Below are positions 1-64,000 of a DNA stretch of 64,000 nucleotides, one piece after another. The notes under the pieces are model-generated. The model did not search any database. It was not told the DNA's origin and saw nothing but the letters and a program-made list of their open reading frames with translations. The stretch lies in the NCBI GenBank assembly GCA_913046365.1, contig CAJWRM010000005.1, forward strand, positions 1-64,000, in the 5' to 3' direction. Made by a program: the position numbers and the translations under genes. The stretch comes from an uncultured Flavobacteriales bacterium. GTDB lineage: Bacteria > Bacteroidota > Bacteroidia > Flavobacteriales_D > Crocinitomicaceae. The first letter of the stretch is position 1. Every line of letters starts with the position of its first letter.

Positions 1-1
1 T

Positions 2-283
2 CTAGACTCTAGTCTATTAACGGAGCTTATCTTAAAACCGATTTTGGGAATTGAAAATCTGAAAACAAGCAAAGAGGTAGATTTTTTACCAGGGACTTTC
101 GATGCTGAAGCGTTCGCCAAAGAATTGAAAAAAAAGAAGTTTGTATTGGGCATTATGCTTTTTCCTGTCTCTATCGCACAAATTAAAGCTGTGGCAGACG
201 CAGGGTTATACATGCCTCCAAAATCAACTTGGGTGGAACCAAAACTACGCAGCGGTCTCACCATTTATAACCTAAAAGAATGA
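2..283 (+). CDS. DUF1015 family protein, C-terminal end (partial)
   Basis: The frame is open from the left edge of the window, so this is the last ~93 residues of a gene that starts outside. The tail with 'MPPKSTWVEPKLRSGL' and the preceding 'LGIMLFPVSIAQIKAVADAG' are typical of the C-terminus of DUF1015 proteins, a widespread bacterial family of about 400 residues with no firmly established biochemical role. A TTG at 44 is not a true start, because the sequence upstream of it already matches the family. The stop codon overlaps the ATG of the next gene (ATGA), so the two are probably co-transcribed and translationally coupled. Confidence 0.8.
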   Translation, partial: LDSSLLTELILKPILGIENLKTSKEVDFLPGTFDAEAFAKELKKKKFVLGIMLFPVSIAQIKAVADAGLYMPPKSTWVEPKLRSGLTIYNLKE

Positions 284-942
284 TTGGTGAAAATCTAGAT
301 AAAATTAGAAAGGAGCTACCTAAGCATGTCATACTGGTTGCCGTTTCTAAGACCAAACCAATAGAAGCCCTTCAAGAGGCCTTTGACGCAGGCCAAAGAA
401 TATTTGGTGAAAACAAGGTTCAAGAAATGGCTGCGAAATGGGAAGTCCTGCCAAAAGAGATCGAATGGCATTTTATTGGGCACCTCCAAAGAAATAAAGT
501 AAAGTACCTTGCACCGTTTGTATCTCTGATTCATGGTGTTGAGAGCTTAAGACTGCTAAAAGAGATAAACAAACAAGCCTTAAAGTCAAATAGAATTATT
601 GATGTCCTACTTCAATTCTATATTGCAGATGAAGAGACAAAGTTTGGCCTTTCTGAGGAGGAAGCTAATGATTTATTGAATTCAGAAGAATTTAAGCTGC
701 TACAGAATATTCAGATTCGAGGGGTAATGGGCATGGCAACCTTTACAAAAGACCAAGAAAAAATAAGAGGTGAATTCCAAAAGCTCAAAAACATTCAAAA
801 CTCCTTAAAAGCAAATTGCTTCAGTGACAACGATCTTTTTGATGTTGTATCCATGGGAATGAGTGGAGACTATACAACAGCAATAGATGAGGGAAGTACG
901 ATGATCCGTATTGGAAGCTCAATATTCGGTGCTAGAAATTAG
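280..942 (+). CDS. YggS-type PLP homeostasis protein
   Basis: 220 residues, normal for the YggS/PLPBP (COG0325) family, which binds pyridoxal 5'-phosphate in the cytoplasm and buffers free PLP and amino-acid pools without a known catalytic activity. The PLP-binding lysine is K24 in 'VAVSKTKP'. Other family signatures are 'FGENKVQE', 'WHFIGHLQRNK' and, near the end, 'SMGMSGDY' and 'RIGSSIFGAR', which contribute to the phosphate pocket. The start ATG overlaps the stop of the DUF1015 gene by 4 bases. The stop overlaps the convergent M16 peptidase gene by 4 bases. pdxH, which makes PLP, lies two genes away. Confidence 0.93.
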   Translation: MIGENLDKIRKELPKHVILVAVSKTKPIEALQEAFDAGQRIFGENKVQEMAAKWEVLPKEIEWHFIGHLQRNKVKYLAPFVSLIHGVESLRLLKEINKQALKSNRIIDVLLQFYIADEETKFGLSEEEANDLLNSEEFKLLQNIQIRGVMGMATFTKDQEKIRGEFQKLKNIQNSLKANCFSDNDLFDVVSMGMSGDYTTAIDEGSTMIRIGSSIFGARN

Positions 943-2168
943 TCCTTGAGGTCAAAAACTAAAAAGGAAACTTCGGACTTCCTCATGTATGTCTGGGCTA
1001 GCTTCTGAAGCTCATCAGCGGAAATATTGTCAATACTTTTATGAATCTCCTCAATTGTATCAATCTGCCCAAAAGCCAATAAACTTTTACCTAGACTGTG
1101 CATCAGGCCTGAATTCACATCCATACTCAAGGCTAACTGACCTTTAAATTGTTGCTTTACCTTTGTCAACTTTGCTGGACTAATCGGTTTATTTTGAAGA
1201 CGATCCAATTCCTTTTCAATAAGCTTGATTGATTTTTTGATGTTCCGGGACTCACAACCCACATAAACCTGCCAAAATCCAACATCGGCATAAGGCACGT
1301 AGTTTGCTTCCACGCTGTAAGCCAAAACATGTCTTTCTCTTAGAGAAATATTAAGTGTTGCATTCATTGCTGGTCCACCAATCATGTTCATAAGCATAGC
1401 CATGGCGGTTCTACTTTCATTAAAATAGCTCGGTGCCATACCGCCCATTACGAGGTGGGCCTGATAATTGGCCTCCTTACGAATCATTCGAAATGGTTTA
1501 TACCCGGAAAACGAATTTATTTCAATCTGCGAACCACTTTCAGGCATAGCATGAAGATGTTTTTTAAGCATGCGTTCGATTGTCTTGAGTGAAACGTCTC
1601 CCACAAAAGAAACTACTAAGTTCCCTTTGGAAAAATAATCTCGTACAAATCCTTCAAGGTCTTTTTTATTCAAATTCGCCAGCCCCTCTTTAACACCTAA
1701 AATATTATTCCCCAATGCATGACCTTTGAAAAGCTCTTCCTCAAAATCGTCGAAAATTTTATCATAAGGGCTATCTAAATAAGAATTGATCTCATCAAAA
1801 ATAATCTCCTTCTCTTTTTCAACCTCTTTTTTGGTGAAGACTGGATTAATCGAGATATCAGATAAAAGCTCGAGCGCTCGAGCTGTATGAGATTTAGGAA
1901 ATGATGCATGCAAACATAACTCCTCCTTTGCTGTGTAGGCATTTAGCTCTCCCCCAACCTCATCGATACGAGAAATCGTTTGAATCCCATTCCTTTTTTT
2001 TGTGCCTTTGAAAACACAATGCTCTAAAAAATGGGCCAAACCCGTTTGGTTTTCCTTTTCAAAACGACTACCAGCTCTAAAGAAAAATCCAACATGGGCA
2101 ACCTCACTAGGTTTATGGAGATAAACCAATCTCAATCCACTTTTGTACGTGATGCAAGTAGGTTCCAA
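939..2168 (-). CDS. M16 family zinc peptidase (pitrilysin/processing-peptidase type)
   Basis: 409 residues, the size of single-unit M16B peptidases related to mitochondrial processing peptidase. The inverted zinc motif HxxEH is present at residues 46-50 (HFLEH), with the downstream acidic segment 'EKEIIFDEINSY' supplying the third zinc ligand near residue 120-130. The conserved C-terminal 'SLRERHVLAYSV' R/Y segment is also present, so both halves needed for activity are in one chain. No signal peptide is evident, suggesting a cytoplasmic protein that degrades or processes peptides; the substrate cannot be inferred. It lies 4 bases downstream of pdxH on the same strand, so it is probably in the DUF4494-pdxH transcript. 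Confidence 0.9.
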   Translation of the reverse strand: MEPTCITYKSGLRLVYLHKPSEVAHVGFFFRAGSRFEKENQTGLAHFLEHCVFKGTKKRNGIQTISRIDEVGGELNAYTAKEELCLHASFPKSHTARALELLSDISINPVFTKKEVEKEKEIIFDEINSYLDSPYDKIFDDFEEELFKGHALGNNILGVKEGLANLNKKDLEGFVRDYFSKGNLVVSFVGDVSLKTIERMLKKHLHAMPESGSQIEINSFSGYKPFRMIRKEANYQAHLVMGGMAPSYFNESRTAMAMLMNMIGGPAMNATLNISLRERHVLAYSVEANYVPYADVGFWQVYVGCESRNIKKSIKLIEKELDRLQNKPISPAKLTKVKQQFKGQLALSMDVNSGLMHSLGKSLLAFGQIDTIEEIHKSIDNISADELQKLAQTYMRKSEVSFLVFDLKD

Positions 2169-2172
2169 TTAA

Positions 2173-2820
2173 TCAAGGGTTAATGCGGTGTGATGCCCAT
2201 AAATTTTCTTCTTTTTCAAACACAATTCTATCGTGTAATCGCGAAGGTCTTCCCTGCCAAAACTCAAATTTGAAAGGTGCCACTCCATAGCCTCCCCAAA
2301 ATTCTGGCCGATCTATATTTTCTGGAAATCTTTTTTCTAGGTCTGCGATCTTTTGTTCTAAAGTTTCTCGAGACTTTAACGGTCTAGACTGATCCGAGGC
2401 CCATGCACCCAATTGGCTCGAACGAGGTCTTGAATTAAAATATCGGTCACTTTCCTCAGGGGATATTTTTGTTACAATTCCCTGTATGCGAATTTGACGC
2501 TGTAATCCTGGCCAAAAAAACAACATGCTCACACGTGGATTACCATTAATATCATCAGATTTCTCACTCTGGTAATTGGTGTAAAACACAAATTCTTTAC
2601 TACGAAGCTCTTTTAGATAGACGATTCTACTCGACGGTTGGTTATTTTCAGCATTTGCCGAACACAAGGAAAATGCATTCGGTTCTGCTTCTTTGGAGCT
2701 ACATGCTTCATCAAACCATTCCTGAAAGGCCTTGAATGGATCGTTCGCAAATGATTCATCCAGTGCATTCAAGTCAAAATCTTTATGTTCGTCCCTTAGG
2801 CGCTCTATGTGCTTACTCAT
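2173..2820 (-). CDS. pdxH: Pyridoxamine 5'-phosphate oxidase
   Basis: 215 residues, the standard length. PdxH is an FMN enzyme that oxidises pyridoxine/pyridoxamine 5'-phosphate to PLP with O2. Recognisable elements are 'SSRIVYLKE' and 'FVFYTNYQSEKSDDI' (FMN binding), 'FFWPGLQRQIRIQG', 'YFNSRPRSSQLGAWAS' and the C-terminal PNPOx dimerisation region 'FEFWQGRPSRLHDRIVF' ending in 'RINP' (usually RLNP). Its ATG overlaps the end of the DUF4494 gene by 8 bases, which argues for one operon with that gene and the M16 peptidase. Confidence 0.96.
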   Translation of the reverse strand: MSKHIERLRDEHKDFDLNALDESFANDPFKAFQEWFDEACSSKEAEPNAFSLCSANAENNQPSSRIVYLKELRSKEFVFYTNYQSEKSDDINGNPRVSMLFFWPGLQRQIRIQGIVTKISPEESDRYFNSRPRSSQLGAWASDQSRPLKSRETLEQKIADLEKRFPENIDRPEFWGGYGVAPFKFEFWQGRPSRLHDRIVFEKEENLWASHRINP

Positions 2821-3355
2821 TTGTATCTAATTCATCTACAACCTTAGATTCAACGTTTGGATTAAAATCGGTATTGGGTACCATTCCTGTTCCTGATGAA
2901 ACTTCCTTTGGCTCTATCTTCTTGGTGGTTTCATTTGGATAGAAAACCTCAACTATTGGAGACTCAGCAACAGAAATAACTTTATAATCAACCATCAAAT
3001 TTGACATATTATCAGCAAGGTTATCATATGCCTCCTTTACTGTGCTCGCTTCAACTAAAATAAACTGATTGATTTTTTTATTCTTTCCACCATCTGCATC
3101 TGCACTTTCGTAAGAGATTTTACACTTGTACCAGACATTACTGCCATCCAAAGGGAAAATTTCATGAATATCAGTGCGTGCAATGCCCGTCACTAAGAAT
3201 TCCCCATTGATACTCGTGCCGAGCTCTTCGTATATTCTTGCTTCAGCATCGGTGAAGGTCATTCCAGCCAATAAATAGGGCTCAGTAACTCTTTTAAGCG
3301 TTCCGTCTTCGAGCTGTTTTGTGTATTTTAATTTAACGGTAAACCAATTGATCAT
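2813..3355 (-). CDS. DUF4494 domain protein
   Basis: About 180 residues. Start chosen at the ATG at 3355 ('MINWFTVKLKY'), because family members begin just before the W-F pair and the seven residues upstream are not expected. 'RVTEPYLLAGMTFTDAEARI' and 'GEFLVTGIARTDIHEIF' are hallmarks of DUF4494, a family essentially restricted to Bacteroidota and without known function. The last ~35 residues are acidic and low in complexity and look like a lineage-specific tail. It is the first gene of the pdxH transcript (8-base overlap). Confidence 0.85.
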   Translation of the reverse strand: MINWFTVKLKYTKQLEDGTLKRVTEPYLLAGMTFTDAEARIYEELGTSINGEFLVTGIARTDIHEIFPLDGSNVWYKCKISYESADADGGKNKKINQFILVEASTVKEAYDNLADNMSNLMVDYKVISVAESPIVEVFYPNETTKKIEPKEVSSGTGMVPNTDFNPNVESKVVDELDTNE

Positions 3356-3416
3356 AAGTAAATTTTGAGTCAACAAAGATAGTTATGACAAGCTCCAAAA
3401 CCTAATAGAAAATGAT

Positions 3417-3893
3417 TTAATGCCCTGCACTAAATCCAAAAGGCAAAAGATCAATGACGCTGTTGAGAATAAGTGCTCTATTATCCTGGTTTACAATAAT
3501 AATTCGAATCTTATTTTTTTGCCTGTTTTCGGTTTCGAGCATCACCTGTCGACAAGCTCCGCATGGGGACAACAATTTCTCTGAAGGGATTAGATCGCCT
3601 TCAGCAACAATACAAAGTGTTTGAACGGCCTGTTTAGGATAATTCGCCCCGACATAAAATAATACGACACGCTCAGCACATAGCCCTGATGGATAGGCAG
3701 AATTTTCTTGATTGCTTCCCGTAACAATTGCATCGTTATCCAAGCGAACTGAAGCTCCAACCTTAAATTTACTATAAGGAGCATAAGCGGCTTGCATAGC
3801 GTCAAAGGCACGATCAACCAAAATTTGATCCTGAACCGGTAATTCTTTCCAGTTTTCATGTAGCTCGTAAGAAAAAGAATGCTCTTGTTTCAC
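3417..3893 (-). CDS. cdd: Cytidine deaminase
   Basis: 158 residues. Hydrolytic deamination of cytidine and deoxycytidine to uridine forms in pyrimidine salvage. Zinc ligands and catalytic glutamate are visible: C72-A-E74 in 'GLCAERVVLF' and C111/C114 in 'SPCGACRQVM'. 'YAPYSKFKVGA' and 'GSNQENSAYPSGLCAER' form the nucleoside pocket. This C-A-E type is the small homotetrameric Cdd. It is transcribed away from the FKBP genes; the 107-base gap to 4001 must carry both promoters. Confidence 0.95.
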   Translation of the reverse strand: MKQEHSFSYELHENWKELPVQDQILVDRAFDAMQAAYAPYSKFKVGASVRLDNDAIVTGSNQENSAYPSGLCAERVVLFYVGANYPKQAVQTLCIVAEGDLIPSEKLLSPCGACRQVMLETENRQKNKIRIIIVNQDNRALILNSVIDLLPFGFSAGH

Positions 3894-3973
3894 ACTCTAA
3901 TTTACGCAAGAAACAACTAAGGGTTACATTGTATTTTGTACAACAATTTGTGTGACAAAGCTTTAATTTTATG

Positions 3974-3981
3974 TACCTTTG
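3974..3981 (+). promoter_or_regulatory. Promoter -7 box (TAnnTTTG) for the FKBP operon
   Basis: TACCTTTG is a perfect match to the Bacteroidota primary-sigma box TAnnTTTG. It lies 19 bases before the ATG of the first FKBP gene. A TTTG lies about 23 bases upstream as a possible -33 element. The predicted leader is only about a dozen bases. Confidence 0.65.
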
Positions 3982-4000
3982 GGCCTCCTAAAATACAATA

Positions 4001-4600
4001 ATGCAAGAATTAAAAGATAAAGTAAGTTATGCGGTAGGTTTGAGTATCGCCGAAAGTTTGAAAAGCCAACAATTAGGTTCATTAGACCTTAATTTCTTAA
4101 AAGATGGAATTCAGGATGTCTTTGAACAAAAAGAGCTTAAAATCAATCCGCAAGAAGCAAATGGGCTGATACAAGCATATCTCGAAGAAGCTAATACGGC
4201 GGCTTTTGGCGAAAACAAAGAACAAGGAATTGCCTTCCTAGAAACAAATAAAAGCAAAGAAGGTGTTTTTTCTACTGAATCGGGACTTCAATATGAGATC
4301 ATAGAAGAAGGTAAAGGTGATAAAGCCGGAGCAACGGATACGGTAACAGTGCATTATCATGGTACGCTTATAGATGGGACAGTTTTTGATAGCTCAACGG
4401 AAAGAGGAACACCAGCAAGCTTTGGGGTCAATCAGGTTATTCCAGGATGGACAGAAGCACTTCAGTTAATGTCTGTAGGAGCTAAATACAGATTATATAT
4501 CCCTCAGGAGCTGGCATATGGAGCTAATCCGCATCCGGGTGGACCAATCAAGCCTTACAGTGCATTAATATTTGATGTTGAACTCATTGAAATCAAATGA
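4001..4600 (+). CDS. FKBP-type peptidyl-prolyl isomerase, cytoplasmic form
   Basis: 199 residues with no signal peptide. Residues ~1-80 form the helical FKBP_N dimerisation domain ('KDKVSYAVGLSIAESL') found in FklB/Mip-like proteins. Residues ~90-199 are the FKBP catalytic domain, with 'VTVHYHGTLIDGTVFDSS', 'FGVNQVIPGWTEALQLM' and 'YIPQELAYG'. It catalyses cis/trans isomerisation of X-Pro bonds and likely also acts as a chaperone. The stop overlaps the ATG of the next FKBP gene (ATGA), and the two catalytic domains are closely alike, indicating a local duplication with one copy redirected to the envelope. Confidence 0.92.
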   Translation: MQELKDKVSYAVGLSIAESLKSQQLGSLDLNFLKDGIQDVFEQKELKINPQEANGLIQAYLEEANTAAFGENKEQGIAFLETNKSKEGVFSTESGLQYEIIEEGKGDKAGATDTVTVHYHGTLIDGTVFDSSTERGTPASFGVNQVIPGWTEALQLMSVGAKYRLYIPQELAYGANPHPGGPIKPYSALIFDVELIEIK

Positions 4601-5553
4601 AAATAGCCCTTTCAATATTTATTGGACTTCTTTTAGTCTCCTGTTCTGAGGATGCAACAGGATCTAATAAAGAAGCAAGCTCTTCGGGAAAATCTGAATC
4701 AACCTACACAAGCAGTAATATTACCTTGTCTTCGGAACGAGATAGCATATCATACACACTTGGCTTCGAAATGTCGAAACCATTTATAACAGATACTGTA
4801 TTTTCGAAATTGAACAAAACAATAATCGCAGAAGGATTCAATGATGATGTCAAAAACTATTCAGTTGATAGCTGCATGATGATGGTTCAATCATATATGT
4901 CCTCAATTGACCTAAGAAGAGACAAGAGCTTTTCAGATCAATGTGCGCAGAGTATGGGACGATTAAGTAGAAGTGATATTCAAAAAACTTTCACAGACCT
5001 CGAAGCAACAGAAATTATTGATATGAGCACAGTTCAATTAGGTTTTAACGATGGGCTTTCACTTAAAAATGTATTCAAAAATGATTCAATCAGTGTGAAA
5101 AAATTGTTCGCCTCACTAAATACGAAAATGGAAGAAAAGTACAAAATTTCCATTCAAGAGTTTGAAAGAGAAGGGATTGATTTTTTAAAGAAAAACAAAA
5201 ATAAAAAAGGAGTAAAACAAACCTTCTCAGGACTTCAATATGAGGTCTTGAAAAAAGGGAAAGGAAAAAATCCGTCTGCGTCATCAAGGGTAAAAGTCCA
5301 CTATAAAGGAACCTTGCTTTCAGGAGAAACATTCGATAGCTCGTACGAACGTGGAACCCCTTCAGAATTCGGACTAAATCAGGTCATTCCAGGATGGACA
5401 GAAGGTATTCAGCTCATGAAACCGGGTAGTAAATTTGTCTTTTACATTCCACATGAGTTGGCATATGGTCCTAACCCAAATCCAAGGAGTGGGATAAAAC
5501 CATATAGTCTTCTTATATTTGAGGTTGAACTTTTGGAAATTCTAAACCCATGA
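4597..5553 (+). CDS. FKBP-type peptidyl-prolyl isomerase, lipoprotein form
   Basis: 318 residues. The N-terminus 'LLLVSC' is a lipobox with the acylated Cys at residue 16, followed by a Ser/Thr-rich linker, so the protein should be anchored in an envelope membrane. A long, divergent FKBP_N-like helical region covers ~45-200 ('RDSISYTLGFEMSKPF'). The FKBP catalytic domain covers ~205-318 ('VKVHYKGTLLSGETFDSS', 'QVIPGWTEGIQLMKPGS', 'HELAYGPNPNP'). It resembles Mip-like periplasmic isomerases that help fold exported proteins. It overlaps both neighbours by 4 bases, so the operon with the cytoplasmic FKBP and the following lipoprotein is tight. Confidence 0.9.
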   Translation: MKIALSIFIGLLLVSCSEDATGSNKEASSSGKSESTYTSSNITLSSERDSISYTLGFEMSKPFITDTVFSKLNKTIIAEGFNDDVKNYSVDSCMMMVQSYMSSIDLRRDKSFSDQCAQSMGRLSRSDIQKTFTDLEATEIIDMSTVQLGFNDGLSLKNVFKNDSISVKKLFASLNTKMEEKYKISIQEFEREGIDFLKKNKNKKGVKQTFSGLQYEVLKKGKGKNPSASSRVKVHYKGTLLSGETFDSSYERGTPSEFGLNQVIPGWTEGIQLMKPGSKFVFYIPHELAYGPNPNPRSGIKPYSLLIFEVELLEILNP

Positions 5554-6698
5554 TGAAACTCATTTTTGCACTTGCGACACTCATGCTTCTTTTCAGCTGT
5601 AGTGAAAAAATAGATCTTATTGGCGACTTTAAAGAAACGGCAGTAGTATACGGCCTGTTGGACCATAGCGATTCTATGCATTATGTAAAAATAACGAGAG
5701 CATTTATCGGACCAGGAAATGCACTTGAGCTTGCACAAATTGAAGATTCTAGTTATTTCGATGCCGTTGATGCTACCATTGAAGAAATTCAAGGCGGAAA
5801 TGTGCTAAGAACATGGACCTTAAAAGATACACTAATAGAAAATAAAGACACAAATGGTGTTTTTTATGCTCCCTTTCAGAAAGTATATTATTTCAAAACA
5901 CTTCCTACTACGACGTCTAGCTCAGGAGCTTTCGGTACGGTTCAAACCTCTCCGAACGAAATGATGAGTTCTTTAAATCCTGACAATCAATATCGATTGA
6001 AAGCGGTCATCAATTCAGGAGAATTTGAAGTAACCGGAACAACCAACCTAGTAAACGGAATGACAACCACAGCAACCTCTCAAAACTTCACCTTCAAATT
6101 CGCAAGCAATCCGGGAGAATATAAAGCGACGAGTGTCACCATTTCAAATTCAGGAAATGCCTATGTCGTAAATGCCCAATTGGGGATTAGAATAGCTGAA
6201 TACATAGCAGGAGAATCAAGTTTAAAGACGATTAATTGGCAAGTTGGAGAATCTAATGTTTCCCCAAATTCACCAAAAACATTTTCTGCAAATGGTGTTA
6301 CGTTTTATAACCTTGTAAACAACAATGTAACAGAAGATGCGCTAATTGATGAGCGAAATTTTTTAGGTTTTGAAGTAACGATAACTGGTGGATCTGAGGA
6401 CTTAAACAACTACATCACTGTAAATCAACCCTCTAGCTCTTTAGCTCAGAACAAACCAACCTATACGAACCTCGAGGTAACAAATGACTACCGAGTCATT
6501 GGTATCTTTTCTTCGATTCAAACAATAAAAACGTACAGGCCTTTTTATATCTCTCCTCAGCAAGCTTTCATCCGAGCGATTGATAAAAAAAGTACGCAAG
6601 AACTTTGCGAAGGACCCATCACTGGACTCCTACAATTCTGCTCCAAGCACCCCGCGGACAACGTTTTAGGGAATGAGGAGAGCTTTGCATGTAATTAA
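5550..6698 (+). CDS. Lipoprotein, possibly DUF4249-like
   Basis: 382 residues. A clear lipobox ('LLFSC', Cys17) marks it as a membrane-anchored lipoprotein. The first ~60 mature residues ('ETAVVYGLLDHSDSMHYVKI') resemble the opening of DUF4249 proteins of Bacteroidota, which are often near TonB-dependent receptors, but the match is weak and no receptor adjoins it. The rest is Thr/Ser/Asn-rich beta-sandwich-like sequence with a Cys-containing end ('ELCEGPITGLLQFC'). Function unknown. It overlaps the FKBP lipoprotein gene by 4 bases, which suggests the isomerase may assist lipoproteins of this kind. priA starts 15 bases further on. Confidence 0.75.
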   Translation: MMKLIFALATLMLLFSCSEKIDLIGDFKETAVVYGLLDHSDSMHYVKITRAFIGPGNALELAQIEDSSYFDAVDATIEEIQGGNVLRTWTLKDTLIENKDTNGVFYAPFQKVYYFKTLPTTTSSSGAFGTVQTSPNEMMSSLNPDNQYRLKAVINSGEFEVTGTTNLVNGMTTTATSQNFTFKFASNPGEYKATSVTISNSGNAYVVNAQLGIRIAEYIAGESSLKTINWQVGESNVSPNSPKTFSANGVTFYNLVNNNVTEDALIDERNFLGFEVTITGGSEDLNNYITVNQPSSSLAQNKPTYTNLEVTNDYRVIGIFSSIQTIKTYRPFYISPQQAFIRAIDKKSTQELCEGPITGLLQFCSKHPADNVLGNEESFACN

Positions 6699-6713
6699 TA
6701 TACAAAACCCATA

Positions 6714-9194
6714 ATGTCAAATCGGCGCACCTTATTTGCTGATGTGATTTTGCCCGTACCAATTCATAGGGCGTTCACCTACAGGATTCCATTCGAAATG
6801 AATGATGCAGTAGGTATTGGCTTAAGGGTTATTGTTCCGTTTGGAAAAAATAAGCTTCACACTGCTATTGTTGTGAATATTCATGAAAATGTGCCAAATG
6901 ACTACCAATCAAAATACGTTGAGGCAGTATTAGATCATTCTCCGATTATTACAAAGAAACAATTATCATTTTGGAAATGGGTTTCACAATACTATATGGC
7001 GGCTATTGGAGATGTAATGAATGCAGCCCTACCCGCCAATTTCAAGCTAGGTAGTGAGACCAATATTTTATTACACCCTGATTTTGAATCGGGTATTGAC
7101 GGCCTTGATGACAGAAGCCAAGAAATAGTAGAATACTTGGAATCCAAAGGGACCTGCGATCTCAAAGAGCTCTCTGAATTCCTAAATATACAGACGGTTC
7201 AACCCATTGTAAAGACGTTGATTGAAAGGAGAATAATTATTTCAAAGGAGGAAATTAAGCAACGATATGCTGCGAAAACATCAATATGTTACCAGCTTAA
7301 AACTCAATTTCAAAATGAAAATAACCTCAATATTATTTTAGAAGAGTTGGAAAGCAACACGCGACTGAGCAAACAATTAGAAGCTTTGATGCAGATTATA
7401 AAAATTGCCGAAAAGGAAAATGGATATTTCCCGGTACAAAAAAAGATACTACTCGAATGTGGAATTAGTGCATCAGCTCTAGCTACTTTAGAGAAAAAGG
7501 GTGTGCTAAGTGCAGAACGTTTTCAAATTGATAGAGTTCAGCTCAATTCAGGTAAAAATATAGCTTTCAAAAAGCTTACTGAGTCGCAATCCATAGCCCT
7601 AAAACAGCTTGAGGGAGAAATGCTTGAACATAAGGTCACCCTGCTTCATGGTGTGACAGGATCGGGAAAAACAGAGCTATATGTTCAATTGATTCAAGAT
7701 CAGCTTGACCAGGGTAAACAAGTTTTATTTTTGCTACCTGAAATCGCTTTAACCACTCAGTTGATTCAACGTTTATCGGCCTATTTTGGAGAGAAAATAG
7801 GTGTTTATCATTCAAAATTCAATCAGAATGAACGTGTTGAAATTTGGAATAAAGTGCTGCAAGACGATCCTCATGAGTTTAGAATTATACTAGGCGCAAG
7901 ATCTTCAGTCTTTTTACCCTTTCAAAATTTGGGTTTAATTATCGTTGATGAAGAACACGAAAGCTCTTTCAAACAATATGACCCTTCTCCGAGGTACAAT
8001 GGCCGAGATGCCGCCATTGTTCTTGGACGGATGCATGAGGCTAAAGTATTACTCGGTACAGCAACTCCATCTTTGGAAACCTATACGAATGCCAAGCAGG
8101 GGAAATATGGATTGGTATCACTGAAAGAAAGGTATAAGGGTTTACTCATGCCTGAGGTGCTTTATGCCGATTTAAAAAGAGCACGAAAGCTCAAAAATAT
8201 GAATTCTCACTTTTCAAATTTTCTTTTAGAGGAAATGGATCGTGTTTTAAAAAAAGGAGAACAGGTTATTTTGTTTCAAAATAGAAGGGGATATACCCCT
8301 TTATGGTCTTGTGAGGTATGTAATTGGACGCCTAAATGTAGCCATTGTGATGTCTCGCTCACCTATCACAAATCTGCCAACCTGCTCAAATGTCATTATT
8401 GCGGATATTCTACAAACCCAGTTGGATCATGTCCTTCATGCGGAAGTAATAGACTAAATATGATTGGTTTTGGAACGGAAAAAATTGAAGACGAGCTGGG
8501 CCTAATATTTAAAGACCACATCATTAAGCGACTTGATTTAGATACAACTCGCTCAAAAAATGCCTATGAAAAAATCCTCAACGATTTCGATAAAGGCTTA
8601 ATTGATGTGTTAATCGGAACGCAGATGGTTACAAAGGGACTTGACTTTGATAATGTTTACCTCGTTGGCATTCTAGATGCAGACATGCTTTTGAATAGAC
8701 CTGACTTTAGAGCCTATGAGCGTTCCTATCAGCTCATGTCGCAAGTTGCAGGGAGAGCAGGAAGACAAGGGAAACAGGGAAAAGTAATTGTTCAAACGGG
8801 AGACCCTGACCATTGGGTCCTTCAGCTTGTCGGACAACATGATTATGAGCAGTTTTATGAAAATGAAATCATTGAAAGAAAGAACTACCACTACCCCCCA
8901 TTCTATAAGCTCATTTCTTTCACACTAAAACATGAGAACATCCATAGCTTGGATACATCGTCTCAATACTTAGCCGAACTTCTTAAAAATGTCTTTAAGG
9001 AGAGAGTAATTGGGCCTGAATACCCCCTTATTCAAAAGATTAGGAATAAATTTCTGAAAACCATTAAGTTAAAAATCGAAAAAAACGCACCTGACTTAAA
9101 GGTCAAAGAAAAAATAAAGGAAATTATTGACAACTTTTACGCTGATTCAAGCAATAAAAAAGTTCGTGTTGTCATCGATGTAGACCCGCTGTAA
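6714..9194 (+). CDS. priA: Primosomal protein N' (replication restart helicase PriA)
   Basis: 826 residues. A 3'-to-5' superfamily 2 helicase that recognises stalled forks and reloads the replicative helicase. The N-terminal 3'-DNA-binding domain begins with 'FADVILPVPIHRAFTY'. Walker A is GVTGSGKT at 313-320 and Walker B is DEEH at 412-415. The zinc-binding cysteines lie in 'CEVCNWTPKCSHC', 'CHYCGY' and 'CPSCGS'. Helicase motifs V/VI are seen in 'GTQMVTKGLDFDNV' and 'QVAGRAGRQGKQG'. Length and motifs are complete. It may be read from the FKBP-lipoprotein transcript (15-base gap) and ends 4 bases before the convergent sigma gene. Confidence 0.96.
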   Translation: MSNRRTLFADVILPVPIHRAFTYRIPFEMNDAVGIGLRVIVPFGKNKLHTAIVVNIHENVPNDYQSKYVEAVLDHSPIITKKQLSFWKWVSQYYMAAIGDVMNAALPANFKLGSETNILLHPDFESGIDGLDDRSQEIVEYLESKGTCDLKELSEFLNIQTVQPIVKTLIERRIIISKEEIKQRYAAKTSICYQLKTQFQNENNLNIILEELESNTRLSKQLEALMQIIKIAEKENGYFPVQKKILLECGISASALATLEKKGVLSAERFQIDRVQLNSGKNIAFKKLTESQSIALKQLEGEMLEHKVTLLHGVTGSGKTELYVQLIQDQLDQGKQVLFLLPEIALTTQLIQRLSAYFGEKIGVYHSKFNQNERVEIWNKVLQDDPHEFRIILGARSSVFLPFQNLGLIIVDEEHESSFKQYDPSPRYNGRDAAIVLGRMHEAKVLLGTATPSLETYTNAKQGKYGLVSLKERYKGLLMPEVLYADLKRARKLKNMNSHFSNFLLEEMDRVLKKGEQVILFQNRRGYTPLWSCEVCNWTPKCSHCDVSLTYHKSANLLKCHYCGYSTNPVGSCPSCGSNRLNMIGFGTEKIEDELGLIFKDHIIKRLDLDTTRSKNAYEKILNDFDKGLIDVLIGTQMVTKGLDFDNVYLVGILDADMLLNRPDFRAYERSYQLMSQVAGRAGRQGKQGKVIVQTGDPDHWVLQLVGQHDYEQFYENEIIERKNYHYPPFYKLISFTLKHENIHSLDTSSQYLAELLKNVFKERVIGPEYPLIQKIRNKFLKTIKLKIEKNAPDLKVKEKIKEIIDNFYADSSNKKVRVVIDVDPL

Positions 9195-9198
9195 ATAT

Positions 9199-10071
9199 TT
9201 ACCCCAAATAAGACTTGAGAATAACATTTTTAGTGGTGTGCTTCAAACGACGAATTGCTTTTTCTTTAATTTGTCGAACACGTTCTCTGGTTAAGTCAAA
9301 ACGATCACCAATTTCTTCTAAAGAAAGCGGCATTTTGCCTTCTAATCCATAAAACATACTAACAACTTGACTTTCACGTGGCGTTAAGGTCTTTAAAGAT
9401 TGTCTTATGTCACTTCTTAGTGATTCAAGCACCAAGTTAGATTCTGGACTCGGCAAAGAATCTTTACTTCCCATCACATCATACATACTCGATGAAGAAT
9501 CGTCACCTTCCACCAAGGGAGCATCCATCGATATGTGTCTTCCATTTTGAGACAAGGATTGTTTTACTTCTTGAGTTGTGCAATCTAAAATTTCCGCTAA
9601 TTCATCCGCAGATGGGGGACGTTCAAGTTTTTGCTCAAGTTCTGAAAAAGCTCTATTTATTTTATTGATATTTCCGATTTTATTCAAAGGAAGTCGAACA
9701 ATTCTGGCTTGTTCCGCGAGAGCTTGAAGAATAGACTGGCGAATCCACCAAACCGCATAAGAGATAAATTTAAATCCACGCGTCTCATCAAATCTTTCAG
9801 CAGCCTTGATTAAACCCAAATTCCCTTCGTTGATTAAATCTGATAATGTCAAACCTTGATTTTGATATTGTTTAGAGACAGAAACTACAAAACGTAAATT
9901 TGCTTTGGTAAGTCGCTCAAGCGCTTGACGATCTCCCGTTTTTATTCTCTTCGCTAATTCTACCTCCTCGTCCGCAGAAATCAAATCCACTCTACCAATC
10001 TCCTGAAGATACTTATCTAAAGAAGCCGTCTCACGGTTGGTAACCTGTTTTGCAATTTTAAGTTGTCTCAT
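9199..10071 (-). CDS. rpoD: Primary RNA polymerase sigma factor
   Basis: 290 residues, the short group 1 sigma typical of Bacteroidota. Region 1.2 is at the N-terminus ('[20 protein letters not shown]'). Region 2 has '[16 protein letters not shown]', '[20 protein letters not shown]' and '[19 protein letters not shown]' (-10 recognition and melting). Region 3 has '[18 protein letters not shown]', and region 4 ends with the helix-turn-helix '[20 protein letters not shown]'. The long acidic region 1.1 of proteobacterial RpoD is absent. Proteins of this type recognise the TTTG/TAnnTTTG promoters seen in this window. Convergent with priA. Confidence 0.95.
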
Positions 10072-10188
10072 AGTTTATCGCATTTACACCTAAGACGATA
10101 AAATTTCGCTAAGGTTGGATGTTTTTACTATTTATTTTTAAAAAGGTTCTAAAAAATTGAAAAAAAGTGTTATTGAATTGGATTATTA

Positions 10189-11868
10189 CTATGCTAAAAA
10201 TCCTGAAACTTGCTTCTTGAAAGAATCTCTCAAGTCATCAAAAGACAATGAATCTGTATGTTTTGAGTACCGGTAAGTATCCAAGACAGTAAACAACTGT
10301 CGTATTTCTTCTATCTTTTCCGAATCAATATGATTGGACAACAAAACATATATTTCATTTCTCGACAAGCGAACACTGTCTTGCGAAAGTACATATGAGC
10401 AATATATAAATAGGCATTGCTCCATTAACGCAATAGATTCAATAGTATCAGATGGTCCGATTGCTGCTTCTAATGCGTTTTTTACGTCGATTAACTTTGG
10501 AGGTTTAAACCCTTGTTGTTTTATGCGCTTCGGACCTAACCATTTTTTTGGATTCTTAAAGAAAAAGAGCAACAATAGAAGTAAAACGCTTAAACAAGAA
10601 AGCACATAAGCGTTTTGCCAAAAACCGTCTTTGGAAGGTTTCAGGTTCTTTGAAACAGCTTTCGATTCCGTTTCAACTTCTTTCTGAAGTGCTTCTCGAC
10701 CTTCAGTCGACTTTAATTTTTCACCGAAGGTATTAAGTTCCAAATTTTGCGACTTCAATACCTTGTAGTGCTCGTTCTTCGGATTGAAAAAAGATAACTC
10801 AACAGGTGAAATACGAATGTATCCATCCTGTAATACTCGAATCGGATAAGTATAAATAATATTACCCTTAAAACCTGATTTTGTGAGCTGATAACTATCA
10901 GTTGTTATAGGGTCAGAATATAACTCTAGGCTATTTGGAAGCACTAGCTCGGGCATTCGCATTTGATGTAAGTTTCCTCGACCATTAATTTCTATGGCTA
11001 AAGAAACGATGTCGTTAGCATTGGCGTTGGAATCAGAAAGAGATACTTTTAGTTGAAAATCACCAACTAAGCCGGAAAAATTAAGAGGTTGTTTTTCTCG
11101 AGGTAAATCAAGAACTTCTATCTTTTTAGCCTCAGAACGCACGACATAGCTGCCATAACCTGCTAGAACCATTTCGAAGGGCTGAATTGTTGCTTCACCA
11201 GGTTCATTCAAAAAAATCACATTTTCTTCAAATTGTAATTTAAGGTATTCTTGACCTTCTATTGCTACCCTAATCCAATCCAACTCTTTTGATGCATTCA
11301 TTTTAAACTCGTCGTAATTGACCTCAATTTTATATGGATTATAATTTCTAATACTCGAAAACTCTTTCTTAGAGAAAATACTTGATTGAAGATATACAGG
11401 TTCTCCACGGTATATTTTGAGTTTTGAAGGTTTTGTTTCTGCAAAAATGGCAGGTCTTTTAGTTCTTGGAGCTATATTCTTTTGTTGCTTTTTTTGTGTT
11501 TGATTAGAACCTTTTACAAACACGCTTAGTTTATTAGACTTATACGATTTCTTCTTAGACTTTACCTTTACTGGACCAAAAGTATAGGACCCCGGTTCCA
11601 TAAAGAAACCCGTTAGGGTTTGATGGTAAATTGTGCTACTACTTCCATTGACAATGTTTTGTCGCATACCGCTCATAACATTCATGCCTGACTGAAATTC
11701 AGCTGGGAAATTCAACTCAAAATTGCTCCCTATATTTGAAGACATCTGAACTGTGATATACTCTCCTACTTTAGGCTGAAGGTTTGAAACCTCTAGTAAA
11801 ACATAAGGACTTTGACATAGTGACCAGGAGATCGAAAAGAAAAAAGGTATGTAAAGCAAAACTTTCAT
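10189..11868 (-). CDS. batD: BatD family protein (aerotolerance operon)
   Basis: 559 residues. A signal peptide (residues ~1-18) precedes 'LLEVSNLQPKVGEYITVQM', the usual start of BatD ectodomains. Several beta-sandwich segments follow to ~430. One transmembrane helix (~435-455, Leu/Phe-rich) is followed by a basic cytoplasmic tail of about 110 residues with an alpha-helical domain. BatD is part of the Bat complex, linked to oxygen tolerance in Bacteroides and to stress resistance elsewhere; its biochemistry is unknown. It is the last gene of the operon and starts at the final base of the preceding TPR gene. Confidence 0.88.
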   Translation of the reverse strand: MKVLLYIPFFFSISWSLCQSPYVLLEVSNLQPKVGEYITVQMSSNIGSNFELNFPAEFQSGMNVMSGMRQNIVNGSSSTIYHQTLTGFFMEPGSYTFGPVKVKSKKKSYKSNKLSVFVKGSNQTQKKQQKNIAPRTKRPAIFAETKPSKLKIYRGEPVYLQSSIFSKKEFSSIRNYNPYKIEVNYDEFKMNASKELDWIRVAIEGQEYLKLQFEENVIFLNEPGEATIQPFEMVLAGYGSYVVRSEAKKIEVLDLPREKQPLNFSGLVGDFQLKVSLSDSNANANDIVSLAIEINGRGNLHQMRMPELVLPNSLELYSDPITTDSYQLTKSGFKGNIIYTYPIRVLQDGYIRISPVELSFFNPKNEHYKVLKSQNLELNTFGEKLKSTEGREALQKEVETESKAVSKNLKPSKDGFWQNAYVLSCLSVLLLLLLFFFKNPKKWLGPKRIKQQGFKPPKLIDVKNALEAAIGPSDTIESIALMEQCLFIYCSYVLSQDSVRLSRNEIYVLLSNHIDSEKIEEIRQLFTVLDTYRYSKHTDSLSFDDLRDSFKKQVSGFLA

Positions 11869-12551
11869 TACCAGTCTTTGCCATTTTTGGATGGGGCACC
11901 ATGTTTCTTTTCAATTCTACGCTTTGTTTCTGCCTCTTTTCTCAATAAATCATTTAATATTTTCCGCTTCTGTTCCTCTTCGAAAGAATAAGCTTTCTCT
12001 TGATTTCCAGACTGCTTCTGTTCATTTAATTTGGATTGCGCTTGCTTATCATCTCCCCTATTATCCTCCTGGTTCTTTTGACTTTTAGGATTATTGGATT
12101 GAGATTTTTCTCTTAAAGCTTGGGATAGATTATACTTCAGCTCTTCATCTTCCTGATGAATCTTAATGCCTTCCTTATAAAAATCAATAGCTTGATCTAT
12201 TTTCTTAAGCTGCATGGAAGTATTCCCTAGATTTCGAAGAAGCGCTGCACGTTTAATGTTATTAGATTCAGCTTTAACTGCATTCTGAAAATGCGCTAAT
12301 GCCTTTATGTAATCTTTAGACCGATAGGCTGTCTGGCCAAGTTCTATATCTAATTTGGCTCTTTCATACGCTGACATCTTTACACCATTCTGTAATTTCT
12401 TGGCACGCTCATAGCTCATTAAAGCATTATCATATTCCTTAAATTTATAAAGCTCTTGTGCATTTGATGCAGAATCTGAATACGAATGAACCTGCTGTGA
12501 TAATGAAGTTCCGTAGACTAGGAAGAGACTAAAAAATATAAAGTTTTTCAT
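11868..12551 (-). CDS. batC: TPR protein of the Bat operon (BatC-like)
   Basis: 227 residues with a signal peptide ('NFIFFSLFLVYGTSLS'). Three TPR units are visible at about 30-135 ('AQELYKFKEYDNALMSYERA', 'GQTAYRSKDYIKALAHFQNA', 'LGNTSMQLKKIDQAIDFYKE'). A Gln/Asn/Lys-rich linker (~150-190) and a charged helix follow. A secreted TPR protein directly after batB matches BatC of Bacteroidota Bat operons, where it probably scaffolds the vWA proteins in the periplasm. It abuts batB with no gap. Confidence 0.85.
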   Translation of the reverse strand: MKNFIFFSLFLVYGTSLSQQVHSYSDSASNAQELYKFKEYDNALMSYERAKKLQNGVKMSAYERAKLDIELGQTAYRSKDYIKALAHFQNAVKAESNNIKRAALLRNLGNTSMQLKKIDQAIDFYKEGIKIHQEDEELKYNLSQALREKSQSNNPKSQKNQEDNRGDDKQAQSKLNEQKQSGNQEKAYSFEEEQKRKILNDLLRKEAETKRRIEKKHGAPSKNGKDW

Positions 12552-13637
12552 CTATTTCTTTTTAATTCTAAATGGAATTAATGTATATACAAAGAATGCA
12601 AGCAACGCTATAAACAGAGGAACATGAAAGACCCTCTGTTCAACTTTGAACTTCAAATCTCGTGAATATCCTGTTGAAGCAAGGTTAATTTCTGTTAATA
12701 TTGGATCAGGGTTAGGATAAGTTTCGGTGATATGAAACCAGGGGCCTTTTGTTTGTTCCGAAAGCCTTTTTACCAATGATAGATCTACCTTGGAAAGTAT
12801 AATATTACCCGCAGCGTCTATGCGCATTGACTTTTTATCTGAACGAAGAATAGGACCTCCGGATTCTGTTCCAACTGCAATAGATAATAGCTTTATGTTC
12901 GATAAGCTCAATGAATCAGCAATTGAATTGAGAGATGCCTCATGGTCTTCACCATCGGTAATTAAAAGTATGGAATGTGCAGCTTTCTTTTTTTCAAAAG
13001 AAAGCATAGCTTTCGTTAATGCGCCGCCAACATTTGTTCCTTGATTACTAAAATGACGCGTATTTGCATCAGAAACCATAAGCTTGAACTGCTCATAATC
13101 GCGTGTAAGAGGCAATTGAACAATAGCATTTTGGGCGAAAATACATAAACCTATTCTTTGGCCAGATAACTTATTCACTAATGATTTAAGAAGGTTCCTT
13201 CCTGACGCTAATCGACTTGTATTCTCTATATCCCTAACATCCATAGAACTTGAAAGGTCAAGACACACCATAATATCTCCTGTTTTCAAGGGAACAGCCG
13301 TATCCTCCTCGCCAAAAACAGGATCTGCGATGGCAAAAACGATACCCAAAAAACAAAATTTCAAAGCCAAAAACTTAATAATATGGCGCTGGGGATGATC
13401 TGAACTCCCCTGTGTATAATGATGAGTACATCGCTTTAGGATTGATTGGTGCTCTTTGTAAAGAAAGAAATAAGCAGGAACAAGAAGCAGAAATATATAA
13501 AACACATGCACAAACTGGAAGTGAAGCCCTCGAGTCAAATAATACGCAAGAGTCAAAATCAAAATAATTGACAATAAAATATCAATCAGAAGACCATTTC
13601 TTGCATTCAAAGTATATCTACTTGCGCTCTTACTCAT
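12552..13637 (-). CDS. batB: BatB, membrane-anchored von Willebrand A protein
   Basis: 361 residues from the ATG at 13637 ('MSKSASRYTLNARNGLL'); an upstream TTG-initiated extension would lie inside batA and adds no recognisable sequence. Transmembrane helices are at ~16-36, ~42-60 and ~90-105, and a final one near the C-terminus. The vWA domain between them carries the MIDAS motif DLSSS at 127-131, with further metal-site residues in 'GTNVGGALTKAM' and 'ITDGEDHEAS'. Partner of BatA; the pair probably forms a Mg2+-dependent adhesion module on the periplasmic face. It overlaps the end of batA by 8 bases. Confidence 0.9.
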   Translation of the reverse strand: MSKSASRYTLNARNGLLIDILLSIILILTLAYYLTRGLHFQFVHVFYIFLLLVPAYFFLYKEHQSILKRCTHHYTQGSSDHPQRHIIKFLALKFCFLGIVFAIADPVFGEEDTAVPLKTGDIMVCLDLSSSMDVRDIENTSRLASGRNLLKSLVNKLSGQRIGLCIFAQNAIVQLPLTRDYEQFKLMVSDANTRHFSNQGTNVGGALTKAMLSFEKKKAAHSILLITDGEDHEASLNSIADSLSLSNIKLLSIAVGTESGGPILRSDKKSMRIDAAGNIILSKVDLSLVKRLSEQTKGPWFHITETYPNPDPILTEINLASTGYSRDLKFKVEQRVFHVPLFIALLAFFVYTLIPFRIKKK

Positions 13638-14655
13638 GGCTCTTGAATAAATAAAAATCAACAAAAAGTATAAGACAACCCAATATCAGAATTAAAACTA
13701 AAAGATTGTGAGGCAGAGGAATCCCCGCCTGAATATCAGGCCTATTCTTTATTCTTTTTTTCTCAATCTTATCAATTTCAAATAAGATTTTCTTTAAAGA
13801 TTGAGAGTCAGTAGCACGAAAATATTTTCCGCCAGTAACAGCTGATATCTCTTTAAGGACCTCCTCATCAATTTCAACAGGAGCATTGAAATAACCAAGG
13901 CCAAAGGGAGAAGGATCGGGCATCGGAGCATAGCCATTGGTTCCCACCCCAATTGAATATACCCTAATACTTTCACTTTTGGCCAATAAAGCTGCCTCCA
14001 CAGGATTTAATGTCCCTCGATTATTGGTTCCGTCGGTCAATAAAATGATTGCTTTTGACTCTGTCGTGTCTCCTTTTAACTGTGCAACAGCTGTACCCAA
14101 ACCAACTCCTATTGCGGTTCCGGGAAGCATATCTTGACCATTAGCCCTCTTAAGTTGAGAAAGAAGCAAGGAGTGGTCGATCGTTCTAGGACAAAGCGAA
14201 TACGCTTCACCAGCATAACTTACTAAACCAATTCGATCTCCCTTCCTTTTGCTCACAAATTGTTCAATGACATCTTTTGCTGAACTCAACCTATTTGGTT
14301 TCAAATCCATGGCCTGCATGGATTCAGAGACATCAAGAACAAAAAGCATATCTATACCAACACCATTTATATCCTCATTTTCCTTTTGTTTTTCCCATGT
14401 AAATGGATGGGCCAAAGCAATTACTATAAAAACTACAAAGCATAATTTCAGAGATAAAATGATGCGCCTTAACCAATCTACAGATACAGAAGAAAGGGCA
14501 TGCTGAACAGCGGAAATGTGTGTGAATGTAACACCGAATTTTTTAGATCGTTCTTTGCGAAGAAGAAGTAAAAAAAATATAGGTAAAAGCAATAACAAAT
14601 AAAGCCAATTCGGCACTAAAAAATCATACCCAGTATATCGTACAAATTCAATCAT
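13630..14655 (-). CDS. batA: BatA, membrane-anchored von Willebrand A protein
   Basis: 341 residues. N-terminal membrane segment (~15-32) with the flanking R/K cluster seen in BatA ('LLRKERSKKFG'), a second helix (~68-84), then a vWA domain with MIDAS D108-V-S-E-S112 and 'LLTDGTNNRGTLNP'. The C-terminal helix is at ~315-335. 'DPSPFGLGYFNAPVEIDEEVL' and 'ITGGKYFRATD'-like sequence ('VTGGKYFRATD' here) are typical of BatA. It overlaps the upstream membrane protein gene by 4 bases and batB by 8, so the vWA pair is translationally coupled. Confidence 0.9.
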   Translation of the reverse strand: MIEFVRYTGYDFLVPNWLYLLLLLPIFFLLLLRKERSKKFGVTFTHISAVQHALSSVSVDWLRRIILSLKLCFVVFIVIALAHPFTWEKQKENEDINGVGIDMLFVLDVSESMQAMDLKPNRLSSAKDVIEQFVSKRKGDRIGLVSYAGEAYSLCPRTIDHSLLLSQLKRANGQDMLPGTAIGVGLGTAVAQLKGDTTESKAIILLTDGTNNRGTLNPVEAALLAKSESIRVYSIGVGTNGYAPMPDPSPFGLGYFNAPVEIDEEVLKEISAVTGGKYFRATDSQSLKKILFEIDKIEKKRIKNRPDIQAGIPLPHNLLVLILILGCLILFVDFYLFKSHE

Positions 14656-15596
14656 GCTCTTTGGTCTAAATGAGGTGTGGTATCTTCTAAGACATTTTCT
14701 ATGGTAATTTTTAAAAATTCGATACGTTCGTTTGAAATACTTGAATCAGCAAATTTCACGAAATCAGAAGCTGTGAGTAACTCTCCTATTTTGGTTCGTG
14801 TAGATTCATTTATATCTATTTTTTTAAGTAAAATTTTAGACTGATAAGTAGTCTTGTCTAAGAAAGAGACCTGGAAACGTTCCGTTAAGTAGATTCTCAA
14901 TAGATATGAGAAACGCACAAAATGTTCTTGTAGCTTATGATTAAGCCACAATTCTTCGGAATACAATTGATTAATATCAGATAGCACCCGCTCTTTTAAT
15001 GGCAATACCTGCTCGAACTTTTTTTGGTTTTTTAAAAATCGCTTAGACCAAAAAACAATAGCAATCAAAACCAAGCCAGAAGCTAGAAACAGTAATGTCC
15101 AAAAACGAATATTCGAACCGTCCCCGTTAACTTTCCAACTTGAGAAAGATTCCTTAATATCATACATTTCTATGCCCTCAACTGTATCATAAAATGAAAC
15201 TTTTAAATATACCTTTTGCGATTTTAGAGTCTTGTTTTTGAGTCTGTACTCAAAACCGTCTAAAGAAAGCTCACATGAATCCCATGCCACAACGGTAAAC
15301 TCTCTTTGGCTTAACATTTCATTACTTTGTCTATAGCTAGTGTCTTTTACATCAATTATTTCTAATCCCGTATATACTTTTTGATGTATAGCTGAATTTG
15401 AAGATATATAACTAGCAGGGTAAAATACAGAAGAATCAAGTAATTCTGGAAATACATTTTGATTTTTCAGGGTACAAGTAATTGAGAAAAAATCTCCTAC
15501 CCTAGGTTCTTTATTAGAGACAGCCACCTCAACATAATCCTGACAAAAGGATATAAAGGATAAAACCATGAAAAATATACCTAGCGAATTTTTCAT
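14652..15596 (-). CDS. Membrane protein of the Bat operon with a BatD-like ectodomain
   Basis: 314 residues. Signal peptide ~1-18, then an ectodomain that starts 'YVEVAVSNKEPRVGDFFSI', closely parallel to the start of BatD in the same operon ('LLEVSNLQPKVGEYITV'). Membrane helix ~171-190, then a ~115-residue cytoplasmic helical domain ('HFVRFSYLLRIYLTERFQV', 'LLTASDFVKFADSSIS') of the kind seen in DUF4381-like proteins. I infer a shortened BatD relative that couples the cytoplasmic MoxR/DUF58 pair to the periplasmic vWA proteins. It starts on the last base of the DUF58 stop and overlaps batA by 4 bases. Confidence 0.75.
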   Translation of the reverse strand: MKNSLGIFFMVLSFISFCQDYVEVAVSNKEPRVGDFFSITCTLKNQNVFPELLDSSVFYPASYISSNSAIHQKVYTGLEIIDVKDTSYRQSNEMLSQREFTVVAWDSCELSLDGFEYRLKNKTLKSQKVYLKVSFYDTVEGIEMYDIKESFSSWKVNGDGSNIRFWTLLFLASGLVLIAIVFWSKRFLKNQKKFEQVLPLKERVLSDINQLYSEELWLNHKLQEHFVRFSYLLRIYLTERFQVSFLDKTTYQSKILLKKIDINESTRTKIGELLTASDFVKFADSSISNERIEFLKITIENVLEDTTPHLDQRA

Positions 15597-16459
15597 TACA
15601 TTAATCCATTTAGCTTTTTAAATACATCCACCTCTCCACCGAGCTCCATGTAATGAATATTATTTTTGCGACATTCATCATGCCAATATTGACGAGTTTC
15701 GTGTTCAAGCTCCTTTAATTCAATTCTTTTCTTCCTTGAAAAACCGTTGTACCAACTTTTCTTCCCCGTTTCGGCGTTAATAATTTGATAAAACCCTTTT
15801 AACGGAATATTCGACTCCATTTGATCTCGGACATTTAAGGCATAAACCCTATTCTTTTTCTTAGTTCTTACCAAAGCCTCCTTTTGAAGTTTATTTCTTT
15901 CAAAATGAAAATCACTAAGTACAAAAAGTCTAAAACGCTTCAGTTTCAAGGCACGAAGAAAGCGCAATGGCTCCTGTAGGTCAGAATGAACCGATTCATT
16001 TTTCCATTCAATTAACTGCATAGCAATCATCCAAATATTCTTCATGCCCGATTTAGGCTCAAAATAACGCTCCACCCTATCTGAAAAAAAAAGCACCCCT
16101 ACCTTGTCTTTATTTAATGCACATGAAAATGCAATTGTGGCATAAAGCTCAATCATTATTTCCTTTTTTGATTTTTTACGGCTTCCGAAATCCATAGATT
16201 TTGAAACATCAATCATGAGTATATTAGCTTGTTCTCTTTCCTCTTCAAATACTTTAACATGCGGTCTATTATATCTTGCGGTCACATTCCAGTCAATAAA
16301 TCGAGTTTCGTCTCCAAATTGATATTCACGTACCTCACTGAAGTTCATTCCAAAACCTTTAAAAGAACTTGAGACCTCCCCCAGCCTGTTTTGATGAGTC
16401 AAGCTTTGCGTCTTGAATTGAATCCTACGCACAGAACGTATGAGCTCCTTTAGGTTCAA
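15596..16459 (-). CDS. DUF58 domain protein
   Basis: 287 residues, soluble. DUF58 proteins have a vWA-like fold and nearly always lie beside a MoxR ATPase. The signature 'YQFGDETRFIDWNVTARYNR' (here 'QFGDETRFIDWNVTA') and 'VKVFEEEREQANILMIDVS' are evident, with a DxSxS-like segment 'DVSKSMDFG' as the metal site. It is thought to be a client or adaptor of MoxR in maturation of the Bat complex. It overlaps moxR by 4 bases and the downstream membrane protein gene by 1. Confidence 0.9.
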   Translation of the reverse strand: MNLKELIRSVRRIQFKTQSLTHQNRLGEVSSSFKGFGMNFSEVREYQFGDETRFIDWNVTARYNRPHVKVFEEEREQANILMIDVSKSMDFGSRKKSKKEIMIELYATIAFSCALNKDKVGVLFFSDRVERYFEPKSGMKNIWMIAMQLIEWKNESVHSDLQEPLRFLRALKLKRFRLFVLSDFHFERNKLQKEALVRTKKKNRVYALNVRDQMESNIPLKGFYQIINAETGKKSWYNGFSRKKRIELKELEHETRQYWHDECRKNNIHYMELGGEVDVFKKLNGLM

Positions 16460-17490
16460 GGGACTTCGACGTATTGAATAACTTTTTCTATAATATCTTG
16501 CGCTGAAACGTGGTCCATTTCTGCTTCATATGTCAAGCCTATCCTATGATTAAGCACAGGAGTAGCCATAATTTTCACATCGTCTGGAATCACAAAAGAT
16601 CTTCCCTCCATAAAAGCACGTGCTTTGACTGCACGAGCTAAACCAATACTACCCCTAGGAGAAGCACCGAATAACAAATAAGGTTTCAAAGGTTCAAGTG
16701 CTTTGATGTTTGGTTCACGAGTCTGATGAATGATATCAACAATATACTTTTCAACCTTTTCATCTAAATAAACCTCTTTGACAAGCGCTTTAAGCCGCAG
16801 TACATCTTTTTTAGATAATATTTTTTGAAGTTTGCTAGACGGCTCAGGTTGTATCTGAGATTTAATTATTTCCTGCTCTTCAAGCGCGCTTGGGTAAGCT
16901 ACCTTTACCTTGAGTAAAAATCGGTCCTTTTGGGCCTCAGGAAGTGTATATGTCCCCTCTTGCTCAATAGGATTCTGTGTTGCCATTACAAGAAAGGGCT
17001 CAGGAAGTTGAAAGGTCTCATCACCAATGGTAACTTGCCCCTCCTGCATTGCCTCTAACAATGCACTTTGCACCTTTGCTGGGGCTCTATTGATTTCATC
17101 CGCCAATAAAAAAGAAGAAAAAATAGGACCCTTTCGTACAGTAAAAGCATCTGACTTTTGTTGATAAATCATTGTACCTGTTACATCCGCTGGTAATAAA
17201 TCCGGAGTGAATTGGATTCTACCAAAATCCAAATTCATTGTCTGAGAAAGTGATCTAACGGCCATCGTCTTGGCCAATCCTGGCATTCCTTCAAGCAAAA
17301 CATGTCCCTCTGTCAAAAGCGCAATGAGTAGAGCATCAATCATATCACTCTGACCAATAACAGCCTTACTAACCTCAGTTCTGAGCTGATCCAAAAGCAT
17401 CTTCTCCAAGGCAATGTCAGCATTCAATTTCCTCAAATGTTCGGCTGGATTTGTTTCTTTAGACTTATCCTTTGATTTATCGTCATTCAT
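16456..17490 (-). CDS. MoxR family AAA+ ATPase
   Basis: 344 residues. The N-terminal ~25 residues are charged and variable. Walker A is GMPGLAKT at 68-75, Walker B is in 'LLADEINRAPAKVQSALLEA', sensor/Arg-finger segments are 'ATQNPIEQEGTYTLPEAQ' and 'GASPRGSIGLARA'. MoxR ATPases act as chaperones that insert cofactors or remodel vWA proteins. First gene of the seven-gene operon moxR-DUF58-membrane protein-batA-batB-batC-batD, with all junctions overlapping or abutting. The operon promoter should lie in 17491-17560; GATTTTTG on the minus strand near 17530 is a one-mismatch TAnnTTTG. Confidence 0.94.
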   Translation of the reverse strand: MNDDKSKDKSKETNPAEHLRKLNADIALEKMLLDQLRTEVSKAVIGQSDMIDALLIALLTEGHVLLEGMPGLAKTMAVRSLSQTMNLDFGRIQFTPDLLPADVTGTMIYQQKSDAFTVRKGPIFSSFLLADEINRAPAKVQSALLEAMQEGQVTIGDETFQLPEPFLVMATQNPIEQEGTYTLPEAQKDRFLLKVKVAYPSALEEQEIIKSQIQPEPSSKLQKILSKKDVLRLKALVKEVYLDEKVEKYIVDIIHQTREPNIKALEPLKPYLLFGASPRGSIGLARAVKARAFMEGRSFVIPDDVKIMATPVLNHRIGLTYEAEMDHVSAQDIIEKVIQYVEVP

Positions 17491-17592
17491 AGCAATGGAT
17501 TAAATATTTGATGATTCTTTATTTAAACAAAAATCCGAAACCTTGAATTTTATGAATTGTATTTCATGTTAATTCTTGTTAATCTTGTAGAG

Positions 17593-17964
17593 GTGAATAA
17601 TCGAAGAGAAATAAATTGCCTGGAATGCCAGGAAAAGCTAGTTGGTCGCAGAGACCAAAAATTCTGTTGTGACTACTGTAGAAATACATACAATAATAGA
17701 CAAAATGAAGACGCAAATGCGGTCGTTCGAAAAATCAACAGCATTCTTAGAAAAAACCGAAGAATATTATCCAAATTAAATCCAAATGGAAAAAAAACGG
17801 TTCATCTCATACATCTTGCCGAGCTTGGATTCAATTTTCACTATCACACAAATAGCTACTCCACAAAAAATGGCCACCAATATTTCTTCTGCTATGATAT
17901 GGGATATAGAGCCATTGAAAATCAAGAGTTTTTACTCGTGCACAAACAAGAATATGTTTCTTGA
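17593..17964 (+). CDS. Small zinc-ribbon protein conserved in Bacteroidota
   Basis: About 123 residues from a GTG at 17593; longer forms from the TTG at 17557 or ATG at 17566 would add the hydrophobic stretch 'YFMLILVNLVE', which overlaps promoter-like sequence and is unlikely to be protein. Two CxxC knuckles ('CLECQEK' and 'CCDYCRNTYNNRQ') suggest one bound zinc. A basic middle ('RKNRRILSKLNPNGKKTV') and an aromatic end ('YFFCYDMGYRAIENQEFLLV') follow. I recognise this as a conserved small hypothetical family of Flavobacteriia; no function is known. Nucleic-acid binding is plausible from the charge. Confidence 0.8.
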   Translation: MNNRREINCLECQEKLVGRRDQKFCCDYCRNTYNNRQNEDANAVVRKINSILRKNRRILSKLNPNGKKTVHLIHLAELGFNFHYHTNSYSTKNGHQYFFCYDMGYRAIENQEFLLVHKQEYVS

Positions 17965-17982
17965 TAAAGAAAAATAACAAGC

Positions 17983-18807
17983 ATGGAGCTTAAAAACAAT
18001 ACCTATCATGGTGCCGAAGGAAAAAAGAGTCTAATAGACCTAGAAATACCAAAGCGCTTCAATGGACAGATCATTATCTTTATTCACGGTTTTATGGGAT
18101 TTAAAGATTGGGGAGCGTGGCATTTAGTCCAGCAATTCTTTACAAAAATGGGATATGGTTTTTGCAAATTTAACACCACGCATAATGGAGGCACAATATC
18201 GGATGGTATTGACTTCCCCGATCCAACATCTTTTAGCAGAAATACATATAGCAGAGAAATTGCAGACGTCAAAGCTGTTTTAAAATGGATAGATCAAAAA
18301 GTCGATGTATGGACCGGACATTTCATCGGGCATTCAAAAGGTGGAGCTATTGCACTTATTGCAGGACAAAGTAACCCATTTATTAGTTCAATTTCCACAT
18401 GGGCGTCAATTGCCTCTATTGAAGAACGATTCCCCAAAGAATCCTCACTTGAAGAATGGAAATATAATGGGGTCAGAACAATTAAAAATGGCAGAACGCT
18501 TCAAGATTTACCTCAAAGTATTGAACTATGGAATGATTTTCAGCAAAATAAATCTAATTATGATTTGAAACAGATATGTGAAGCATATCAAAAACCTCTA
18601 TTTATTTGTCATGGTAAAAATGATACCTCTGTCAGTTTAGACAACGGAGAAAGACTTTCCAAATGGTCCAATACGAAGTTAAATCTCATTGAGAATGCTG
18701 ACCATGTCTTTCTCAGCAAGCATCCTTGGCTTGAAGAAACATTACCCCATCCACTTCAGGTATTATGTGAACGAACAGAAAAGTTTATTTCTACTACAGT
18801 TATTTGA
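17983..18807 (+). CDS. Alpha/beta hydrolase
   Basis: 274 residues, cytoplasmic. The fold is shown by the oxyanion motif 'IFIHGFMGFKDWGAW', the nucleophile elbow GHSKG (serine in 'GHSKGGAIALIAG'), the acid strand 'LFICHGKNDTSVSL' (Asp) and the final histidine in 'NADHVFLSKHPW'. A complete Ser-Asp-His triad is therefore present. The substrate is unknown; sequence of this type in Flavobacteriia is often annotated dienelactone hydrolase- or BAAT-like. It follows the zinc-ribbon gene by 18 bases. Confidence 0.85.
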   Translation: MELKNNTYHGAEGKKSLIDLEIPKRFNGQIIIFIHGFMGFKDWGAWHLVQQFFTKMGYGFCKFNTTHNGGTISDGIDFPDPTSFSRNTYSREIADVKAVLKWIDQKVDVWTGHFIGHSKGGAIALIAGQSNPFISSISTWASIASIEERFPKESSLEEWKYNGVRTIKNGRTLQDLPQSIELWNDFQQNKSNYDLKQICEAYQKPLFICHGKNDTSVSLDNGERLSKWSNTKLNLIENADHVFLSKHPWLEETLPHPLQVLCERTEKFISTTVI

Positions 18808-18868
18808 TCTTTGGTAGAGGCATTTTACCCTAAAAATGGTATTGTATTTCATGTTATAACTATATTCT

Positions 18869-18901
18869 TTTGTCAAGAGTTAAAATGCTTTTTTAATTTT
18901 G
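18869..18901 (+). promoter_or_regulatory. Promoter of the flavodoxin gene
   Basis: TTTG at 18869-18872, 21-base spacer, then TAATTTTG at 18894-18901: both halves of the Bacteroidota primary-sigma promoter are exact. The ATG of the flavodoxin lies 16 bases beyond the box. Confidence 0.75.
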
Positions 18902-18917
18902 CGCTCTAAAGACAAAT

Positions 18918-19451
18918 ATGGATGTAAAAATAGTTTATGGGTCGGATACGGGAAATACAGATTATGTGATTGAAACGTATTTACTAAATGAACTGAGCGT
19001 TCGTTTCGATAGTGTATCCCAAGTAGATATATACAATATTGACCCTAATGAATGGTTATCAAATGACCTTTTTGTTATTGGGATCCCAACTTGGTATGAC
19101 GGTGAATTGCAAAGTGATTGGGACGACTACTTTGAAGATTTTAAACAACTAGATTTTAAGGATAAAACTTTTGCTATTTTCGGTCTAGGAGACCAAATTG
19201 GATATGGTGAATATTTTGTTGACGGAATTGGCATATTGGCAGAAGTCATTTTAGCCAATGGAGGTCGTATTATTGGTTACTGGCCAACAGATGGATATAC
19301 TTTTAGTGAATCAAAGGCACTCGTGGACAAAGATCATTTTTATGGATTGGCAATTGACGAAGATAATGAGGATGAGATGACCTTTGAGCGAGTAAAGATA
19401 TGGAGTGAACAGATACACGAGGAGTATCGAAATGTCGTACTTAATCCTTAA
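18918..19451 (+). CDS. fldA: Flavodoxin (long chain)
   Basis: 177 residues, length of long-chain flavodoxins. The FMN phosphate loop is 'YGSDTGNTDYV' at residues ~6-16. The isoalloxazine-stacking segments are 'GIPTWYDGELQSDWDDYF' (Trp) and 'FGLGDQIGYGEYFVDG' (Tyr). It carries single electrons in place of ferredoxin, commonly under iron limitation. Monocistronic, with its own strong promoter; no Fur-like site could be assigned by eye. Confidence 0.93.
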   Translation: MDVKIVYGSDTGNTDYVIETYLLNELSVRFDSVSQVDIYNIDPNEWLSNDLFVIGIPTWYDGELQSDWDDYFEDFKQLDFKDKTFAIFGLGDQIGYGEYFVDGIGILAEVILANGGRIIGYWPTDGYTFSESKALVDKDHFYGLAIDEDNEDEMTFERVKIWSEQIHEEYRNVVLNP

Positions 19452-19491
19452 TCGAAGGTTATTTTAGAATAAAAGATTTAAAAAATATTAA

Positions 19492-20211
19492 TCACAGGCC
19501 CAAAATAAAAGCAGAAATTAATATGAGGAGCGGTAGGCCAAACAAACCGATGATGGCTAAAACTTTACCCTTCTTTTTTCCTTTACTTTTTCGAATATCG
19601 AATAATCCAAAAATACTAAGCGAGGTACCAATTAAGGCCATTACAAAAAGGGCAATAATTGGGATGAGGCTGGTCCATAAAAATATGTACAAAACTGGTA
19701 CATAGGTCACAACTGCAATAGTGCTAAGAATAAACCCTACTAAAGCGTCTAGTTCATATGAATCCTCTTCATTTTCAGGATCTAAGGATTTTTTAGGGGG
19801 CTTCCTTAAAATTTTATTGTCATCCGTTGATGTGAATTTGTTTTCTTCGAATAAATTGATTTCCTTTTTTAACGCATTTTCTTTTTGAGCGATGTAAGTA
19901 TAATTAGCAGAACTTCCAATGAAAGCATCAATGGGCGAGTCATTTTCTATGGAAGCCAAATCAGTCCCTTTATTGATATTTCTATAAGTTAATTCCTCTT
20001 TTAAGTTTTTCTTAATGTGAAGTTCCTCTTTGTCGTGAACGATATTTTTATTAATGGAAATAAGATCGTTATTTTTCTCTTTTTTGCTGAATAAAGAAAT
20101 CTTTTTCCAGTTGACCGTCAATCCTTTTCGATGGTATCTTTTCTGTACTGAACAAGAGAAAAGAAAAACGATTAAAGTCAGTGCTGTATATTTAAATAGG
20201 CGGATATTCAT
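19492..20211 (-). CDS. Lipoprotein with C-terminal membrane helices
   Basis: 239 residues. Lipobox 'FLFSC' with Cys20, immediately followed by 'SVQKRYHRKGLTVNW', a short motif I associate with a set of small Bacteroidota lipoproteins. A hydrophilic region (~35-145) follows, then two or three hydrophobic segments (~150-190 and ~218-238) separated by a basic 'DIRKSKGKKKGK' turn, resembling DUF4190-type membrane domains. A lipid anchor combined with transmembrane helices is unusual. Function unknown. Transcribed away from the tRNA-His side and convergent with the flavodoxin gene. Confidence 0.7.
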   Translation of the reverse strand: MNIRLFKYTALTLIVFLFSCSVQKRYHRKGLTVNWKKISLFSKKEKNNDLISINKNIVHDKEELHIKKNLKEELTYRNINKGTDLASIENDSPIDAFIGSSANYTYIAQKENALKKEINLFEENKFTSTDDNKILRKPPKKSLDPENEEDSYELDALVGFILSTIAVVTYVPVLYIFLWTSLIPIIALFVMALIGTSLSIFGLFDIRKSKGKKKGKVLAIIGLFGLPLLILISAFILGL

Positions 20212-20295
20212 TCTTTTTGTTTTGATGAATATAACAAATGTACCTGAAACTTCATAAGAAAAATGAACATGAAGATATACGTTGGCCCTATAATA

Positions 20296-20325
20296 GAAAA
20301 CCTTTCACGTTCGTGAAAGGTTTTC
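20296..20325 (-). terminator. Hairpin terminator after tRNA-His
   Basis: A perfect 14-base inverted repeat, GAAAACCTTTCACG then TT then its complement. The A-rich arm and U-rich arm give a Rho-independent terminator for the minus-strand tRNA and possibly for both strands. It lies 5 bases from the tRNA 3' end. Confidence 0.8.
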
Positions 20326-20330
20326 ATTTG

Positions 20331-20405
20331 GGTGGAAGATGGGTCTCGAACCCACGACCCTCGGTACCACAAACCGATGCTCTAACCAACTGAGCTACAA
20401 CCACC
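20331..20405 (-). tRNA. tRNA-His (GTG)
   Basis: The minus strand folds as a tRNA: acceptor 5' arm GTGGTTG, D arm GCTCAGTTGGTTAGAGC, anticodon stem TCGGT/ACCGA with loop TTGTGGT giving anticodon GTG (His), T arm GTGGG-TTCGAGA-CCCAT, acceptor 3' arm CTTCCAC. The G at -1 that marks tRNA-His is encoded and faces C73. CCA is not encoded. Acceptor pairs 5-68 and 6-67 are U-U as written. Confidence 0.93.
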
Positions 20406-20496
20406 ATTTAGTGGCGACAAATATAATAAATTCTTATCATAAAAATTAATCAAAATAAATGCCTGTGTAAATCGTTATGGTCTTAACTTTAGCATC

Positions 20497-23121
20497 TTGA
20501 AAATAACAAACAGCATTTTATTCGTTATGTTGGCCTTGCAACTTTGCAGCCAAGTCAATACTATCAAGGGCTTCTGTATAGATAATAAAGGAAAACCGAT
20601 AGAAAATGTATTTATAAAAGCCAATACAATTCCAATTCAAAATACCTACAGCGATGAAAATGGAATGTATATTTTTTCGTTTAGGATAGGAGACAGTATA
20701 GAATTGGTCTATCAAGCAAATGAAATCACCAAAAAAGAAAAAGTTTTCATAGAAAAAGAAATGAAACTATTTCCAGAGATCAGCTTTTCTATTCAGCAAC
20801 AGCAAGGAGTGGATGTTATTAAAGACCGAGAAACACCTTTTGAATTGGAATCATTACCTGTAATTGATGCACAGCGAATTACGGGAAGTGTAGAAAAAGG
20901 ACTAGTATTAACAACCGCAGCTACCTCAAATAATGAATTGACTTCCAATTATAATGTTAGAGGAGGGAATTATGATGAAAATCTTGTATACGTCAATGGA
21001 TTTCTCGTTTATAGGCCTTTTTTAACACGAAGTGGTCAGCAAGAAGGAATGAGCTTCATTCATTCGGCACTCGTTCAATCCGTTCGTTTTTCTGCGGGAG
21101 GTTTTGATGCCCAATATGGGGATAAATTGAGCTCGGTTTTGGATATATCCTACAAAGACCCAAAAACCTTTAAATCGTCTCTAATGCTCTCTTTATTGGG
21201 AGTTGAGGCACATGCAGAGCAGAAAGTTAATGACCGGTTTAGCTATATAGCCGGAGCCCGATACAGATCAAATGGTTACTTTCTAAATTCTTTACCAACC
21301 AAAGGAGCCTATAACCCAGTTTTTATGGATGGGCAGATTGCAACAAAGACAAAACTTTCAAAAACATTAAACTTAAACACCCTACTCCACTACTCTTCGA
21401 ATAATTATCGATTTAGTCCTCAAACATCTGAAACAGATTTCGGAACAGCAAATGAGGCATATTCGTTTCGAATTTATTTTGACGGACAAGAACAAACGAA
21501 ATTCGAAACAATGATGGGTGGTGTTTCTCTAAATTGGCAACCAAGCGACAAAACAAAGTTGGATCTTTATGCTACTGCTTTTCAGACAACAGAGCGAGAA
21601 TACTTTGATATACAAGGCCAATATTATATCAATGAGCTGGAAACAGATCCCTCCAAAGAGGAATTTGGCGATTCTATTGCAGTGCTGGGAATAGGGACAT
21701 TTTTAAATCATGCAAGAAACCGACTTGACGCAACAATTATTAACATCTACCACAATGGAGAACAGGTGCTTTACAATGGTTTCATAGATCAAAAAAGAGA
21801 AAAATATAGAAATAGAACGTTAAAATGGGGCTTGTCATTCCAAGCCGACGAATTTCAAGACGTTTTGAGTGAATGGAGAATGATTGATTCTGCGGGATAT
21901 AGTGTGCCACAAAATAACCCAAATGAAATTGAACTTTTCGAAACTATAAAAGGTGACTTATCATTAAGCAACCAGCGTTATACAGGTTTTCTACAGCTCA
22001 ATTCTATTTGGTCCAAAACGCGAAAAAATATTTTTATCACCAGAAGCTATAAAGTTGGAGAGCATGGTGAAAAACAAAAATTATTTTTGAGTGATACAGT
22101 AAAGGAGGTTAGCTCAAAGCTTGCGCTTCGTATCGGAACGCGAGGAGGATATACGACTATCAATAATGAGCTATATCTCACACCGAGAGTTGCATTGGTT
22201 TATTACCCTAGCGCTTTCGTGGTACAAAATGAAACAATAAAAAAACGAAACATCTCTTACCGATTATCCTCAGGAATGTATTATCAACCTCCTTTTTATA
22301 GAGAGTTTAGATACTTCGACGGAACCCTTAGAACAGATGTTCAATCACAAAAATCGGTGCATGTTGTTGCTGGTACTGATTTTTATTTCAATATGTGGCA
22401 AAGAGAGTTGCCATTCAAGTTTTCAGGTGAATTATACTATAAATACTTGTGGGATGTCAACCCATATCAAATAGAAAACGTTCGTACTAGATATTATGCA
22501 GAAAATAACGCTGTAGCCTATGCCTATGGTTTAGATATTAACATTCACGGAGAATTTGTTAAAGGTATTGAATCATTCTTTAAAATAGGCTTACTCTCAA
22601 CAAAAGAAGATATACTTGATGATCAATATATAGAGTATTATAATCAGTCAGGAGAACGCATCATTTTTGGATTCAGCGACGACCAGGTCGTTACCGATAG
22701 TGCAATAATATATCCTGGATTCATACCCAGACCAACAGACCAGCTTTTTAATTTTGGTGCCTTGGTTCAAGATCAAATGCCAGGCCTAGAGAGCTTCACT
22801 GTGCAGATGGGGATGCAATTTGGAACTCGATTGCCATATGGTCCTCCAGACCCAACACGTTATAAAGATACTTTAAGAATGAAATCATACTTTAGGGTCG
22901 ACCTAGGTATGTCATACGACTTCATGGGCAGAGCTTCAAAAAATTCATTCTGGAAGAAAAACTTTAGCCAAGCGCTTTTGTCTTTAGAAATATTCAACCT
23001 TCTTGGAATCAACAACGTACTATCAAAACAATGGATTCAAGATGTGGGTGGTCGTTATTATTCTATCCCCAATTACCTCACGCAAAGAAGGTTTAATTTG
23101 AAAATGATTGTCCGATTCTAG
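20497..23121 (+). CDS. TonB-dependent outer-membrane receptor
   Basis: 874 residues from a TTG at 20497; this start gives a proper signal peptide ('ITNSILFVMLALQLCSQ'), whereas the first ATG would cut it short. A carboxypeptidase-regulatory-like domain covers ~20-95 ('IKGFCIDNKGKPIENVFIKA'). The plug covers ~110-225 ('NYNVRGGNYDENLVYVNG', 'FSAGGFDAQYGDKLSSVL'). The remainder is a beta-barrel ending in aromatic Phe ('LKMIVRF'), as needed for outer-membrane insertion. No SusD-type partner adjoins it, so it is not a typical glycan uptake pair; the ligand is unknown. It ends 4 bases into the convergent regulator gene. Confidence 0.9.
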   Translation: MKITNSILFVMLALQLCSQVNTIKGFCIDNKGKPIENVFIKANTIPIQNTYSDENGMYIFSFRIGDSIELVYQANEITKKEKVFIEKEMKLFPEISFSIQQQQGVDVIKDRETPFELESLPVIDAQRITGSVEKGLVLTTAATSNNELTSNYNVRGGNYDENLVYVNGFLVYRPFLTRSGQQEGMSFIHSALVQSVRFSAGGFDAQYGDKLSSVLDISYKDPKTFKSSLMLSLLGVEAHAEQKVNDRFSYIAGARYRSNGYFLNSLPTKGAYNPVFMDGQIATKTKLSKTLNLNTLLHYSSNNYRFSPQTSETDFGTANEAYSFRIYFDGQEQTKFETMMGGVSLNWQPSDKTKLDLYATAFQTTEREYFDIQGQYYINELETDPSKEEFGDSIAVLGIGTFLNHARNRLDATIINIYHNGEQVLYNGFIDQKREKYRNRTLKWGLSFQADEFQDVLSEWRMIDSAGYSVPQNNPNEIELFETIKGDLSLSNQRYTGFLQLNSIWSKTRKNIFITRSYKVGEHGEKQKLFLSDTVKEVSSKLALRIGTRGGYTTINNELYLTPRVALVYYPSAFVVQNETIKKRNISYRLSSGMYYQPPFYREFRYFDGTLRTDVQSQKSVHVVAGTDFYFNMWQRELPFKFSGELYYKYLWDVNPYQIENVRTRYYAENNAVAYAYGLDINIHGEFVKGIESFFKIGLLSTKEDILDDQYIEYYNQSGERIIFGFSDDQVVTDSAIIYPGFIPRPTDQLFNFGALVQDQMPGLESFTVQMGMQFGTRLPYGPPDPTRYKDTLRMKSYFRVDLGMSYDFMGRASKNSFWKKNFSQALLSLEIFNLLGINNVLSKQWIQDVGGRYYSIPNYLTQRRFNLKMIVRF

Positions 23122-23795
23122 CTATTATTTGGAGAAAATAAAAAGCGATTTGGAGAAACAATATTCATTTTAACAGCATACATAACAATACCAGCAGTAT
23201 TTTTAACCCCCAGTTTCGACATTATATTTTTACGATGTGTATTTACGGTATGGTTACTCAAAAATAGGAGATCGGCAATTTTTCCATTGGTATTGCCCTC
23301 CGCTACTAACTTAATAATTTCATTTTCTCTTTCGCTCAAAACAACAGCCTCGCAGGTGAAGGATTCAAAATCCAAATCATTAACATCAATCTCTGCCTTT
23401 TGAATCGTTTCAAGAATCTGTCCACAGAAAAATTTATTTCCTTTACTTGTTTCAATAACGGCATTTACAATTTCCGACAACTCACAATCCTTTTTAACAT
23501 AGCTCTTCACCCCTATCCGAAGCGCATCCACGAGTATTTGTGCATTTTGTTCAGGAGTAATGGCAATAAAACTGAGGTCTGTTTTAAGCTTTTGAATTTT
23601 TGAAATTATATCAATGGTAAAACCATCAGCGGTAAAATCTAAAATGACTATTGAAGGGTTAAATGACATGATTTGCTCAAAAAGCTCTTCGTTGTTCGTA
23701 GCTTCACCGACAATCGGCAAACCCGTTTGTATAGATACGATCGAGCGCAAACCAGCACGCACCAAATCATTACTATCAGCAAGAACAATCCCCAT
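23118..23795 (-). CDS. LuxR/NarL-type response regulator
   Basis: 225 residues from the ATG at 23795; the eight residues of the longer frame are not needed by the receiver fold. Receiver domain ~1-120 with phospho-acceptor D53 in 'VILDFTADG' and the conserved Lys in 'VKSYVKKD'. The usual acidic pair is D7 with a Ser neighbour ('LADSNDLVRAGL'). The C-terminal LuxR helix-turn-helix is at ~155-210 ('LSERENEIIKLVAEGNTNGK', 'LSNHTVNTHRKNIMSKLGV'). It binds DNA as a phosphorylated dimer; no sensor kinase lies beside it, so it is an orphan in this window. Confidence 0.9.
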   Translation of the reverse strand: MGIVLADSNDLVRAGLRSIVSIQTGLPIVGEATNNEELFEQIMSFNPSIVILDFTADGFTIDIISKIQKLKTDLSFIAITPEQNAQILVDALRIGVKSYVKKDCELSEIVNAVIETSKGNKFFCGQILETIQKAEIDVNDLDFESFTCEAVVLSERENEIIKLVAEGNTNGKIADLLFLSNHTVNTHRKNIMSKLGVKNTAGIVMYAVKMNIVSPNRFLFSPNNS

Positions 23796-23955
23796 ATTAT
23801 TTAGAATAAGTCTAAACAAAAATAGACATATTCAATGAAATATTGTTCGAATCGCATATTATTATGGATGATCGTTCATTGAAACGTATATATAGTAAGG
23901 TTGTTTCAGAAAATAAAGTTCAGTAAATGTTATGCAAATTAATAATAGATATCAT

Positions 23956-23963
23956 TACTTTTG
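23956..23963 (+). promoter_or_regulatory. Promoter -7 box abutting the Sua5 start codon
   Basis: TACTTTTG, exact to TAnnTTTG, ends 3 bases before the ATG at 23967. Transcription from it would begin at or within a few bases of the start codon, giving a leaderless message. A weak TATG lies 21 bases upstream. Confidence 0.55.
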
Positions 23964-23966
23964 ACT

Positions 23967-24941
23967 ATGATTCGGACTGAAATAGGAATTGACCTTAACA
24001 AAGCAAAGCTTCTTTTAGACTCGTCAGATATCATATCGATTCCAACAGAAACAGTCTATGGACTTGCGGCGAATGGAAAGGACCCCATGGCGATTTCGAA
24101 AATTTATACTGCAAAAAAAAGACCCTTGTCGAATCCGCTTATACTTCATTATAAAGACGCATCGTCAGCATTTCAAGATATCACCAAAATCCCAAAAGAG
24201 GCCAAAGTTCTTGCCGAAAATTTTTGGCCTGGACCATTGACGATGCTTCTTCCTAAAAGCGAGAGCATACCTGATGCGGTGACTTCTGGGAAATCTCATG
24301 TTGCCATTAGAGTGCCCGGGCATGAATTATGTCTTTCACTACTAAATACACTTGATTATCCTATTGCAGCGCCAAGTGCAAACCTTTACGGAAGAATTAG
24401 CCCAACTTCACCATTTCATGTTTATGAACAGCTCAATTCAAGAATTCCATATATTTTGGATGGAGGCATTTGCGAAAAAGGTATAGAATCAACAATAATA
24501 GGTTTCGAAAACGATAATCTATTCATATATCGACTTGGTAGTATTTCAATCGAGGCTATTGAAACCTGCATTCAAAAAAAAGTTCATGTAAAAGACAAAG
24601 TAGAGGACAACCAAGCACCCCTAGCAAGCGGAATGGTTAAACATCACTATGCTCCATATACAGCAATGTTTAATATAGTAGAAAAAAATAAGGAGAAGGA
24701 TCTTTCTAATTGCGGATTTATTGGCTTTGATACCCTTCACCCTGATTTCCCTAGTGAAAATCAATTTTTGCTAAGTGAAACTGGTAATATAGATGCCGCA
24801 GCAAAAGAGCTTTATCGATCCTTTCATGTGATGGACGCAAATAGGTTCAAATCAATTTATATTGAATTCATGCCCGAAAGTGGAATTGGCAAAGCCATAA
24901 ATGACAGAATAAACAGAGCAATCCAAAAATATTCGGCATAA
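23967..24941 (+). CDS. L-threonylcarbamoyladenylate synthase, Sua5 type
   Basis: 324 residues from the ATG at 23967. It makes threonylcarbamoyl-AMP from Thr, bicarbonate and ATP for the t6A37 modification of ANN-decoding tRNAs. The N-terminal YrdC domain (~1-200) shows 'SIPTETVYGLAANG', 'KKRPLSNPLILH', 'LPKSESIPDAVTSG' and 'PSANLYGRISPTSP'. The linker and Sua5 C-terminal domain (~215-324) start 'ASGMVKHHYAPYTAMF', so it is the long two-domain form rather than TsaC. The upstream in-frame TTG at 23961 falls inside the promoter box and is rejected as start. Confidence 0.93.
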   Translation: MIRTEIGIDLNKAKLLLDSSDIISIPTETVYGLAANGKDPMAISKIYTAKKRPLSNPLILHYKDASSAFQDITKIPKEAKVLAENFWPGPLTMLLPKSESIPDAVTSGKSHVAIRVPGHELCLSLLNTLDYPIAAPSANLYGRISPTSPFHVYEQLNSRIPYILDGGICEKGIESTIIGFENDNLFIYRLGSISIEAIETCIQKKVHVKDKVEDNQAPLASGMVKHHYAPYTAMFNIVEKNKEKDLSNCGFIGFDTLHPDFPSENQFLLSETGNIDAAAKELYRSFHVMDANRFKSIYIEFMPESGIGKAINDRINRAIQKYSA

Positions 24942-24943
24942 AA

Positions 24944-24967
24944 AAAGCCCTTTCTTCAAAGGGCTTT
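24944..24967. terminator. Bidirectional terminator between Sua5 and L31 genes
   Basis: AAAGCCCTTT-CTTC-AAAGGGCTTT: a 10-base perfect stem with a tetraloop, A-rich on one side and T-rich on the other, 3 bases after the Sua5 stop and 19 before the end of the convergent rpmE2 gene. Confidence 0.85.
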
Positions 24968-24986
24968 CAGAATATTTTAAAATTAT

Positions 24987-25241
24987 TTATTTCATATGTC
25001 TGCCATGACGATTCTTGAACTTATCAATTCTACCAGCCGTATCGACAAACTGAGCAACACCTGTAAAGAACGGGTGAGACTTGTGAGAAATATCAAGCTT
25101 AACTAGAGGGTAATCATTACCATCCTCCCATTTAATTGTCTCCTTTGTTGGAGCACATGAAGGGCATAAAAATGCATAATCATTAGACATGTCTTTAAAA
25201 ACAACAAGTCTGTAATCATCTGGATGTATCTCTTTTTTCAT
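24987..25241 (-). CDS. rpmE2: 50S ribosomal protein L31, type B
   Basis: 84 residues from the ATG at 25241 ('[20 protein letters not shown]'). A longer in-frame reading from 25307 is rejected, because the promoter box at 25265-25272 lies inside it and L31 proteins start at this MKKxIHP. '[18 protein letters not shown]' is the L31 signature. The type B form lacks the complete CxxC...CxxC zinc set; here only 'LCPSCA' remains. Type B L31 often replaces zinc-binding L31 under zinc shortage, but in Bacteroidota it is commonly the only copy. Confidence 0.95.
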
Positions 25242-25264
25242 AATAGATTGTTCAAAATGGATTG

Positions 25265-25298
25265 CAAAAATAGGAATTTCTTTTTTAATAACATCAAA
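25265..25298 (-). promoter_or_regulatory. Promoter of rpmE2
   Basis: On the minus strand TTTG (25298-25295), 22-base spacer, TATTTTTG (25272-25265), then 23 bases to the ATG. Both elements are exact matches to the Bacteroidota consensus. Confidence 0.75.
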
Positions 25299-25386
25299 AC
25301 TTTTCATTAAATATTAGATAACTAGTTTGAACATAGCTAAGGTGATAAGTCTTTTTGGTCAGCTCATAAAGTATTCTTTCAATCCT

Positions 25387-25394
25387 TATTTTTG
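25387..25394 (+). promoter_or_regulatory. Promoter -7 box for the LpxD-like gene
   Basis: TATTTTTG, exact to TAnnTTTG, 13 bases before the ATG at 25408. No convincing -33 TTG at the normal distance. Confidence 0.5.
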
Positions 25395-25407
25395 AAAAAA
25401 GCAACAA

Positions 25408-26325
25408 ATGAGATTTACTTCTCCAAAATACATTGAAGAAATAGCAGCAGAGCTAAAGAAAGATTTTCAAGGTCCTGACAAACATATAGTCACAGGATTA
25501 AGTGAGATAAATCAAGTAGAAAAAGGTGACCTGATCTTTGTGGACCATCAAAAATATTACGAAAAAGCACTTGCTTCAAAGGCTAATACCATCATTATAA
25601 ATAAGCAAATTGAATCACCTGCAGGAAAGGCACTTATCTTATCGGAAAATCCCTTTGATGACTACAACAAGTTATGTAATATCTTCTTCCCAAAAACTGT
25701 ATTAGGTTCAAATCAAAACCAAAAAATAGCTTCAAGTGCAATCATTGCAAAAAATGTCTCACTCGGTAACAATATTAAAATTGGTTCACATACAAGAATC
25801 CTTCCTGGGGCAGTAATCATGGATAATGTGGATATAAAAGACAATGTTATTATAGGCCCAAATGCAGTCATTGGACATAACGCATTTTACTACAATACCA
25901 AAAACAGGAGGCACACACGTATGAATACTATAGGAGGAGTAAAAATTGAAAGTCACGTTGAAATTGGAGCCGCATCCACGATTGATGCCGGTGTATCGTC
26001 TTATACGACCATTGGTGAAGGAACCAAAATTGACAACCTTGTTCAAATTGGACACGATACTGTGATTGGTATAAATTGTATTATCGCATCAGGAACCGGA
26101 ATTGCTGGCTGCGTTACGATAAAAAATAATGTTTCCATATGGGGACAAGTAGGATGTGCAAGCAAAGTTACCATTCACGATAATGTTGTCGTATTGGCAC
26201 AATCAGGAATCTCAAAAGACCTTGAGGAAGGTAAAATATACTTCGGAACACCTTGTGTAGAGGCAAAACAGAAATTCAGGGAATTAGCAGCATTACGAAA
26301 CCTGCCAAAGCCATTCAAAAAATAA
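25408..26325 (+). CDS. lpxD: LpxD-like UDP-3-O-acylglucosamine N-acyltransferase
   Basis: 305 residues. N-terminal LpxD uridine-binding domain (~1-95, 'VEKGDLIFVDHQKYYEKAL'), then a left-handed beta-helix of hexapeptide repeats from ~105 to 270. The catalytic histidine candidate is H216 in 'LVQIGHDTVIG', equivalent to H239 of E. coli LpxD. It transfers a 3-hydroxyacyl chain to the 2-amine of UDP-3-O-acylglucosamine in lipid A synthesis. The shorter C-terminus ('YFGTPCVEAKQKFRELAAL') matches the second LpxD paralogue of Bacteroidota, which sits away from the lpxA-lpxC genes, as here; its precise acyl specificity is unknown. Confidence 0.85.
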   Translation: MRFTSPKYIEEIAAELKKDFQGPDKHIVTGLSEINQVEKGDLIFVDHQKYYEKALASKANTIIINKQIESPAGKALILSENPFDDYNKLCNIFFPKTVLGSNQNQKIASSAIIAKNVSLGNNIKIGSHTRILPGAVIMDNVDIKDNVIIGPNAVIGHNAFYYNTKNRRHTRMNTIGGVKIESHVEIGAASTIDAGVSSYTTIGEGTKIDNLVQIGHDTVIGINCIIASGTGIAGCVTIKNNVSIWGQVGCASKVTIHDNVVVLAQSGISKDLEEGKIYFGTPCVEAKQKFRELAALRNLPKPFKK

Positions 26326-26327
26326 TC

Positions 26328-27548
26328 ATGTATACAACAAGGGAGCAAGATTTAGTATACCAAAATGAGGTTAAAGAGATCAAGCTATTGTCTTTGTTGG
26401 AAATCACGAATGCAATCAACGAAAATGCACCAGTAAAGCATTTGATGAAGATATTCACATTCATCCTTAAAGAGCAGCTAGGGTTTTCAAAATTCGTGTT
26501 GCTCATGAACCAAAAAGAATGGGAAAATCCTGTAAAAATTGGCTTTAAAGGAAAAATTGACTTGAAAGCAATTGATAAAGAGTTTAGTCGATTCAAGGAA
26601 ATTACCATTATTGAGTCCTCAAAATCTAGAATTCTACATCAATTTCAGGTAATTATCCCAGTATTCCACTCTGAAAAGCCACTTGCATTTTTATTGCTTT
26701 CCAGTAATCTTGATAGTGAGAATGAAACAAGCTATTTTTCATTCGTACAGACACTGACAAATATTATTGCGGTTGCTGTTGAAAATAAAAGACTCGGGGA
26801 ACAAAATGTCATCAAAGAAAGAATATCAAAAGAATTAGAGGTGGCCTCTGAAATGCAGAAGCTATTGTTTCCCTCTGAGCTACCTTCGAACAAAAAAATG
26901 GACATTTCGGCAAAATACATCCCAAGACATGCTATTGGTGGCGATTACTATGACTTTATACCGCTTGGAGATGATGAGTATATTATATGTATTGCGGATG
27001 TTTCAGGGAAAGGAATCAGCGCAGCATTATTAATGGCAAATTTTCAGGCTACCATTAGAACACTTTTTAAATACCAAAGATTTGAGATGCACTTTCTGAT
27101 AGAAGAGCTCAATAAAAAAGTAATGAGAAGCGCCAAAGGAGAAAAATTCATTACATTTTTCATAGCCCATTATAATGCGCACACAAGACAAATGAAATAC
27201 GTGAATGCAGGACACAATCACCCTTTTATATTACATGGGAGAAAAATATTTATGCTTGATAAGGGCTGTATCGGACTTGGTATGCTCGACGAAATACCGA
27301 AGATAAATATCGGAAGGATTGAGCTAAGTCCTAACTCAACATTTGTGCTTTATACAGATGGTTTAATTGAGCTCGAAAATAATGAAGGAAAACTATTTGG
27401 TGTAAACCAACTCATAAAGGCAGCGCAGTCATATGCTCCATTAAAAATGGAGGATATGAATAATATTATATTTTCAAAGCTAGACGATTGGAGAGGAGAC
27501 CTAAGTTTTGTCGATGATACTGCAATCTTTAGCTGTAAATTCTTCTAG
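26328..27548 (+). CDS. SpoIIE-type (PP2C) serine phosphatase
   Basis: 406 residues from the ATG at 26328, 2 bases after the LpxD stop; a longer reading begins inside lpxD and is rejected. Residues ~15-180 are a GAF-like sensory domain ('LSLLEITNAINENAPVKHLM', 'ISKELEVASEMQKLLFPSEL' linker helix). Residues ~190-406 are the PP2C phosphatase with metal-binding Asp residues in 'GGDYYDFIPLGDDEYI', 'IADVSGKGISAALLMA', 'LYTDGLIE' and 'VDDTAIF'. Such RsbU/RsbP-like enzymes dephosphorylate STAS proteins; a STAS protein is encoded at 61756. Confidence 0.9.
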   Translation: MYTTREQDLVYQNEVKEIKLLSLLEITNAINENAPVKHLMKIFTFILKEQLGFSKFVLLMNQKEWENPVKIGFKGKIDLKAIDKEFSRFKEITIIESSKSRILHQFQVIIPVFHSEKPLAFLLLSSNLDSENETSYFSFVQTLTNIIAVAVENKRLGEQNVIKERISKELEVASEMQKLLFPSELPSNKKMDISAKYIPRHAIGGDYYDFIPLGDDEYIICIADVSGKGISAALLMANFQATIRTLFKYQRFEMHFLIEELNKKVMRSAKGEKFITFFIAHYNAHTRQMKYVNAGHNHPFILHGRKIFMLDKGCIGLGMLDEIPKINIGRIELSPNSTFVLYTDGLIELENNEGKLFGVNQLIKAAQSYAPLKMEDMNNIIFSKLDDWRGDLSFVDDTAIFSCKFF

Positions 27549-30500
27549 CTAGCGAATAATATACATCTTTCCTAAGCCATTGTGAAAATATTGGTTGGCG
27601 TCTGTATCTAAGATGCTGATGTCTTTTCCATCTATTTTAGCTTTGACACGATAAAGGTAAACTCCATTTGCTAATAAATCTCCAAATTGATCTCTTCCAT
27701 CCCACGCAAATTCAGTTATATTTCGTCCAATCTGAATAGGACCTATTTCACCTTCAGATATTTCTCTTACAACGCGACCGCTAATGGTCATTATCTGAAT
27801 TAAAAGGTCATCCGGAACGCGGTCACCTGTGAGCGTAAAAACAAACCTCGTTTGGGTCGAAAATGGATTTGGATAATTCATGAGCTGCGAAATCCGTGAT
27901 TCATGCACAACGTCAAAATCAATTTGATACTCAAAATCACCGGATTCATTGCCAGACTTATCTGAACCCTGAACAAGAAGTGTATATATCCCTGACTTAT
28001 CAAAATAAGCAGGATAGCTAATTTTAAACTTGTTTTGATTACCATCACCAGGAACCCAGTTCATCACAATGTTTCCTGCCGCATCTACGAATGGAATTCG
28101 TAAAGTAACACCATCAGGATCGGTAATAAATATGCCAAATAAAGAGGTATCTGCGTCAGAATCCAAAAGCAAATATGGGTTCTCATCATTTAACGAAATA
28201 TTTATCTCAGAAGTTGGCGCTACGATATCTTTATTCAAAATATGAATCCCATTGAAGGTAACATCTAAAATTGGATTAATATCCTCCGAAACCACTGTAA
28301 AAGGATATTGAAGCACATTGTTGAGATGAGACTGTTCCGGCTGATCTGTGAGCGTTAAGTTTAAGTCCACATATGGGTTCACCTCCATGCAGAAGAAATT
28401 TGAGCCTACTAAATTTGTAGTCTCAAAAGTAATCGTATCGGACAAGAGAGCTCCAATTCTCAAGGAGTCAGTTCTCTCATAAGGGATGAAATGTTTTTCC
28501 TGATTTTCATCTAAAATAAAATATGAAACCAATAAAGAATCCATAGAGACATCGCTAATATTTGCAACGTCTATGGAAAATGAACCCTGCTGTCCTTCCT
28601 GTAAGGTGTCTGAAGGTGCCCAAAGAAAATTACCATTTCCGACTATGGCTGCTTCTGGAATTGGATCATATAAAACATGCCAAAAATCCATTTGCGCAGG
28701 TGTTTGGTTGATAGGGTCTTTATATTTACTGAGCAGCTTTATTTTTGGATTCAATCCCACATCGATTATACTCTGCAGATTAATTATAGAATCATGTTGC
28801 GTAAATAATGTATCAATTGAACTTTGGTAATTTCCCAATTCATCTAAGAGCTGTATTTCTAAATAAGTTGTATCTGCCGTATTGGACTCCAATGGGTTTT
28901 GTTTCCAATGAATAGATTCCCATTCTTTTACAGGACCAATTACAGGTGAAGACTCAAATCCAAGAACCTCTGCACCGGAAATTAATGTATCCAAATAAAT
29001 ATCCTCATTGTTCTGAGAAAAAATTTCCACAACAAAATTAGGATCTCCTTTTCGAGTCAAAAAGATAAATGGACGATTTGGCCTTCCGGGAACAATACTA
29101 TCAGAACCCATATCCGAAAAAGTATTATACAAATCCGGACTCAATGCGTTCCATAGATCATAGCGTGTTGTCATCGGAGTATAAATCAGCACATAATTAC
29201 CAATTGGAATTTCATTTTCAATAAAATTTTTAAATGCATTTAGCTCAGTAGCATTGGTCTGATTAAATGTGAAATATTTCATTACACGGTTCTCACATGC
29301 TCCATTATCATTATTGTTGCCAAAATCATTTCCTGGATTCGAAACTGAACCATTTGCATTAACATAGCGTGTGCCCCACGCTTCAAGAGTTGCTTTATCG
29401 ACTACAGCGACGTGAAATTTCGGAGTGGTAGTGCAAATATTATAATCTTGTTGAATGCTATTTAAATACCAAGCATTGTCATAATGCCCCGGTGATTGAG
29501 AAGTGGATTTACAAAGGCAAGAAATATCTGCTTCAATAGGTGTAAATTCTCTATATTGGTTCGCGGGATTTAGTTCAACACCATTGAATGAATTAGACAC
29601 AAATTGTCCATATACATCTTGACCCCAACCTCTTTTGTTTGTAATGTACTGAAATGACCTTTGCTTCCAGATAAGCTCAGTATCTTCGAGAGCCACACGC
29701 CAAAAATATACTATGCTGTCCTGCAGCTGCAATGGAGCAGGGATTCCACTTGATTTATAAATCCAATCTGAGGGATTTACGGTAAGTAAACCTCCTTCCA
29801 CACTCAAATTGTGCGTTCTAGCAAATTGACTATTAAAACTTGGTGTTGTATCCAATTCAAAACGATAGGTATTAAAGTCTGCGAGTGCATCAATAGTCGA
29901 AGCCTTTATACTAATTGAATCTATTGGAACCACAGCGAAATTTTCAGGCCATACTGGCTCCACTCCATCTACATTTATGAGAAAATTTTTAACGACCTGG
30001 TTGTTTATCAATTCATCATACTGCTCATCAATAAAGTCAGGGCGATCAACCTTTACAGTGAACTTATTAATCCCAATTCCTTGGCTCGGTTGAAATGGCA
30101 ACTTAAATTTCATGACATTTTCATAGTTCAATCCGGGAATATTAAAAACATAGTTCGAATCAATATTTGAATTAGGGAAATTTCGATTAATGGTAAGATC
30201 AAACGTATCTATGATTGCCCTTCCAAGATTACGAATTTTAACATTGACCTCAATTGAATCCGTTGCCAAGGAAATGTCCTCAGGGCCAAAAGAAACACGA
30301 GAATCCGTAAGTTCAATTTCCGGAAGTTCGTGCCAGTTCAAGCGAATCATAGGATCACCATGAAGTGTCATTTGCATGAAAGTTGTCTCATAGATCAAAT
30401 TTGAGCTTTCATCTAGAACCGAATCAATTGTTGCCTTTATATGTTCACCAATTGTTCCTCCATAATTATGGCGAGAAAACTGATTATAAAACTGATTTGA

Positions 30501-32711
30501 ATAGGATTGCAATGCGCCCGTAAAGCCATAATTAAGTGTGCCTAAATAAGCAATAACACCCGCATTTGGTGTCAAAACAAAACTTTCAGAATTAGATGTC
30601 GAATTGTGAAAAATATTCCCATTATAACAGGAATTCGCAAGTAGTAGTGGATACCTACCCTCATTGTCCCAATTAGATGGATCATCCAAGTTAATATCAA
30701 AACCACTCTCTGTTGTAGAAAAGTGACCGAAAAAATTCATCAGAGAAACTCCTTCGCTTATACGATCGGTAATGCTTTGTAATTCGGTTGGACTTATTGG
30801 ATTATCGTTTTCTTTTGCCACAAGCTGAACATTACCTCCAAAGTAATAATCTTCAGCTTTGGTTGCCATTGCATTAAGATAACTCTGAAAAGCCTGCTGC
30901 TCTTGAAAATCTTCCCCGCCCGAAAAGTGTAAGATATGCTTCTGCCAATCTTTGGTGCTCGAATTGTAAATATCATCCTGATTTTGTTGTGCATCAAAGG
31001 CAATTATTTTGGATAAGTATGTTCCAAGTTCAACTTGTGTTTTTACAGAAATCCTACCTGTTGGTATGAGCGGTGTCCATTTATCCGTTCCGGGAAGATT
31101 CGAAGTAATACAGGCATCACAAGAAGGCTGCCCAAAAGAGGGGACTAGTGAGTTTTGATAGGCCAAATTATTCGTTCTCGAGCCAGGACCTATACTTGTT
31201 AGAGAAGTTATATTCGCCTCCCTAATACCTTTTCCTAAAAGAAATAAGCCAACGGGCTTATCAACTGACAATTCATATATATGATGAGCAAACCTCCGAA
31301 TTCCATTAATATGCTTAGGAATACCTCCTCCATATTGCTGATATAGCTCTGAAACCTCAGCGCTAAGCACATTATACGAACCACCATTTACAGATGAGCG
31401 ATGCGCTTTATATTCGTTAACAACAGGACCAAGCTGATTATTATAGACAAAAAGCAAAACACTTTCTAAATTAGGACTAGAAGCATAATCAGTAAAAAAT
31501 CCAGTTTGGTTGACAGGTTTTAAGGAGGCAACTTCATTGATACTATTATTGCTAGCAATAAAAACTTTTTGTCTGTCAGTTAATGTAGCATTTGGGACCA
31601 AACTTTGATAAACCCCGTTACTTTCCACGAGCGTTAATTTATATGGTTCTGCCCCTATAACGAAGGCTACTGGGTTATTAAATTGACCACCAATAATTTC
31701 AATTTTAGACTTTACGTCAGATGAGTTAACCACCTCAAAATCAACCGTTGATTCGGAAGAGAATGTCAAATTCCTTGGATAACGAAAGGACCAGTAATTG
31801 ATGGATTGGTAATCGGTGGCCACATTTAAATCACCGACAATATTCACCTTATAGTTGGCATTTCCATTGGTTGGAATAATATCCACGGGAAAAGACCCAT
31901 TAACAAAAACACTTTTATAGCCAGTAAATACCGAATCAACCAAGGTGTAATTGCTACTACCTATTGTATGTCGAGTGTGGTGATTACCACCACCCGGAGT
32001 TGATTGTACTGCATTGGAACGACCTACAATAACAGACTCATAATCAATCAAAGGAGCATTTGGGCCTTGATATATTCCTATAAAATTTAGTGAATTAACG
32101 TTCCATGTGTATCCTGAGCTTCCATTTTGTGGCGCACTTCCCCAACCTTCTCCCGGCATATAAAAAGAGCTTGAAGCATCCGCTGATTTTTCCCCCTCAT
32201 TATAGCTACCATAATAATAATTAAATCTCTCTTCCACGACAAAATCATCAGCAGTATAATTTTCGAAATCAACACCTGTCTCTTCAGTGAAACGGGAATT
32301 ACTTGAGGATGAATTCCAGGTGAAAAAATAATGCAGCGTATCATTGTAAAGACTGTATTTTGGATTTCCAATCCAATCCGCATTGTCATACAAAGAAGAA
32401 TCCAACCAACCATCATTACCCTCTGCATAGAAAAGAATAAAATCACCGGTATCCATGGTTTCATCACCCCCATCTTCAATAAAAAGAGGTATTTCGCTCT
32501 CCTTCCCAAATATTTGAAAGTTTGAAGAACTCAACGAAGATGTAGGAACACCAGCATTTAATAAGGTATTATAATCAATTTTGTGAATTCCTGACTCCAC
32601 CACAGGAAATGAAAAATATTTTTGATTATAAGAGATCCATTCATTTCCGTAGATCTGTGCTTCAGCAAAGCTGCTGAAAAAAGAAACTACCAAAAAGAAT
32701 CCAATTCTCAT
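27549..32711 (-). CDS. Giant C25 cysteine peptidase, PorU2-like T9SS sortase candidate
   Basis: 1720 residues. Signal peptide ~1-18 ('FFLVVSFFSSFAEA'). A gingipain-type C25 peptidase domain spans roughly 400-800, with the catalytic pair H663 ('MNFFGHFSTTESG') and C695 ('LLLANSCYNGNIF'). Beta-sandwich repeats follow. The final ~100 residues are a T9SS C-terminal sorting domain ('LMNYPNPFSTQTRF' near 1620, 'ANGVYLYRVKA'). It is longer than PorU (about 1100-1300 residues) and pairs with a PorV/PorQ-type gene, the arrangement of PorU2-class putative sortases. It may release or attach T9SS cargo at the surface; this is inference from family. Confidence 0.85.
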   Translation of the reverse strand: MRIGFFLVVSFFSSFAEAQIYGNEWISYNQKYFSFPVVESGIHKIDYNTLLNAGVPTSSLSSSNFQIFGKESEIPLFIEDGGDETMDTGDFILFYAEGNDGWLDSSLYDNADWIGNPKYSLYNDTLHYFFTWNSSSSNSRFTEETGVDFENYTADDFVVEERFNYYYGSYNEGEKSADASSSFYMPGEGWGSAPQNGSSGYTWNVNSLNFIGIYQGPNAPLIDYESVIVGRSNAVQSTPGGGNHHTRHTIGSSNYTLVDSVFTGYKSVFVNGSFPVDIIPTNGNANYKVNIVGDLNVATDYQSINYWSFRYPRNLTFSSESTVDFEVVNSSDVKSKIEIIGGQFNNPVAFVIGAEPYKLTLVESNGVYQSLVPNATLTDRQKVFIASNNSINEVASLKPVNQTGFFTDYASSPNLESVLLFVYNNQLGPVVNEYKAHRSSVNGGSYNVLSAEVSELYQQYGGGIPKHINGIRRFAHHIYELSVDKPVGLFLLGKGIREANITSLTSIGPGSRTNNLAYQNSLVPSFGQPSCDACITSNLPGTDKWTPLIPTGRISVKTQVELGTYLSKIIAFDAQQNQDDIYNSSTKDWQKHILHFSGGEDFQEQQAFQSYLNAMATKAEDYYFGGNVQLVAKENDNPISPTELQSITDRISEGVSLMNFFGHFSTTESGFDINLDDPSNWDNEGRYPLLLANSCYNGNIFHNSTSNSESFVLTPNAGVIAYLGTLNYGFTGALQSYSNQFYNQFSRHNYGGTIGEHIKATIDSVLDESSNLIYETTFMQMTLHGDPMIRLNWHELPEIELTDSRVSFGPEDISLATDSIEVNVKIRNLGRAIIDTFDLTINRNFPNSNIDSNYVFNIPGLNYENVMKFKLPFQPSQGIGINKFTVKVDRPDFIDEQYDELINNQVVKNFLINVDGVEPVWPENFAVVPIDSISIKASTIDALADFNTYRFELDTTPSFNSQFARTHNLSVEGGLLTVNPSDWIYKSSGIPAPLQLQDSIVYFWRVALEDTELIWKQRSFQYITNKRGWGQDVYGQFVSNSFNGVELNPANQYREFTPIEADISCLCKSTSQSPGHYDNAWYLNSIQQDYNICTTTPKFHVAVVDKATLEAWGTRYVNANGSVSNPGNDFGNNNDNGACENRVMKYFTFNQTNATELNAFKNFIENEIPIGNYVLIYTPMTTRYDLWNALSPDLYNTFSDMGSDSIVPGRPNRPFIFLTRKGDPNFVVEIFSQNNEDIYLDTLISGAEVLGFESSPVIGPVKEWESIHWKQNPLESNTADTTYLEIQLLDELGNYQSSIDTLFTQHDSIINLQSIIDVGLNPKIKLLSKYKDPINQTPAQMDFWHVLYDPIPEAAIVGNGNFLWAPSDTLQEGQQGSFSIDVANISDVSMDSLLVSYFILDENQEKHFIPYERTDSLRIGALLSDTITFETTNLVGSNFFCMEVNPYVDLNLTLTDQPEQSHLNNVLQYPFTVVSEDINPILDVTFNGIHILNKDIVAPTSEINISLNDENPYLLLDSDADTSLFGIFITDPDGVTLRIPFVDAAGNIVMNWVPGDGNQNKFKISYPAYFDKSGIYTLLVQGSDKSGNESGDFEYQIDFDVVHESRISQLMNYPNPFSTQTRFVFTLTGDRVPDDLLIQIMTISGRVVREISEGEIGPIQIGRNITEFAWDGRDQFGDLLANGVYLYRVKAKIDGKDISILDTDANQYFHNGLGKMYIIR

Positions 32712-33805
32712 TTTTTGGCATTTTTAGGTTTATCTAAACGGAGCTTAATTGAAAAGATGTGTGTGTAATAATTCGCATCACTTGCCCCTAGACGCGTGAA
32801 GGCATAATCCAGAGAAAAGCCTTTAAAACCAACACCTAATCCTATATTTGGTTGCATACCCCAATACTGACTATCATCTAAATTTGAAAATTGCTGAATA
32901 CTAGAAATTCCACCACGGACCTGAACAAGCTCTTTAAATCCTATCTTAAGGCCGAAATGAGGATCTAAAGAAAATGGATTGAGCTTAACGAGTGTATTTC
33001 TATTCCCATCGGTCGTCACATCAATATCTATTTCACCACCTGCATACATACCCTTTGATCCAAGATTATATCTTGTGCTTGCTGCTAAAATCAACCTAGG
33101 CAGAGTCAATTCTATACCATTTTCAGGGATTTCATTTCCCGTTTGAAGAAAAATATTTTGTGTTTGTTCATCCAAAGTAAAAACCCAAGCATTAAAGGTT
33201 GAGGTTACATCCCTAGCCATTAAACCAAAGGTGAAATGTTCATTCCGTTTATATTTCAGTCCTGCATCAAGTCCAAAACCCCAAGAGGAAGCAAAGTCAC
33301 CGACCTTTCGATAAATCACTTTTGCACTACCACCTAAACTCAAGCCCGGGACTTTCAGTTTCCTAGCATAGCTACCAAAAAAGGCATAATCGCCAGCTGA
33401 AAATGAGCTGACATTATCATAATTAATCGCACCATTGTTGTCTATAAGTTGTGTGGTATTTGGAATATCATCCACTCCAAAACGAATAAAACCAATCCCT
33501 AAAGCGCTTTTTTCATCTATGGCATGCGCTACGGCTAAATAATCATACTTTGCTATTCCAGCAAAATATTCAGAGTGCATGAATGAAACTTCAGCCCAAT
33601 TACTAACGCCAACCAAACCTGCTGGATTCCAATAAAGGGCGTTTGCATCGTCAACATCAGCCACAACACTATTACCCATACCATAAGCCTCTGCTCCTAC
33701 TCCTAGGTTCAAAAACTCATTTGAATATTTGGGTGCAATATTTTGACCGTACGTACTTGAAATCAAAAAGAAAACAAGCAATATAGATACTACTTTCAAG
33801 GGCAT
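32708..33805 (-). CDS. PorV/PorQ family outer-membrane protein
   Basis: 365 residues with a signal peptide ('SILLVFFLISSTYGQ'). The mature start 'FLNLGVGAEAYGMGNSVVA' followed by 'DANALYWNPAGLVGV' is the hallmark of the PorV/PorQ (UPF0164-like, FadL-related barrel) family. In T9SS, PorV shuttles CTD-bearing cargo from the translocon to the PorU sortase. It overlaps the C25 peptidase gene by 4 bases upstream, so the two proteins are almost certainly made together as a shuttle-peptidase pair. Whether it is the main PorV or a paralogue cannot be told from the window. Confidence 0.85.
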   Translation of the reverse strand: MPLKVVSILLVFFLISSTYGQNIAPKYSNEFLNLGVGAEAYGMGNSVVADVDDANALYWNPAGLVGVSNWAEVSFMHSEYFAGIAKYDYLAVAHAIDEKSALGIGFIRFGVDDIPNTTQLIDNNGAINYDNVSSFSAGDYAFFGSYARKLKVPGLSLGGSAKVIYRKVGDFASSWGFGLDAGLKYKRNEHFTFGLMARDVTSTFNAWVFTLDEQTQNIFLQTGNEIPENGIELTLPRLILAASTRYNLGSKGMYAGGEIDIDVTTDGNRNTLVKLNPFSLDPHFGLKIGFKELVQVRGGISSIQQFSNLDDSQYWGMQPNIGLGVGFKGFSLDYAFTRLGASDANYYTHIFSIKLRLDKPKNAKK

Positions 33806-33927
33806 AGAACTAATTTAATATTAATAACAACAGAATTCGTTAAAAATTGTGTTCTTTGTAATTGAAGATTTATAGTATCAAAGATATAGAACAAGTATTG
33901 ATTTAATATCATTTTAGTTGAAAGACC

Positions 33928-34764
33928 ATGTTTAATATTGCAAATTTACTTACCAGCATGAATATCATATGCGGGATGCTGTCTATACTATTTTGTTTTA
34001 GTGGCAAGTTGGACTTTGCCGTTTATGCAATTTTTTCAGGGGCAATATTTGATTTTGCGGATGGATTCGCAGCTCGAAAGTTGAATCTAATGAGTGATTT
34101 AGGCAAACAATTAGACTCTTTATCAGATCTAGTTACCTTTGGGGTAGCGCCGGGTTGTCTAATGTTTTTTATGATTATTTTAGGTGTTGACGCTGGCGGG
34201 TTAATTGAAGCTTCTTCCAAAAGTCAAACCTTCTATGATTATTATGTCCTGCAGGAATTTTTTACATGGGTAAATGCTACATTTTATGACATCCCTAATA
34301 AATTTGATGCCAGTATAAAGTATCTTCCATTTATTGCATTTGTTATCCCGTTTTTTGCTTTGTTCAGGCTCGCTAAATTCAATATTGATACCCGTCAAAC
34401 CATAAATTTCATAGGTTTACCAACACCATTAACAGCTATTATTTTTTCTTTTTTTCCACTTTACTTTTCAATTAATATGGAAAGCTGGAGTAACGAAATT
34501 GAATTGATTCATCTTACCTTCGATTGCCACACACTTGCTATTATTATTTTTCTGTTCTCTTCTTGTATGCTTTTGCCTATCCCCCTGATGTCTTTGAAAA
34601 TTCAAAAAACGAATCCTAAGGAAAATCAACTGAAATTATTTTTTATTCTCATTTCGCTAATAAGTATTCCCTTTTTCAAGGTACTGTCTATCCCATTTAT
34701 TTTAACTTTGTACTTCATAGTTTCAATCTATCATTCATTCAAAATAACTAAAGATGAAATTTAA
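33928..34764 (+). CDS. pssA: CDP-diacylglycerol--serine O-phosphatidyltransferase
   Basis: 278 residues, integral membrane. The CDP-alcohol phosphotransferase motif is complete: D-x2-D-G-x2-A-R-x8-G-x3-D-x3-D in 'DFADGFAARKLNLMSDLG' continuing to 'KQLDSLSD'. Seven or eight hydrophobic helices are visible; the start 'MFNIANLLTSMNIICGMLSI' is typical of Bacteroidota PssA. It joins CDP-diacylglycerol to serine as the first step to phosphatidylethanolamine. The 3' end overlaps purS by 11 bases. Confidence 0.93.
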   Translation: MFNIANLLTSMNIICGMLSILFCFSGKLDFAVYAIFSGAIFDFADGFAARKLNLMSDLGKQLDSLSDLVTFGVAPGCLMFFMIILGVDAGGLIEASSKSQTFYDYYVLQEFFTWVNATFYDIPNKFDASIKYLPFIAFVIPFFALFRLAKFNIDTRQTINFIGLPTPLTAIIFSFFPLYFSINMESWSNEIELIHLTFDCHTLAIIIFLFSSCMLLPIPLMSLKIQKTNPKENQLKLFFILISLISIPFFKVLSIPFILTLYFIVSIYHSFKITKDEI

Positions 34765-35005
34765 AGCCGAAATTGATGTCATGCCACTCGACGCATTGCT
34801 TGATCCTCAGGGAAAAGCGGTAAGTAGTTCTATGGGAAATGTTGGACTCCCAGAGATAGATGGCGTTCGAATTGGAAGACACATCAGACTATTTGTTGAA
34901 GCAGATTCTCAAGAGATTGCTGAAGAAAAAGTAGAGGAAGCATGTAAAAAAATACTTGCAAATCAAATTATGGAGAGCTATACTTTTAGCTTGTCAAAAG
35001 CGTAA
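34754..35005 (+). CDS. purS: Phosphoribosylformylglycinamidine synthase, PurS subunit
   Basis: 83 residues. PurS proteins bridge PurL and PurQ in the three-subunit FGAM synthase of purine synthesis. The family pattern is clear: 'AEIDVMPLDALLDPQGKAV', 'LPEIDGVRIGRHIRLFVEAD' and 'VEEACKKILANQIMESYTF'. It implies that the organism uses small-type PurL with separate PurQ, which are not in this window. Unusually, purS is coupled to pssA (11-base overlap) rather than to purQ or purL. Confidence 0.93.
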   Translation: MKFKAEIDVMPLDALLDPQGKAVSSSMGNVGLPEIDGVRIGRHIRLFVEADSQEIAEEKVEEACKKILANQIMESYTFSLSKA

Positions 35006-35006
35006 A

Positions 35007-36452
35007 ATGTCCCGGAGGGATTTTTGTACATTTAACCCCAAAGAAAATACTTTTAATACCGAGAGGTATACCTGTCATTCCATTGAGGAAGCTAATCAAA
35101 TGATTTCTGGAGCTTCTGCGGCATATCACTTACTTGCAGATAAGACAAATCGAGAGATACATGATTTACTGCTTTTGATTAAGCAGAATTTGATTTCGAT
35201 AAAGGAGGATGTCGCTTCCATGTACTGCAAAGAAAGTGGCTTAACTAGAGAGCGTTTTGAATCAGAATTTGGGCGTACTATATTTCAGCTCGAACTGTTT
35301 TCAAAATATATTATCGAAGCAGAATATATTTACAATTTAAACCGGGAGCAGATAGTAAACAAAAAGCGTTTAGAAAAAAGAGTAATAGGAATAGGACCCG
35401 TGCTTATTCTAGGTGCTAGTAACTTCCCTTTGGCATATTCTACTATTGGCGGCGATAGCGTCGCTGCACTAGCGTCTAAAAATCCTATCATTGTTAAAGC
35501 ACATCCATTCCATGTCGGCACTAGCTATATCGTTGCTAATGCAATCCGAGAAGCTATAACTAAACTTGATTTTCCAAAAAACACTTTTTCTCATGTCATT
35601 GACGATGGACATGAACTAGCGGCGCACATTGCAAAACATCCTGATATTAAATCAATTGGATTCACCGGAAGTCAAAAAGGAGGAGAAGCATTTTTGAAAA
35701 TTGCCAACAGCCGTAGGTCCCCTATTCCTGTTTTTGCAGAAATGGGAAGCTCAAATCCAGTTGTTCTTTTAGCGTCCTCTTTGAAAGAAGAAACAGAAAT
35801 ACTTATTGAGAAAATAACAAATTCTGTCTGTAAAGATTCAGGCCAATTTTGTACCAAACCAGGTTTGTTTTTTATTCCAACTAATATTTCCAATGACTTT
35901 ATAGAACAACTGAAAGATTCGATATTTGCATTTGAGGAACAACCAATGCTGCATCCCAGTATCAAAGAAGAATTTGAAAAAAAGACGTCGTTTTTAAATG
36001 AAACTTTTGGTAGGAAAAGTTTTTTTCAAAGTAAGCAATCAAATACCTATTCACATTTCCCAAAAAAGTCAATGCTTTATACAACATGTGTGTCATTCTC
36101 GACATATCCTTTTTTACAAGAAGAAATATTTGGACCACATACTACTATATTGAGCTATTCAAACCATAAGGAATTAATACAAACCCTTAATGAACTAGAT
36201 GGTCAATTAACTTTCTCGATTTTTGGCGCTAAGGAAAAAGATGGAACGATTTTAGATAAATTGATTTCTGTGGCTACGAATAAAGCAGGAAGAATCATAT
36301 TTAATGATTTACCAACGGGTGTTGAGGTTGGTGCCTCGATGCAGCATGGCGGACCTTACCCTGCCAGTTCTGACAGCCGCTTTACTGCAGTTGGAACAGA
36401 TAGTATTGCGAGATTTCAAAGAAGCGTAACATTTCAAGATTTGCGCATTTGA
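35007..36452 (+). CDS. NADP-type aldehyde dehydrogenase (2,5-dioxovalerate dehydrogenase-like)
   Basis: 481 residues from the ATG at 35007, one base after the purS stop; a longer frame starting inside purS is rejected. ALDH superfamily motifs are present: 'LGASNFPLAYSTIGGDSVA' (with the catalytic-site Asn), 'VKAHPFHVGTS' (cofactor), 'GFTGSQKGGEAF', 'EMGSSNPVVLL' (general-base Glu) and 'CKDSGQFCTKPG' (nucleophile Cys). The pattern is that of alpha-ketoglutaric semialdehyde dehydrogenases acting on 2,5-dioxopentanoate from sugar-acid or hydroxyproline breakdown. No pathway partner adjoins it, so the substrate remains uncertain. Confidence 0.85.
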   Translation: MSRRDFCTFNPKENTFNTERYTCHSIEEANQMISGASAAYHLLADKTNREIHDLLLLIKQNLISIKEDVASMYCKESGLTRERFESEFGRTIFQLELFSKYIIEAEYIYNLNREQIVNKKRLEKRVIGIGPVLILGASNFPLAYSTIGGDSVAALASKNPIIVKAHPFHVGTSYIVANAIREAITKLDFPKNTFSHVIDDGHELAAHIAKHPDIKSIGFTGSQKGGEAFLKIANSRRSPIPVFAEMGSSNPVVLLASSLKEETEILIEKITNSVCKDSGQFCTKPGLFFIPTNISNDFIEQLKDSIFAFEEQPMLHPSIKEEFEKKTSFLNETFGRKSFFQSKQSNTYSHFPKKSMLYTTCVSFSTYPFLQEEIFGPHTTILSYSNHKELIQTLNELDGQLTFSIFGAKEKDGTILDKLISVATNKAGRIIFNDLPTGVEVGASMQHGGPYPASSDSRFTAVGTDSIARFQRSVTFQDLRI

Positions 36453-36484
36453 TAAAAAGATTACTTTTATAAAAAAATGACTTC

Positions 36485-37444
36485 ATGGAAGAAAATGAGA
36501 TTTCAAATGACTACAAAAACATCTATCTAGGAGCGATTATTTTATTGGTTCTAGGATTAGGTGTTATGACCTTTTTGTGGTCAACAAAACGCAATGAAGC
36601 TAAGGAATGTGCATACATAAACCTTAAATACCAAGATACTTTACAAGGCATGAATAAAATGCTAAAAGGATATATTGGCGATATGTCAACCGACTTGAAA
36701 TCTGATTTCAAAAAAATGTTAGGTACCTATGACCGTCTACTCGAGAAAGATGCCTCTAAGGCCGATAGTTTAAATGCACAAAAAATAAAAATTCAAGCTC
36801 AAATAGAAAAAATTGAAAAACTTCAACGAAGCAAAAATTTCTCCGCTGCGCAGATTTTAAAACTTAAAGAAGAAAACGAAAGCCTTAGGGGAATTATGCG
36901 AAGCTATGTTGTGCAAATAGATTCATTAAATACTTTAAATCTGGAGCTAGAATTGAACCTAACGGAAACAACGAACAACTTGAACCGAACAACAGAGGAA
37001 AGAGATCAGTTTAAACAAGAGGTTGCGGAAAAAATGGAGCAAGTTAAAAAAGGCTCCAAGCTGAATGCTTACAACTTTAATTCTGGGGCGCTTAAGTCAG
37101 CTTTAAAGGCAAAACCCACGACAAGAGCTCGCCAAGCAGCACAACTTCAAGCGACTTTTACAATATCAGAAAATCCTATCGCTAGTTCAGGGAAGAAGGT
37201 TGTGTATATGCAAATTCAAGGACCTTCGGGAAAAACGTTCCAAAGAATGTCAAGCTATCTAATGGAAACCGAAGGTGGATCAGTTGCCTACACTGAGAAG
37301 AAGGAAATTGACTACCAAAATAAAGCCATTGACATATCAATCTACTATGATATTCGCCAAGAAAGCCTATCGAAAGGAAATTATAAAGTAAATATATATT
37401 GTGATGAGAGCCTCATTGGTTCTGATAGTTTTACATTGAAGTAA
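36485..37444 (+). CDS. Single-pass membrane protein with a long coiled coil
   Basis: 319 residues. Charged cytoplasmic start, one transmembrane helix at ~14-33 ('YLGAIILLVLGLGVMTFLW'), coiled coil from ~60 to ~190 rich in K/E/Q/L heptads, then a globular beta-rich end (~200-319: 'ATFTISENPIASSGKKVVYM', 'NYKVNIYCDESLIGSDSF'). I recognise the architecture as a conserved Bacteroidota hypothetical that is sometimes labelled SMC- or ParA-like only because of the coiled coil. Likely an envelope protein in the periplasm. Function unknown. The next gene starts 1 base after its stop. Confidence 0.75.
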   Translation: MEENEISNDYKNIYLGAIILLVLGLGVMTFLWSTKRNEAKECAYINLKYQDTLQGMNKMLKGYIGDMSTDLKSDFKKMLGTYDRLLEKDASKADSLNAQKIKIQAQIEKIEKLQRSKNFSAAQILKLKEENESLRGIMRSYVVQIDSLNTLNLELELNLTETTNNLNRTTEERDQFKQEVAEKMEQVKKGSKLNAYNFNSGALKSALKAKPTTRARQAAQLQATFTISENPIASSGKKVVYMQIQGPSGKTFQRMSSYLMETEGGSVAYTEKKEIDYQNKAIDISIYYDIRQESLSKGNYKVNIYCDESLIGSDSFTLK

Positions 37445-37445
37445 T

Positions 37446-38207
37446 ATGGAAGAAGGACACGTAAGCTGTAATATAGACGCAAAAGGTCTCGCGACTATTG
37501 AATTTGGACACCCATCGAGTAACGCGCTGCCTGGTAAAATACTGAGTAAACTTGCAAATGCCATAACTGAAATGAGCAATGAACCCAACTGTAAGTTAAT
37601 TTTATTAAAATCTTCGGGTAGTAGAGCATTTTGTGCGGGTGCTAGTTTCGATGAGCTTATCGCCATTCAAAATATAGAAGACGGAAAGGTGTTTTTTTCT
37701 GGCTTTGCAAACGTTATCAATGCCTGTAGAACTTCATCAAAACTAATTATAGGAAGGATTCACGGAAAAGCTGTGGGTGGAGGAGTTGGAATCGCTTCGG
37801 CAGTTGATTATGCGTTTGCGACCGAAGCGGCATCTGTAAAATTGTCCGAACTAGCTGTTGGAATTGGACCATTTGTTGTTGGTCCGGCTGTTGAACGTAA
37901 AATTGGCCTTTCTGCAATGAGTCAATTAGCTATAAACGCAACGGCATGGAGAAGTGCAAGATGGGCGGAAGAAAAAGGTCTTTACGCACATGTCTACCAA
38001 GACATTGATCAATTGGATGAAGGTATCGCCGCACTTGTTGAAAAACTCACCTCTTCTAATCCGTCGGCAATGGAACACCTAAAGAACGTATTTTGGAAGG
38101 GAACAGACCATTGGGACCAGCTATTATCTGATCGTGCAGAAATAAGCGGAAGACTTGTTTTAAGTGACTTTACAAGGAATGCTATACAGGCATTTAAAAA
38201 AACTTAA
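37446..38207 (+). CDS. Enoyl-CoA hydratase/isomerase family protein
   Basis: 253 residues, crotonase fold. Oxyanion-hole segments are 'SSGSRAFCAGASFDEL' and 'GKAVGGGVGIASAVDYAFAT'. The downstream acidic residue used for hydration is retained in 'LSELAVGIGPFVVGPAV', a pattern found in methylglutaconyl-CoA hydratase-like and phenylacetate-pathway members of Flavobacteriia. It likely hydrates an enoyl-CoA in amino-acid or fatty-acid degradation; the exact substrate is not clear. It is 1 base downstream of the coiled-coil membrane protein, a pairing with no evident functional link. Confidence 0.85.
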   Translation: MEEGHVSCNIDAKGLATIEFGHPSSNALPGKILSKLANAITEMSNEPNCKLILLKSSGSRAFCAGASFDELIAIQNIEDGKVFFSGFANVINACRTSSKLIIGRIHGKAVGGGVGIASAVDYAFATEAASVKLSELAVGIGPFVVGPAVERKIGLSAMSQLAINATAWRSARWAEEKGLYAHVYQDIDQLDEGIAALVEKLTSSNPSAMEHLKNVFWKGTDHWDQLLSDRAEISGRLVLSDFTRNAIQAFKKT

Positions 38208-38235
38208 AATCATTTCGCATTTTTTTTTCTTTTGG

Positions 38236-38266
38236 TTTGTTCATATTCATATTAATTGTATCTTTG
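38236..38266 (+). promoter_or_regulatory. Promoter of the rplM-rpsI-rpsB-tsf block
   Basis: TTTG at 38236-38239, exactly 19 bases, TATCTTTG at 38259-38266: a textbook Bacteroidota primary-sigma promoter. The leader to the GTG start of rplM is about 37 bases. Confidence 0.85.
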
Positions 38267-38309
38267 CACCCCTAATTTACGCTATTAATTAGCAATTAAA
38301 TTGACAAAC

Positions 38310-38765
38310 GTGGATACATTAAGTTATAAAACGATATCAGGAAACGCGGCAACTGCTGAAAAAAAGTGGTTTGTTGTTGATGCTGAGAATCAAACGGTAG
38401 GAAGACTTGCTAGTAAAGTTGCAAAGATTATTCGAGGTAAATATAAGACCAACTACACTCCGCATGCAGATTGTGGTGATAATGTAATTGTAATAAATGC
38501 AGAAAAAGTTTCTTTCTCCGGAGCGAAGCTTAAAGATAAAGAATATGTGCGTTATTCAGGTTATCCAGGAGGTCAGAGATTTACTGCTGCAGAAGACCTT
38601 TTGAGAAAGCACCCTGAAAGACTTATTGAAAAGGCAGTAAAAGGAATGTTACCAAAGAATACTCTTGGTAGACAATTATATAGAAATTTAAAGGTTTATA
38701 CTGGAGCTGAGCACAATCATGAAGCTCAGAAACCAACAGTATTAAATCTAGATACGGTTAAATAA
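38310..38765 (+). CDS. rplM: 50S ribosomal protein L13
   Basis: 151 residues from a GTG at 38310, chosen because Bacteroidota L13 proteins begin MDTLSYKT; the TTG three codons earlier is unnecessary. '[20 protein letters not shown]', '[17 protein letters not shown]' and '[19 protein letters not shown]' are characteristic. L13 is an early-assembling 23S rRNA-binding protein. First gene of the ribosomal block, 5 bases before rpsI. Confidence 0.97.
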
Positions 38766-38770
38766 GTATT

Positions 38771-39157
38771 ATGGAAATAATCAACGCATTAGGAAGAAGA
38801 AAGACAGCAGTTGCAAGAGTTTACCTTTCAAAAGGTAAAGGTGTAATTACTGTAAATAATAAAAAAGCACAAGAGGTATTTCCTACGGATGTTTTGCAGT
38901 CAAAACTAGTACAGCCATTTGCGCTTACTGATACTGTAGGTAAATACAATGTGAGTGTTAACGTAAGTGGAGGAGGAATCAACGGTCAGGTTGAAGCCAT
39001 TCGCTTAGGTATATCAAGAGCTTTGGTTGAAGTTCTTGAAGACAACAAAGTCGCTTTAAAGGAAGAAGGTCTAATGACTAGAGATCCTAGGATGGTTGAA
39101 CGTAAGAAACCAGGTCAACCAAAAGCGAGAAAGAAATTCCAGTTCTCAAAGCGTTAA
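38771..39157 (+). CDS. rpsI: 30S ribosomal protein S9
   Basis: 128 residues with the S9 signature 'GGGINGQVEAIRLGISRALV' and the basic C-terminal tail ending 'KKFQFSKR', whose last residues contact the P-site tRNA anticodon loop. The start 'INALGRRKTAVARVYLSKGKG' is standard. Follows rplM directly. Confidence 0.97.
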   Translation: MEIINALGRRKTAVARVYLSKGKGVITVNNKKAQEVFPTDVLQSKLVQPFALTDTVGKYNVSVNVSGGGINGQVEAIRLGISRALVEVLEDNKVALKEEGLMTRDPRMVERKKPGQPKARKKFQFSKR

Positions 39158-39180
39158 TCGCTCACTGGAATGGTTTAGTA

Positions 39181-39213
39181 TCCAAGCGCTATTGGAATGG
39201 CAATTGCCCCCAA
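39181..39213 (+). promoter_or_regulatory. Possible structured leader of rpsB
   Basis: In the 92-base S9-S2 gap, TCCAA (39181) can pair with TTGGA (39192-39196), or the same TTGG can pair with CCAA (39210-39213) around GGC/GCC (39199-39208). These two hairpins exclude each other. TGGAATGG occurs twice (39166, 39193). A candidate S2 autoregulatory site; unproven. Confidence 0.3.
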
Positions 39214-39249
39214 TTTTGCTGACGAATTTAGGAACGTAAACAAATATAT

Positions 39250-40317
39250 ATGTCAAAATTATCTTTTAAAGAATTGTTAGATGCAGGTGTACATTTTGGT
39301 CACCTCAAAAGAAAGTGGAATCCAGCAATGGCCCCATATATTTTCGAAGAGAAAAAGGGAATCCACATTATCGACTTGAATAAAACTATTGTTCATTTGG
39401 ATCAGGCAAATGCCGCAATGAAACAAATTGCAAAATCAGGAAAGAAAATTCTTTTTGTTGCCACGAAAAAACAAGCAAAAGACATCGTTGCTGAGCGTAT
39501 AAAAAACGTGAACATGCCTTTCGTTACCGAAAGATGGTCCGGTGGTATGTTAACGAACTTTCAAACAACACGTAAGTCTATCCGTAAAATGACCTCTATT
39601 GACAAAATGAAGTCAGATGGGACTTGGGATACTTTGAACAAAAGAGAAAAGTTATTTAAAACACGTCAAAGAGAAAAATTAGAAAAAACATTTGGTTCTA
39701 TTTCCGATATGACTCGTCAGCCAGCGGCAATCTTCATAGTGGATATTTTAAAAGAGCACATTGCACTTGCTGAAGCCAGAAGATTAAATATTCCAACGTT
39801 TGCATTAGTTGACACGAATTCCAACCCGAAACTTGTTGACTTTCCTATCCCTGCAAATGACGATGCGAGTAAATCAATTACAATCATTATTGATGAAATT
39901 TGCAAATCTATACAGGAAGGTTTAGAGGAAAGAAAGCACCTTAAAGACAATCCAGAAGCTGCGAAGACAGAAGAAGCAAAAGTTGAGCCTGCAAAAGCAG
40001 AAGAAACTGAAGTAAAAGCAGAAGCCTCTACGAAAGAAGAAGCTAAAGCTGAGGCACCAAAGACGGAGGAAGTCAACGAAGTAAAAGCAGAAGCAAAAGC
40101 TGAAAAAGCACCAGCGAAGAAAGAAGTAGCTAAAAAAGCTACTGTAAAAAAAGCAGCAGCAAAGAAGGCTACAACTGTCAAAAAGGAAACAAAAGCTGAA
40201 AAGGCACCAGCGAAGAAAGCACCCGCTAAAAAAGCTACTGCAAAAAAACCTGCAGCAAAGAAAGCACCAGCAGCAAAAGCTGTAAAAGCTGTAAAAGCTG
40301 TAAAAGAAGAAAAATAA
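39250..40317 (+). CDS. rpsB: 30S ribosomal protein S2 with Lys/Ala-rich C-terminal extension
   Basis: 355 residues; the ribosomal part is normal (~1-225: 'ELLDAGVHFGHLKRKWNPAM', 'PAAIFIVDILKEHIALAEAR', 'PIPANDDASKSI'). It is followed by about 120 residues of low-complexity Glu/Lys/Ala sequence, first acidic (~236-285), then basic with 'APAKK' and 'AAKK' repeats resembling histone H1 tails. The tail is encoded by partly duplicated DNA (see repeat entries). S2 binds at the neck of the 30S subunit; the tail is probably disordered and solvent-exposed. Cotranscribed with tsf (16-base gap). Confidence 0.96.
   Translation: MSKLSFKELLDAGVHFGHLKRKWNPAMAPYIFEEKKGIHIIDLNKTIVHLDQANAAMKQIAKSGKKILFVATKKQAKDIVAERIKNVNMPFVTERWSGGMLTNFQTTRKSIRKMTSIDKMKSDGTWDTLNKREKLFKTRQREKLEKTFGSISDMTRQPAAIFIVDILKEHIALAEARRLNIPTFALVDTNSNPKLVDFPIPANDDASKSITIIIDEICKSIQEGLEERKHLKDNPEAAKTEEAKVEPAKAEETEVKAEASTKEEAKAEAPKTEEVNEVKAEAKAEKAPAKKEVAKKATVKKAAAKKATTVKKETKAEKAPAKKAPAKKATAKKPAAKKAPAAKAVKAVKAVKEEK
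40096..40263 (+). repeat. 96-base-period duplication inside rpsB
   Basis: Two 72-base copies, 40096-40167 and 40192-40263, start 96 bases apart and encode nearly the same Lys/Ala-rich segment ('KAEKAPAKK...AAAKK' and 'KAEKAPAKK...PAAKK'). High nucleotide identity points to a recent duplication. Confidence 0.85.
40276..40302 (+). repeat. Three tandem 9-base repeats at the end of rpsB
   Basis: AAAGCTGTA repeated three times without change, encoding Lys-Ala-Val x3 just before the C-terminal EEK of S2. A likely site of slippage and strain-to-strain length change. Confidence 0.9.
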
Positions 40318-40333
40318 TCCAAAACTGAATAAA

Positions 40334-41164
40334 ATGGCAATAAAAGCTTCAGAAGTTAACAAACTTCGACAACAAACAGGAGCCGGAATGATGGACTGCA
40401 AGAACGCTCTTGTAGAGACCAACGGCGATTTTGAAGCAGCAGTTGATGTTCTTCGAAAAAAAGGACAAAAAATCGCTGCAAAAAGAGGAGGTAATGACGC
40501 AAAAGAGGGTGTTATTATAGCCCAATCTAGCAATGATTCTACAGCAGGTGTAATTGTAACATTAAATTGTGAAACAGATTTCGTCGCAAAAAATGATGGA
40601 TACGTAGAGCTGGTTCAATCTTTAGTTGACTTAGCATTAGACAAGCTTCCAAAATCATTAGATGAGCTCAAAACATTGGCTTACAATGAGAAACTTTCTG
40701 TAAATGAAAAAATTACAGAACAAATCGGTGTTTTAGGTGAAAAACTAGACCTTTCAGCATACACATTAGTGGAGTCTGACAGAGTTGTTGCGTACAATCA
40801 CCCAGGAAACCAACTAGCAACTCTAGTAGCACTAAATAGTGGCTCTGAGGTTGCGGAAGATGCAGGTAAACAGGTTGCAATGCAGGTTGCTGCTATGAAT
40901 CCTCTAGCCGTGAGTAAAGATGGCATTGATTCGAAAACAATCGAAAGAGAAATTGAAGTTGGTAAAGATCAAGCGATTCAAGAAGGTAAACCAGCTGAAA
41001 TGGCTGAAAAAATAGCGATGGGTAGGTTGAATAAATTCTTCAAAGAGAATACACTTCTTAGCCAGCAATTTGTTAGAGACAATAAAGTCACTGTTGAACA
41101 ATTTCTGAATAGCTCAGAAAAAGGTTTAACTGTTTCTGACTTCAAAAGGTTCTCACTGAGCTAG
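40334..41164 (+). CDS. tsf: Elongation factor Ts
   Basis: 276 residues. Guanine-nucleotide exchange factor for EF-Tu. N-terminal UBA-like domain 'VNKLRQQTGAGMMDCKNAL'; the EF-Tu contact 'LNCETDFVAKND' contains the TDFV motif; dimerisation-type core segments follow, ending 'KGLTVSDFKRFSLS'. Length is as usual for Bacteroidota. Last gene of the block, followed by a strong terminator. Confidence 0.97.
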   Translation: MAIKASEVNKLRQQTGAGMMDCKNALVETNGDFEAAVDVLRKKGQKIAAKRGGNDAKEGVIIAQSSNDSTAGVIVTLNCETDFVAKNDGYVELVQSLVDLALDKLPKSLDELKTLAYNEKLSVNEKITEQIGVLGEKLDLSAYTLVESDRVVAYNHPGNQLATLVALNSGSEVAEDAGKQVAMQVAAMNPLAVSKDGIDSKTIEREIEVGKDQAIQEGKPAEMAEKIAMGRLNKFFKENTLLSQQFVRDNKVTVEQFLNSSEKGLTVSDFKRFSLS

Positions 41165-41184
41165 TCATCTTCAAAACTAATTTG

Positions 41185-41213
41185 AAAAGCTATCTTCGGA
41201 TAGCTTTTTTTTT
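41185..41213 (+). terminator. Rho-independent terminator after tsf
   Basis: AAAAGCTATC-TTCG-GATAGCTTTT followed by further T residues: a 10-base stem with a UUCG loop and a run of nine T, 21 bases after the tsf stop. It closes the ribosomal-protein transcript. Confidence 0.92.
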
Positions 41214-41244
41214 GATTATTACTTTTTACCCTACTTGATTTATA

Positions 41245-41252
41245 TATATTTG
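41245..41252 (+). promoter_or_regulatory. Promoter -7 box for pyrH-frr
   Basis: TATATTTG, exact to TAnnTTTG, 15 bases before the pyrH ATG and 30 bases after the tsf terminator. No -33 TTG at the expected distance. Confidence 0.55.
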
Positions 41253-41267
41253 TTCAACCAAATATAT

Positions 41268-41975
41268 ATGAAATACAAAAGAATTTTACTTAAGCTAAGT
41301 GGAGAATCCTTAATGGGCACTAAACAGTTTGGTATTGATAATGAAAGAATCAATGCATACGCCAAACAAATTAAACAAATTGGAGATAGTGGTCATGAGA
41401 TAGCCATCGTAATTGGAGGAGGAAATATATTTAGAGGAGTTCAGGCAGAACAAGGAGGAATGGATAGAACTCATGGAGATTATATGGGTATGCTTGCGAC
41501 AATGATCAATTCAATGGCACTGCAATCAGCTTTAGAATCTAATGGTGTCCATACTAGGCTTCAATCCGCAATTGAAATGAAGGAAATTGCAGAACCATTC
41601 ATTCGAAGAAAAGCAGTCAGACACCTAGAAAAAGGAAGAGTCGTCATATTTGGTGCTGGAACCGGAAACCCATTTTTCACAACAGACTCTGCAGCATCCC
41701 TTCGAGCAATTGAAATAAATGCAGATGTGATTTTAAAAGGAACTCGGGTGGATGGTATTTATTCCGCGGACCCTGAAAAAGATGAAAATGCCACTAAATA
41801 TGATGCTATTACATTTGACGAGGTTTACAAAAAAGGATTAACTGTAATGGACCTTACGGCGTTTACGTTATGTAAAGAAAATAACCTTCCGATTATTGTT
41901 TTTGATATGGATACCATGGGGAATTTAGAAAAGGTGCTCTCTGGAGCCAATATAGGAACAGTCGTTCATAATTAA
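41268..41975 (+). CDS. pyrH: Uridylate kinase
   Basis: 235 residues from the ATG at 41268 ('[17 protein letters not shown]'); a longer in-frame reading would cover the promoter box. UMP kinase of the amino-acid-kinase fold, converting UMP to UDP with ATP. '[10 protein letters not shown]', '[17 protein letters not shown]', '[19 protein letters not shown]' and '[15 protein letters not shown]' are family signatures. It is hexameric and normally inhibited by UTP. Followed after 10 bases by frr, the usual Bacteroidota and general bacterial pairing. Confidence 0.97.
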
Positions 41976-41985
41976 ATTTTTTATC

Positions 41986-42549
41986 ATGACAGAAGAATTA
42001 ACAATGATTTATGACGAGCTTAAATCATCAAATGTAAAGAGCATAGAGCATTTTGATAGTGAGCTAGCTAAAATCAGAGCAGGTAAAGCATCACCTTCCA
42101 TGCTTTCAGGCGTGATGGTCGAATATTATGAAGCCATGACACCCTTGCAGCAAGTAGCAAACGTAAGTGTAATGGATGCCCGTACGTTGATTGTTCAGCC
42201 ATGGGAAAAATCTACTTTAAACGACATTTCGAAAGGGATTATTGATTCCAATCTCGGACTAAACCCTCAAAACAACGGCGAACAATTACTTATTACTGTT
42301 CCACCACTCACAGAGGAAAGACGAAGAGATTTAGTGAAAAAGGCAAAAGCAGAAGCTGAAAATGCAAAAATAGGCATCAGAAATAATAGAAAAGATGCCT
42401 TAGACATGGTTAAAGATCTAAAAAACGATGGCCTCTCAGAAGACCATTTTAAAAATGCCGAAATTGAGATTCAAGATATTACGAATGCATCATCTAAAAA
42501 TGTTGATAGCTTATTTGAAATTAAAGAGACGGATATAATGACTGTTTAA
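41986..42549 (+). CDS. frr: Ribosome recycling factor
   Basis: 187 residues. Splits the post-termination 70S ribosome together with EF-G. Signatures: 'FDSELAKIRAGKASPSML', 'VMVEYYEAMTPLQQVANVSV', 'QPWEKSTLNDISKGI', 'LLITVPPLTEERRRDLVKKA'. The three-helix bundle is complete. Co-transcribed with pyrH; ends 41 bases before the convergent hppD gene. Confidence 0.97.
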   Translation: MTEELTMIYDELKSSNVKSIEHFDSELAKIRAGKASPSMLSGVMVEYYEAMTPLQQVANVSVMDARTLIVQPWEKSTLNDISKGIIDSNLGLNPQNNGEQLLITVPPLTEERRRDLVKKAKAEAENAKIGIRNNRKDALDMVKDLKNDGLSEDHFKNAEIEIQDITNASSKNVDSLFEIKETDIMTV

Positions 42550-42590
42550 GGTTTTAAACCCCTCCTCTTAGGTTATCATAAATAATTCGG

Positions 42591-43748
42591 CTATAAGGTC
42601 CCGCGACTTGCTTGTTCCCTTTCTATAGACTCAAAAAGCGCTTTAAAATTACCAGCGCCAAAACCCCTAGCTCCCATTCGTTGAATAATTTCAAAAAACA
42701 ATGTTGGTCGGTCTTCAACGGGTTTGGTAAATATTTGCAGTAAATAACCTTCCTCATCAGCATCAATCATGATACCAAGGCCTTTTAGCGTTTCAATATC
42801 TTCACTAAGCTCATGATTATGCTCTTCTAACCGAATAGGAACTGCTTTGTAATACTCGTCAGGAGGTGTACTTAAAAATTCTATACCCCGCTGTCTCATA
42901 TCCGTCACGGTGCTGATTATGTCATTGGTTGCAACAGCGACATGTTGCACACCAGAACCTTCATAAAAGTCCAAATACTCCTCAATCTGAGATCTCTTTT
43001 TACCTTCTGCCGGTTCATTAATCGGAAATTTAATTCTACCATTTCCGTTTGACATCACCTTACTCATCAGTGCTGAATATTCAGTATGAATCTGCTTATC
43101 ATCGAAAGAAAGGAAATTTTCAAAACCCATAACATCCTCGTACCATTTAACCCAGGTATCCATTTCACCCCAGCCTACATTTCCAACCATATGATCGATA
43201 TATTTTAGGCCAACAGATTTTGGGTTATAATCGGATTCCCATTTTATAAAACCGGGTAAAAAGGTTCCTTCATAATTCTTACGCTCAACAAACATGTGGA
43301 CTGTCTCTCCGTAGGTATAAATTCCTGCGCGTACAACCTCTCCGTGTTCGTCTTTTTCAACAGTCGGTTCCATGTATGACTTTGCACCTCTATTGGTTGT
43401 CTCCTCATAAGCCTTTCGCGCATCATCGACCCATAATGCAACTACTTTAACTCCATCTCCATGTTTGACAATATGATCATTGATCGGAGATTTTGAATTC
43501 AAGGGAGTTGTCAAAACAAGACGTATTTTATCTTGCTTCAAAACATATGAAACAGAATCTTTACTTCCTGTTTCTAGTCCCTTGTAAGCATAGGATTGAA
43601 AGCCAAATGCTGTTTTATAAAAATGAGCAGATTGCTTTGCGTTACCAACATAAAACTCTACATAATCTGTCCCCAATAAGGGCAGAAAATCTTGCGCGCC
43701 TTGGAAGATTTTTTCTAATCCGTAATCTACGTTCTTTACTTCTTTCAT
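42591..43748 (-). CDS. hppD: 4-Hydroxyphenylpyruvate dioxygenase
   Basis: 385 residues, two vicinal-oxygen-chelate halves. It converts 4-hydroxyphenylpyruvate to homogentisate with Fe(II) and O2. The catalytic C-terminal half has 'SGVQHVAVATNDIISTV' (His ligand), 'EEGYLLQIFTKP' and 'FFEIIQRMGARGFGAGNFKA' (Glu ligand and C-terminal gate helix). The first His ligand is in 'KYIDHMVGNV'. Second step of tyrosine catabolism; 20 bases downstream of hmgA, which encodes the next step. Fumarylacetoacetase is not in the window. Confidence 0.96.
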   Translation of the reverse strand: MKEVKNVDYGLEKIFQGAQDFLPLLGTDYVEFYVGNAKQSAHFYKTAFGFQSYAYKGLETGSKDSVSYVLKQDKIRLVLTTPLNSKSPINDHIVKHGDGVKVVALWVDDARKAYEETTNRGAKSYMEPTVEKDEHGEVVRAGIYTYGETVHMFVERKNYEGTFLPGFIKWESDYNPKSVGLKYIDHMVGNVGWGEMDTWVKWYEDVMGFENFLSFDDKQIHTEYSALMSKVMSNGNGRIKFPINEPAEGKKRSQIEEYLDFYEGSGVQHVAVATNDIISTVTDMRQRGIEFLSTPPDEYYKAVPIRLEEHNHELSEDIETLKGLGIMIDADEEGYLLQIFTKPVEDRPTLFFEIIQRMGARGFGAGNFKALFESIEREQASRGTL

Positions 43749-43768
43749 GGTCTCTTTTTAAATGTCTA

Positions 43769-44926
43769 TTAATGTATCCAAGATTTATAATAATCTTTCG
43801 CTTCTATTGAAACAGCTTGTTCTGTAATTTTCAAAGGCTTAAAAGTATCCACCATAACTGCAAGCTCCTCTGTTTTTTCTTTTCCTATGCTTCGCTCATA
43901 AGCGCCTGGATGAGGGCCGTGAGGAATACCTGAGGGATGCAGTGTTATCTGTCCCTTAGAAATATCATTTCTACTCATGAAATCACCATCAACATAATAT
44001 AAAACCTCATCAGAATCAATATTACTGTGGTTGTATGGTGCAGGAATCGCATCAGGATGATAGTCATACATACGCGGGCAGAATGAACATATTACAAACG
44101 CAGAAGTTTCAAATGTTTGATGCACCGGTGGAGGCTGATGAATCCTTCCTGTAATCGGCTCAAAATCATGAATAGAAAAAGCATAAGGAAAATTATATCC
44201 ATCCCAACCTATAACATCAAAAGGATGGGTGTGATATATATATTCATATAATACTCCTTCCTTTTTAATCTTTACCATGAAATCTCCAGTTTCATCATGA
44301 GTTTCCAAGTTTTCTGGAGTTCTTAAATCCCGTTCACAAAACGGTGAATGCTCTAGTAATTGACCAAACCAATTGCGGTATCTTTTGGGTGTGTAAATAG
44401 GGTGATTGGATTCCACAATAAAATGTCTATTCTGGTCATCCTCAAAATTCATTTGATAAATCATACCCCTTGGAACAACTAAATAATCTCCATATGAAAA
44501 TTCAATATTACCAACCTGAGTTCTTAAAGTACCTTTTCCTTCATGAATAAATATTACTTCGTCTGCATCCACATTCTTATAAAAATAATCTTCACTGAGG
44601 TTCTTAGGCCTAGAAAGAGATATGGTAACATCGCTATTCGTAAGAATCGGTACACGAGCATCAATTAAATCCTCAATAACTGGCACATCTAATCCTTTGA
44701 AGGCCCGCATTTGCATATTTTTAGCAACCGCAATTTTGGGACTGACATCTTTGGAACCTTTTATTTCCTTAACCTTAGTAGGTGGCTGAACATGGTATAA
44801 TAATGACGACATCCCGTCAAAACCGATGGTTCCAAAAAGCTGTTCATGGTAGAGAGCTCCATTTGGTTGTCGAAATACAGTATGTCTTTTGTGGGGTATT
44901 GAACCCAATTTTCTGTAGAATGGCAT
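43769..44926 (-). CDS. hmgA: Homogentisate 1,2-dioxygenase
   Basis: 385 residues, cupin-type. It opens the ring of homogentisate to maleylacetoacetate. Family features: 'YRKLGSIPHKRHTVFRQPNG' start, 'EDLIDARVPILTNSDVTI', 'DEVIFIHEGKGTLRTQVG', 'GDYLVVPRGMIYQMNF' and the iron-site region 'LHPSGIPHGPHPGAYE'. It is shorter than the ~440-residue human and proteobacterial form, as is usual in Bacteroidota. First gene of the hmgA-hppD pair, divergent from the threonine dehydrogenase gene. Confidence 0.94.
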   Translation of the reverse strand: MPFYRKLGSIPHKRHTVFRQPNGALYHEQLFGTIGFDGMSSLLYHVQPPTKVKEIKGSKDVSPKIAVAKNMQMRAFKGLDVPVIEDLIDARVPILTNSDVTISLSRPKNLSEDYFYKNVDADEVIFIHEGKGTLRTQVGNIEFSYGDYLVVPRGMIYQMNFEDDQNRHFIVESNHPIYTPKRYRNWFGQLLEHSPFCERDLRTPENLETHDETGDFMVKIKKEGVLYEYIYHTHPFDVIGWDGYNFPYAFSIHDFEPITGRIHQPPPVHQTFETSAFVICSFCPRMYDYHPDAIPAPYNHSNIDSDEVLYYVDGDFMSRNDISKGQITLHPSGIPHGPHPGAYERSIGKEKTEELAVMVDTFKPLKITEQAVSIEAKDYYKSWIH

Positions 44927-45005
44927 AATATCAATGAAATTAATAAAAAATCACCTTACACAAATTTCGGGTCTATTCAATGAATAAAAAATGACGAATA
45001 TCAGT

Positions 45006-45039
45006 TTTGATGATTATTTAATTTCAAAGGTTATTTTTG
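45006..45039 (+). promoter_or_regulatory. Promoter of the threonine dehydrogenase gene
   Basis: TTTG at 45006-45009, 22-base spacer, TATTTTTG at 45032-45039, then 15 bases to the ATG at 45055. Both elements are exact. Confidence 0.7.
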
Positions 45040-45054
45040 TATCAAATCTTAGCT

Positions 45055-45990
45055 ATGTCGAAAATTCTAGTTATCGGTGCTTGTGGTCAAATAGGTATAG
45101 AGCTTGTTATTGAATTGCGTAAATTATATGGAGTAAAAAATGTAATTGCATCCGATATAAAAGAGCAATGCCCACCTTCTATTGTTGAAGGTCTTTACTT
45201 ACAATTAGACATAATGAATCACATTCAGCTAGAAGAAATCGTTGTTAAAAATGATATCCAACAGGTTTATTTGCTCGCTGCGTTGCTATCAGCCACCGCT
45301 GAAAAAAAACCGCGTTTTGCATGGGAGTTAAACATGCAAGGGTTATTTAATGTCTTAGAGCTTGCGAAAAATAAAAAAATAACCAAAATATTTTGGCCAA
45401 GCTCAATTGCTGTTTTTGGTTCAAATTCACCGATGGACTTGACCCCTCAGTGCACTATAATGGAACCTAGTACTGTATATGGTATTTCAAAACTTTCAGG
45501 AGAACGTTGGTGTGAATATTATTTTAAAAAATATAATGTAGACGTACGAAGTATAAGATATCCAGGTTTGATTTCATATAAAAGTGCGCCAGGAGGAGGC
45601 ACAACAGATTATGCAATTGACATATTCATTAACGCCGTCAGAGAAGGGAAATATACATGCTATCTTAATGAGGATACAAATCTACCCATGATGTATATGA
45701 CTGATGCAATACGCGCAACAATTGAAATTATGGAAGCGCCAAAAGAGCAAATAATGATTCGCAGCTCTTACAACTTAGCGGGTATAAGTTTCAATCCAAA
45801 AGATCTCGCGATTGAAATTCAAAAGAAAGTGCCTGATTTTAGAATCGATTACAAACCAGACTTCAGACAAGAAATAGCCGATACTTGGCCAAATTCAATT
45901 GATGACTCTGCAGCAAAAGAGGATTGGAAATGGAAAAATAGTGTTGGAATAGAAGAAATTGTAAAAAAAATGATTACCGGTTTTTCCTAG
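45055..45990 (+). CDS. tdh: L-threonine 3-dehydrogenase, SDR type
   Basis: 311 residues from the ATG at 45055; a TTG six codons upstream lies in the promoter box. Extended short-chain dehydrogenase fold with NAD-binding GACGQIG at 8-14, active-site Ser in 'FWPSSIAVFG', and Tyr/Lys in 'STVYGISKLSGERW'. The segment 'SIRYPGLISYKSAPGGGTTD' is diagnostic for the epimerase-like threonine dehydrogenases, as distinct from zinc-dependent Tdh. It oxidises threonine to 2-amino-3-ketobutyrate, which is then cleaved to glycine and acetyl-CoA. Monocistronic. Confidence 0.93.
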   Translation: MSKILVIGACGQIGIELVIELRKLYGVKNVIASDIKEQCPPSIVEGLYLQLDIMNHIQLEEIVVKNDIQQVYLLAALLSATAEKKPRFAWELNMQGLFNVLELAKNKKITKIFWPSSIAVFGSNSPMDLTPQCTIMEPSTVYGISKLSGERWCEYYFKKYNVDVRSIRYPGLISYKSAPGGGTTDYAIDIFINAVREGKYTCYLNEDTNLPMMYMTDAIRATIEIMEAPKEQIMIRSSYNLAGISFNPKDLAIEIQKKVPDFRIDYKPDFRQEIADTWPNSIDDSAAKEDWKWKNSVGIEEIVKKMITGFS

Positions 45991-46031
45991 TATTTAAAAG
46001 GGTTACAAAGAAAATATAGCCTCCTAAGATT

Positions 46032-46106
46032 AATTTTGTTTAACCTTTTACTTGTTTTGTTAAACATTTTTTGTTTACATTTACAGTGAAAACATTAAAC
46101 AAAATA
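46032..46106 (+). promoter_or_regulatory. Promoter with repeated operator elements before the ECF sigma gene
   Basis: Four copies of a 12-base element: TTTTGTTTAACC (46035), TTTTGTTAAACA (46056), TTTTGTTTACAT (46070) and the inverted ATTAAACAAAAT (46095). The first overlaps an exact TAATTTTG box (46032-46039). A second possible promoter is TTG at 46053 with TACATTTA at 46077-46084. The arrangement suggests repeated binding of one regulator across the promoter of the photoprotection operon. The regulator itself is not in the window. Confidence 0.55.
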
Positions 46107-46108
46107 TT

Positions 46109-46621
46109 ATGTCGACCATCGAATTTAATGAAGCACTAATGGATATTGAGAATAACCTCAAATCATTTGCCCTGAGTTTTACAAGAAACATGGAGGATGC
46201 AAAAGACCTAACGCAAGACACCATGTTGAAGGCTATAAACTACAAAACCTATTATACGCCTCAAACAAATTTCAAAGCCTGGGTATTCACCATTATGAGA
46301 AACATTTTCATCAACCAATACCGTCGGAAAGTAAAATCAGGAACAATCTTCGATAACTCAAAAGAATTGTATTTGATTACTAATAGTAAGGGCCATGAGC
46401 AAACACCAGTTTCGCAAATTGCCACAAAAGATATCGAAGAAAAAATAGATAGCTTAAGTTCCGAGTATAAAGATCCGTTTGTACTGCATTTTAAAGGTTT
46501 TAAATACAAAGAGATAGCTGATCAATTAAATATTCCTATAGGAACAGTTAAAAGTAGAATATTCATTGCACGAAAAAAATTGATAGATTTACTTCCTGAT
46601 TACTCTTATACCTTAAATTAG
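46109..46621 (+). CDS. ECF RNA polymerase sigma factor
   Basis: 170 residues. Region 2: 'LKSFALSFTRNMEDAKDLTQ' and 'FKAWVFTIMRNIFINQYRR'. Region 4: 'FKYKEIADQLNIPIGTVKSR'. No anti-sigma gene follows, unlike most ECF systems; instead the phytoene desaturase gene starts 3 bases after the stop. This placement suggests the sigma factor directs its own operon and perhaps other photo-oxidative stress genes, with control through its promoter repeats rather than through an anti-sigma factor. Confidence 0.92.
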   Translation: MSTIEFNEALMDIENNLKSFALSFTRNMEDAKDLTQDTMLKAINYKTYYTPQTNFKAWVFTIMRNIFINQYRRKVKSGTIFDNSKELYLITNSKGHEQTPVSQIATKDIEEKIDSLSSEYKDPFVLHFKGFKYKEIADQLNIPIGTVKSRIFIARKKLIDLLPDYSYTLN

Positions 46622-46624
46622 GAA

Positions 46625-48094
46625 ATGTCGCTTAAAGTTATTGTTATTGGTTCTGGTGTATCTAGCCTTTCTTCTGCCTCCTTTTTAGCTAAGGAAGGAC
46701 ATGATGTAACGATAATTGAAAAAAACGATCAAATCGGTGGTCGTGCTCGAAAGTTTAGCAAAGAAGGATTTACATTCGATATGGGTCCAAGCTGGTATTG
46801 GATGCCAGATGTGTTTGAAGATTTCTATAATAAGTTTAATCACACTACGAGTGATTTTTACAACCTTAAACGTTTAGATCCGTCATACAGAGTTTATTGG
46901 AAGGACGCGACGCACACAGATGTTCCTGCCAACATGAAAGCGTTGGAGGAATGGTTCGAGGAAAATGAAAAGGGGAGCGCCTTAAAATTAAGAGCCTTCT
47001 TAAAAGATGCAGAGGTCAAATATCAGGTTGGTATGCAGGATTTGGTTTACAAACCAAGCATGAGCGTCTTTGAATTTGCAAACAAAAAAGTGCTAAAAGG
47101 ATTGCTGAGTATGAATCTTTTTTCATCTTTCGGAAAATTCATCAGAAGTTATTTCTCGAATGAAAAAATAATTGGCCTTCTTGAATTTCCCGTTTTATTT
47201 TTGGGTGCTATGCCCAATGAGACTCCCGCACTATACTCTCTTATGAACTATGCGGATATTAAACTAGGAACATGGTATCCTGAAGGAGGTATGCATAAAT
47301 TTATAGAGGCCTTCGAAAAAATTGCGTTGGAAAATAAAGTAAAATTCATAACTGGTGAAGAAGTAATTTCATTTGATAAAGAGAATCGAAAAATAAAAAG
47401 TGTAGTTACAACGAAAGGAAAATACTCAGCAGACATCATCATATCAGGGGCAGACTATCAGCATACTGACAAAAAATTGTTAAATGGTCATGCCAATTAT
47501 TCCCAAAAATATTGGGACAAACGCGTTATGGCGCCTTCTTGCCTTTTATTTTATGTAGGTATAGATAAAAAATTAAAGGACGTACAACACCACAATCTTT
47601 TCTTTGATGAATCCTTAGAGCAGCACGGTATAGAAATTTACAAAGATCCAAAATGGCCAAGCGCCCCTCTGTTTTACGTTTGTGCTCCATCCATTACGGA
47701 TGCAAGTGTGGCTCCAGAGGGAAGTGAAAACTTATTTTTCCTTATTCCCATAGCTCCAAATTTAGACGACAGCGAGGAAACCAGAGAAAAATATTTCAAT
47801 ATTTTACTCAAACGATTCAAGGAAAAAACGGGCAACGATATTGCCAGTAACATCGTATATAAAAAGAGTTTTTGCATTGAAGATTTTAAAAATGACTACA
47901 ATGCATTTAAAGGAAATGCATACGGATTGGCCAATACTTTGCGGCAAACTGCTATCTTAAAGCCGTCATTGAGAAATAAAAATTTAGATAACTTCTATTA
48001 CACCGGTCAATTGACCGTACCTGGACCTGGAGTTCCGCCCTCCATTGTTTCGGGAGAAGTTGTCGCAAAATACGTACTTAAAAACCATTCATAG
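46625..48094 (+). CDS. crtI: Phytoene desaturase
   Basis: 489 residues, membrane-associated FAD enzyme that introduces double bonds into phytoene to give lycopene or neurosporene. The dinucleotide fold is 'VIVIGSGVSSLSSASFLAKE', with Ser instead of the third Gly of GxGxxG, a variation I know from Bacteroidota CrtI. 'FTFDMGPSWYWMPDVFE' and the C-terminal CrtI signature 'LTVPGPGVPPSIVSGEVVAK' are present. The carotenoid is likely made into a yellow-orange pigment, but the cyclase and hydroxylase genes are outside the window. Confidence 0.94.
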   Translation: MSLKVIVIGSGVSSLSSASFLAKEGHDVTIIEKNDQIGGRARKFSKEGFTFDMGPSWYWMPDVFEDFYNKFNHTTSDFYNLKRLDPSYRVYWKDATHTDVPANMKALEEWFEENEKGSALKLRAFLKDAEVKYQVGMQDLVYKPSMSVFEFANKKVLKGLLSMNLFSSFGKFIRSYFSNEKIIGLLEFPVLFLGAMPNETPALYSLMNYADIKLGTWYPEGGMHKFIEAFEKIALENKVKFITGEEVISFDKENRKIKSVVTTKGKYSADIIISGADYQHTDKKLLNGHANYSQKYWDKRVMAPSCLLFYVGIDKKLKDVQHHNLFFDESLEQHGIEIYKDPKWPSAPLFYVCAPSITDASVAPEGSENLFFLIPIAPNLDDSEETREKYFNILLKRFKEKTGNDIASNIVYKKSFCIEDFKNDYNAFKGNAYGLANTLRQTAILKPSLRNKNLDNFYYTGQLTVPGPGVPPSIVSGEVVAKYVLKNHS

Positions 48095-48095
48095 G

Positions 48096-48932
48096 ATGAA
48101 AGCTATATTTGATAATTTAAGCCAAGACATGAGTAAAATGACGACACGTCGTTATAGCACTTCATTTTCGTTGGGAATTCGTTTTTTAAACAAAGAGTTA
48201 CACAGACCCATATATTCAATCTATGGTTTCGTTCGTTTTGCGGATGAAATTGTTGATTCATTTGATGGTTATGATAAAGAAATTCTATTAGCGGAATTTA
48301 AAAAAGATACTTATGACGCTATAGAAAAGGGAATCTCACTGAATCCTATTTTAAATTCCTTTCAATGGGCAGTGAATAAATATAGGGTTCCATTAGACCT
48401 CATTGAAACCTTCATGAATTCCATGGAAATGGATCTAGATAAAAAGGTTTATGACAAGGATACTTATGAGAAATATATTTTAGGTTCGGCAGAGGTAGTG
48501 GGTTTAATGTGTTTAAAAATATTTGTCAGTGGAGAGGATAGCGAATACCAAAGATTGAAAATGAATGCCATGAAGCTTGGGTCTGCATTCCAAAAAATTA
48601 ATTTCCTTCGGGATTTAAATGATGACTTTAACGAGTTGGGTAGAACCTATTTTCCTGGAATCAATATGAATGATTTCAATAATATCGTCAAAAAAGAAAT
48701 TGAAGCAGATATAGAAAAGGACTTCAGACTGGGATATGAAGGTATTCTCATGCTTCCAAAAAGAGCGAGATTTGGTGTTTATATGGCTTATAAATATTAT
48801 TTCAAGCTATTTAAGAAAATTAAAAGAACAAAAGCCGAAAGAATTCTAGAAGAAAGAGTGCGTATACCAAACCGCAAAAAAGCCAGGATTCTTGTTACAT
48901 CATACGTAAGGCACAATCTCAACATATTATAG
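48096..48932 (+). CDS. crtB: Phytoene synthase
   Basis: 278 residues from the ATG at 48096, one base after the crtI stop; a longer reading begins inside crtI. It condenses two geranylgeranyl diphosphates to phytoene. The two Asp-rich motifs are 'FADEIVDSF' and 'FLRDLNDDFNELGRTYFP'. 'RYSTSFSLGIRFLNKELHRP' is the typical start of squalene/phytoene synthases in Bacteroidota. Confidence 0.94.
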   Translation: MKAIFDNLSQDMSKMTTRRYSTSFSLGIRFLNKELHRPIYSIYGFVRFADEIVDSFDGYDKEILLAEFKKDTYDAIEKGISLNPILNSFQWAVNKYRVPLDLIETFMNSMEMDLDKKVYDKDTYEKYILGSAEVVGLMCLKIFVSGEDSEYQRLKMNAMKLGSAFQKINFLRDLNDDFNELGRTYFPGINMNDFNNIVKKEIEADIEKDFRLGYEGILMLPKRARFGVYMAYKYYFKLFKKIKRTKAERILEERVRIPNRKKARILVTSYVRHNLNIL

Positions 48933-48933
48933 C

Positions 48934-49452
48934 ATGATTGAAGTGCAATTGGTTGACAATCAAGACAACCCAATAGGGGCTATGGAAAAAATGCTGGCCC
49001 ATGAGAAAGGCGAGCTTCACAGAGCACTCTCGGTGCTTATTGTGAATTCAAAAAATGAAATACTGTTGCAAAGAAGAGCGCTTGGGAAATATCATTCACC
49101 GGGCCTTTGGACAAACACATGTTGTAGTCACCCTTATCCAGGGGAGGATTCTCTAGAAGCGGCTAACAGAAGACTCAAAGAAGAAATGGGAATGTCCGCA
49201 GATTTAGAATTTGCGTTTAAATTCCAATACAAATGTGACTTTGACAACGGTTTGATTGAGCATGAGTTAGACCATGTTTTTGTTGGTAAAACAGACGATA
49301 CACCACACATTAATACAGATGAAGCGATGGCTTTTTCATGGATGTCAATTGATGATCTTGAAGCAAACATGCAAAAATCACCAGATGACTATACCTTTTG
49401 GTTTAAGCTCATCATTCAGCAATATAGGAAATCACTTAAAGCTTATTTCTAA
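48934..49452 (+). CDS. idi: Isopentenyl-diphosphate delta-isomerase, type 1
   Basis: 172 residues, Nudix fold. It interconverts isopentenyl and dimethylallyl diphosphate and so feeds carotenoid precursors. 'HRALSVLIVNSKNEILLQRR', 'LWTNTCCSHPYPGED' (catalytic Cys) and 'EAANRRLKEEMGM' (Nudix-like helix), plus 'LIEHELDHVFVG', are all present. One base after crtB; its stop codon overlaps the next start (TAATG). Confidence 0.95.
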   Translation: MIEVQLVDNQDNPIGAMEKMLAHEKGELHRALSVLIVNSKNEILLQRRALGKYHSPGLWTNTCCSHPYPGEDSLEAANRRLKEEMGMSADLEFAFKFQYKCDFDNGLIEHELDHVFVGKTDDTPHINTDEAMAFSWMSIDDLEANMQKSPDDYTFWFKLIIQQYRKSLKAYF

Positions 49453-49856
49453 TGAAAGTATGTAGAAAGGCCAGCTTTAACGCTGCGCATAGACTTTATC
49501 GTCCAGATTGGTCTGATGAAAAAAATGATGAAGTTTTTGGAAAATGTAATAATTACAATTTCCATGGACACAATTACAAACTGGAGGTTTGGATTGATGG
49601 ACCAATTGATCCAGAAACAGGATATGTCATAGACCTTAAGATTTTAAAAGGAATAATCAATGATGAGGTTATTGAACGATTCGATCATCGTAACCTTAAT
49701 GAGGACTGTCCGGAGTTTAAAAACCTTATTCCTACTGCGGAACATATTAGCATGGTTTGTTATGATTTACTTAGAGCAAAGCTCGAGCAAAAATTTGATC
49801 TATCTGTTAAGCTATGGGAAACTGAAAATAACGTAGTCGTCTACGAGGGCATCTAA
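49452..49856 (+). CDS. 6-Carboxytetrahydropterin synthase / PTPS family protein
   Basis: 134 residues. Zinc histidines are in 'NAAHRLYRP' and 'NFHGHNYKLEV'. The catalytic cysteine is in 'FGKCNNYNFHGHN'. The C-terminal glutamate is in 'LWETENNVVVYEG', so the active site looks complete. QueD-type members make 6-carboxytetrahydropterin for queuosine; PTPS-type members make 6-pyruvoyltetrahydropterin. Its place between idi and a flavin reductase next to photolyase raises the alternative that it serves a pterin made for photoprotection. No other queuosine gene is nearby. Confidence 0.88.
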   Translation: MKVCRKASFNAAHRLYRPDWSDEKNDEVFGKCNNYNFHGHNYKLEVWIDGPIDPETGYVIDLKILKGIINDEVIERFDHRNLNEDCPEFKNLIPTAEHISMVCYDLLRAKLEQKFDLSVKLWETENNVVVYEGI

Positions 49857-49867
49857 ATTACTGAGCA

Positions 49868-50491
49868 ATGACTCATAAGTTAGAGACAATCAAGGCAGAA
49901 GAATTTAAAGAACTCGATAGGCACAAATTCACTACATTTTTTAATGCACTTTCAGGTGCGAAACCAGGATATCTAATTGGTTCTGGTGAGGGAGAGGATG
50001 AAAACTTAGCCATTTTCAATTCGATTATACACATTGGAGCAAACCCGCCTTTACTCGGATTTATTCAGAGGCCCACAACAGTGGACAGACATACTTATCA
50101 GAATATTCTAAAATACAAGCATTATAGCTTCAATCTAATCACTGAAGATTTTTTTGAAGAAGCACACCAAACCTCCGCGCGATACACAAAAGGGATAAAC
50201 GAATTTAAAGAGGTCGGACTAACGGCTATATATAAAGAAAAAACAAGGTGTCCCTTTGTTGCAGAATCACCCCTTCATATTACACTTGAACTGCATGATG
50301 ACATGGAGATTAAATCAAACAAAACGCGATTAATTATTGGAAAAGTTATCTCAGTTTCACAGCCCGAATCATTGGATGAAAATAAATATAGACTCAACTT
50401 TCAAGTGCTAAAAGGCATGAATATCTCGGGTCTTACTGATTACTATACACTAACCAAGGTTAAGTCCTTAAATTACGCAAAACCAAAGTAA
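49868..50491 (+). CDS. Flavin reductase-like, FMN-binding split-barrel protein
   Basis: 207 residues. The split-barrel flavin reductase family is indicated by 'NLAIFNSIIHIGANPPLLGF', 'VDRHTYQNILKYKHYSFNLI' and 'AHQTSARYTKGINEFKEVGL'. Members bind FMN and reduce free flavins or supply reduced flavin to partner enzymes. Here a role in keeping photolyase FAD reduced, or in pigment modification, is possible but unproven. 11 bases after the pterin gene and 3 before the photolyase gene. Confidence 0.83.
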   Translation: MTHKLETIKAEEFKELDRHKFTTFFNALSGAKPGYLIGSGEGEDENLAIFNSIIHIGANPPLLGFIQRPTTVDRHTYQNILKYKHYSFNLITEDFFEEAHQTSARYTKGINEFKEVGLTAIYKEKTRCPFVAESPLHITLELHDDMEIKSNKTRLIIGKVISVSQPESLDENKYRLNFQVLKGMNISGLTDYYTLTKVKSLNYAKPK

Positions 50492-50494
50492 AGT

Positions 50495-51802
50495 ATGGAA
50501 CCTAAAAATGCACTATTTTGGCATAGACGAGACATCAGAATAGTTGATAATTCAGGATTACACAAAGCCTTAATAGAATCCGATGCGGTCATTCCTGTGT
50601 TTATTTTCGACACCTTCATTCTTGACAAGCTAACGGAAAAAGATGCTAGAGTATCGTTCATACACCATGAAATTTCTCAACTCAAAAAAGCATATCAAGA
50701 GCTAGGCTCTGACCTCATTGTTGCATATGGTGATCCAAAATTGCTTATTCCTAAATTGGCTGAAGAACACAAAGCCTCTTTCGTATATACCAATCGAGAT
50801 TATGAACCATATGCAAGGTCAAGAGACTCGTATTTATATACCAAGCTAAAGGAAAATAATATTTCATTCCTCGGTGCAAAAGACCACGTCGTATTTGAAA
50901 AAGAAGAAGTATTGAAAGCGGACGGTCTCCCGTATACAGTCTTCACACCATATTCTCGGAAGTGGAAAGCTTATTTTGATGAAAATTACACCGCCTCCTA
51001 CCCTAGTGAAAAAAATACCGCTTCCCTTTTTAAATGCGAAACGATTCAGAATCTTATCCCTTTAAAGGATATGGGATTTGTTGAAAATAAGATGAGTTTC
51101 CCTAAGAAGACACTTGAGTCGCAAACAATAAATAATTATCAAGAGAAAAGAAATTTCCCTGCAGCCAACGGAACCTCACTTCTTAGTATTCATCTACGAT
51201 TTGGTACAATTAGCATTCGCTCACTAGTCAATAAGAGTCTAAGTATGAGCGAAACTTACCTTAATGAGCTTATTTGGAGAGACTTCTACCAAATGATTCT
51301 TTTTCATTTTCCACATACTGCTGAAAATGCCTTTAGAAAGAAATATGACTTAATTGAATGGGAAAGAAACATGGACAACTTTGAGCTATGGTGTCAAGGT
51401 AAAACAGGATACCCAATAGTCGATGCAGGTATGAGAGAACTCAATGAAACGGGATTTATGCATAATCGAGTACGTATGATTGTGGCTTCTTTTTTCACTA
51501 AGCATTTACTCTTAGACTGGAGACTTGGGGCTGCATATTTCGCCGAAAAACTTCTTGACTTTGATTTGGCGAGCAACACAGGAGGTTGGCAATGGGCGGC
51601 CGGTTGTGGTTGTGATGCCGCACCCTACTTCAGGATTTTCAACCCAACAACTCAGCAGCAAAAATTTGATAAAGATTTTAAATATATTAAAAAATGGGTT
51701 CCGGAGTTTGGGACAAAAAAATACCCTGAACCAATCGTTGAACATAAATTTGCAAGAGAAAGAGCATTACACCGGTATAAAAAAGGCCTAGGTAAATTAT
51801 GA
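50495..51802 (+). CDS. phrB: Deoxyribodipyrimidine photolyase (class I CPD type)
   Basis: 435 residues. Photoreactivates UV-induced pyrimidine dimers. N-terminal Rossmann antenna domain ('ALFWHRRDIRIVDNSGLHKA', ~1-130). The helical FAD domain carries 'LSIHLRFGTISIRSLV', 'LNELIWRDFYQMILFHFP', 'GKTGYPIVDAGMRELNETGF', 'MHNRVRMIVASFFTKHLL' and 'GGWQWAAGCGCDAAPYFRIF'. These agree with class I CPD photolyases rather than DASH cryptochromes. It is somewhat shorter than E. coli Phr (472). The antenna cofactor cannot be read off; the neighbouring pterin synthase makes a folate or pterin antenna thinkable. Overlaps the peroxiredoxin gene by 4 bases. Confidence 0.94.
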   Translation: MEPKNALFWHRRDIRIVDNSGLHKALIESDAVIPVFIFDTFILDKLTEKDARVSFIHHEISQLKKAYQELGSDLIVAYGDPKLLIPKLAEEHKASFVYTNRDYEPYARSRDSYLYTKLKENNISFLGAKDHVVFEKEEVLKADGLPYTVFTPYSRKWKAYFDENYTASYPSEKNTASLFKCETIQNLIPLKDMGFVENKMSFPKKTLESQTINNYQEKRNFPAANGTSLLSIHLRFGTISIRSLVNKSLSMSETYLNELIWRDFYQMILFHFPHTAENAFRKKYDLIEWERNMDNFELWCQGKTGYPIVDAGMRELNETGFMHNRVRMIVASFFTKHLLLDWRLGAAYFAEKLLDFDLASNTGGWQWAAGCGCDAAPYFRIFNPTTQQQKFDKDFKYIKKWVPEFGTKKYPEPIVEHKFARERALHRYKKGLGKL

Positions 51803-52269
51803 AAATAGGAGAGCCATGTCCGAAAATAGATTTTAACAATCAGTACGGGAAGCCTATACCATTCGGTGACATGATAGGCAGCAAAAATATTGTCTTCTTT
51901 TTTTATCCAAAAAATTTTACGCCTGGATGTACTAAAGAGGCCTGCGTATTTCGAGACAGCTATGCGGAATTTCAGCACCACGACTGTGAGGTTATTGGCG
52001 TTTCATCAGATTCGGAAAAATCTCACTTGTCTTTTTCAAATGCATTCAATCTGAATTATCATTTAATTGCAGATCGAAATGAATCGCTTCGAGCATTATT
52101 CAACGTACCTAAAAATTTATTTGGTCTTATTCCTGGGAGGGTGACATTCATATTCGATAAAAAAGGAATATGCATTGGCTTGTTCAACTCAATGATCAAT
52201 TCCCAGGGTCATATACGCTATGCAATAAAATGCCTTAAAAAGGCCAATAAATCAAAAGAATACAAATAG
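51799..52269 (+). CDS. Peroxiredoxin (BCP/PrxQ type)
   Basis: 156 residues. The peroxidatic cysteine is C44 in 'FYPKNFTPGCTKEACVFRD', with the resolving cysteine C49 five residues later, as in PrxQ/BCP enzymes. It reduces H2O2 and lipid hydroperoxides using thioredoxin. Last gene of the ECF sigma-carotenoid-photolyase operon, overlapping phrB by 4 bases, which supports the operon's role in photo-oxidative stress. Confidence 0.92.
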   Translation: MKIGEPCPKIDFNNQYGKPIPFGDMIGSKNIVFFFYPKNFTPGCTKEACVFRDSYAEFQHHDCEVIGVSSDSEKSHLSFSNAFNLNYHLIADRNESLRALFNVPKNLFGLIPGRVTFIFDKKGICIGLFNSMINSQGHIRYAIKCLKKANKSKEYK

Positions 52270-52270
52270 A

Positions 52271-53413
52271 TTATCCCTTCAGAACACCTCGAGATATTAC
52301 AATCTTTTGGACCTCAGATGTTCCTTCATAAATTTGGGTGATTTTTGCGTCTCGCATTAACCTTTCGACATGATATTCTTTCACAAACCCGTATCCTCCA
52401 TGAATTTGAACTGCCTCAACAGTCTGTTCCATAGCTACTTTCGAAGCGTAAAGCTTCGCCATAGCACTTGATTGATCGAAATTTTTACCTTGATCTTTGT
52501 CTATTGCTGACTTATAAACCAATAATCTTGCTGCTTCAACCTCAGTGGCCATGTCAGCAAGCTTAAATGCAATTGCCTGATGCTTATATATTTCTTTACC
52601 GAATGCTTTTCTTTCCTTTGAGTATGCTGTGGATAGTTCAAGTCCACCAGCCGCAATTCCAAGCGCTTGCGCCGCAATACCGATTCGGCCACCGGAAAGC
52701 ACCTTCATCGCAAAGGTAAAGCCAAATCCATCTTCACCGATTCTATTTTCTTTCGGAACTTTTACGTCATTAAATAAAAGGGTATGTGTATCACTACCTC
52801 TAATACCTAATTTATCTTCTTTCGCTCCTACAAGAAATCCTTCCGTACCTCTTTCAACGATAAAAGCATTTATTCCTTTATGTCCCGCCTCAACGTTGGT
52901 CTGTGCAATAACTATATATGTACTAGCAGTTGAACCATTTGTAATCCAATTTTTTGTACCGTTTAATAAATAATGGTCTCCCATATCTATGGCGCTTGTC
53001 TTTTGAGATGTGGCATCGGAACCTGCTTCAGGTTCAGACAAACAGAAAGCCCCAATCTTTTGACCCGACGCCAAAGGAATCAAATATTTTTGTTTTTGTG
53101 CTTCAGTTCCAAACTTTTCAATACCCCAGCAAACCAAAGAATTGTTTACGGACATGCATACAGAAGTTGAGGCATCTACCTTTGAGATCTCCTCCATTGC
53201 CAAAACATATGAAAGCGTATCCATACCGCTACCCCCATATTCTGGAGAAACCATCATACCCATAAAACCTAGCTCACCAAGCTCCTTAATCTGAGCTGCA
53301 GGGAACTCTTGCTTATTGTCCCTTTCGATTACTCCGGGCTTTAAAACGTTTTGAGCAAAATCTCTTGCTGCTTCTTTAACGGCTAGATGCTCTTCAGATA
53401 ACTCAAAATTCAT
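52271..53413 (-). CDS. Acyl-CoA dehydrogenase
   Basis: 380 residues, standard for short- and branched-chain acyl-CoA dehydrogenases. FAD-dependent alpha,beta-dehydrogenation of an acyl-CoA. 'GAFCLSEPEAGSDATSQKT' and 'QIHGGYGFVKEYHVERLMRD' are the two signature segments; the catalytic Glu is in 'IYEGTSEVQKIV'. It probably acts on butyryl-, isovaleryl- or similar CoA in amino-acid or fatty-acid breakdown. Convergent with the photoprotection operon, separated by 1 base, and divergent from anmK. Confidence 0.93.
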   Translation of the reverse strand: MNFELSEEHLAVKEAARDFAQNVLKPGVIERDNKQEFPAAQIKELGELGFMGMMVSPEYGGSGMDTLSYVLAMEEISKVDASTSVCMSVNNSLVCWGIEKFGTEAQKQKYLIPLASGQKIGAFCLSEPEAGSDATSQKTSAIDMGDHYLLNGTKNWITNGSTASTYIVIAQTNVEAGHKGINAFIVERGTEGFLVGAKEDKLGIRGSDTHTLLFNDVKVPKENRIGEDGFGFTFAMKVLSGGRIGIAAQALGIAAGGLELSTAYSKERKAFGKEIYKHQAIAFKLADMATEVEAARLLVYKSAIDKDQGKNFDQSSAMAKLYASKVAMEQTVEAVQIHGGYGFVKEYHVERLMRDAKITQIYEGTSEVQKIVISRGVLKG

Positions 53414-53430
53414 ATTGGTAAAATTTAATT

Positions 53431-53438
53431 TATTTTTG
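53431..53438 (+). promoter_or_regulatory. Promoter -7 box for anmK
   Basis: TATTTTTG, exact to TAnnTTTG, 38 bases before the first ATG of anmK, in the 63-base divergent gap with the acyl-CoA dehydrogenase gene. No well-spaced -33 TTG. Confidence 0.5.
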
Positions 53439-53476
53439 ACAAAAATACTTAATTCTAAGGGGAAAATAAAAAGCTC

Positions 53477-54571
53477 ATGATGATAAAAAAAATGATAGGT
53501 CTAATGAGTGGTACTTCTCTAGACGGGCTAGATATAGTCCATGTTAAATTCGAGGAAAAGGAAGGCGAAGTTGACTATGCAATCATTTGTAGCAACACTA
53601 TAAGCTATCCTTCTGATTTAGAAGAAGCTATCAAAAAATCACATAAGCTGAAAATTGATGAAGTACAAATTTTAGATAAAGCAATTGGTCTATTTTTCGC
53701 AGAACAAATCAACTCTTTTATTGAGCAAAATAAACTTGATCAAAATAACATTGATGCGATTGCTTCGCACGGTCAAACAATATTACATCAGCCTGAAAAT
53801 GGTTTTACTTTACAATTGGGTTGTGGAAGTACGATTGCCTATCATACCGGAATTCCGGTTATCAATGATTTTAGATCTTTAGATATTATTGCAGGAGGAC
53901 AGGGAGCTCCTTTGGTTCCCATAGGGGATTTTAATCTATTTAATGGCAGCGCCGAGGCCTTTGTGAACTTAGGAGGATTTTGCAACATTAGCTTCAAGAA
54001 TCCTAAAAACGAGATAAAAGCTTTTGATATTTGCCCATGTAATTTGCCTTTAAACAAGTTTGCAGAACTATTAAACGCGGCTTACGATAAAAATGGTGCT
54101 TTTGCACAAGCAGGAGAATTAAACGAATCGCTTTTACAAAAACTTAACGAGCTAGAGTATTATACTAAAAATGCACCTAAGTCATTGGGTACTGAATGGC
54201 TAGACAAAAACTTTTATCCCCGAATATCTAGGGATCTCAATCCCAATAATATTTTAAGGACACTTTCCAAGCATATCTCGACTCAGATTATTGCCACGCT
54301 TAATTATCATAAAATTGATTCAGTATTTTTTACCGGTGGAGGCGCAAAGAATAAATTCCTAATGAATGAACTTCAAAAAAATTACCCGGGAAAAATCATT
54401 GTTCCAGATCATAAAATAATTGATTTTAAAGAGGCATTGATTTTCGCATTTCTAGGTTATTGTTACCTATTGAATCGTGCAACAACAATTCAAACCGTTA
54501 CAGGATCTGCTCTTTCACTTAGCACCGGTGTATATCACAAACCAGGATATCCTACTTATCCACAACCCTAA
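53477..54571 (+). CDS. anmK: Anhydro-N-acetylmuramic acid kinase
   Basis: 364 residues. Phosphorylates and hydrates 1,6-anhydro-MurNAc to MurNAc-6-P in peptidoglycan recycling. 'IGLMSGTSLDGLDIVHV' (phosphate loop), 'DAIASHGQTILHQPENG', 'INDFRSLDIIAGGQGAPLVP' and 'FTGGGAKNKFLMNEL' are family motifs. The two starting Met codons (ATG ATG at 53477 and 53480) are equally possible. Monocistronic by position. Confidence 0.94.
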   Translation: MMIKKMIGLMSGTSLDGLDIVHVKFEEKEGEVDYAIICSNTISYPSDLEEAIKKSHKLKIDEVQILDKAIGLFFAEQINSFIEQNKLDQNNIDAIASHGQTILHQPENGFTLQLGCGSTIAYHTGIPVINDFRSLDIIAGGQGAPLVPIGDFNLFNGSAEAFVNLGGFCNISFKNPKNEIKAFDICPCNLPLNKFAELLNAAYDKNGAFAQAGELNESLLQKLNELEYYTKNAPKSLGTEWLDKNFYPRISRDLNPNNILRTLSKHISTQIIATLNYHKIDSVFFTGGGAKNKFLMNELQKNYPGKIIVPDHKIIDFKEALIFAFLGYCYLLNRATTIQTVTGSALSLSTGVYHKPGYPTYPQP

Positions 54572-54616
54572 TGAAGCTAATTGAAAAAAAATCAATCGTT
54601 TGCATTGGGGATTTGT

Positions 54617-54624
54617 TATTTTTG
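54617..54624 (+). promoter_or_regulatory. Promoter -7 box for the Glu/Leu-type dehydrogenase-nhaD genes
   Basis: TATTTTTG, exact to TAnnTTTG, 25 bases before the ATG at 54650. A TTTG at 54599 is closer (14 bases) than normal. Confidence 0.5.
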
Positions 54625-54649
54625 TTCACAATTTGAATGAAACTTACTA

Positions 54650-55879
54650 ATGAAAGAATTATTAGAGAGATTTGAAAACAAACAACCTGAAATCGTCTTT
54701 GAATGGAGCGATTCTGAAACCGATGCCAAGGGTTGGGTCGTTATAAATTCACTTCGAGGTGGTGCTGCTGGTGGTGGTACAAGAATGAGAAAAGGGTTGG
54801 ATAAGCGTGAGGTAGAATCTCTTGCAAAAACAATGGAAATAAAATTCACTGTCGCAGGCCCCCCTATTGGCGGAGCTAAATCAGGAATAAATTTTGACCC
54901 TAAAGACCCAAGAAAAGAGGATGTGTTGAGGAGATGGTATGCAGCTGTATCTCCTTTGCTTAAGCATTACTATGGAACTGGAGGAGATTTGAATGTCGAT
55001 GAAATACACGAGGTTATTCCTATCACGGAAGATTGTGGTGTATGGCATCCACAAGAAGGTGTTTTTAACGGCCATTTCCAACCGAAAGAAGCACAGAAGA
55101 TCAACAGAATAGGTCAATTAAGACAAGGTGTACTTAAAGTCATTGAAGACGAAAGCTATACGCCATCTGTGACCAGAAAATATGTAATTGCCGATATGAT
55201 TACCGGATACGGTGTTGCAGAATCAATTAAGCATTATTACTCCATTTGGGGCGGTTCATTGCATGGTAAAAAAGTCATTGTTCAAGGTTGGGGAAATGTT
55301 GGTTCGGCAGCGGCATTCTATTTGGCCCAAAGTGGTGCTAAAATTGTCGGAATTATAGATAGAGTTGGTGGGTTAATCAACACGGATGGATATAATTTCG
55401 AAGAAATAACAGAATTGTTTCTGAATAAAAACGGCAATGAGCTCGTAGCAGATGGTATGCAAAGCTATGATGATGTCAATGCGCGTATTTGGGATAGGCC
55501 AGCCGATGTATTTATCCCATGTGCTGGGTCTAGAATGATTTCTAAAGAACAATTAGACCGTATGATAACAGCAGGTGTCAAGGTAATTTCAGCAGGCGCT
55601 AATGTTCCTTTTGCAGATCCCGAGATATTTTTTGGTTCGATCGCAGAACAAGCTGATGAATCAATTGCACTTATTCCTGATTTTATTGCAAATTGCGGTA
55701 TGGCCCGCGTTTTTGCATACCTTATGTCTAATGACCTTAAAAAACTTGAAGATCAGGAAATATTTGAAGATACGAGTAATACAATAAAAGATGCTTTAGA
55801 AGCCACATATAAAGTAAACAATGATACAACAGGCTTGGCAAAATCAGCCTTTGAAATCGCACTAAACCAACTTATTTAA
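54650..55879 (+). CDS. Glu/Leu/Phe/Val dehydrogenase family protein
   Basis: 409 residues. Oxidative deamination of an amino acid to its 2-oxo acid with NAD(P). The N-terminal catalytic domain has 'AAGGGTRMRKGLDKREVESL', substrate Lys in 'VAGPPIGGAKSGINFDP' and catalytic-site 'GTGGDLNVDE'. The Rossmann domain begins at ~200 with 'IVQGWGNVGSAAAFYLAQSG'. The specificity between Glu and branched-chain substrates is not evident by eye. The next gene, nhaD, starts 3 bases after its stop. Confidence 0.9.
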   Translation: MKELLERFENKQPEIVFEWSDSETDAKGWVVINSLRGGAAGGGTRMRKGLDKREVESLAKTMEIKFTVAGPPIGGAKSGINFDPKDPRKEDVLRRWYAAVSPLLKHYYGTGGDLNVDEIHEVIPITEDCGVWHPQEGVFNGHFQPKEAQKINRIGQLRQGVLKVIEDESYTPSVTRKYVIADMITGYGVAESIKHYYSIWGGSLHGKKVIVQGWGNVGSAAAFYLAQSGAKIVGIIDRVGGLINTDGYNFEEITELFLNKNGNELVADGMQSYDDVNARIWDRPADVFIPCAGSRMISKEQLDRMITAGVKVISAGANVPFADPEIFFGSIAEQADESIALIPDFIANCGMARVFAYLMSNDLKKLEDQEIFEDTSNTIKDALEATYKVNNDTTGLAKSAFEIALNQLI

Positions 55880-55882
55880 GCT

Positions 55883-57235
55883 ATGGAAGTATTTATATTA
55901 GTTGTTTTTATTATTGGATACCTGGCAATCACGTTAGAGCACCCACTAAAAATAGACAAGTTAATCCCAGCACTGGTAATGATGGCATTAGCATGGGCAG
56001 GAGTTGCGTTTGGACTTGAATCATTTACAACATGGTTTGATCCAGGAAGTCACCATTTGGTAGAAGGATTCTCAAGTCTCCCATTGAACGGTGCACATGG
56101 TGAAATGTCTAAGATGGATTGGATGGAGGAAACATTGCTTCATCATTTCGGAAAAACCTGCGAAATTTTAATTTTCCTGGTCGGAGCCATGACCATTGTT
56201 GAGATTATTGACCATTTCAATGGTTTCCAAACCTTTAAGGCAATGATCAGTACACGTAAGAAATCAAAGCTTTTATGGATTGTTTGTATCCTTGCTTTCA
56301 TTTTGTCTGCTATTATTGATAACCTTACCGCAACAATTGTATTGATAACGATACTGAGAAAAATCATCAAAGAAAAAGAGCTTAGAATGTGGTTTGCAGG
56401 AATGATAATTATAGCCGCAAATGCCGGAGGTGCTTGGTCGCCAATTGGAGACGTAACTACTACCATGCTTTGGATGCAAGATAAAGTTACGGCAAGTGTT
56501 CTTGTTCAGACCTTACTTATTCCTTCGATTATATGTATGATCATTCCAACAATTATAGCGAGCTACTTGCCCGCATTTAGAGGAGAAATTGATGCAGAAG
56601 AAGCAACAGATAATCGCAATAAGAATAGTGCGTTCATGCTTATTTCAGGGCTTGTACTCATTGTTTTTGTTCCGATTTTTAAAACGCTTACACACTTACC
56701 TCCATACATTGGAATGATGCTTTCACTAGGTATCATGTCTATGATGGCAGAAATACTTACCAACCGTGATTTTTCATTAAAGACATCAACACATGAGCAG
56801 GACCACGGTCATGGCCCAACATTTAAAGCACTTACGAAAATTGAAATGCCGAGTATTTTATTCTTTCTTGGCATCCTGATGACAGTTGCTGCATTGGAAT
56901 CTCTGGGAATGGTTTTCACTTTTGGAAATACTGTGAACGGGATTATGCCAGAAAATGTATTTGTAGCGCTACTCGGTATCGGTTCAGCAATCATTGACAA
57001 TGTGCCACTTGTAGCTGCATCTATGGGAATGTTCCAAGATGCAATTGATGCAGAGGTGTGGCACTTTATTGCCTATGCCGCTGGTACTGGTGGATCAATG
57101 CTTATCATTGGTTCTGCTGCAGGAGTTGTAGCAATGGGAATGGAAAACATTTCATTCTTCTGGTACCTAAAAAGAATTTCCTTACTAGCACTTATAGGTT
57201 ATTGTGCCGGTATTGGTGTATTTTTAATTTTATAG
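55883..57235 (+). CDS. nhaD: Na+/H+ antiporter, NhaD type
   Basis: 450 residues with about 12 hydrophobic helices. NhaD (ion-transporter superfamily) exports Na+ in exchange for H+ and is common in marine and halophilic bacteria. Recognisable segments: 'ILIFLVGAMTIVEIIDHFNG', 'SAIIDNLTATIVLITIL', 'AANAGGAWSPIGDVTTTMLW', 'GSAIIDNVPLVAASMGMF' and 'GTGGSMLIIGSAAGVVAMG'. The paired 'IIDN' motifs in two helices are likely the ion site. An exbB-exbD-tonB set follows. Confidence 0.93.
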   Translation: MEVFILVVFIIGYLAITLEHPLKIDKLIPALVMMALAWAGVAFGLESFTTWFDPGSHHLVEGFSSLPLNGAHGEMSKMDWMEETLLHHFGKTCEILIFLVGAMTIVEIIDHFNGFQTFKAMISTRKKSKLLWIVCILAFILSAIIDNLTATIVLITILRKIIKEKELRMWFAGMIIIAANAGGAWSPIGDVTTTMLWMQDKVTASVLVQTLLIPSIICMIIPTIIASYLPAFRGEIDAEEATDNRNKNSAFMLISGLVLIVFVPIFKTLTHLPPYIGMMLSLGIMSMMAEILTNRDFSLKTSTHEQDHGHGPTFKALTKIEMPSILFFLGILMTVAALESLGMVFTFGNTVNGIMPENVFVALLGIGSAIIDNVPLVAASMGMFQDAIDAEVWHFIAYAAGTGGSMLIIGSAAGVVAMGMENISFFWYLKRISLLALIGYCAGIGVFLIL

Positions 57236-57266
57236 TAACTATCTTTCAACTAAACGTTTTAACATT

Positions 57267-57935
57267 ATGAATCCATTTTTTTTAACTGCTGCTCCCACCG
57301 AAACAACCAAAACTTTTTGGGAAGTTTTCGTCAATACCGATGAGCTCGTTGGTCTAACCATTAACGTTACCCTATTATTGATTTTAGGATATGTTGTTTT
57401 CATCTTTGTGAAAAAGTATTTTGACTTCAATAGCATCCTTAAAAGCTATAGTGCAATCAATAGAAAAATAGAGGAAGAGTATGATTCTATGATGCTGAGT
57501 AAATATGAAAACTCGACGAATCCCTTCAAAAAGCTAATTTCAAAATATATTTCAGCATATAAAGACGGGAATAAGAAATCTATTACTGAATCTCAATTGA
57601 AAAACCAAGGGGATTTCGAAATGGCAAGACTCGGAGAAAAGCTAGGTGTTTTGGCTACGTGCTCTGGTGTTGCACCCATGATTGGCTTCTTAGGGACTAC
57701 GCTTGGTATGGTTTCTGTTTTTATTGGGCTTGAAGGTGCAGGCACCTTAGAGATCAAAACAATCTCCGGAGGTATTCTTACAGCGATGACCACTACTGTT
57801 TCAGGATTGGTCGTTGGTATTGTCGCCTACGTTGGGTATAATCACCTTGTGATGAAGCTAGAAAAGATTGCGATTGAAATGGAGAACATCTCATTCAACT
57901 TAATGAAGAACTACGATAAGAAAGGGGAACAATAA
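57267..57935 (+). CDS. exbB: ExbB-like proton channel protein (MotA/TolQ/ExbB)
   Basis: 222 residues with three membrane helices at ~28-48, ~125-150 and ~165-190. The family signature 'VAPMIGFLGTTLGMVSVFIG' and 'GGILTAMTTTVSGLVVGIVA' lie around the pore. With ExbD it converts proton motive force into motion for TonB. 31 bases after nhaD and 11 before exbD. Confidence 0.93.
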   Translation: MNPFFLTAAPTETTKTFWEVFVNTDELVGLTINVTLLLILGYVVFIFVKKYFDFNSILKSYSAINRKIEEEYDSMMLSKYENSTNPFKKLISKYISAYKDGNKKSITESQLKNQGDFEMARLGEKLGVLATCSGVAPMIGFLGTTLGMVSVFIGLEGAGTLEIKTISGGILTAMTTTVSGLVVGIVAYVGYNHLVMKLEKIAIEMENISFNLMKNYDKKGEQ

Positions 57936-57946
57936 TCCATCATATC

Positions 57947-58357
57947 ATGAGCTTGAACCAAAGAAATAAAATTAAAATTGAAGGAGGAATGGCCAGCATG
58001 ACTGACCTAGTCTTCTTGCTATTGATTTTCTTCATCATTATGAGCTTGATGGCGAACAATCAAACACCGCTTGATCTGCCTAAAGCAGAACAAAATTTAC
58101 CGACAGACCAGACGCCTGTTGAGCCGACTGTTCTTGTCTTAGAAAACAACAACTATATAGTAAAATTAGGCGATGAAGAAAGTGAAGAGGTGAATTATAC
58201 CGATATGGAAGGTTTAATTACCGCTGCGGTAGAAAAATCAGGGAAAACCAAAGTTCGAATTGCAGGTCATAAGCAAGCCGATTATGAATCTGTTTTCAAG
58301 GTTCTGGGTTTATCGCAATTCAATGGATGGGACCCAGTACTGGCTTACGACAAATAA
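57947..58357 (+). CDS. exbD: ExbD/TolR family protein
   Basis: 136 residues. Short cytoplasmic start, a single membrane helix (~15-40) with the essential Asp in 'MASMTDLVFLLLIFFIIMSL', then a periplasmic domain ('VRIAGHKQADYESVFKVLGL'). Stator-like partner of ExbB. Followed after 6 bases by tonB. Confidence 0.93.
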   Translation: MSLNQRNKIKIEGGMASMTDLVFLLLIFFIIMSLMANNQTPLDLPKAEQNLPTDQTPVEPTVLVLENNNYIVKLGDEESEEVNYTDMEGLITAAVEKSGKTKVRIAGHKQADYESVFKVLGLSQFNGWDPVLAYDK

Positions 58358-58363
58358 AAAGCA

Positions 58364-59014
58364 TTGAAAAAGGAACAAAAAGACAAACACAAGAAGAAGT
58401 CTATGGTCTTCACGCTGAGCTTTATGCTTATCGTATTAATTTGCTTGTCTTTCATCAAATTTAGCGTTCCCATTGAGGTCAAATCATTGGTAACGGTTGC
58501 CCCTCCTCTACCTCAAGAAATCAAAAACTTTGTGGCTGAATCACATAAAGCCCAAAGTAAAAAGCCTTCAAAATCGAAAAAACCTGCCCAAAGTAAAAAT
58601 CCAACAAACAATTCCAATGATGAATTGACGGATAACAAACCAGATGAGGCGGTCTCAAACCCTTTTGGAGGCAGCGGGGGTGGACAAGAGTTTGGAGGAG
58701 GCAGCAATGGAGAAGGCGATGGTGGTGGCGACAACGGAGGTTCAGGCGGGGGTGGATTCGGAGAATTAATTCGTTTAAATAAACCTGTGCCAGATCAACC
58801 TAATACCGATTATGACGGTCAAGTAACGGTTTTACTTACTGTAAATGACAAGGGAGTAGTGATATCTGCCAAATCAACCAGCGCAACGACACATCCTGAT
58901 CAAAATGTTATCAAACTCGTTGTTGATTACGTAAAAAAGAATGTAAAATTCAAAGCACAACCTGGTGCATCTCTAAGAAAACATACCTACTCGGTTCAAA
59001 TTAATGCAGGATAA
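58364..59014 (+). CDS. tonB: Energy transducer TonB
   Basis: 216 residues from a TTG at 58364; this keeps the basic leader 'KKEQKDKHKKKS' in front of the membrane helix (~14-32), which the first ATG would remove. A Lys/Pro/Ser-rich then Gly-rich linker (~55-130, 'GGSGGGQEFGGGSNGEG') spans the periplasm; a TonB C-terminal domain follows ('DYDGQVTVLLTVNDKGVVIS'). It passes energy from ExbBD to outer-membrane receptors such as the one at 20497. The Gly-rich linker instead of Pro-rich is unusual. Overlaps folC by 11 bases. Confidence 0.88.
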   Translation: MKKEQKDKHKKKSMVFTLSFMLIVLICLSFIKFSVPIEVKSLVTVAPPLPQEIKNFVAESHKAQSKKPSKSKKPAQSKNPTNNSNDELTDNKPDEAVSNPFGGSGGGQEFGGGSNGEGDGGGDNGGSGGGGFGELIRLNKPVPDQPNTDYDGQVTVLLTVNDKGVVISAKSTSATTHPDQNVIKLVVDYVKKNVKFKAQPGASLRKHTYSVQINAG

Positions 59015-60236
59015 GTACAAATCCCAGATTGATTGGCTATTCTATCAATTTCCTGCCTTTCAAAAGCAAGGAGGACTAGCATATAAACCCGGCCTAAACT
59101 ACACAAAAAAGCTTCTAAATCATTTTAATCTCGATGTTTCAAAACTCAATGCAGTTCACGTAGCAGGTACCAACGGAAAAGGTAGCACCTGTTGCTTTTT
59201 GGCTTCTTTACTCACAGAATCAAATCAAAAAGTCGGTCTTTTTACATCACCACATATTTTTGACTTTCGAGAACGCATAAGGGTTAACGGAGTAATGATT
59301 ACTCAAACAGAAGTTTTGAACTTTATTGAGGAAATTCAAAGCCTAAAGCTTGATTTTAAACCTTCCTTTTTTGAAATCACTTTTGTACTTGCAGTAAAAT
59401 ATTTCTTAGACCAAGGTTGTGACTTTTGCATATTTGAGACAGGTATGGGCGGACGCTTAGACGCAACCAATGTGCTACACCCAATCGCAACAGCAATTAC
59501 AAATATCAGCCTAGATCACACGGAGTTTTTAGGAAATACGCTAGAAGCTATTTCAACGGAAAAAGCTGGGATAATCAAGGCAAATACGCCTCTTTTTATA
59601 GGAAAAAAAGAACCGCATAGCTTTCCAATATTTGAGTCCATATCAAAGAAAAAAGATGCTATACTGCATATAAATAAAAATCAGTACCCCTTTAAAGGAT
59701 TACCTGAATATCAAAAAGAGAATTTTAATCTTGCCCTCAACTTGTTTGAGTTTGTTTCGAAAAGTAAAAATCATCCCGATAATCTAGAAAAAGCTTTACA
59801 ACATTTGGAGCAAAACACAGGCTATGGTAAAAGACTGGAACGTATTGCTCAAAATCCTGGATTGTATTTAGATGTATCCCACAACGATGAGGGCATTCAA
59901 AGATCAGTTGAATATACCAAAAACCTATCAAAAGGAGAGCTGTTTATCATTGTTGGTGGTGCAAAGGACAAAAAATACAGCACCCAGACATTTGAGGTTC
60001 TTAATCATGCGCAGACGAGCTTTTGTTTGTTTTCGAACCCTCGATCTAAATCAAAAGAGGATTGGAAGCAAGTAAAAAGTTTTTTTGAAAGAGAACCGCC
60101 AATTTTCTCAAATTTAGGCGAAGCTATTGAACGAATAAGACCATTGATGGCTCAGGAAGATACGCTTCTAATTACAGGTAGTTTCTTTTTAATTTCGGAT
60201 TACAAACCGTCCTTTTGGCAAATAAATCGTTTGTAA
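59004..60236 (+). CDS. folC: Bifunctional folylpolyglutamate/dihydrofolate synthase
   Basis: 410 residues. Adds glutamate to dihydropteroate and to folates using ATP. The phosphate loop is GTNGKGS at 55-61; 'LFTSPHIFDFRERIRVNG', 'FETGMGGRLDATNVLHP' and 'TNISLDHTEFLGNTLEAIS' are Mur-ligase-family and FolC signatures, and the C-terminal domain 'LYLDVSHNDEGIQRSVEY' (usually DGAHN) holds the glutamate site. Note VSHND replacing the usual GAHNP. Overlaps tonB by 11 bases; its stop codon lies within the pyrR promoter. Confidence 0.93.
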   Translation: MQDKYKSQIDWLFYQFPAFQKQGGLAYKPGLNYTKKLLNHFNLDVSKLNAVHVAGTNGKGSTCCFLASLLTESNQKVGLFTSPHIFDFRERIRVNGVMITQTEVLNFIEEIQSLKLDFKPSFFEITFVLAVKYFLDQGCDFCIFETGMGGRLDATNVLHPIATAITNISLDHTEFLGNTLEAISTEKAGIIKANTPLFIGKKEPHSFPIFESISKKKDAILHINKNQYPFKGLPEYQKENFNLALNLFEFVSKSKNHPDNLEKALQHLEQNTGYGKRLERIAQNPGLYLDVSHNDEGIQRSVEYTKNLSKGELFIIVGGAKDKKYSTQTFEVLNHAQTSFCLFSNPRSKSKEDWKQVKSFFEREPPIFSNLGEAIERIRPLMAQEDTLLITGSFFLISDYKPSFWQINRL

Positions 60237-60259
60237 ATCCCAAAATAGCTTTATCTTTG
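60230..60259 (+). promoter_or_regulatory. Promoter of pyrR-pyrB
   Basis: TTTG at 60230-60233, 18-base spacer, TATCTTTG at 60252-60259, and the ATG 5 bases later at 60265. Both halves are exact; the message would start at or just before the start codon. The -33 element overlaps the folC stop. Confidence 0.75.
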
Positions 60260-60264
60260 CCCCG

Positions 60265-60813
60265 ATGGAAAAGCAGGTCATCCTTAATGCGAAGCACCTT
60301 GAATTGACTCTTAAAAGACTTTGCCATGAGCTCATTGAAACCCACAACGACTTTAGTGAAACAGTGATTATAGGCCTCCAACCAAGAGGAATTCACGTAG
60401 TTCAACGGGTAAAAGAACAGCTTGTAAACATTCTTGACAAAGAAATTACTTGTGGTTCCCTAGACATTACTTTTTACAGAGATGACTTTAGAAGAAGAGA
60501 GACGCCACTAATCCCAAGTGTAACAAATATTGACTTTAGCATAGAAAATAAGAACATTGTCCTTGTAGATGACGTACTATTCACTGGAAGAACAATTCGA
60601 TCAGGACTAGATGCACTGCTCTCTTTTGGAAGACCCAAAAGTGTTGAGCTACTAGTGCTTATTGACAGACGCTTCAGAAGAGACCTTCCAATTGACGCAA
60701 ACTACGTTGGTAAGGCGGTAGACACGTTGTTGTCAGAAAGAGTATCAGTAGAATGGACAGAAATTGAAGGAAAAGACAAAGTAGTACTGTATAGTAAAGA
60801 AAATGATGAATAA
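60265..60813 (+). CDS. pyrR: PyrR bifunctional protein (pyr regulator / uracil phosphoribosyltransferase)
   Basis: 182 residues. The phosphoribosyltransferase PRPP loop is 'NIVLVDDVLFTGRT' at ~97-110; 'IGLQPRGIHVVQRV', 'LDITFYRDDFRRRE' and 'ELLVLIDRRFRRDLPIDANY' match PyrR. In Bacillus, PyrR binds pyr mRNA to cause attenuation; here the very short or absent leader ahead of pyrR leaves no room for an attenuator before it, so it may act on other pyr transcripts or mainly as UPRTase. Overlaps pyrB by 11 bases. Confidence 0.95.
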   Translation: MEKQVILNAKHLELTLKRLCHELIETHNDFSETVIIGLQPRGIHVVQRVKEQLVNILDKEITCGSLDITFYRDDFRRRETPLIPSVTNIDFSIENKNIVLVDDVLFTGRTIRSGLDALLSFGRPKSVELLVLIDRRFRRDLPIDANYVGKAVDTLLSERVSVEWTEIEGKDKVVLYSKENDE

Positions 60814-61735
60814 TTTAAGCGTTGAGCACCTTATTGGAATTAAAGAGCTGTCGACTGAGGACATTAATTTAATATTCAAAACAGCCGATAGTTTTAAGGA
60901 AGTAATCAATCGTCCCATAAAAAAGGTACCATCCTTAAGAGACATTACCATCGCCAATTTATTTTTTGAAAATTCAACTCGGACCAAATTGTCCTTTGAG
61001 CTGGCAGAAAAAAGACTGTCGGCGGACATTGTGAACTTCAGTGCATCCGGAAGTTCAGTTAAAAAAGGAGAATCTCTTGTAGATACAGTAAATAATATCC
61101 TCTCCATGAAAGTGGACCTTGTTGTCATGCGACATCCAAACCCCGGAGCAGCATCTTTTTTAGCAAAAAAAGTGGATGCAAAAGTCATTAATGCGGGAGA
61201 CGGAACGCACGAGCACCCGACACAAGCGCTTCTAGATGCTTATTCAATTAGAGAAAAGCTGGGTAGTGTAAAAGGGAAAAAAGTCGTGATTATAGGAGAT
61301 ATTTTGCACTCAAGGGTGGCACTATCCAACATTTATTGTCTTCAAAAACTTGGCGCCGAAGTCATGGTATGTGGTCCATTAAACTTGATTCCTAAAAACA
61401 TGAAGGACCTTGGGGTCAAGGTATCTACAAACCTCAAAGAAGCGTTGGAATGGTGTGATGTGGCCAATATGCTGCGCATACAGCTGGAAAGACAGGATGA
61501 GACTTACTTTCCTTCCTTACGAGAATATTCAATGTTATTTGGACTCAACAAAGAAATTCTAGATTCACTATCTAAAAAAATAGTTGTGATGCATCCTGGG
61601 CCTATAAACAGGGGTGTTGAGATCACCTCTGACGTTGCAGACAGCGAACAAAGTATCATTCTTCAACAGGTTGAAAACGGTGTTGCGGTGAGAATGGCAG
61701 TAATTTATTTGCTTGCCTCTCAAATTGAACGCTAA
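60803..61735 (+). CDS. pyrB: Aspartate carbamoyltransferase, catalytic chain
   Basis: 310 residues. Forms carbamoyl aspartate from carbamoyl phosphate and Asp. The carbamoyl-phosphate loop is 'FFENSTRTKLSFELAEKR' (STRT at 58-61); 'VVMRHPNPGAASFLAKK', 'NAGDGTHEHPTQALLDAYSI' and the Asp loop in 'MLRIQLERQDE' and 'HPGPINRGVEI' are present. No pyrI follows, so it is the unregulated trimer type associated with PyrR. Overlaps pyrR by 11 bases. Confidence 0.96.
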   Translation: MMNNLSVEHLIGIKELSTEDINLIFKTADSFKEVINRPIKKVPSLRDITIANLFFENSTRTKLSFELAEKRLSADIVNFSASGSSVKKGESLVDTVNNILSMKVDLVVMRHPNPGAASFLAKKVDAKVINAGDGTHEHPTQALLDAYSIREKLGSVKGKKVVIIGDILHSRVALSNIYCLQKLGAEVMVCGPLNLIPKNMKDLGVKVSTNLKEALEWCDVANMLRIQLERQDETYFPSLREYSMLFGLNKEILDSLSKKIVVMHPGPINRGVEITSDVADSEQSIILQQVENGVAVRMAVIYLLASQIER

Positions 61736-61741
61736 TTTTTA

Positions 61742-61749
61742 TATTTTTG
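61742..61749 (+). promoter_or_regulatory. Promoter -7 box next to the STAS gene start
   Basis: TATTTTTG, exact to TAnnTTTG, ends 6 bases before the ATG at 61756, so a transcript would have little or no leader. No -33 TTG at the right distance. Confidence 0.45.
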
Positions 61750-61755
61750 AGGGTA

Positions 61756-62097
61756 ATGAAAAACTTTTCATCTGAACATAAAGGAAATGTTGCAGTCGTT
61801 TACTCACAAGTGGATAAATTAGACTCAACAAATGCACCTGAACTCAAAAGCTTATTTATCCATCTGAATAAAAGCGCCAATAACCTTATTATTTTGGATA
61901 TGAGCCAAACCAAATATTGCGACTCATCCGGTCTTAGCGCCATATTGATTGCGAATAGGCTTTGTAAAGATACGAGTGGTTCTTTTCATCTAGCTGGATT
62001 GCAACCTGATGTTTTTAAGCTGATTCAAATTGCTCAGCTAGATAAAGTACTCAATTTGAGTGAAAATCTAGACAGTGCATTGGCCTCCTTGAAATAG
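61756..62097 (+). CDS. STAS domain protein (anti-sigma factor antagonist type)
   Basis: 113 residues from the ATG at 61756; a TTG three codons upstream falls in the promoter box. Single STAS domain like SpoIIAA/RsbV: 'VDKLDSTNAPELKSLFI', then 'LDMSQTKYCDSSGLSAILIA' with the phosphorylatable Ser in DSSG. Such proteins switch partners according to phosphorylation, which a SpoIIE-type phosphatase (as at 26328) reverses. Its stop overlaps the GTG of the RNase Z gene by one base. Confidence 0.88.
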   Translation: MKNFSSEHKGNVAVVYSQVDKLDSTNAPELKSLFIHLNKSANNLIILDMSQTKYCDSSGLSAILIANRLCKDTSGSFHLAGLQPDVFKLIQIAQLDKVLNLSENLDSALASLK

Positions 62098-63017
62098 TGA
62101 ATTTCTATGTAACCATTCTTGGAAGTGGTGCTGCACTACCCACTAAAAACAGAATGCCAACGGCGCAATATGTCAATTGCAACAACCGTCATTTTTTAAT
62201 TGATTGTGCTGAAGGAACCCAGCTTCAGCTTCGGAAATATAAGATTAACTTTCAAAAAATTAGCCACATATTCATTTCACACCTTCATGGCGATCATTAT
62301 TTCGGATTGATAGGTCTGATAAGTACCATGAATTTATTGGGAAGAGAAAAAGAGCTCACTATTTATGGTCCGAAAGAACTCGAAAATCTGATTCGTCCAA
62401 TGTTCGAGTTCGGAGGTGCACGATTGGGGTTTAATGTAAGTTTTGTGCAATTGAAGATGGATACGAAGACAATTATATATGAAGATGATATTGTCGAGGT
62501 CCACAACTTTCCATTGGTCCACAAAATTCCAACATGCGGCTTTCTAATCAAAGAGAAACCAAAACCACTGAAGATTAACCCAAAAAAAATAAAAGAATAC
62601 AATTTAAAAATTGAACACTTTAATGCTTTACAGAACGCTCAGGATATTGTTCTTGAATCTGGAGAAAGATGCAAATACCAAGAGCTTACATTACCGGCAA
62701 AAGACGCTTTGAGTTATGCCTATTGTTCGGATACCAAAAAAAGTTTAAGTATTTCAAAATATGTGAAAAGTGCTACGGTTTTATACCATGAGGCAACATT
62801 TCTCATAAAAGATCAGAAAAGAGCAAATGCCACAGCGCACTCTTCGACAAAGGATGCTGCGGAAATAGCTTCCGAGGCAAGAGTTCAAAAGCTGCTTGTG
62901 GGTCATATTTCATCTCGCTACAAAACGAATGATCAGCACCTTAGAGAACTTAAAGAGCTATTTTTAAATAGTGATGTTGTGGAGGACGGAATGTGTATTG
63001 ATCTGACTAAAGTATGA
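62097..63017 (+). CDS. rnz: Ribonuclease Z
   Basis: 306 residues from a GTG at 62097 ('MNFYVTILGSGAALPTKNRM'). Zinc-dependent tRNA 3'-processing endonuclease. The metallo-beta-lactamase motif HxHxDH is at 62-67 ('SHLHGDHYFGL'); further ligands lie in 'LSYAYCSDTKKS' (Asp), 'YHEATF' and 'LLVGHISSRYK' (His). No CCA is encoded on the tRNA-His in this window, in line with a need for such 3' trimming. Coupled to the STAS gene by a one-base overlap. Confidence 0.95.
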   Translation: MNFYVTILGSGAALPTKNRMPTAQYVNCNNRHFLIDCAEGTQLQLRKYKINFQKISHIFISHLHGDHYFGLIGLISTMNLLGREKELTIYGPKELENLIRPMFEFGGARLGFNVSFVQLKMDTKTIIYEDDIVEVHNFPLVHKIPTCGFLIKEKPKPLKINPKKIKEYNLKIEHFNALQNAQDIVLESGERCKYQELTLPAKDALSYAYCSDTKKSLSISKYVKSATVLYHEATFLIKDQKRANATAHSSTKDAAEIASEARVQKLLVGHISSRYKTNDQHLRELKELFLNSDVVEDGMCIDLTKV

Positions 63018-63213
63018 TCAAAGACTTAATAGTCATCATGATTAAGAAAAAACTTGTAAAAATTGTAATAAATAATACAGCAGCCTCCACCCTATTTTTA
63101 GTCTCCACCACAATCTGTTCTTTTTTGTGAAGAGATGCCGTTTGAAAAGCTACTTTGTCTACGATAAATAATTTCATGACTTCATGATTCAATTTGTGTT
63201 TTAATTGTCGCAT
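63007..63213 (-). CDS. Small membrane protein, hypothetical
   Basis: 68 residues: a polar, basic N-terminal half and one hydrophobic helix at ~45-67 ('AAVLFITIFTSFFLIMMTI'). The 11-base overlap with the end of rnz is unusual but tolerated in convergent genes. CATCTTTG on the minus strand near 63240 is one base off the TAnnTTTG box and about 20 bases upstream. I do not recognise a family; coding is plausible but not proven. Confidence 0.4.
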   Translation of the reverse strand: MRQLKHKLNHEVMKLFIVDKVAFQTASLHKKEQIVVETKNRVEAAVLFITIFTSFFLIMMTIKSLIIL

Positions 63214-63473
63214 TGTTGTGTTTGTTTGTGCTTACAAAGATGATACACTCTCCTCTGAGAAAACTGCTCAAATAACAGATAAAAAGCAAATTAAAGAAGC
63301 CTACACAGTAAAATATAAGTATTGATGCTATATATGTTACACAAAAACACTTAGTTCATTTAGCTTAATAAGTCAGACTGATGATGATAATGTTACATAT
63401 CCGTATGAGGTGGTATGTGAAACCTGTAAAGGAGAAATCCTTCTCGTTGGAACATATTATTTAATGATTGAAT
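63214..63473. other. Gap without a confident gene
   Basis: AT-rich stretch between the small membrane protein and the terminator. It contains a start-less open frame (63326-63475) with a CxxC-containing end, but no convincing gene, repeat or structured RNA. Confidence 0.5.
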
Positions 63474-63500
63474 AAAAAAGCCTCCTCGAAAGAAGGCTTT
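63474..63500 (-). terminator. Terminator of the T9SS-sorted protein gene
   Basis: On the minus strand AAAGCCTTCT-TTCG-AGGAGGCTTT followed by TTT: 10-base stem (one G-T pair), UUCG loop, then a T run, about 30 bases past the stop at 63530. Confidence 0.88.
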
Positions 63501-63529
63501 AATTGAAGAAAATTATACGTTAAAGAGAC

Positions 63530-64000
63530 TTATTGTACAACAAGTTTTTGTGTTGCAGTATATTGATTTTTATTTGAAAGATTTATAAAATAAATACCTG
63601 GCTTCAATCTTTTAGTTTGATATGAATTTTGCATCGCAATATCCATATGATCAATTGTTTGACCACCAGCATTCAAAATAGTTAAAGTATTGAACTCATT
63701 ATCTGTCCAAGTGACTGTGGCAAGCTCTGAAGCAGGGTTTGGATATACTTTTACTAACTCTGAAGAAATCTGATTGATATGAGCAAGATCATTACTGTAT
63801 ACATTTGTATGGGCTTCTTTTGAACAACCATTAACATCCATAACAGTTACCTCATAAAACCCCTCCGATACACTGAATAGATCTTCTGATACATCACCTG
63901 TGTTCCAACTATAAGTATAAGGAGCAGTTCCACCCTCAACAGTGAGATTGATATCAATAGAGGTTGCATCCATCATCGGATCCTCAATTTCAGCATTCGC
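63530..64000 (-). CDS. Secreted protein with T9SS type A sorting domain, C-terminal part (partial)
   Basis: The frame runs to the right edge, so only the last ~156 residues are seen. A SprB-type repeat ('VEGGTAPYTYSWNTGDVSED', 'FYEVTVMDVNGCS') is followed by a type A CTD of about 75 residues ('VKVYPNPASELATVTW', 'LKPGIYFINLSN', ending 'TQKLVVQ'). Proteins of this build are large, surface-exposed or released adhesins or enzymes exported by T9SS. This one is a likely client of the PorV/PorU-type machinery in the same genome. Confidence 0.88.
   Translation of the reverse strand, partial: ANAEIEDPMMDATSIDINLTVEGGTAPYTYSWNTGDVSEDLFSVSEGFYEVTVMDVNGCSKEAHTNVYSNDLAHINQISSELVKVYPNPASELATVTWTDNEFNTLTILNAGGQTIDHMDIAMQNSYQTKRLKPGIYFINLSNKNQYTATQKLVVQ

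Follow-up and report, generated by a model that had tools for sequence, protein, structure and literature searches.

Which protein, if any, reads the repeats that crowd the leader of an ECF sigma factor gene, and what would its binding achieve? The repeats lie in a 64,000-nucleotide stretch of bacterial DNA (hereafter, the window), directly before the sigma gene (46109–46621, plus strand; Pfam Sigma70_r2 and Sigma70_r4_2), which here opens an operon and in relatives often comes after merR. It is followed on the same strand by genes for a crtI-like phytoene desaturase (46625–48094; Amino_oxidase and NAD_binding_8, named by context, with a match in 91 of 100 genomes, its own included), the phytoene synthase CrtB (48096–48932; SQS_PSY), an idi-like NUDIX protein (isopentenyl diphosphate isomerase; 48934–49452; NUDIX, idi by context), a member of the PTPS family (6-pyruvoyl-tetrahydropterin synthase-like; 49452–49856; PTPS), a flavin reductase-like protein (49868–50491; Flavin_Reduct), a photolyase/cryptochrome (50495–51802; DNA_photolyase and FAD_binding_7) and an AhpC/TSA peroxiredoxin (51799–52269; AhpC-TSA), and the genes from sigma to peroxiredoxin would form one transcript. 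On the minus strand, at 42591–44926, lie two 385-aa ORFs whose products presumably resemble 4-hydroxyphenylpyruvate dioxygenase and homogentisate dioxygenase. Judged from sequence comparison, the array very probably represents two docking sites for a B12-based light-sensing repressor found in many Bacteroidota.

The earlier note had described four elements, three direct copies and one inverted, and in their positions it was right to within a base or so: TTTTGTTTAAC lies at 46034–46044, TTTTGTTAAAC at 46055–46065, TTTTGTTTAC at 46069–46078 and the inverted copy, TTAAACAAAAT, at 46095–46105. However, comparison with leaders from the same genus and a scan of spacer lengths show that the conserved units of the array are half-sites in the order + − + −, which pair into two tandem dyads, each with a 16-nt spacer (N16). 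Dyad A (46037–46066) is an exact TGTTTAA-N16-TTAAACA, while dyad B (46072–46101) reads TGTTTAC-N16-TTAAACA and thus carries one mismatch; neither is assigned to a strand. Across 46 leaders, mean identity is 0.99 at the left half-site of dyad A (TGTTTAA, 46037–46043, plus strand), 1.00 at its right half-site (TTAAACA, 46060–46066, minus strand), 0.87 at the left half-site of dyad B (TGTTTAC, 46072–46078, plus strand; TGTTTAA in most relatives) and 0.99 at the right half-site of dyad B (TTAAACA, 46095–46101, minus strand). The second copy, previously taken as direct, corresponds to the right half-site of dyad A and has to be regarded as inverted, because the TTTTG ahead of it is not kept in relatives, in which this half-site often reads ACATTAAACA. 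The conserved + − + − order likewise rules out a four-copy direct repeat.

The genus of the window provided 58 genomes with crtI, from which 50 crt loci were taken and 48 leaders proved usable (L018 and L025 were dropped; the eight crtI loci beyond these 50 include those of G006, G038 and G049). Dyads are present in all 48 leaders, exactly two in 46 of them, while L021 has the usual two plus a weak third one (two mismatches), and L036, which runs into a contig end, has a single one; dyad A is found in 47 of the 48, the remaining leader ending at a contig edge. In 46 leaders the two dyads start 33–35 bp apart, with spacers of 16/16 nt in 44 and 16/17 nt in two. Among the 46 leaders long enough to be aligned, identity to the window reaches 0.87–1.00 in the half-sites, falls to 0.54–0.65 in the spacers and amounts to only 0.36 in the 85 bp upstream, so that the elements do persist in orthologous leaders, the test by which the earlier note had proposed to judge them. 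Exact dyads in this genus are mostly this crt pair: eight genomes chosen for at least three exact dyads each contain a pair 34–35 bp apart, at the crtI place in seven of them, together with one stray, and G007 shows five because its pair occurs on two contigs. Separately, G017 (C1:1191299-1191328) and G032 (C57:4743-4772) carry one and the same exact dyad outside the crt region.

Dyad B also contains a candidate −7 box, TACATTTA (46076–46083, plus strand), of the form TAnnTTT[A/G]. All 46 leaders with two dyads have this form at the left half of dyad B, whereas none has it at the corresponding place in dyad A and two have it at the mirrored half; the strict form TAnnTTTG occurs in nine. The window and two close relatives have lost a half-site base (TGTTTAC) while retaining the −7 form. 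The −7 consensus of Flavobacterium psychrophilum, as presented in the available part of the source, is TAnnTTTG at −12 to −5 (PMC9723704), the form that the candidate box matches. Transcription is accordingly predicted to start near 46088, with dyad A covering about −51 to −22 and dyad B about −16 to +14 of this putative promoter, a placement that would suit occlusion. The trinucleotide TTG at 46052–46054 (plus strand), 21 nt ahead of the −7 box and missing in some relatives, is what we take to be a possible, albeit weak, −33 element, going by a TTG consensus at −33. A second candidate −7 box, TAATTTTG at 46031–46038, which the earlier note had singled out as the promoter box, did not withstand comparison, as relatives read CAATTTTG, TCATTTTG and others at this site; the conserved −7-like box is the one at 46076–46083.

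As for the regulator, a MerR-type light sensor of the CarH/LitR kind had been suggested, with no such gene in the window, and the comparison supports both points. The two MerR_1 proteins of this genome are encoded on contigs other than that of the window, and one of them (C2:138724-139593), whose orthologues adjoin sigma-crtI or crtI in many relatives, has the CarH/LitR layout, in which a MerR-type DNA-binding domain precedes one that binds B12 (MerR_1 and B12-binding_2 pass the Pfam cut-off, B12-binding falls short of it). Among solved structures, the closest chains are 3whp, annotated as a ‘probable transcriptional regulator’, and a CarH chain, 5c8d, each near 5e-17. The protein also possesses the CarH/LitR motif Wx9EH, which caps the adenosyl group, as WLIGSINPSQEH. 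We therefore consider it likely that the array is the operator of this B12-dependent MerR protein, by which the promoter would be occluded in the dark and released by light. In the dark, the AdoCbl-bound repressor would occupy both dyads from the same face of the helix, in contact with its neighbour; one dyad would block the upstream (−33) region and the other the −7 box and start site, so that RNA polymerase would be shut out. Light would break the Co–C bond and the repressor would disassemble, allowing transcription of sigma-crtI-crtB-idi-PTPS-flavin reductase-photolyase-peroxiredoxin, and the ECF sigma factor may then amplify or widen the response.

A rival reading concerns the trigger. The MerR protein could bind the dyads independently of B12 or answer another signal (redox or singlet oxygen, in the manner of CarA), so that the operon would respond to photo-oxidative stress and not to light directly. 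Indeed, the protein of the window’s genome reads ExHxxS instead of ExHxxG, as does its clade, and W occupies the third residue of its SxV/T motif, its GG being intact; ExHxxG and GG are both intact in only 24 of the 92 distinct MerR proteins from the examined loci, and for these reasons B12 handling may differ. Moreover, several candidate targets are redox genes, for instance, that of glutathione peroxidase, and in Myxococcus xanthus, CarA is described as acting B12-independently on the operator of CarH (PMC8156234). According to the part available of the same source, CarA lacks Wx9EH, which the CarH homologues under study retain (PMC8156234), and this motif is intact in 89 of the 92 proteins, while the lower-ligand histidine of [E/D]xH is present in all 92. 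Considering also that the genome encodes a cobalamin adenosyltransferase, and that rhodopsins, Blh and photolyase-like genes are among the candidate targets, a B12-independent trigger seems improbable, though less so than the other alternatives considered below.

A B12-dependent MerR repressor as the reader of the dyads is also favoured by their distribution. Among 20 relatives from the order, a CarH/LitR-type merR gene adjoins sigma-crtI or crtI in 14, and most of these merR-crtI gaps contain dyads or one-mismatch dyads. The arrangement merR-sigma-crtI, accompanied by dyads of which some carry one mismatch or an N17 spacer, recurs in genera such as Algoriphagus, Belliella, Marivirga, Roseivirga, Pontibacter and Sediminibacterium, the survey of named genera having also returned many loci without merR or without dyads. 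Going by its named near relatives, the window’s genus itself belongs in or close to Crocinitomicaceae. When 30 loci were reached through the pattern alone, 22 carried merR, sigma or crtI. At the genome level, an exact dyad is present in 199 of 247 merR-positive and 8 of 52 merR-negative genomes (Fisher 4.8e-19, uncorrected for kinship; the table was compiled by hand, with 32 merR-negative genomes inferred as the complement), and linkage and kinship account for part of this co-occurrence. It can also be followed within genera: in g36, all 12 merR-positive genomes have 2–11 dyads and the three merR-negative ones have none, in g28 the counts are 8/8 and 0/3, and g32 is mixed, with 4/8 and 0/2. 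The eight merR-negative genomes with an exact dyad comprise G127 (98% complete), G004 (93%), G058 (90%) and five that are 62–83% complete; G004 and G058 belong to the window’s genus, where they are the two merR-negative genomes sampled, both incomplete and both with dyads. Conversely, 48 of the 247 merR-positive genomes lack an exact dyad, and of 16 such genomes examined, 12 have a dyad with 1–2 mismatches at the merR, sigma or crtI locus, another has dyads at a different place in the locus and three have none. In four loci of families f8 and f9 (L312, L313, L314 and L315), the half-sites at merR read GTTGAAC/GTTCAAC with N16 kept, a variation that possibly reflects co-evolution of operator and repressor.

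These distributions bear on a different reader, namely the ECF sigma factor itself or another unlinked regulator, for example a TetR-like one, with MerR as a bystander. In the window’s genus, the dyads do stand directly ahead of the sigma gene, and in L166 and L169 TetR_C_23 proteins are found under dyads. Nevertheless, dyads are also present in loci without a sigma gene between merR and crtI (e.g. L138, L142, L143, L145, L147 and L148), which implies that they track merR and not sigma, and they occur before merR itself in L152, L155, L178, L185, L199 and L218. Symmetric half-sites with a fixed N16 spacer, furthermore, suit a symmetric DNA-binding protein better than a sigma factor, and together with the strong co-occurrence of merR and dyads this makes such a regulator quite unlikely. 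In the window’s genus, merR lies apart from crtI in 30 merR loci, and in G006, G038 and G049 a distant merR adjoins a distant crtI. Since the 30 same-genus merR loci (L096–L125) contain no N16 dyad within two mismatches before merR, 15 of these leaders having also been inspected by eye, the repressor is probably not autoregulated through the dyad in this genus. One of these genes, the merR of G032 (L099), was called with a single in-frame TAA across the match.

How unusual is such an arrangement in DNA of this composition? The density, which the earlier note had put far beyond chance, turned out to be only modestly unusual: when the window was shuffled 300 times with dinucleotide composition kept, four of the shuffles brought three exact half-sites into 65 bp, and density alone is weak as proof. 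An exact N16 dyad, on the other hand, appeared in none of the 300. The decisive evidence that the array is a genuine signal is its conservation. A scan of spacers of 0–40 nt across 70 crt loci found a spacer of 16 in 100 of 107 exact TGTTTAA/TTAAACA dyads and of 17 in four more. In 299 genomes of the order, 497 exact dyads fall in 207 genomes, compared with 15 matches to the reversed pattern, so the equal frequency at random sites that would have told against the elements was not observed. An RNA-level or low-complexity feature of the leader with no protein partner has an AT-rich leader and the 4/300 shuffles on its side, but it can be dismissed as having next to no probability, given the nearly invariant half-sites amid flanks down to 0.36 identity, the dyads before unrelated genes, the position of dyad A wholly upstream of the predicted start and the 15 reversed matches against 497. 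In a logo built from 233 distinct exact dyads, the half-site lengthens to about WWWTGTTTAAYNWWW (the 14 core bases, as the selection criterion, are uninformative), while nothing is conserved in the middle of the dyad. Across a whole genome, the dyad is conspicuous only when few mismatches are allowed: in the window’s genome, up to three mismatches give no excess over the reversed control (408 vs 479), whereas up to one mismatch gives four sites, two of them from the array. The other two (L082 and L084) lie within open reading frames and are, for that reason, probably due to chance, and a wider regulon in this particular genome was rejected as a candidate.

The cooperative binding by one repressor proposed in the earlier note fits the spacing between dyads, although binding itself, like the light response of the array, is something we infer. 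Of 58 neighbouring dyad pairs from other genera with distances of at most 80 bp, 56 are separated by 34–35, 41–45, 53–56 or 61–64 bp, groups that follow one another by about one helical turn; the remaining two are at 30.5 and 50 bp, and 12 further pairs at 82–135 bp. For 43 values, hand-collapsed to about one per lineage or promoter from a list that included one copy of the window’s own pair (L003), R was 0.67 at a period of 9.9 bp, unmatched in 20,000 uniform draws, for which the periods were scanned in coarser steps than for the real data. Because the lineages are not independent, we regard helical phasing as suggestive and attach no formal probability to it.

The protein and the presumed logic of the array resemble those of CarH, as known from Thermus thermophilus, Bacillus megaterium and myxobacteria, where a MerR DNA-binding domain is likewise joined to a B12-binding domain with Wx9EH, in agreement with the matches to 3whp and 5c8d, and where the operator likewise lies across a carotenoid-gene promoter, as the predicted promoter in dyad B suggests here. 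Published CarH operators, in the available parts of the respective papers, consist of tandem 11-bp direct repeats nnnnTnnACAn (PMC8156234, PMC9304148), inverted repeats also being mentioned for the M. xanthus operator (PMC9304148). Although the TnnACA core of these repeats recurs in the TTAAACA half-site, the half-sites described here are inverted, with centres 23 bp apart across N16, and form phased tandem dyads that in some genera, unlike CarH operators, are spread over many loci. Hence, the array would work like a CarH operator while lying outside the direct-repeat type, and if this is true, CarH here reads DNA with a geometry other than that of the published 11-bp repeats. In the account available for Streptomyces coelicolor, a B12-based MerR photosensor, an ECF sigma factor and carotenoid genes are combined in a light circuit: in the light, LitR is said to promote transcription of litS, whose product, sigma-LitS, in turn drives crtE (PMC12705666). 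The gene order merR-sigma-crt of Bacteroidota relatives resembles this circuit, whereas in the window sigma heads the crtI operon behind the operator, and the control would be repression by occlusion. The nearest layout to dyads A and B is that of the LitR-family repressors PplR1 and PmlR2 of Pseudomonas. In the portion at hand, two sites of the form TGTACA-N12-TGTACA are described, for which the consensus of PplR1 is T(G/A)TACA-N12-TGTA(C/T)A; the first spans the −35 region, and the second falls downstream of the transcription start but ahead of the start codon (PMC9758184). Half-site and spacer differ from TGTTTAA-N16-TTAAACA. PmlR2 itself is presented as a class II LitR inhibited by a LOV photoreceptor partner (PMC9758184).

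Closer to the present lineage, a MerR regulator heads the carotenoid cluster of Nonlabens spongiae (PMC11855829), and in Chryseobacterium lacus carotenoids are light-induced, a CarA/LitR-like role being only speculated upon (PMC7064467); the available parts of both accounts give no operator or mechanism. A literature search, mainly of open-access papers and without bioRxiv preprints, returned no published CarH operator or regulon from Bacteroidota; none is mentioned in PMC11796333, nor in the accessible portion of PMC5045206. Photoregulation of the CarH/LitR type is thus the known part, and the putative operator variant, inverted N16 dyads, the new one.

Dyads are not confined to crt. In eight dyad-rich genomes from other genera, 69 exact sites (against one control match) include sites before genes for PTPS, flavin reductase, SDR, glutathione peroxidase, fasciclin, SOUL, ABA4-like, TetR-like and MeaB proteins, as well as a photolyase-like gene, in this case with a DUF2805 gene between. 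PTPS, photolyase-like and flavin reductase genes thus have their own dyads in other genera, while in the window’s genus they are gathered in one operon behind a single operator. Rhodopsins follow dyads in four of the eight genomes, and, with a fifth case from the order-wide scan (L151:730-1455), five bacteriorhodopsin-like genes have an exact dyad upstream (the others being L201:756-2464, L193:1727-2464, L198:642-1391 and L181:688-1482). In L201 the dyad lies between divergent genes for a rhodopsin and Blh (beta-carotene dioxygenase). Many neighbours have no obvious link to light (TonB-like or secreted proteins, DUF429, DUF2452, DUF2911 and CIA30), and a Pfam scan of 30 proteins hand-picked among dyad neighbours left four without a family. 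In L150 one dyad falls inside an ORF, probably since the start was called too early, and in L192 and L213 no gene starts within 400 bp of the dyad.

The dyads before rhodopsin genes, and the one between rhodopsin and Blh, predict gating of rhodopsin phototrophy by B12 and light. As a tentative generalization, which we would rate at somewhat below even chances, much of the Bacteroidota may possess a B12 light regulon marked by TGTTTAA-N16-TTAAACA, in which symmetric CarH dimers meet across whole helical turns and which in photoheterotrophs gates rhodopsin and retinal synthesis; if so, B12 and light would jointly decide when the light-driven pump is built. With the dyad, a light switch that had been a guess for this large phylum, exposed to light as it is, comes down to one searchable 30-bp pattern linked to a specific photoreceptor family. 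The pattern predicts direct control of rhodopsin, Blh and photolyase genes by light and B12 in some genera, and phased inverted dyads constitute a directly testable geometry of a CarH operator.

Two further observations concern the neighbours of dyads. In two g15 genomes, a 288-aa RpoD-like sigma-70 protein (L127:423-1286 and L129:415-1281; Pfam assignment on L127 only) is encoded about 230 bp downstream of an exact dyad. In g36 (G232 and G283; L194 and L199), a dyad lies between merR and a divergent gene for a MeaB-like protein, a chaperone GTPase of B12 enzymes, the pair having been assigned by Pfam on L194 only.
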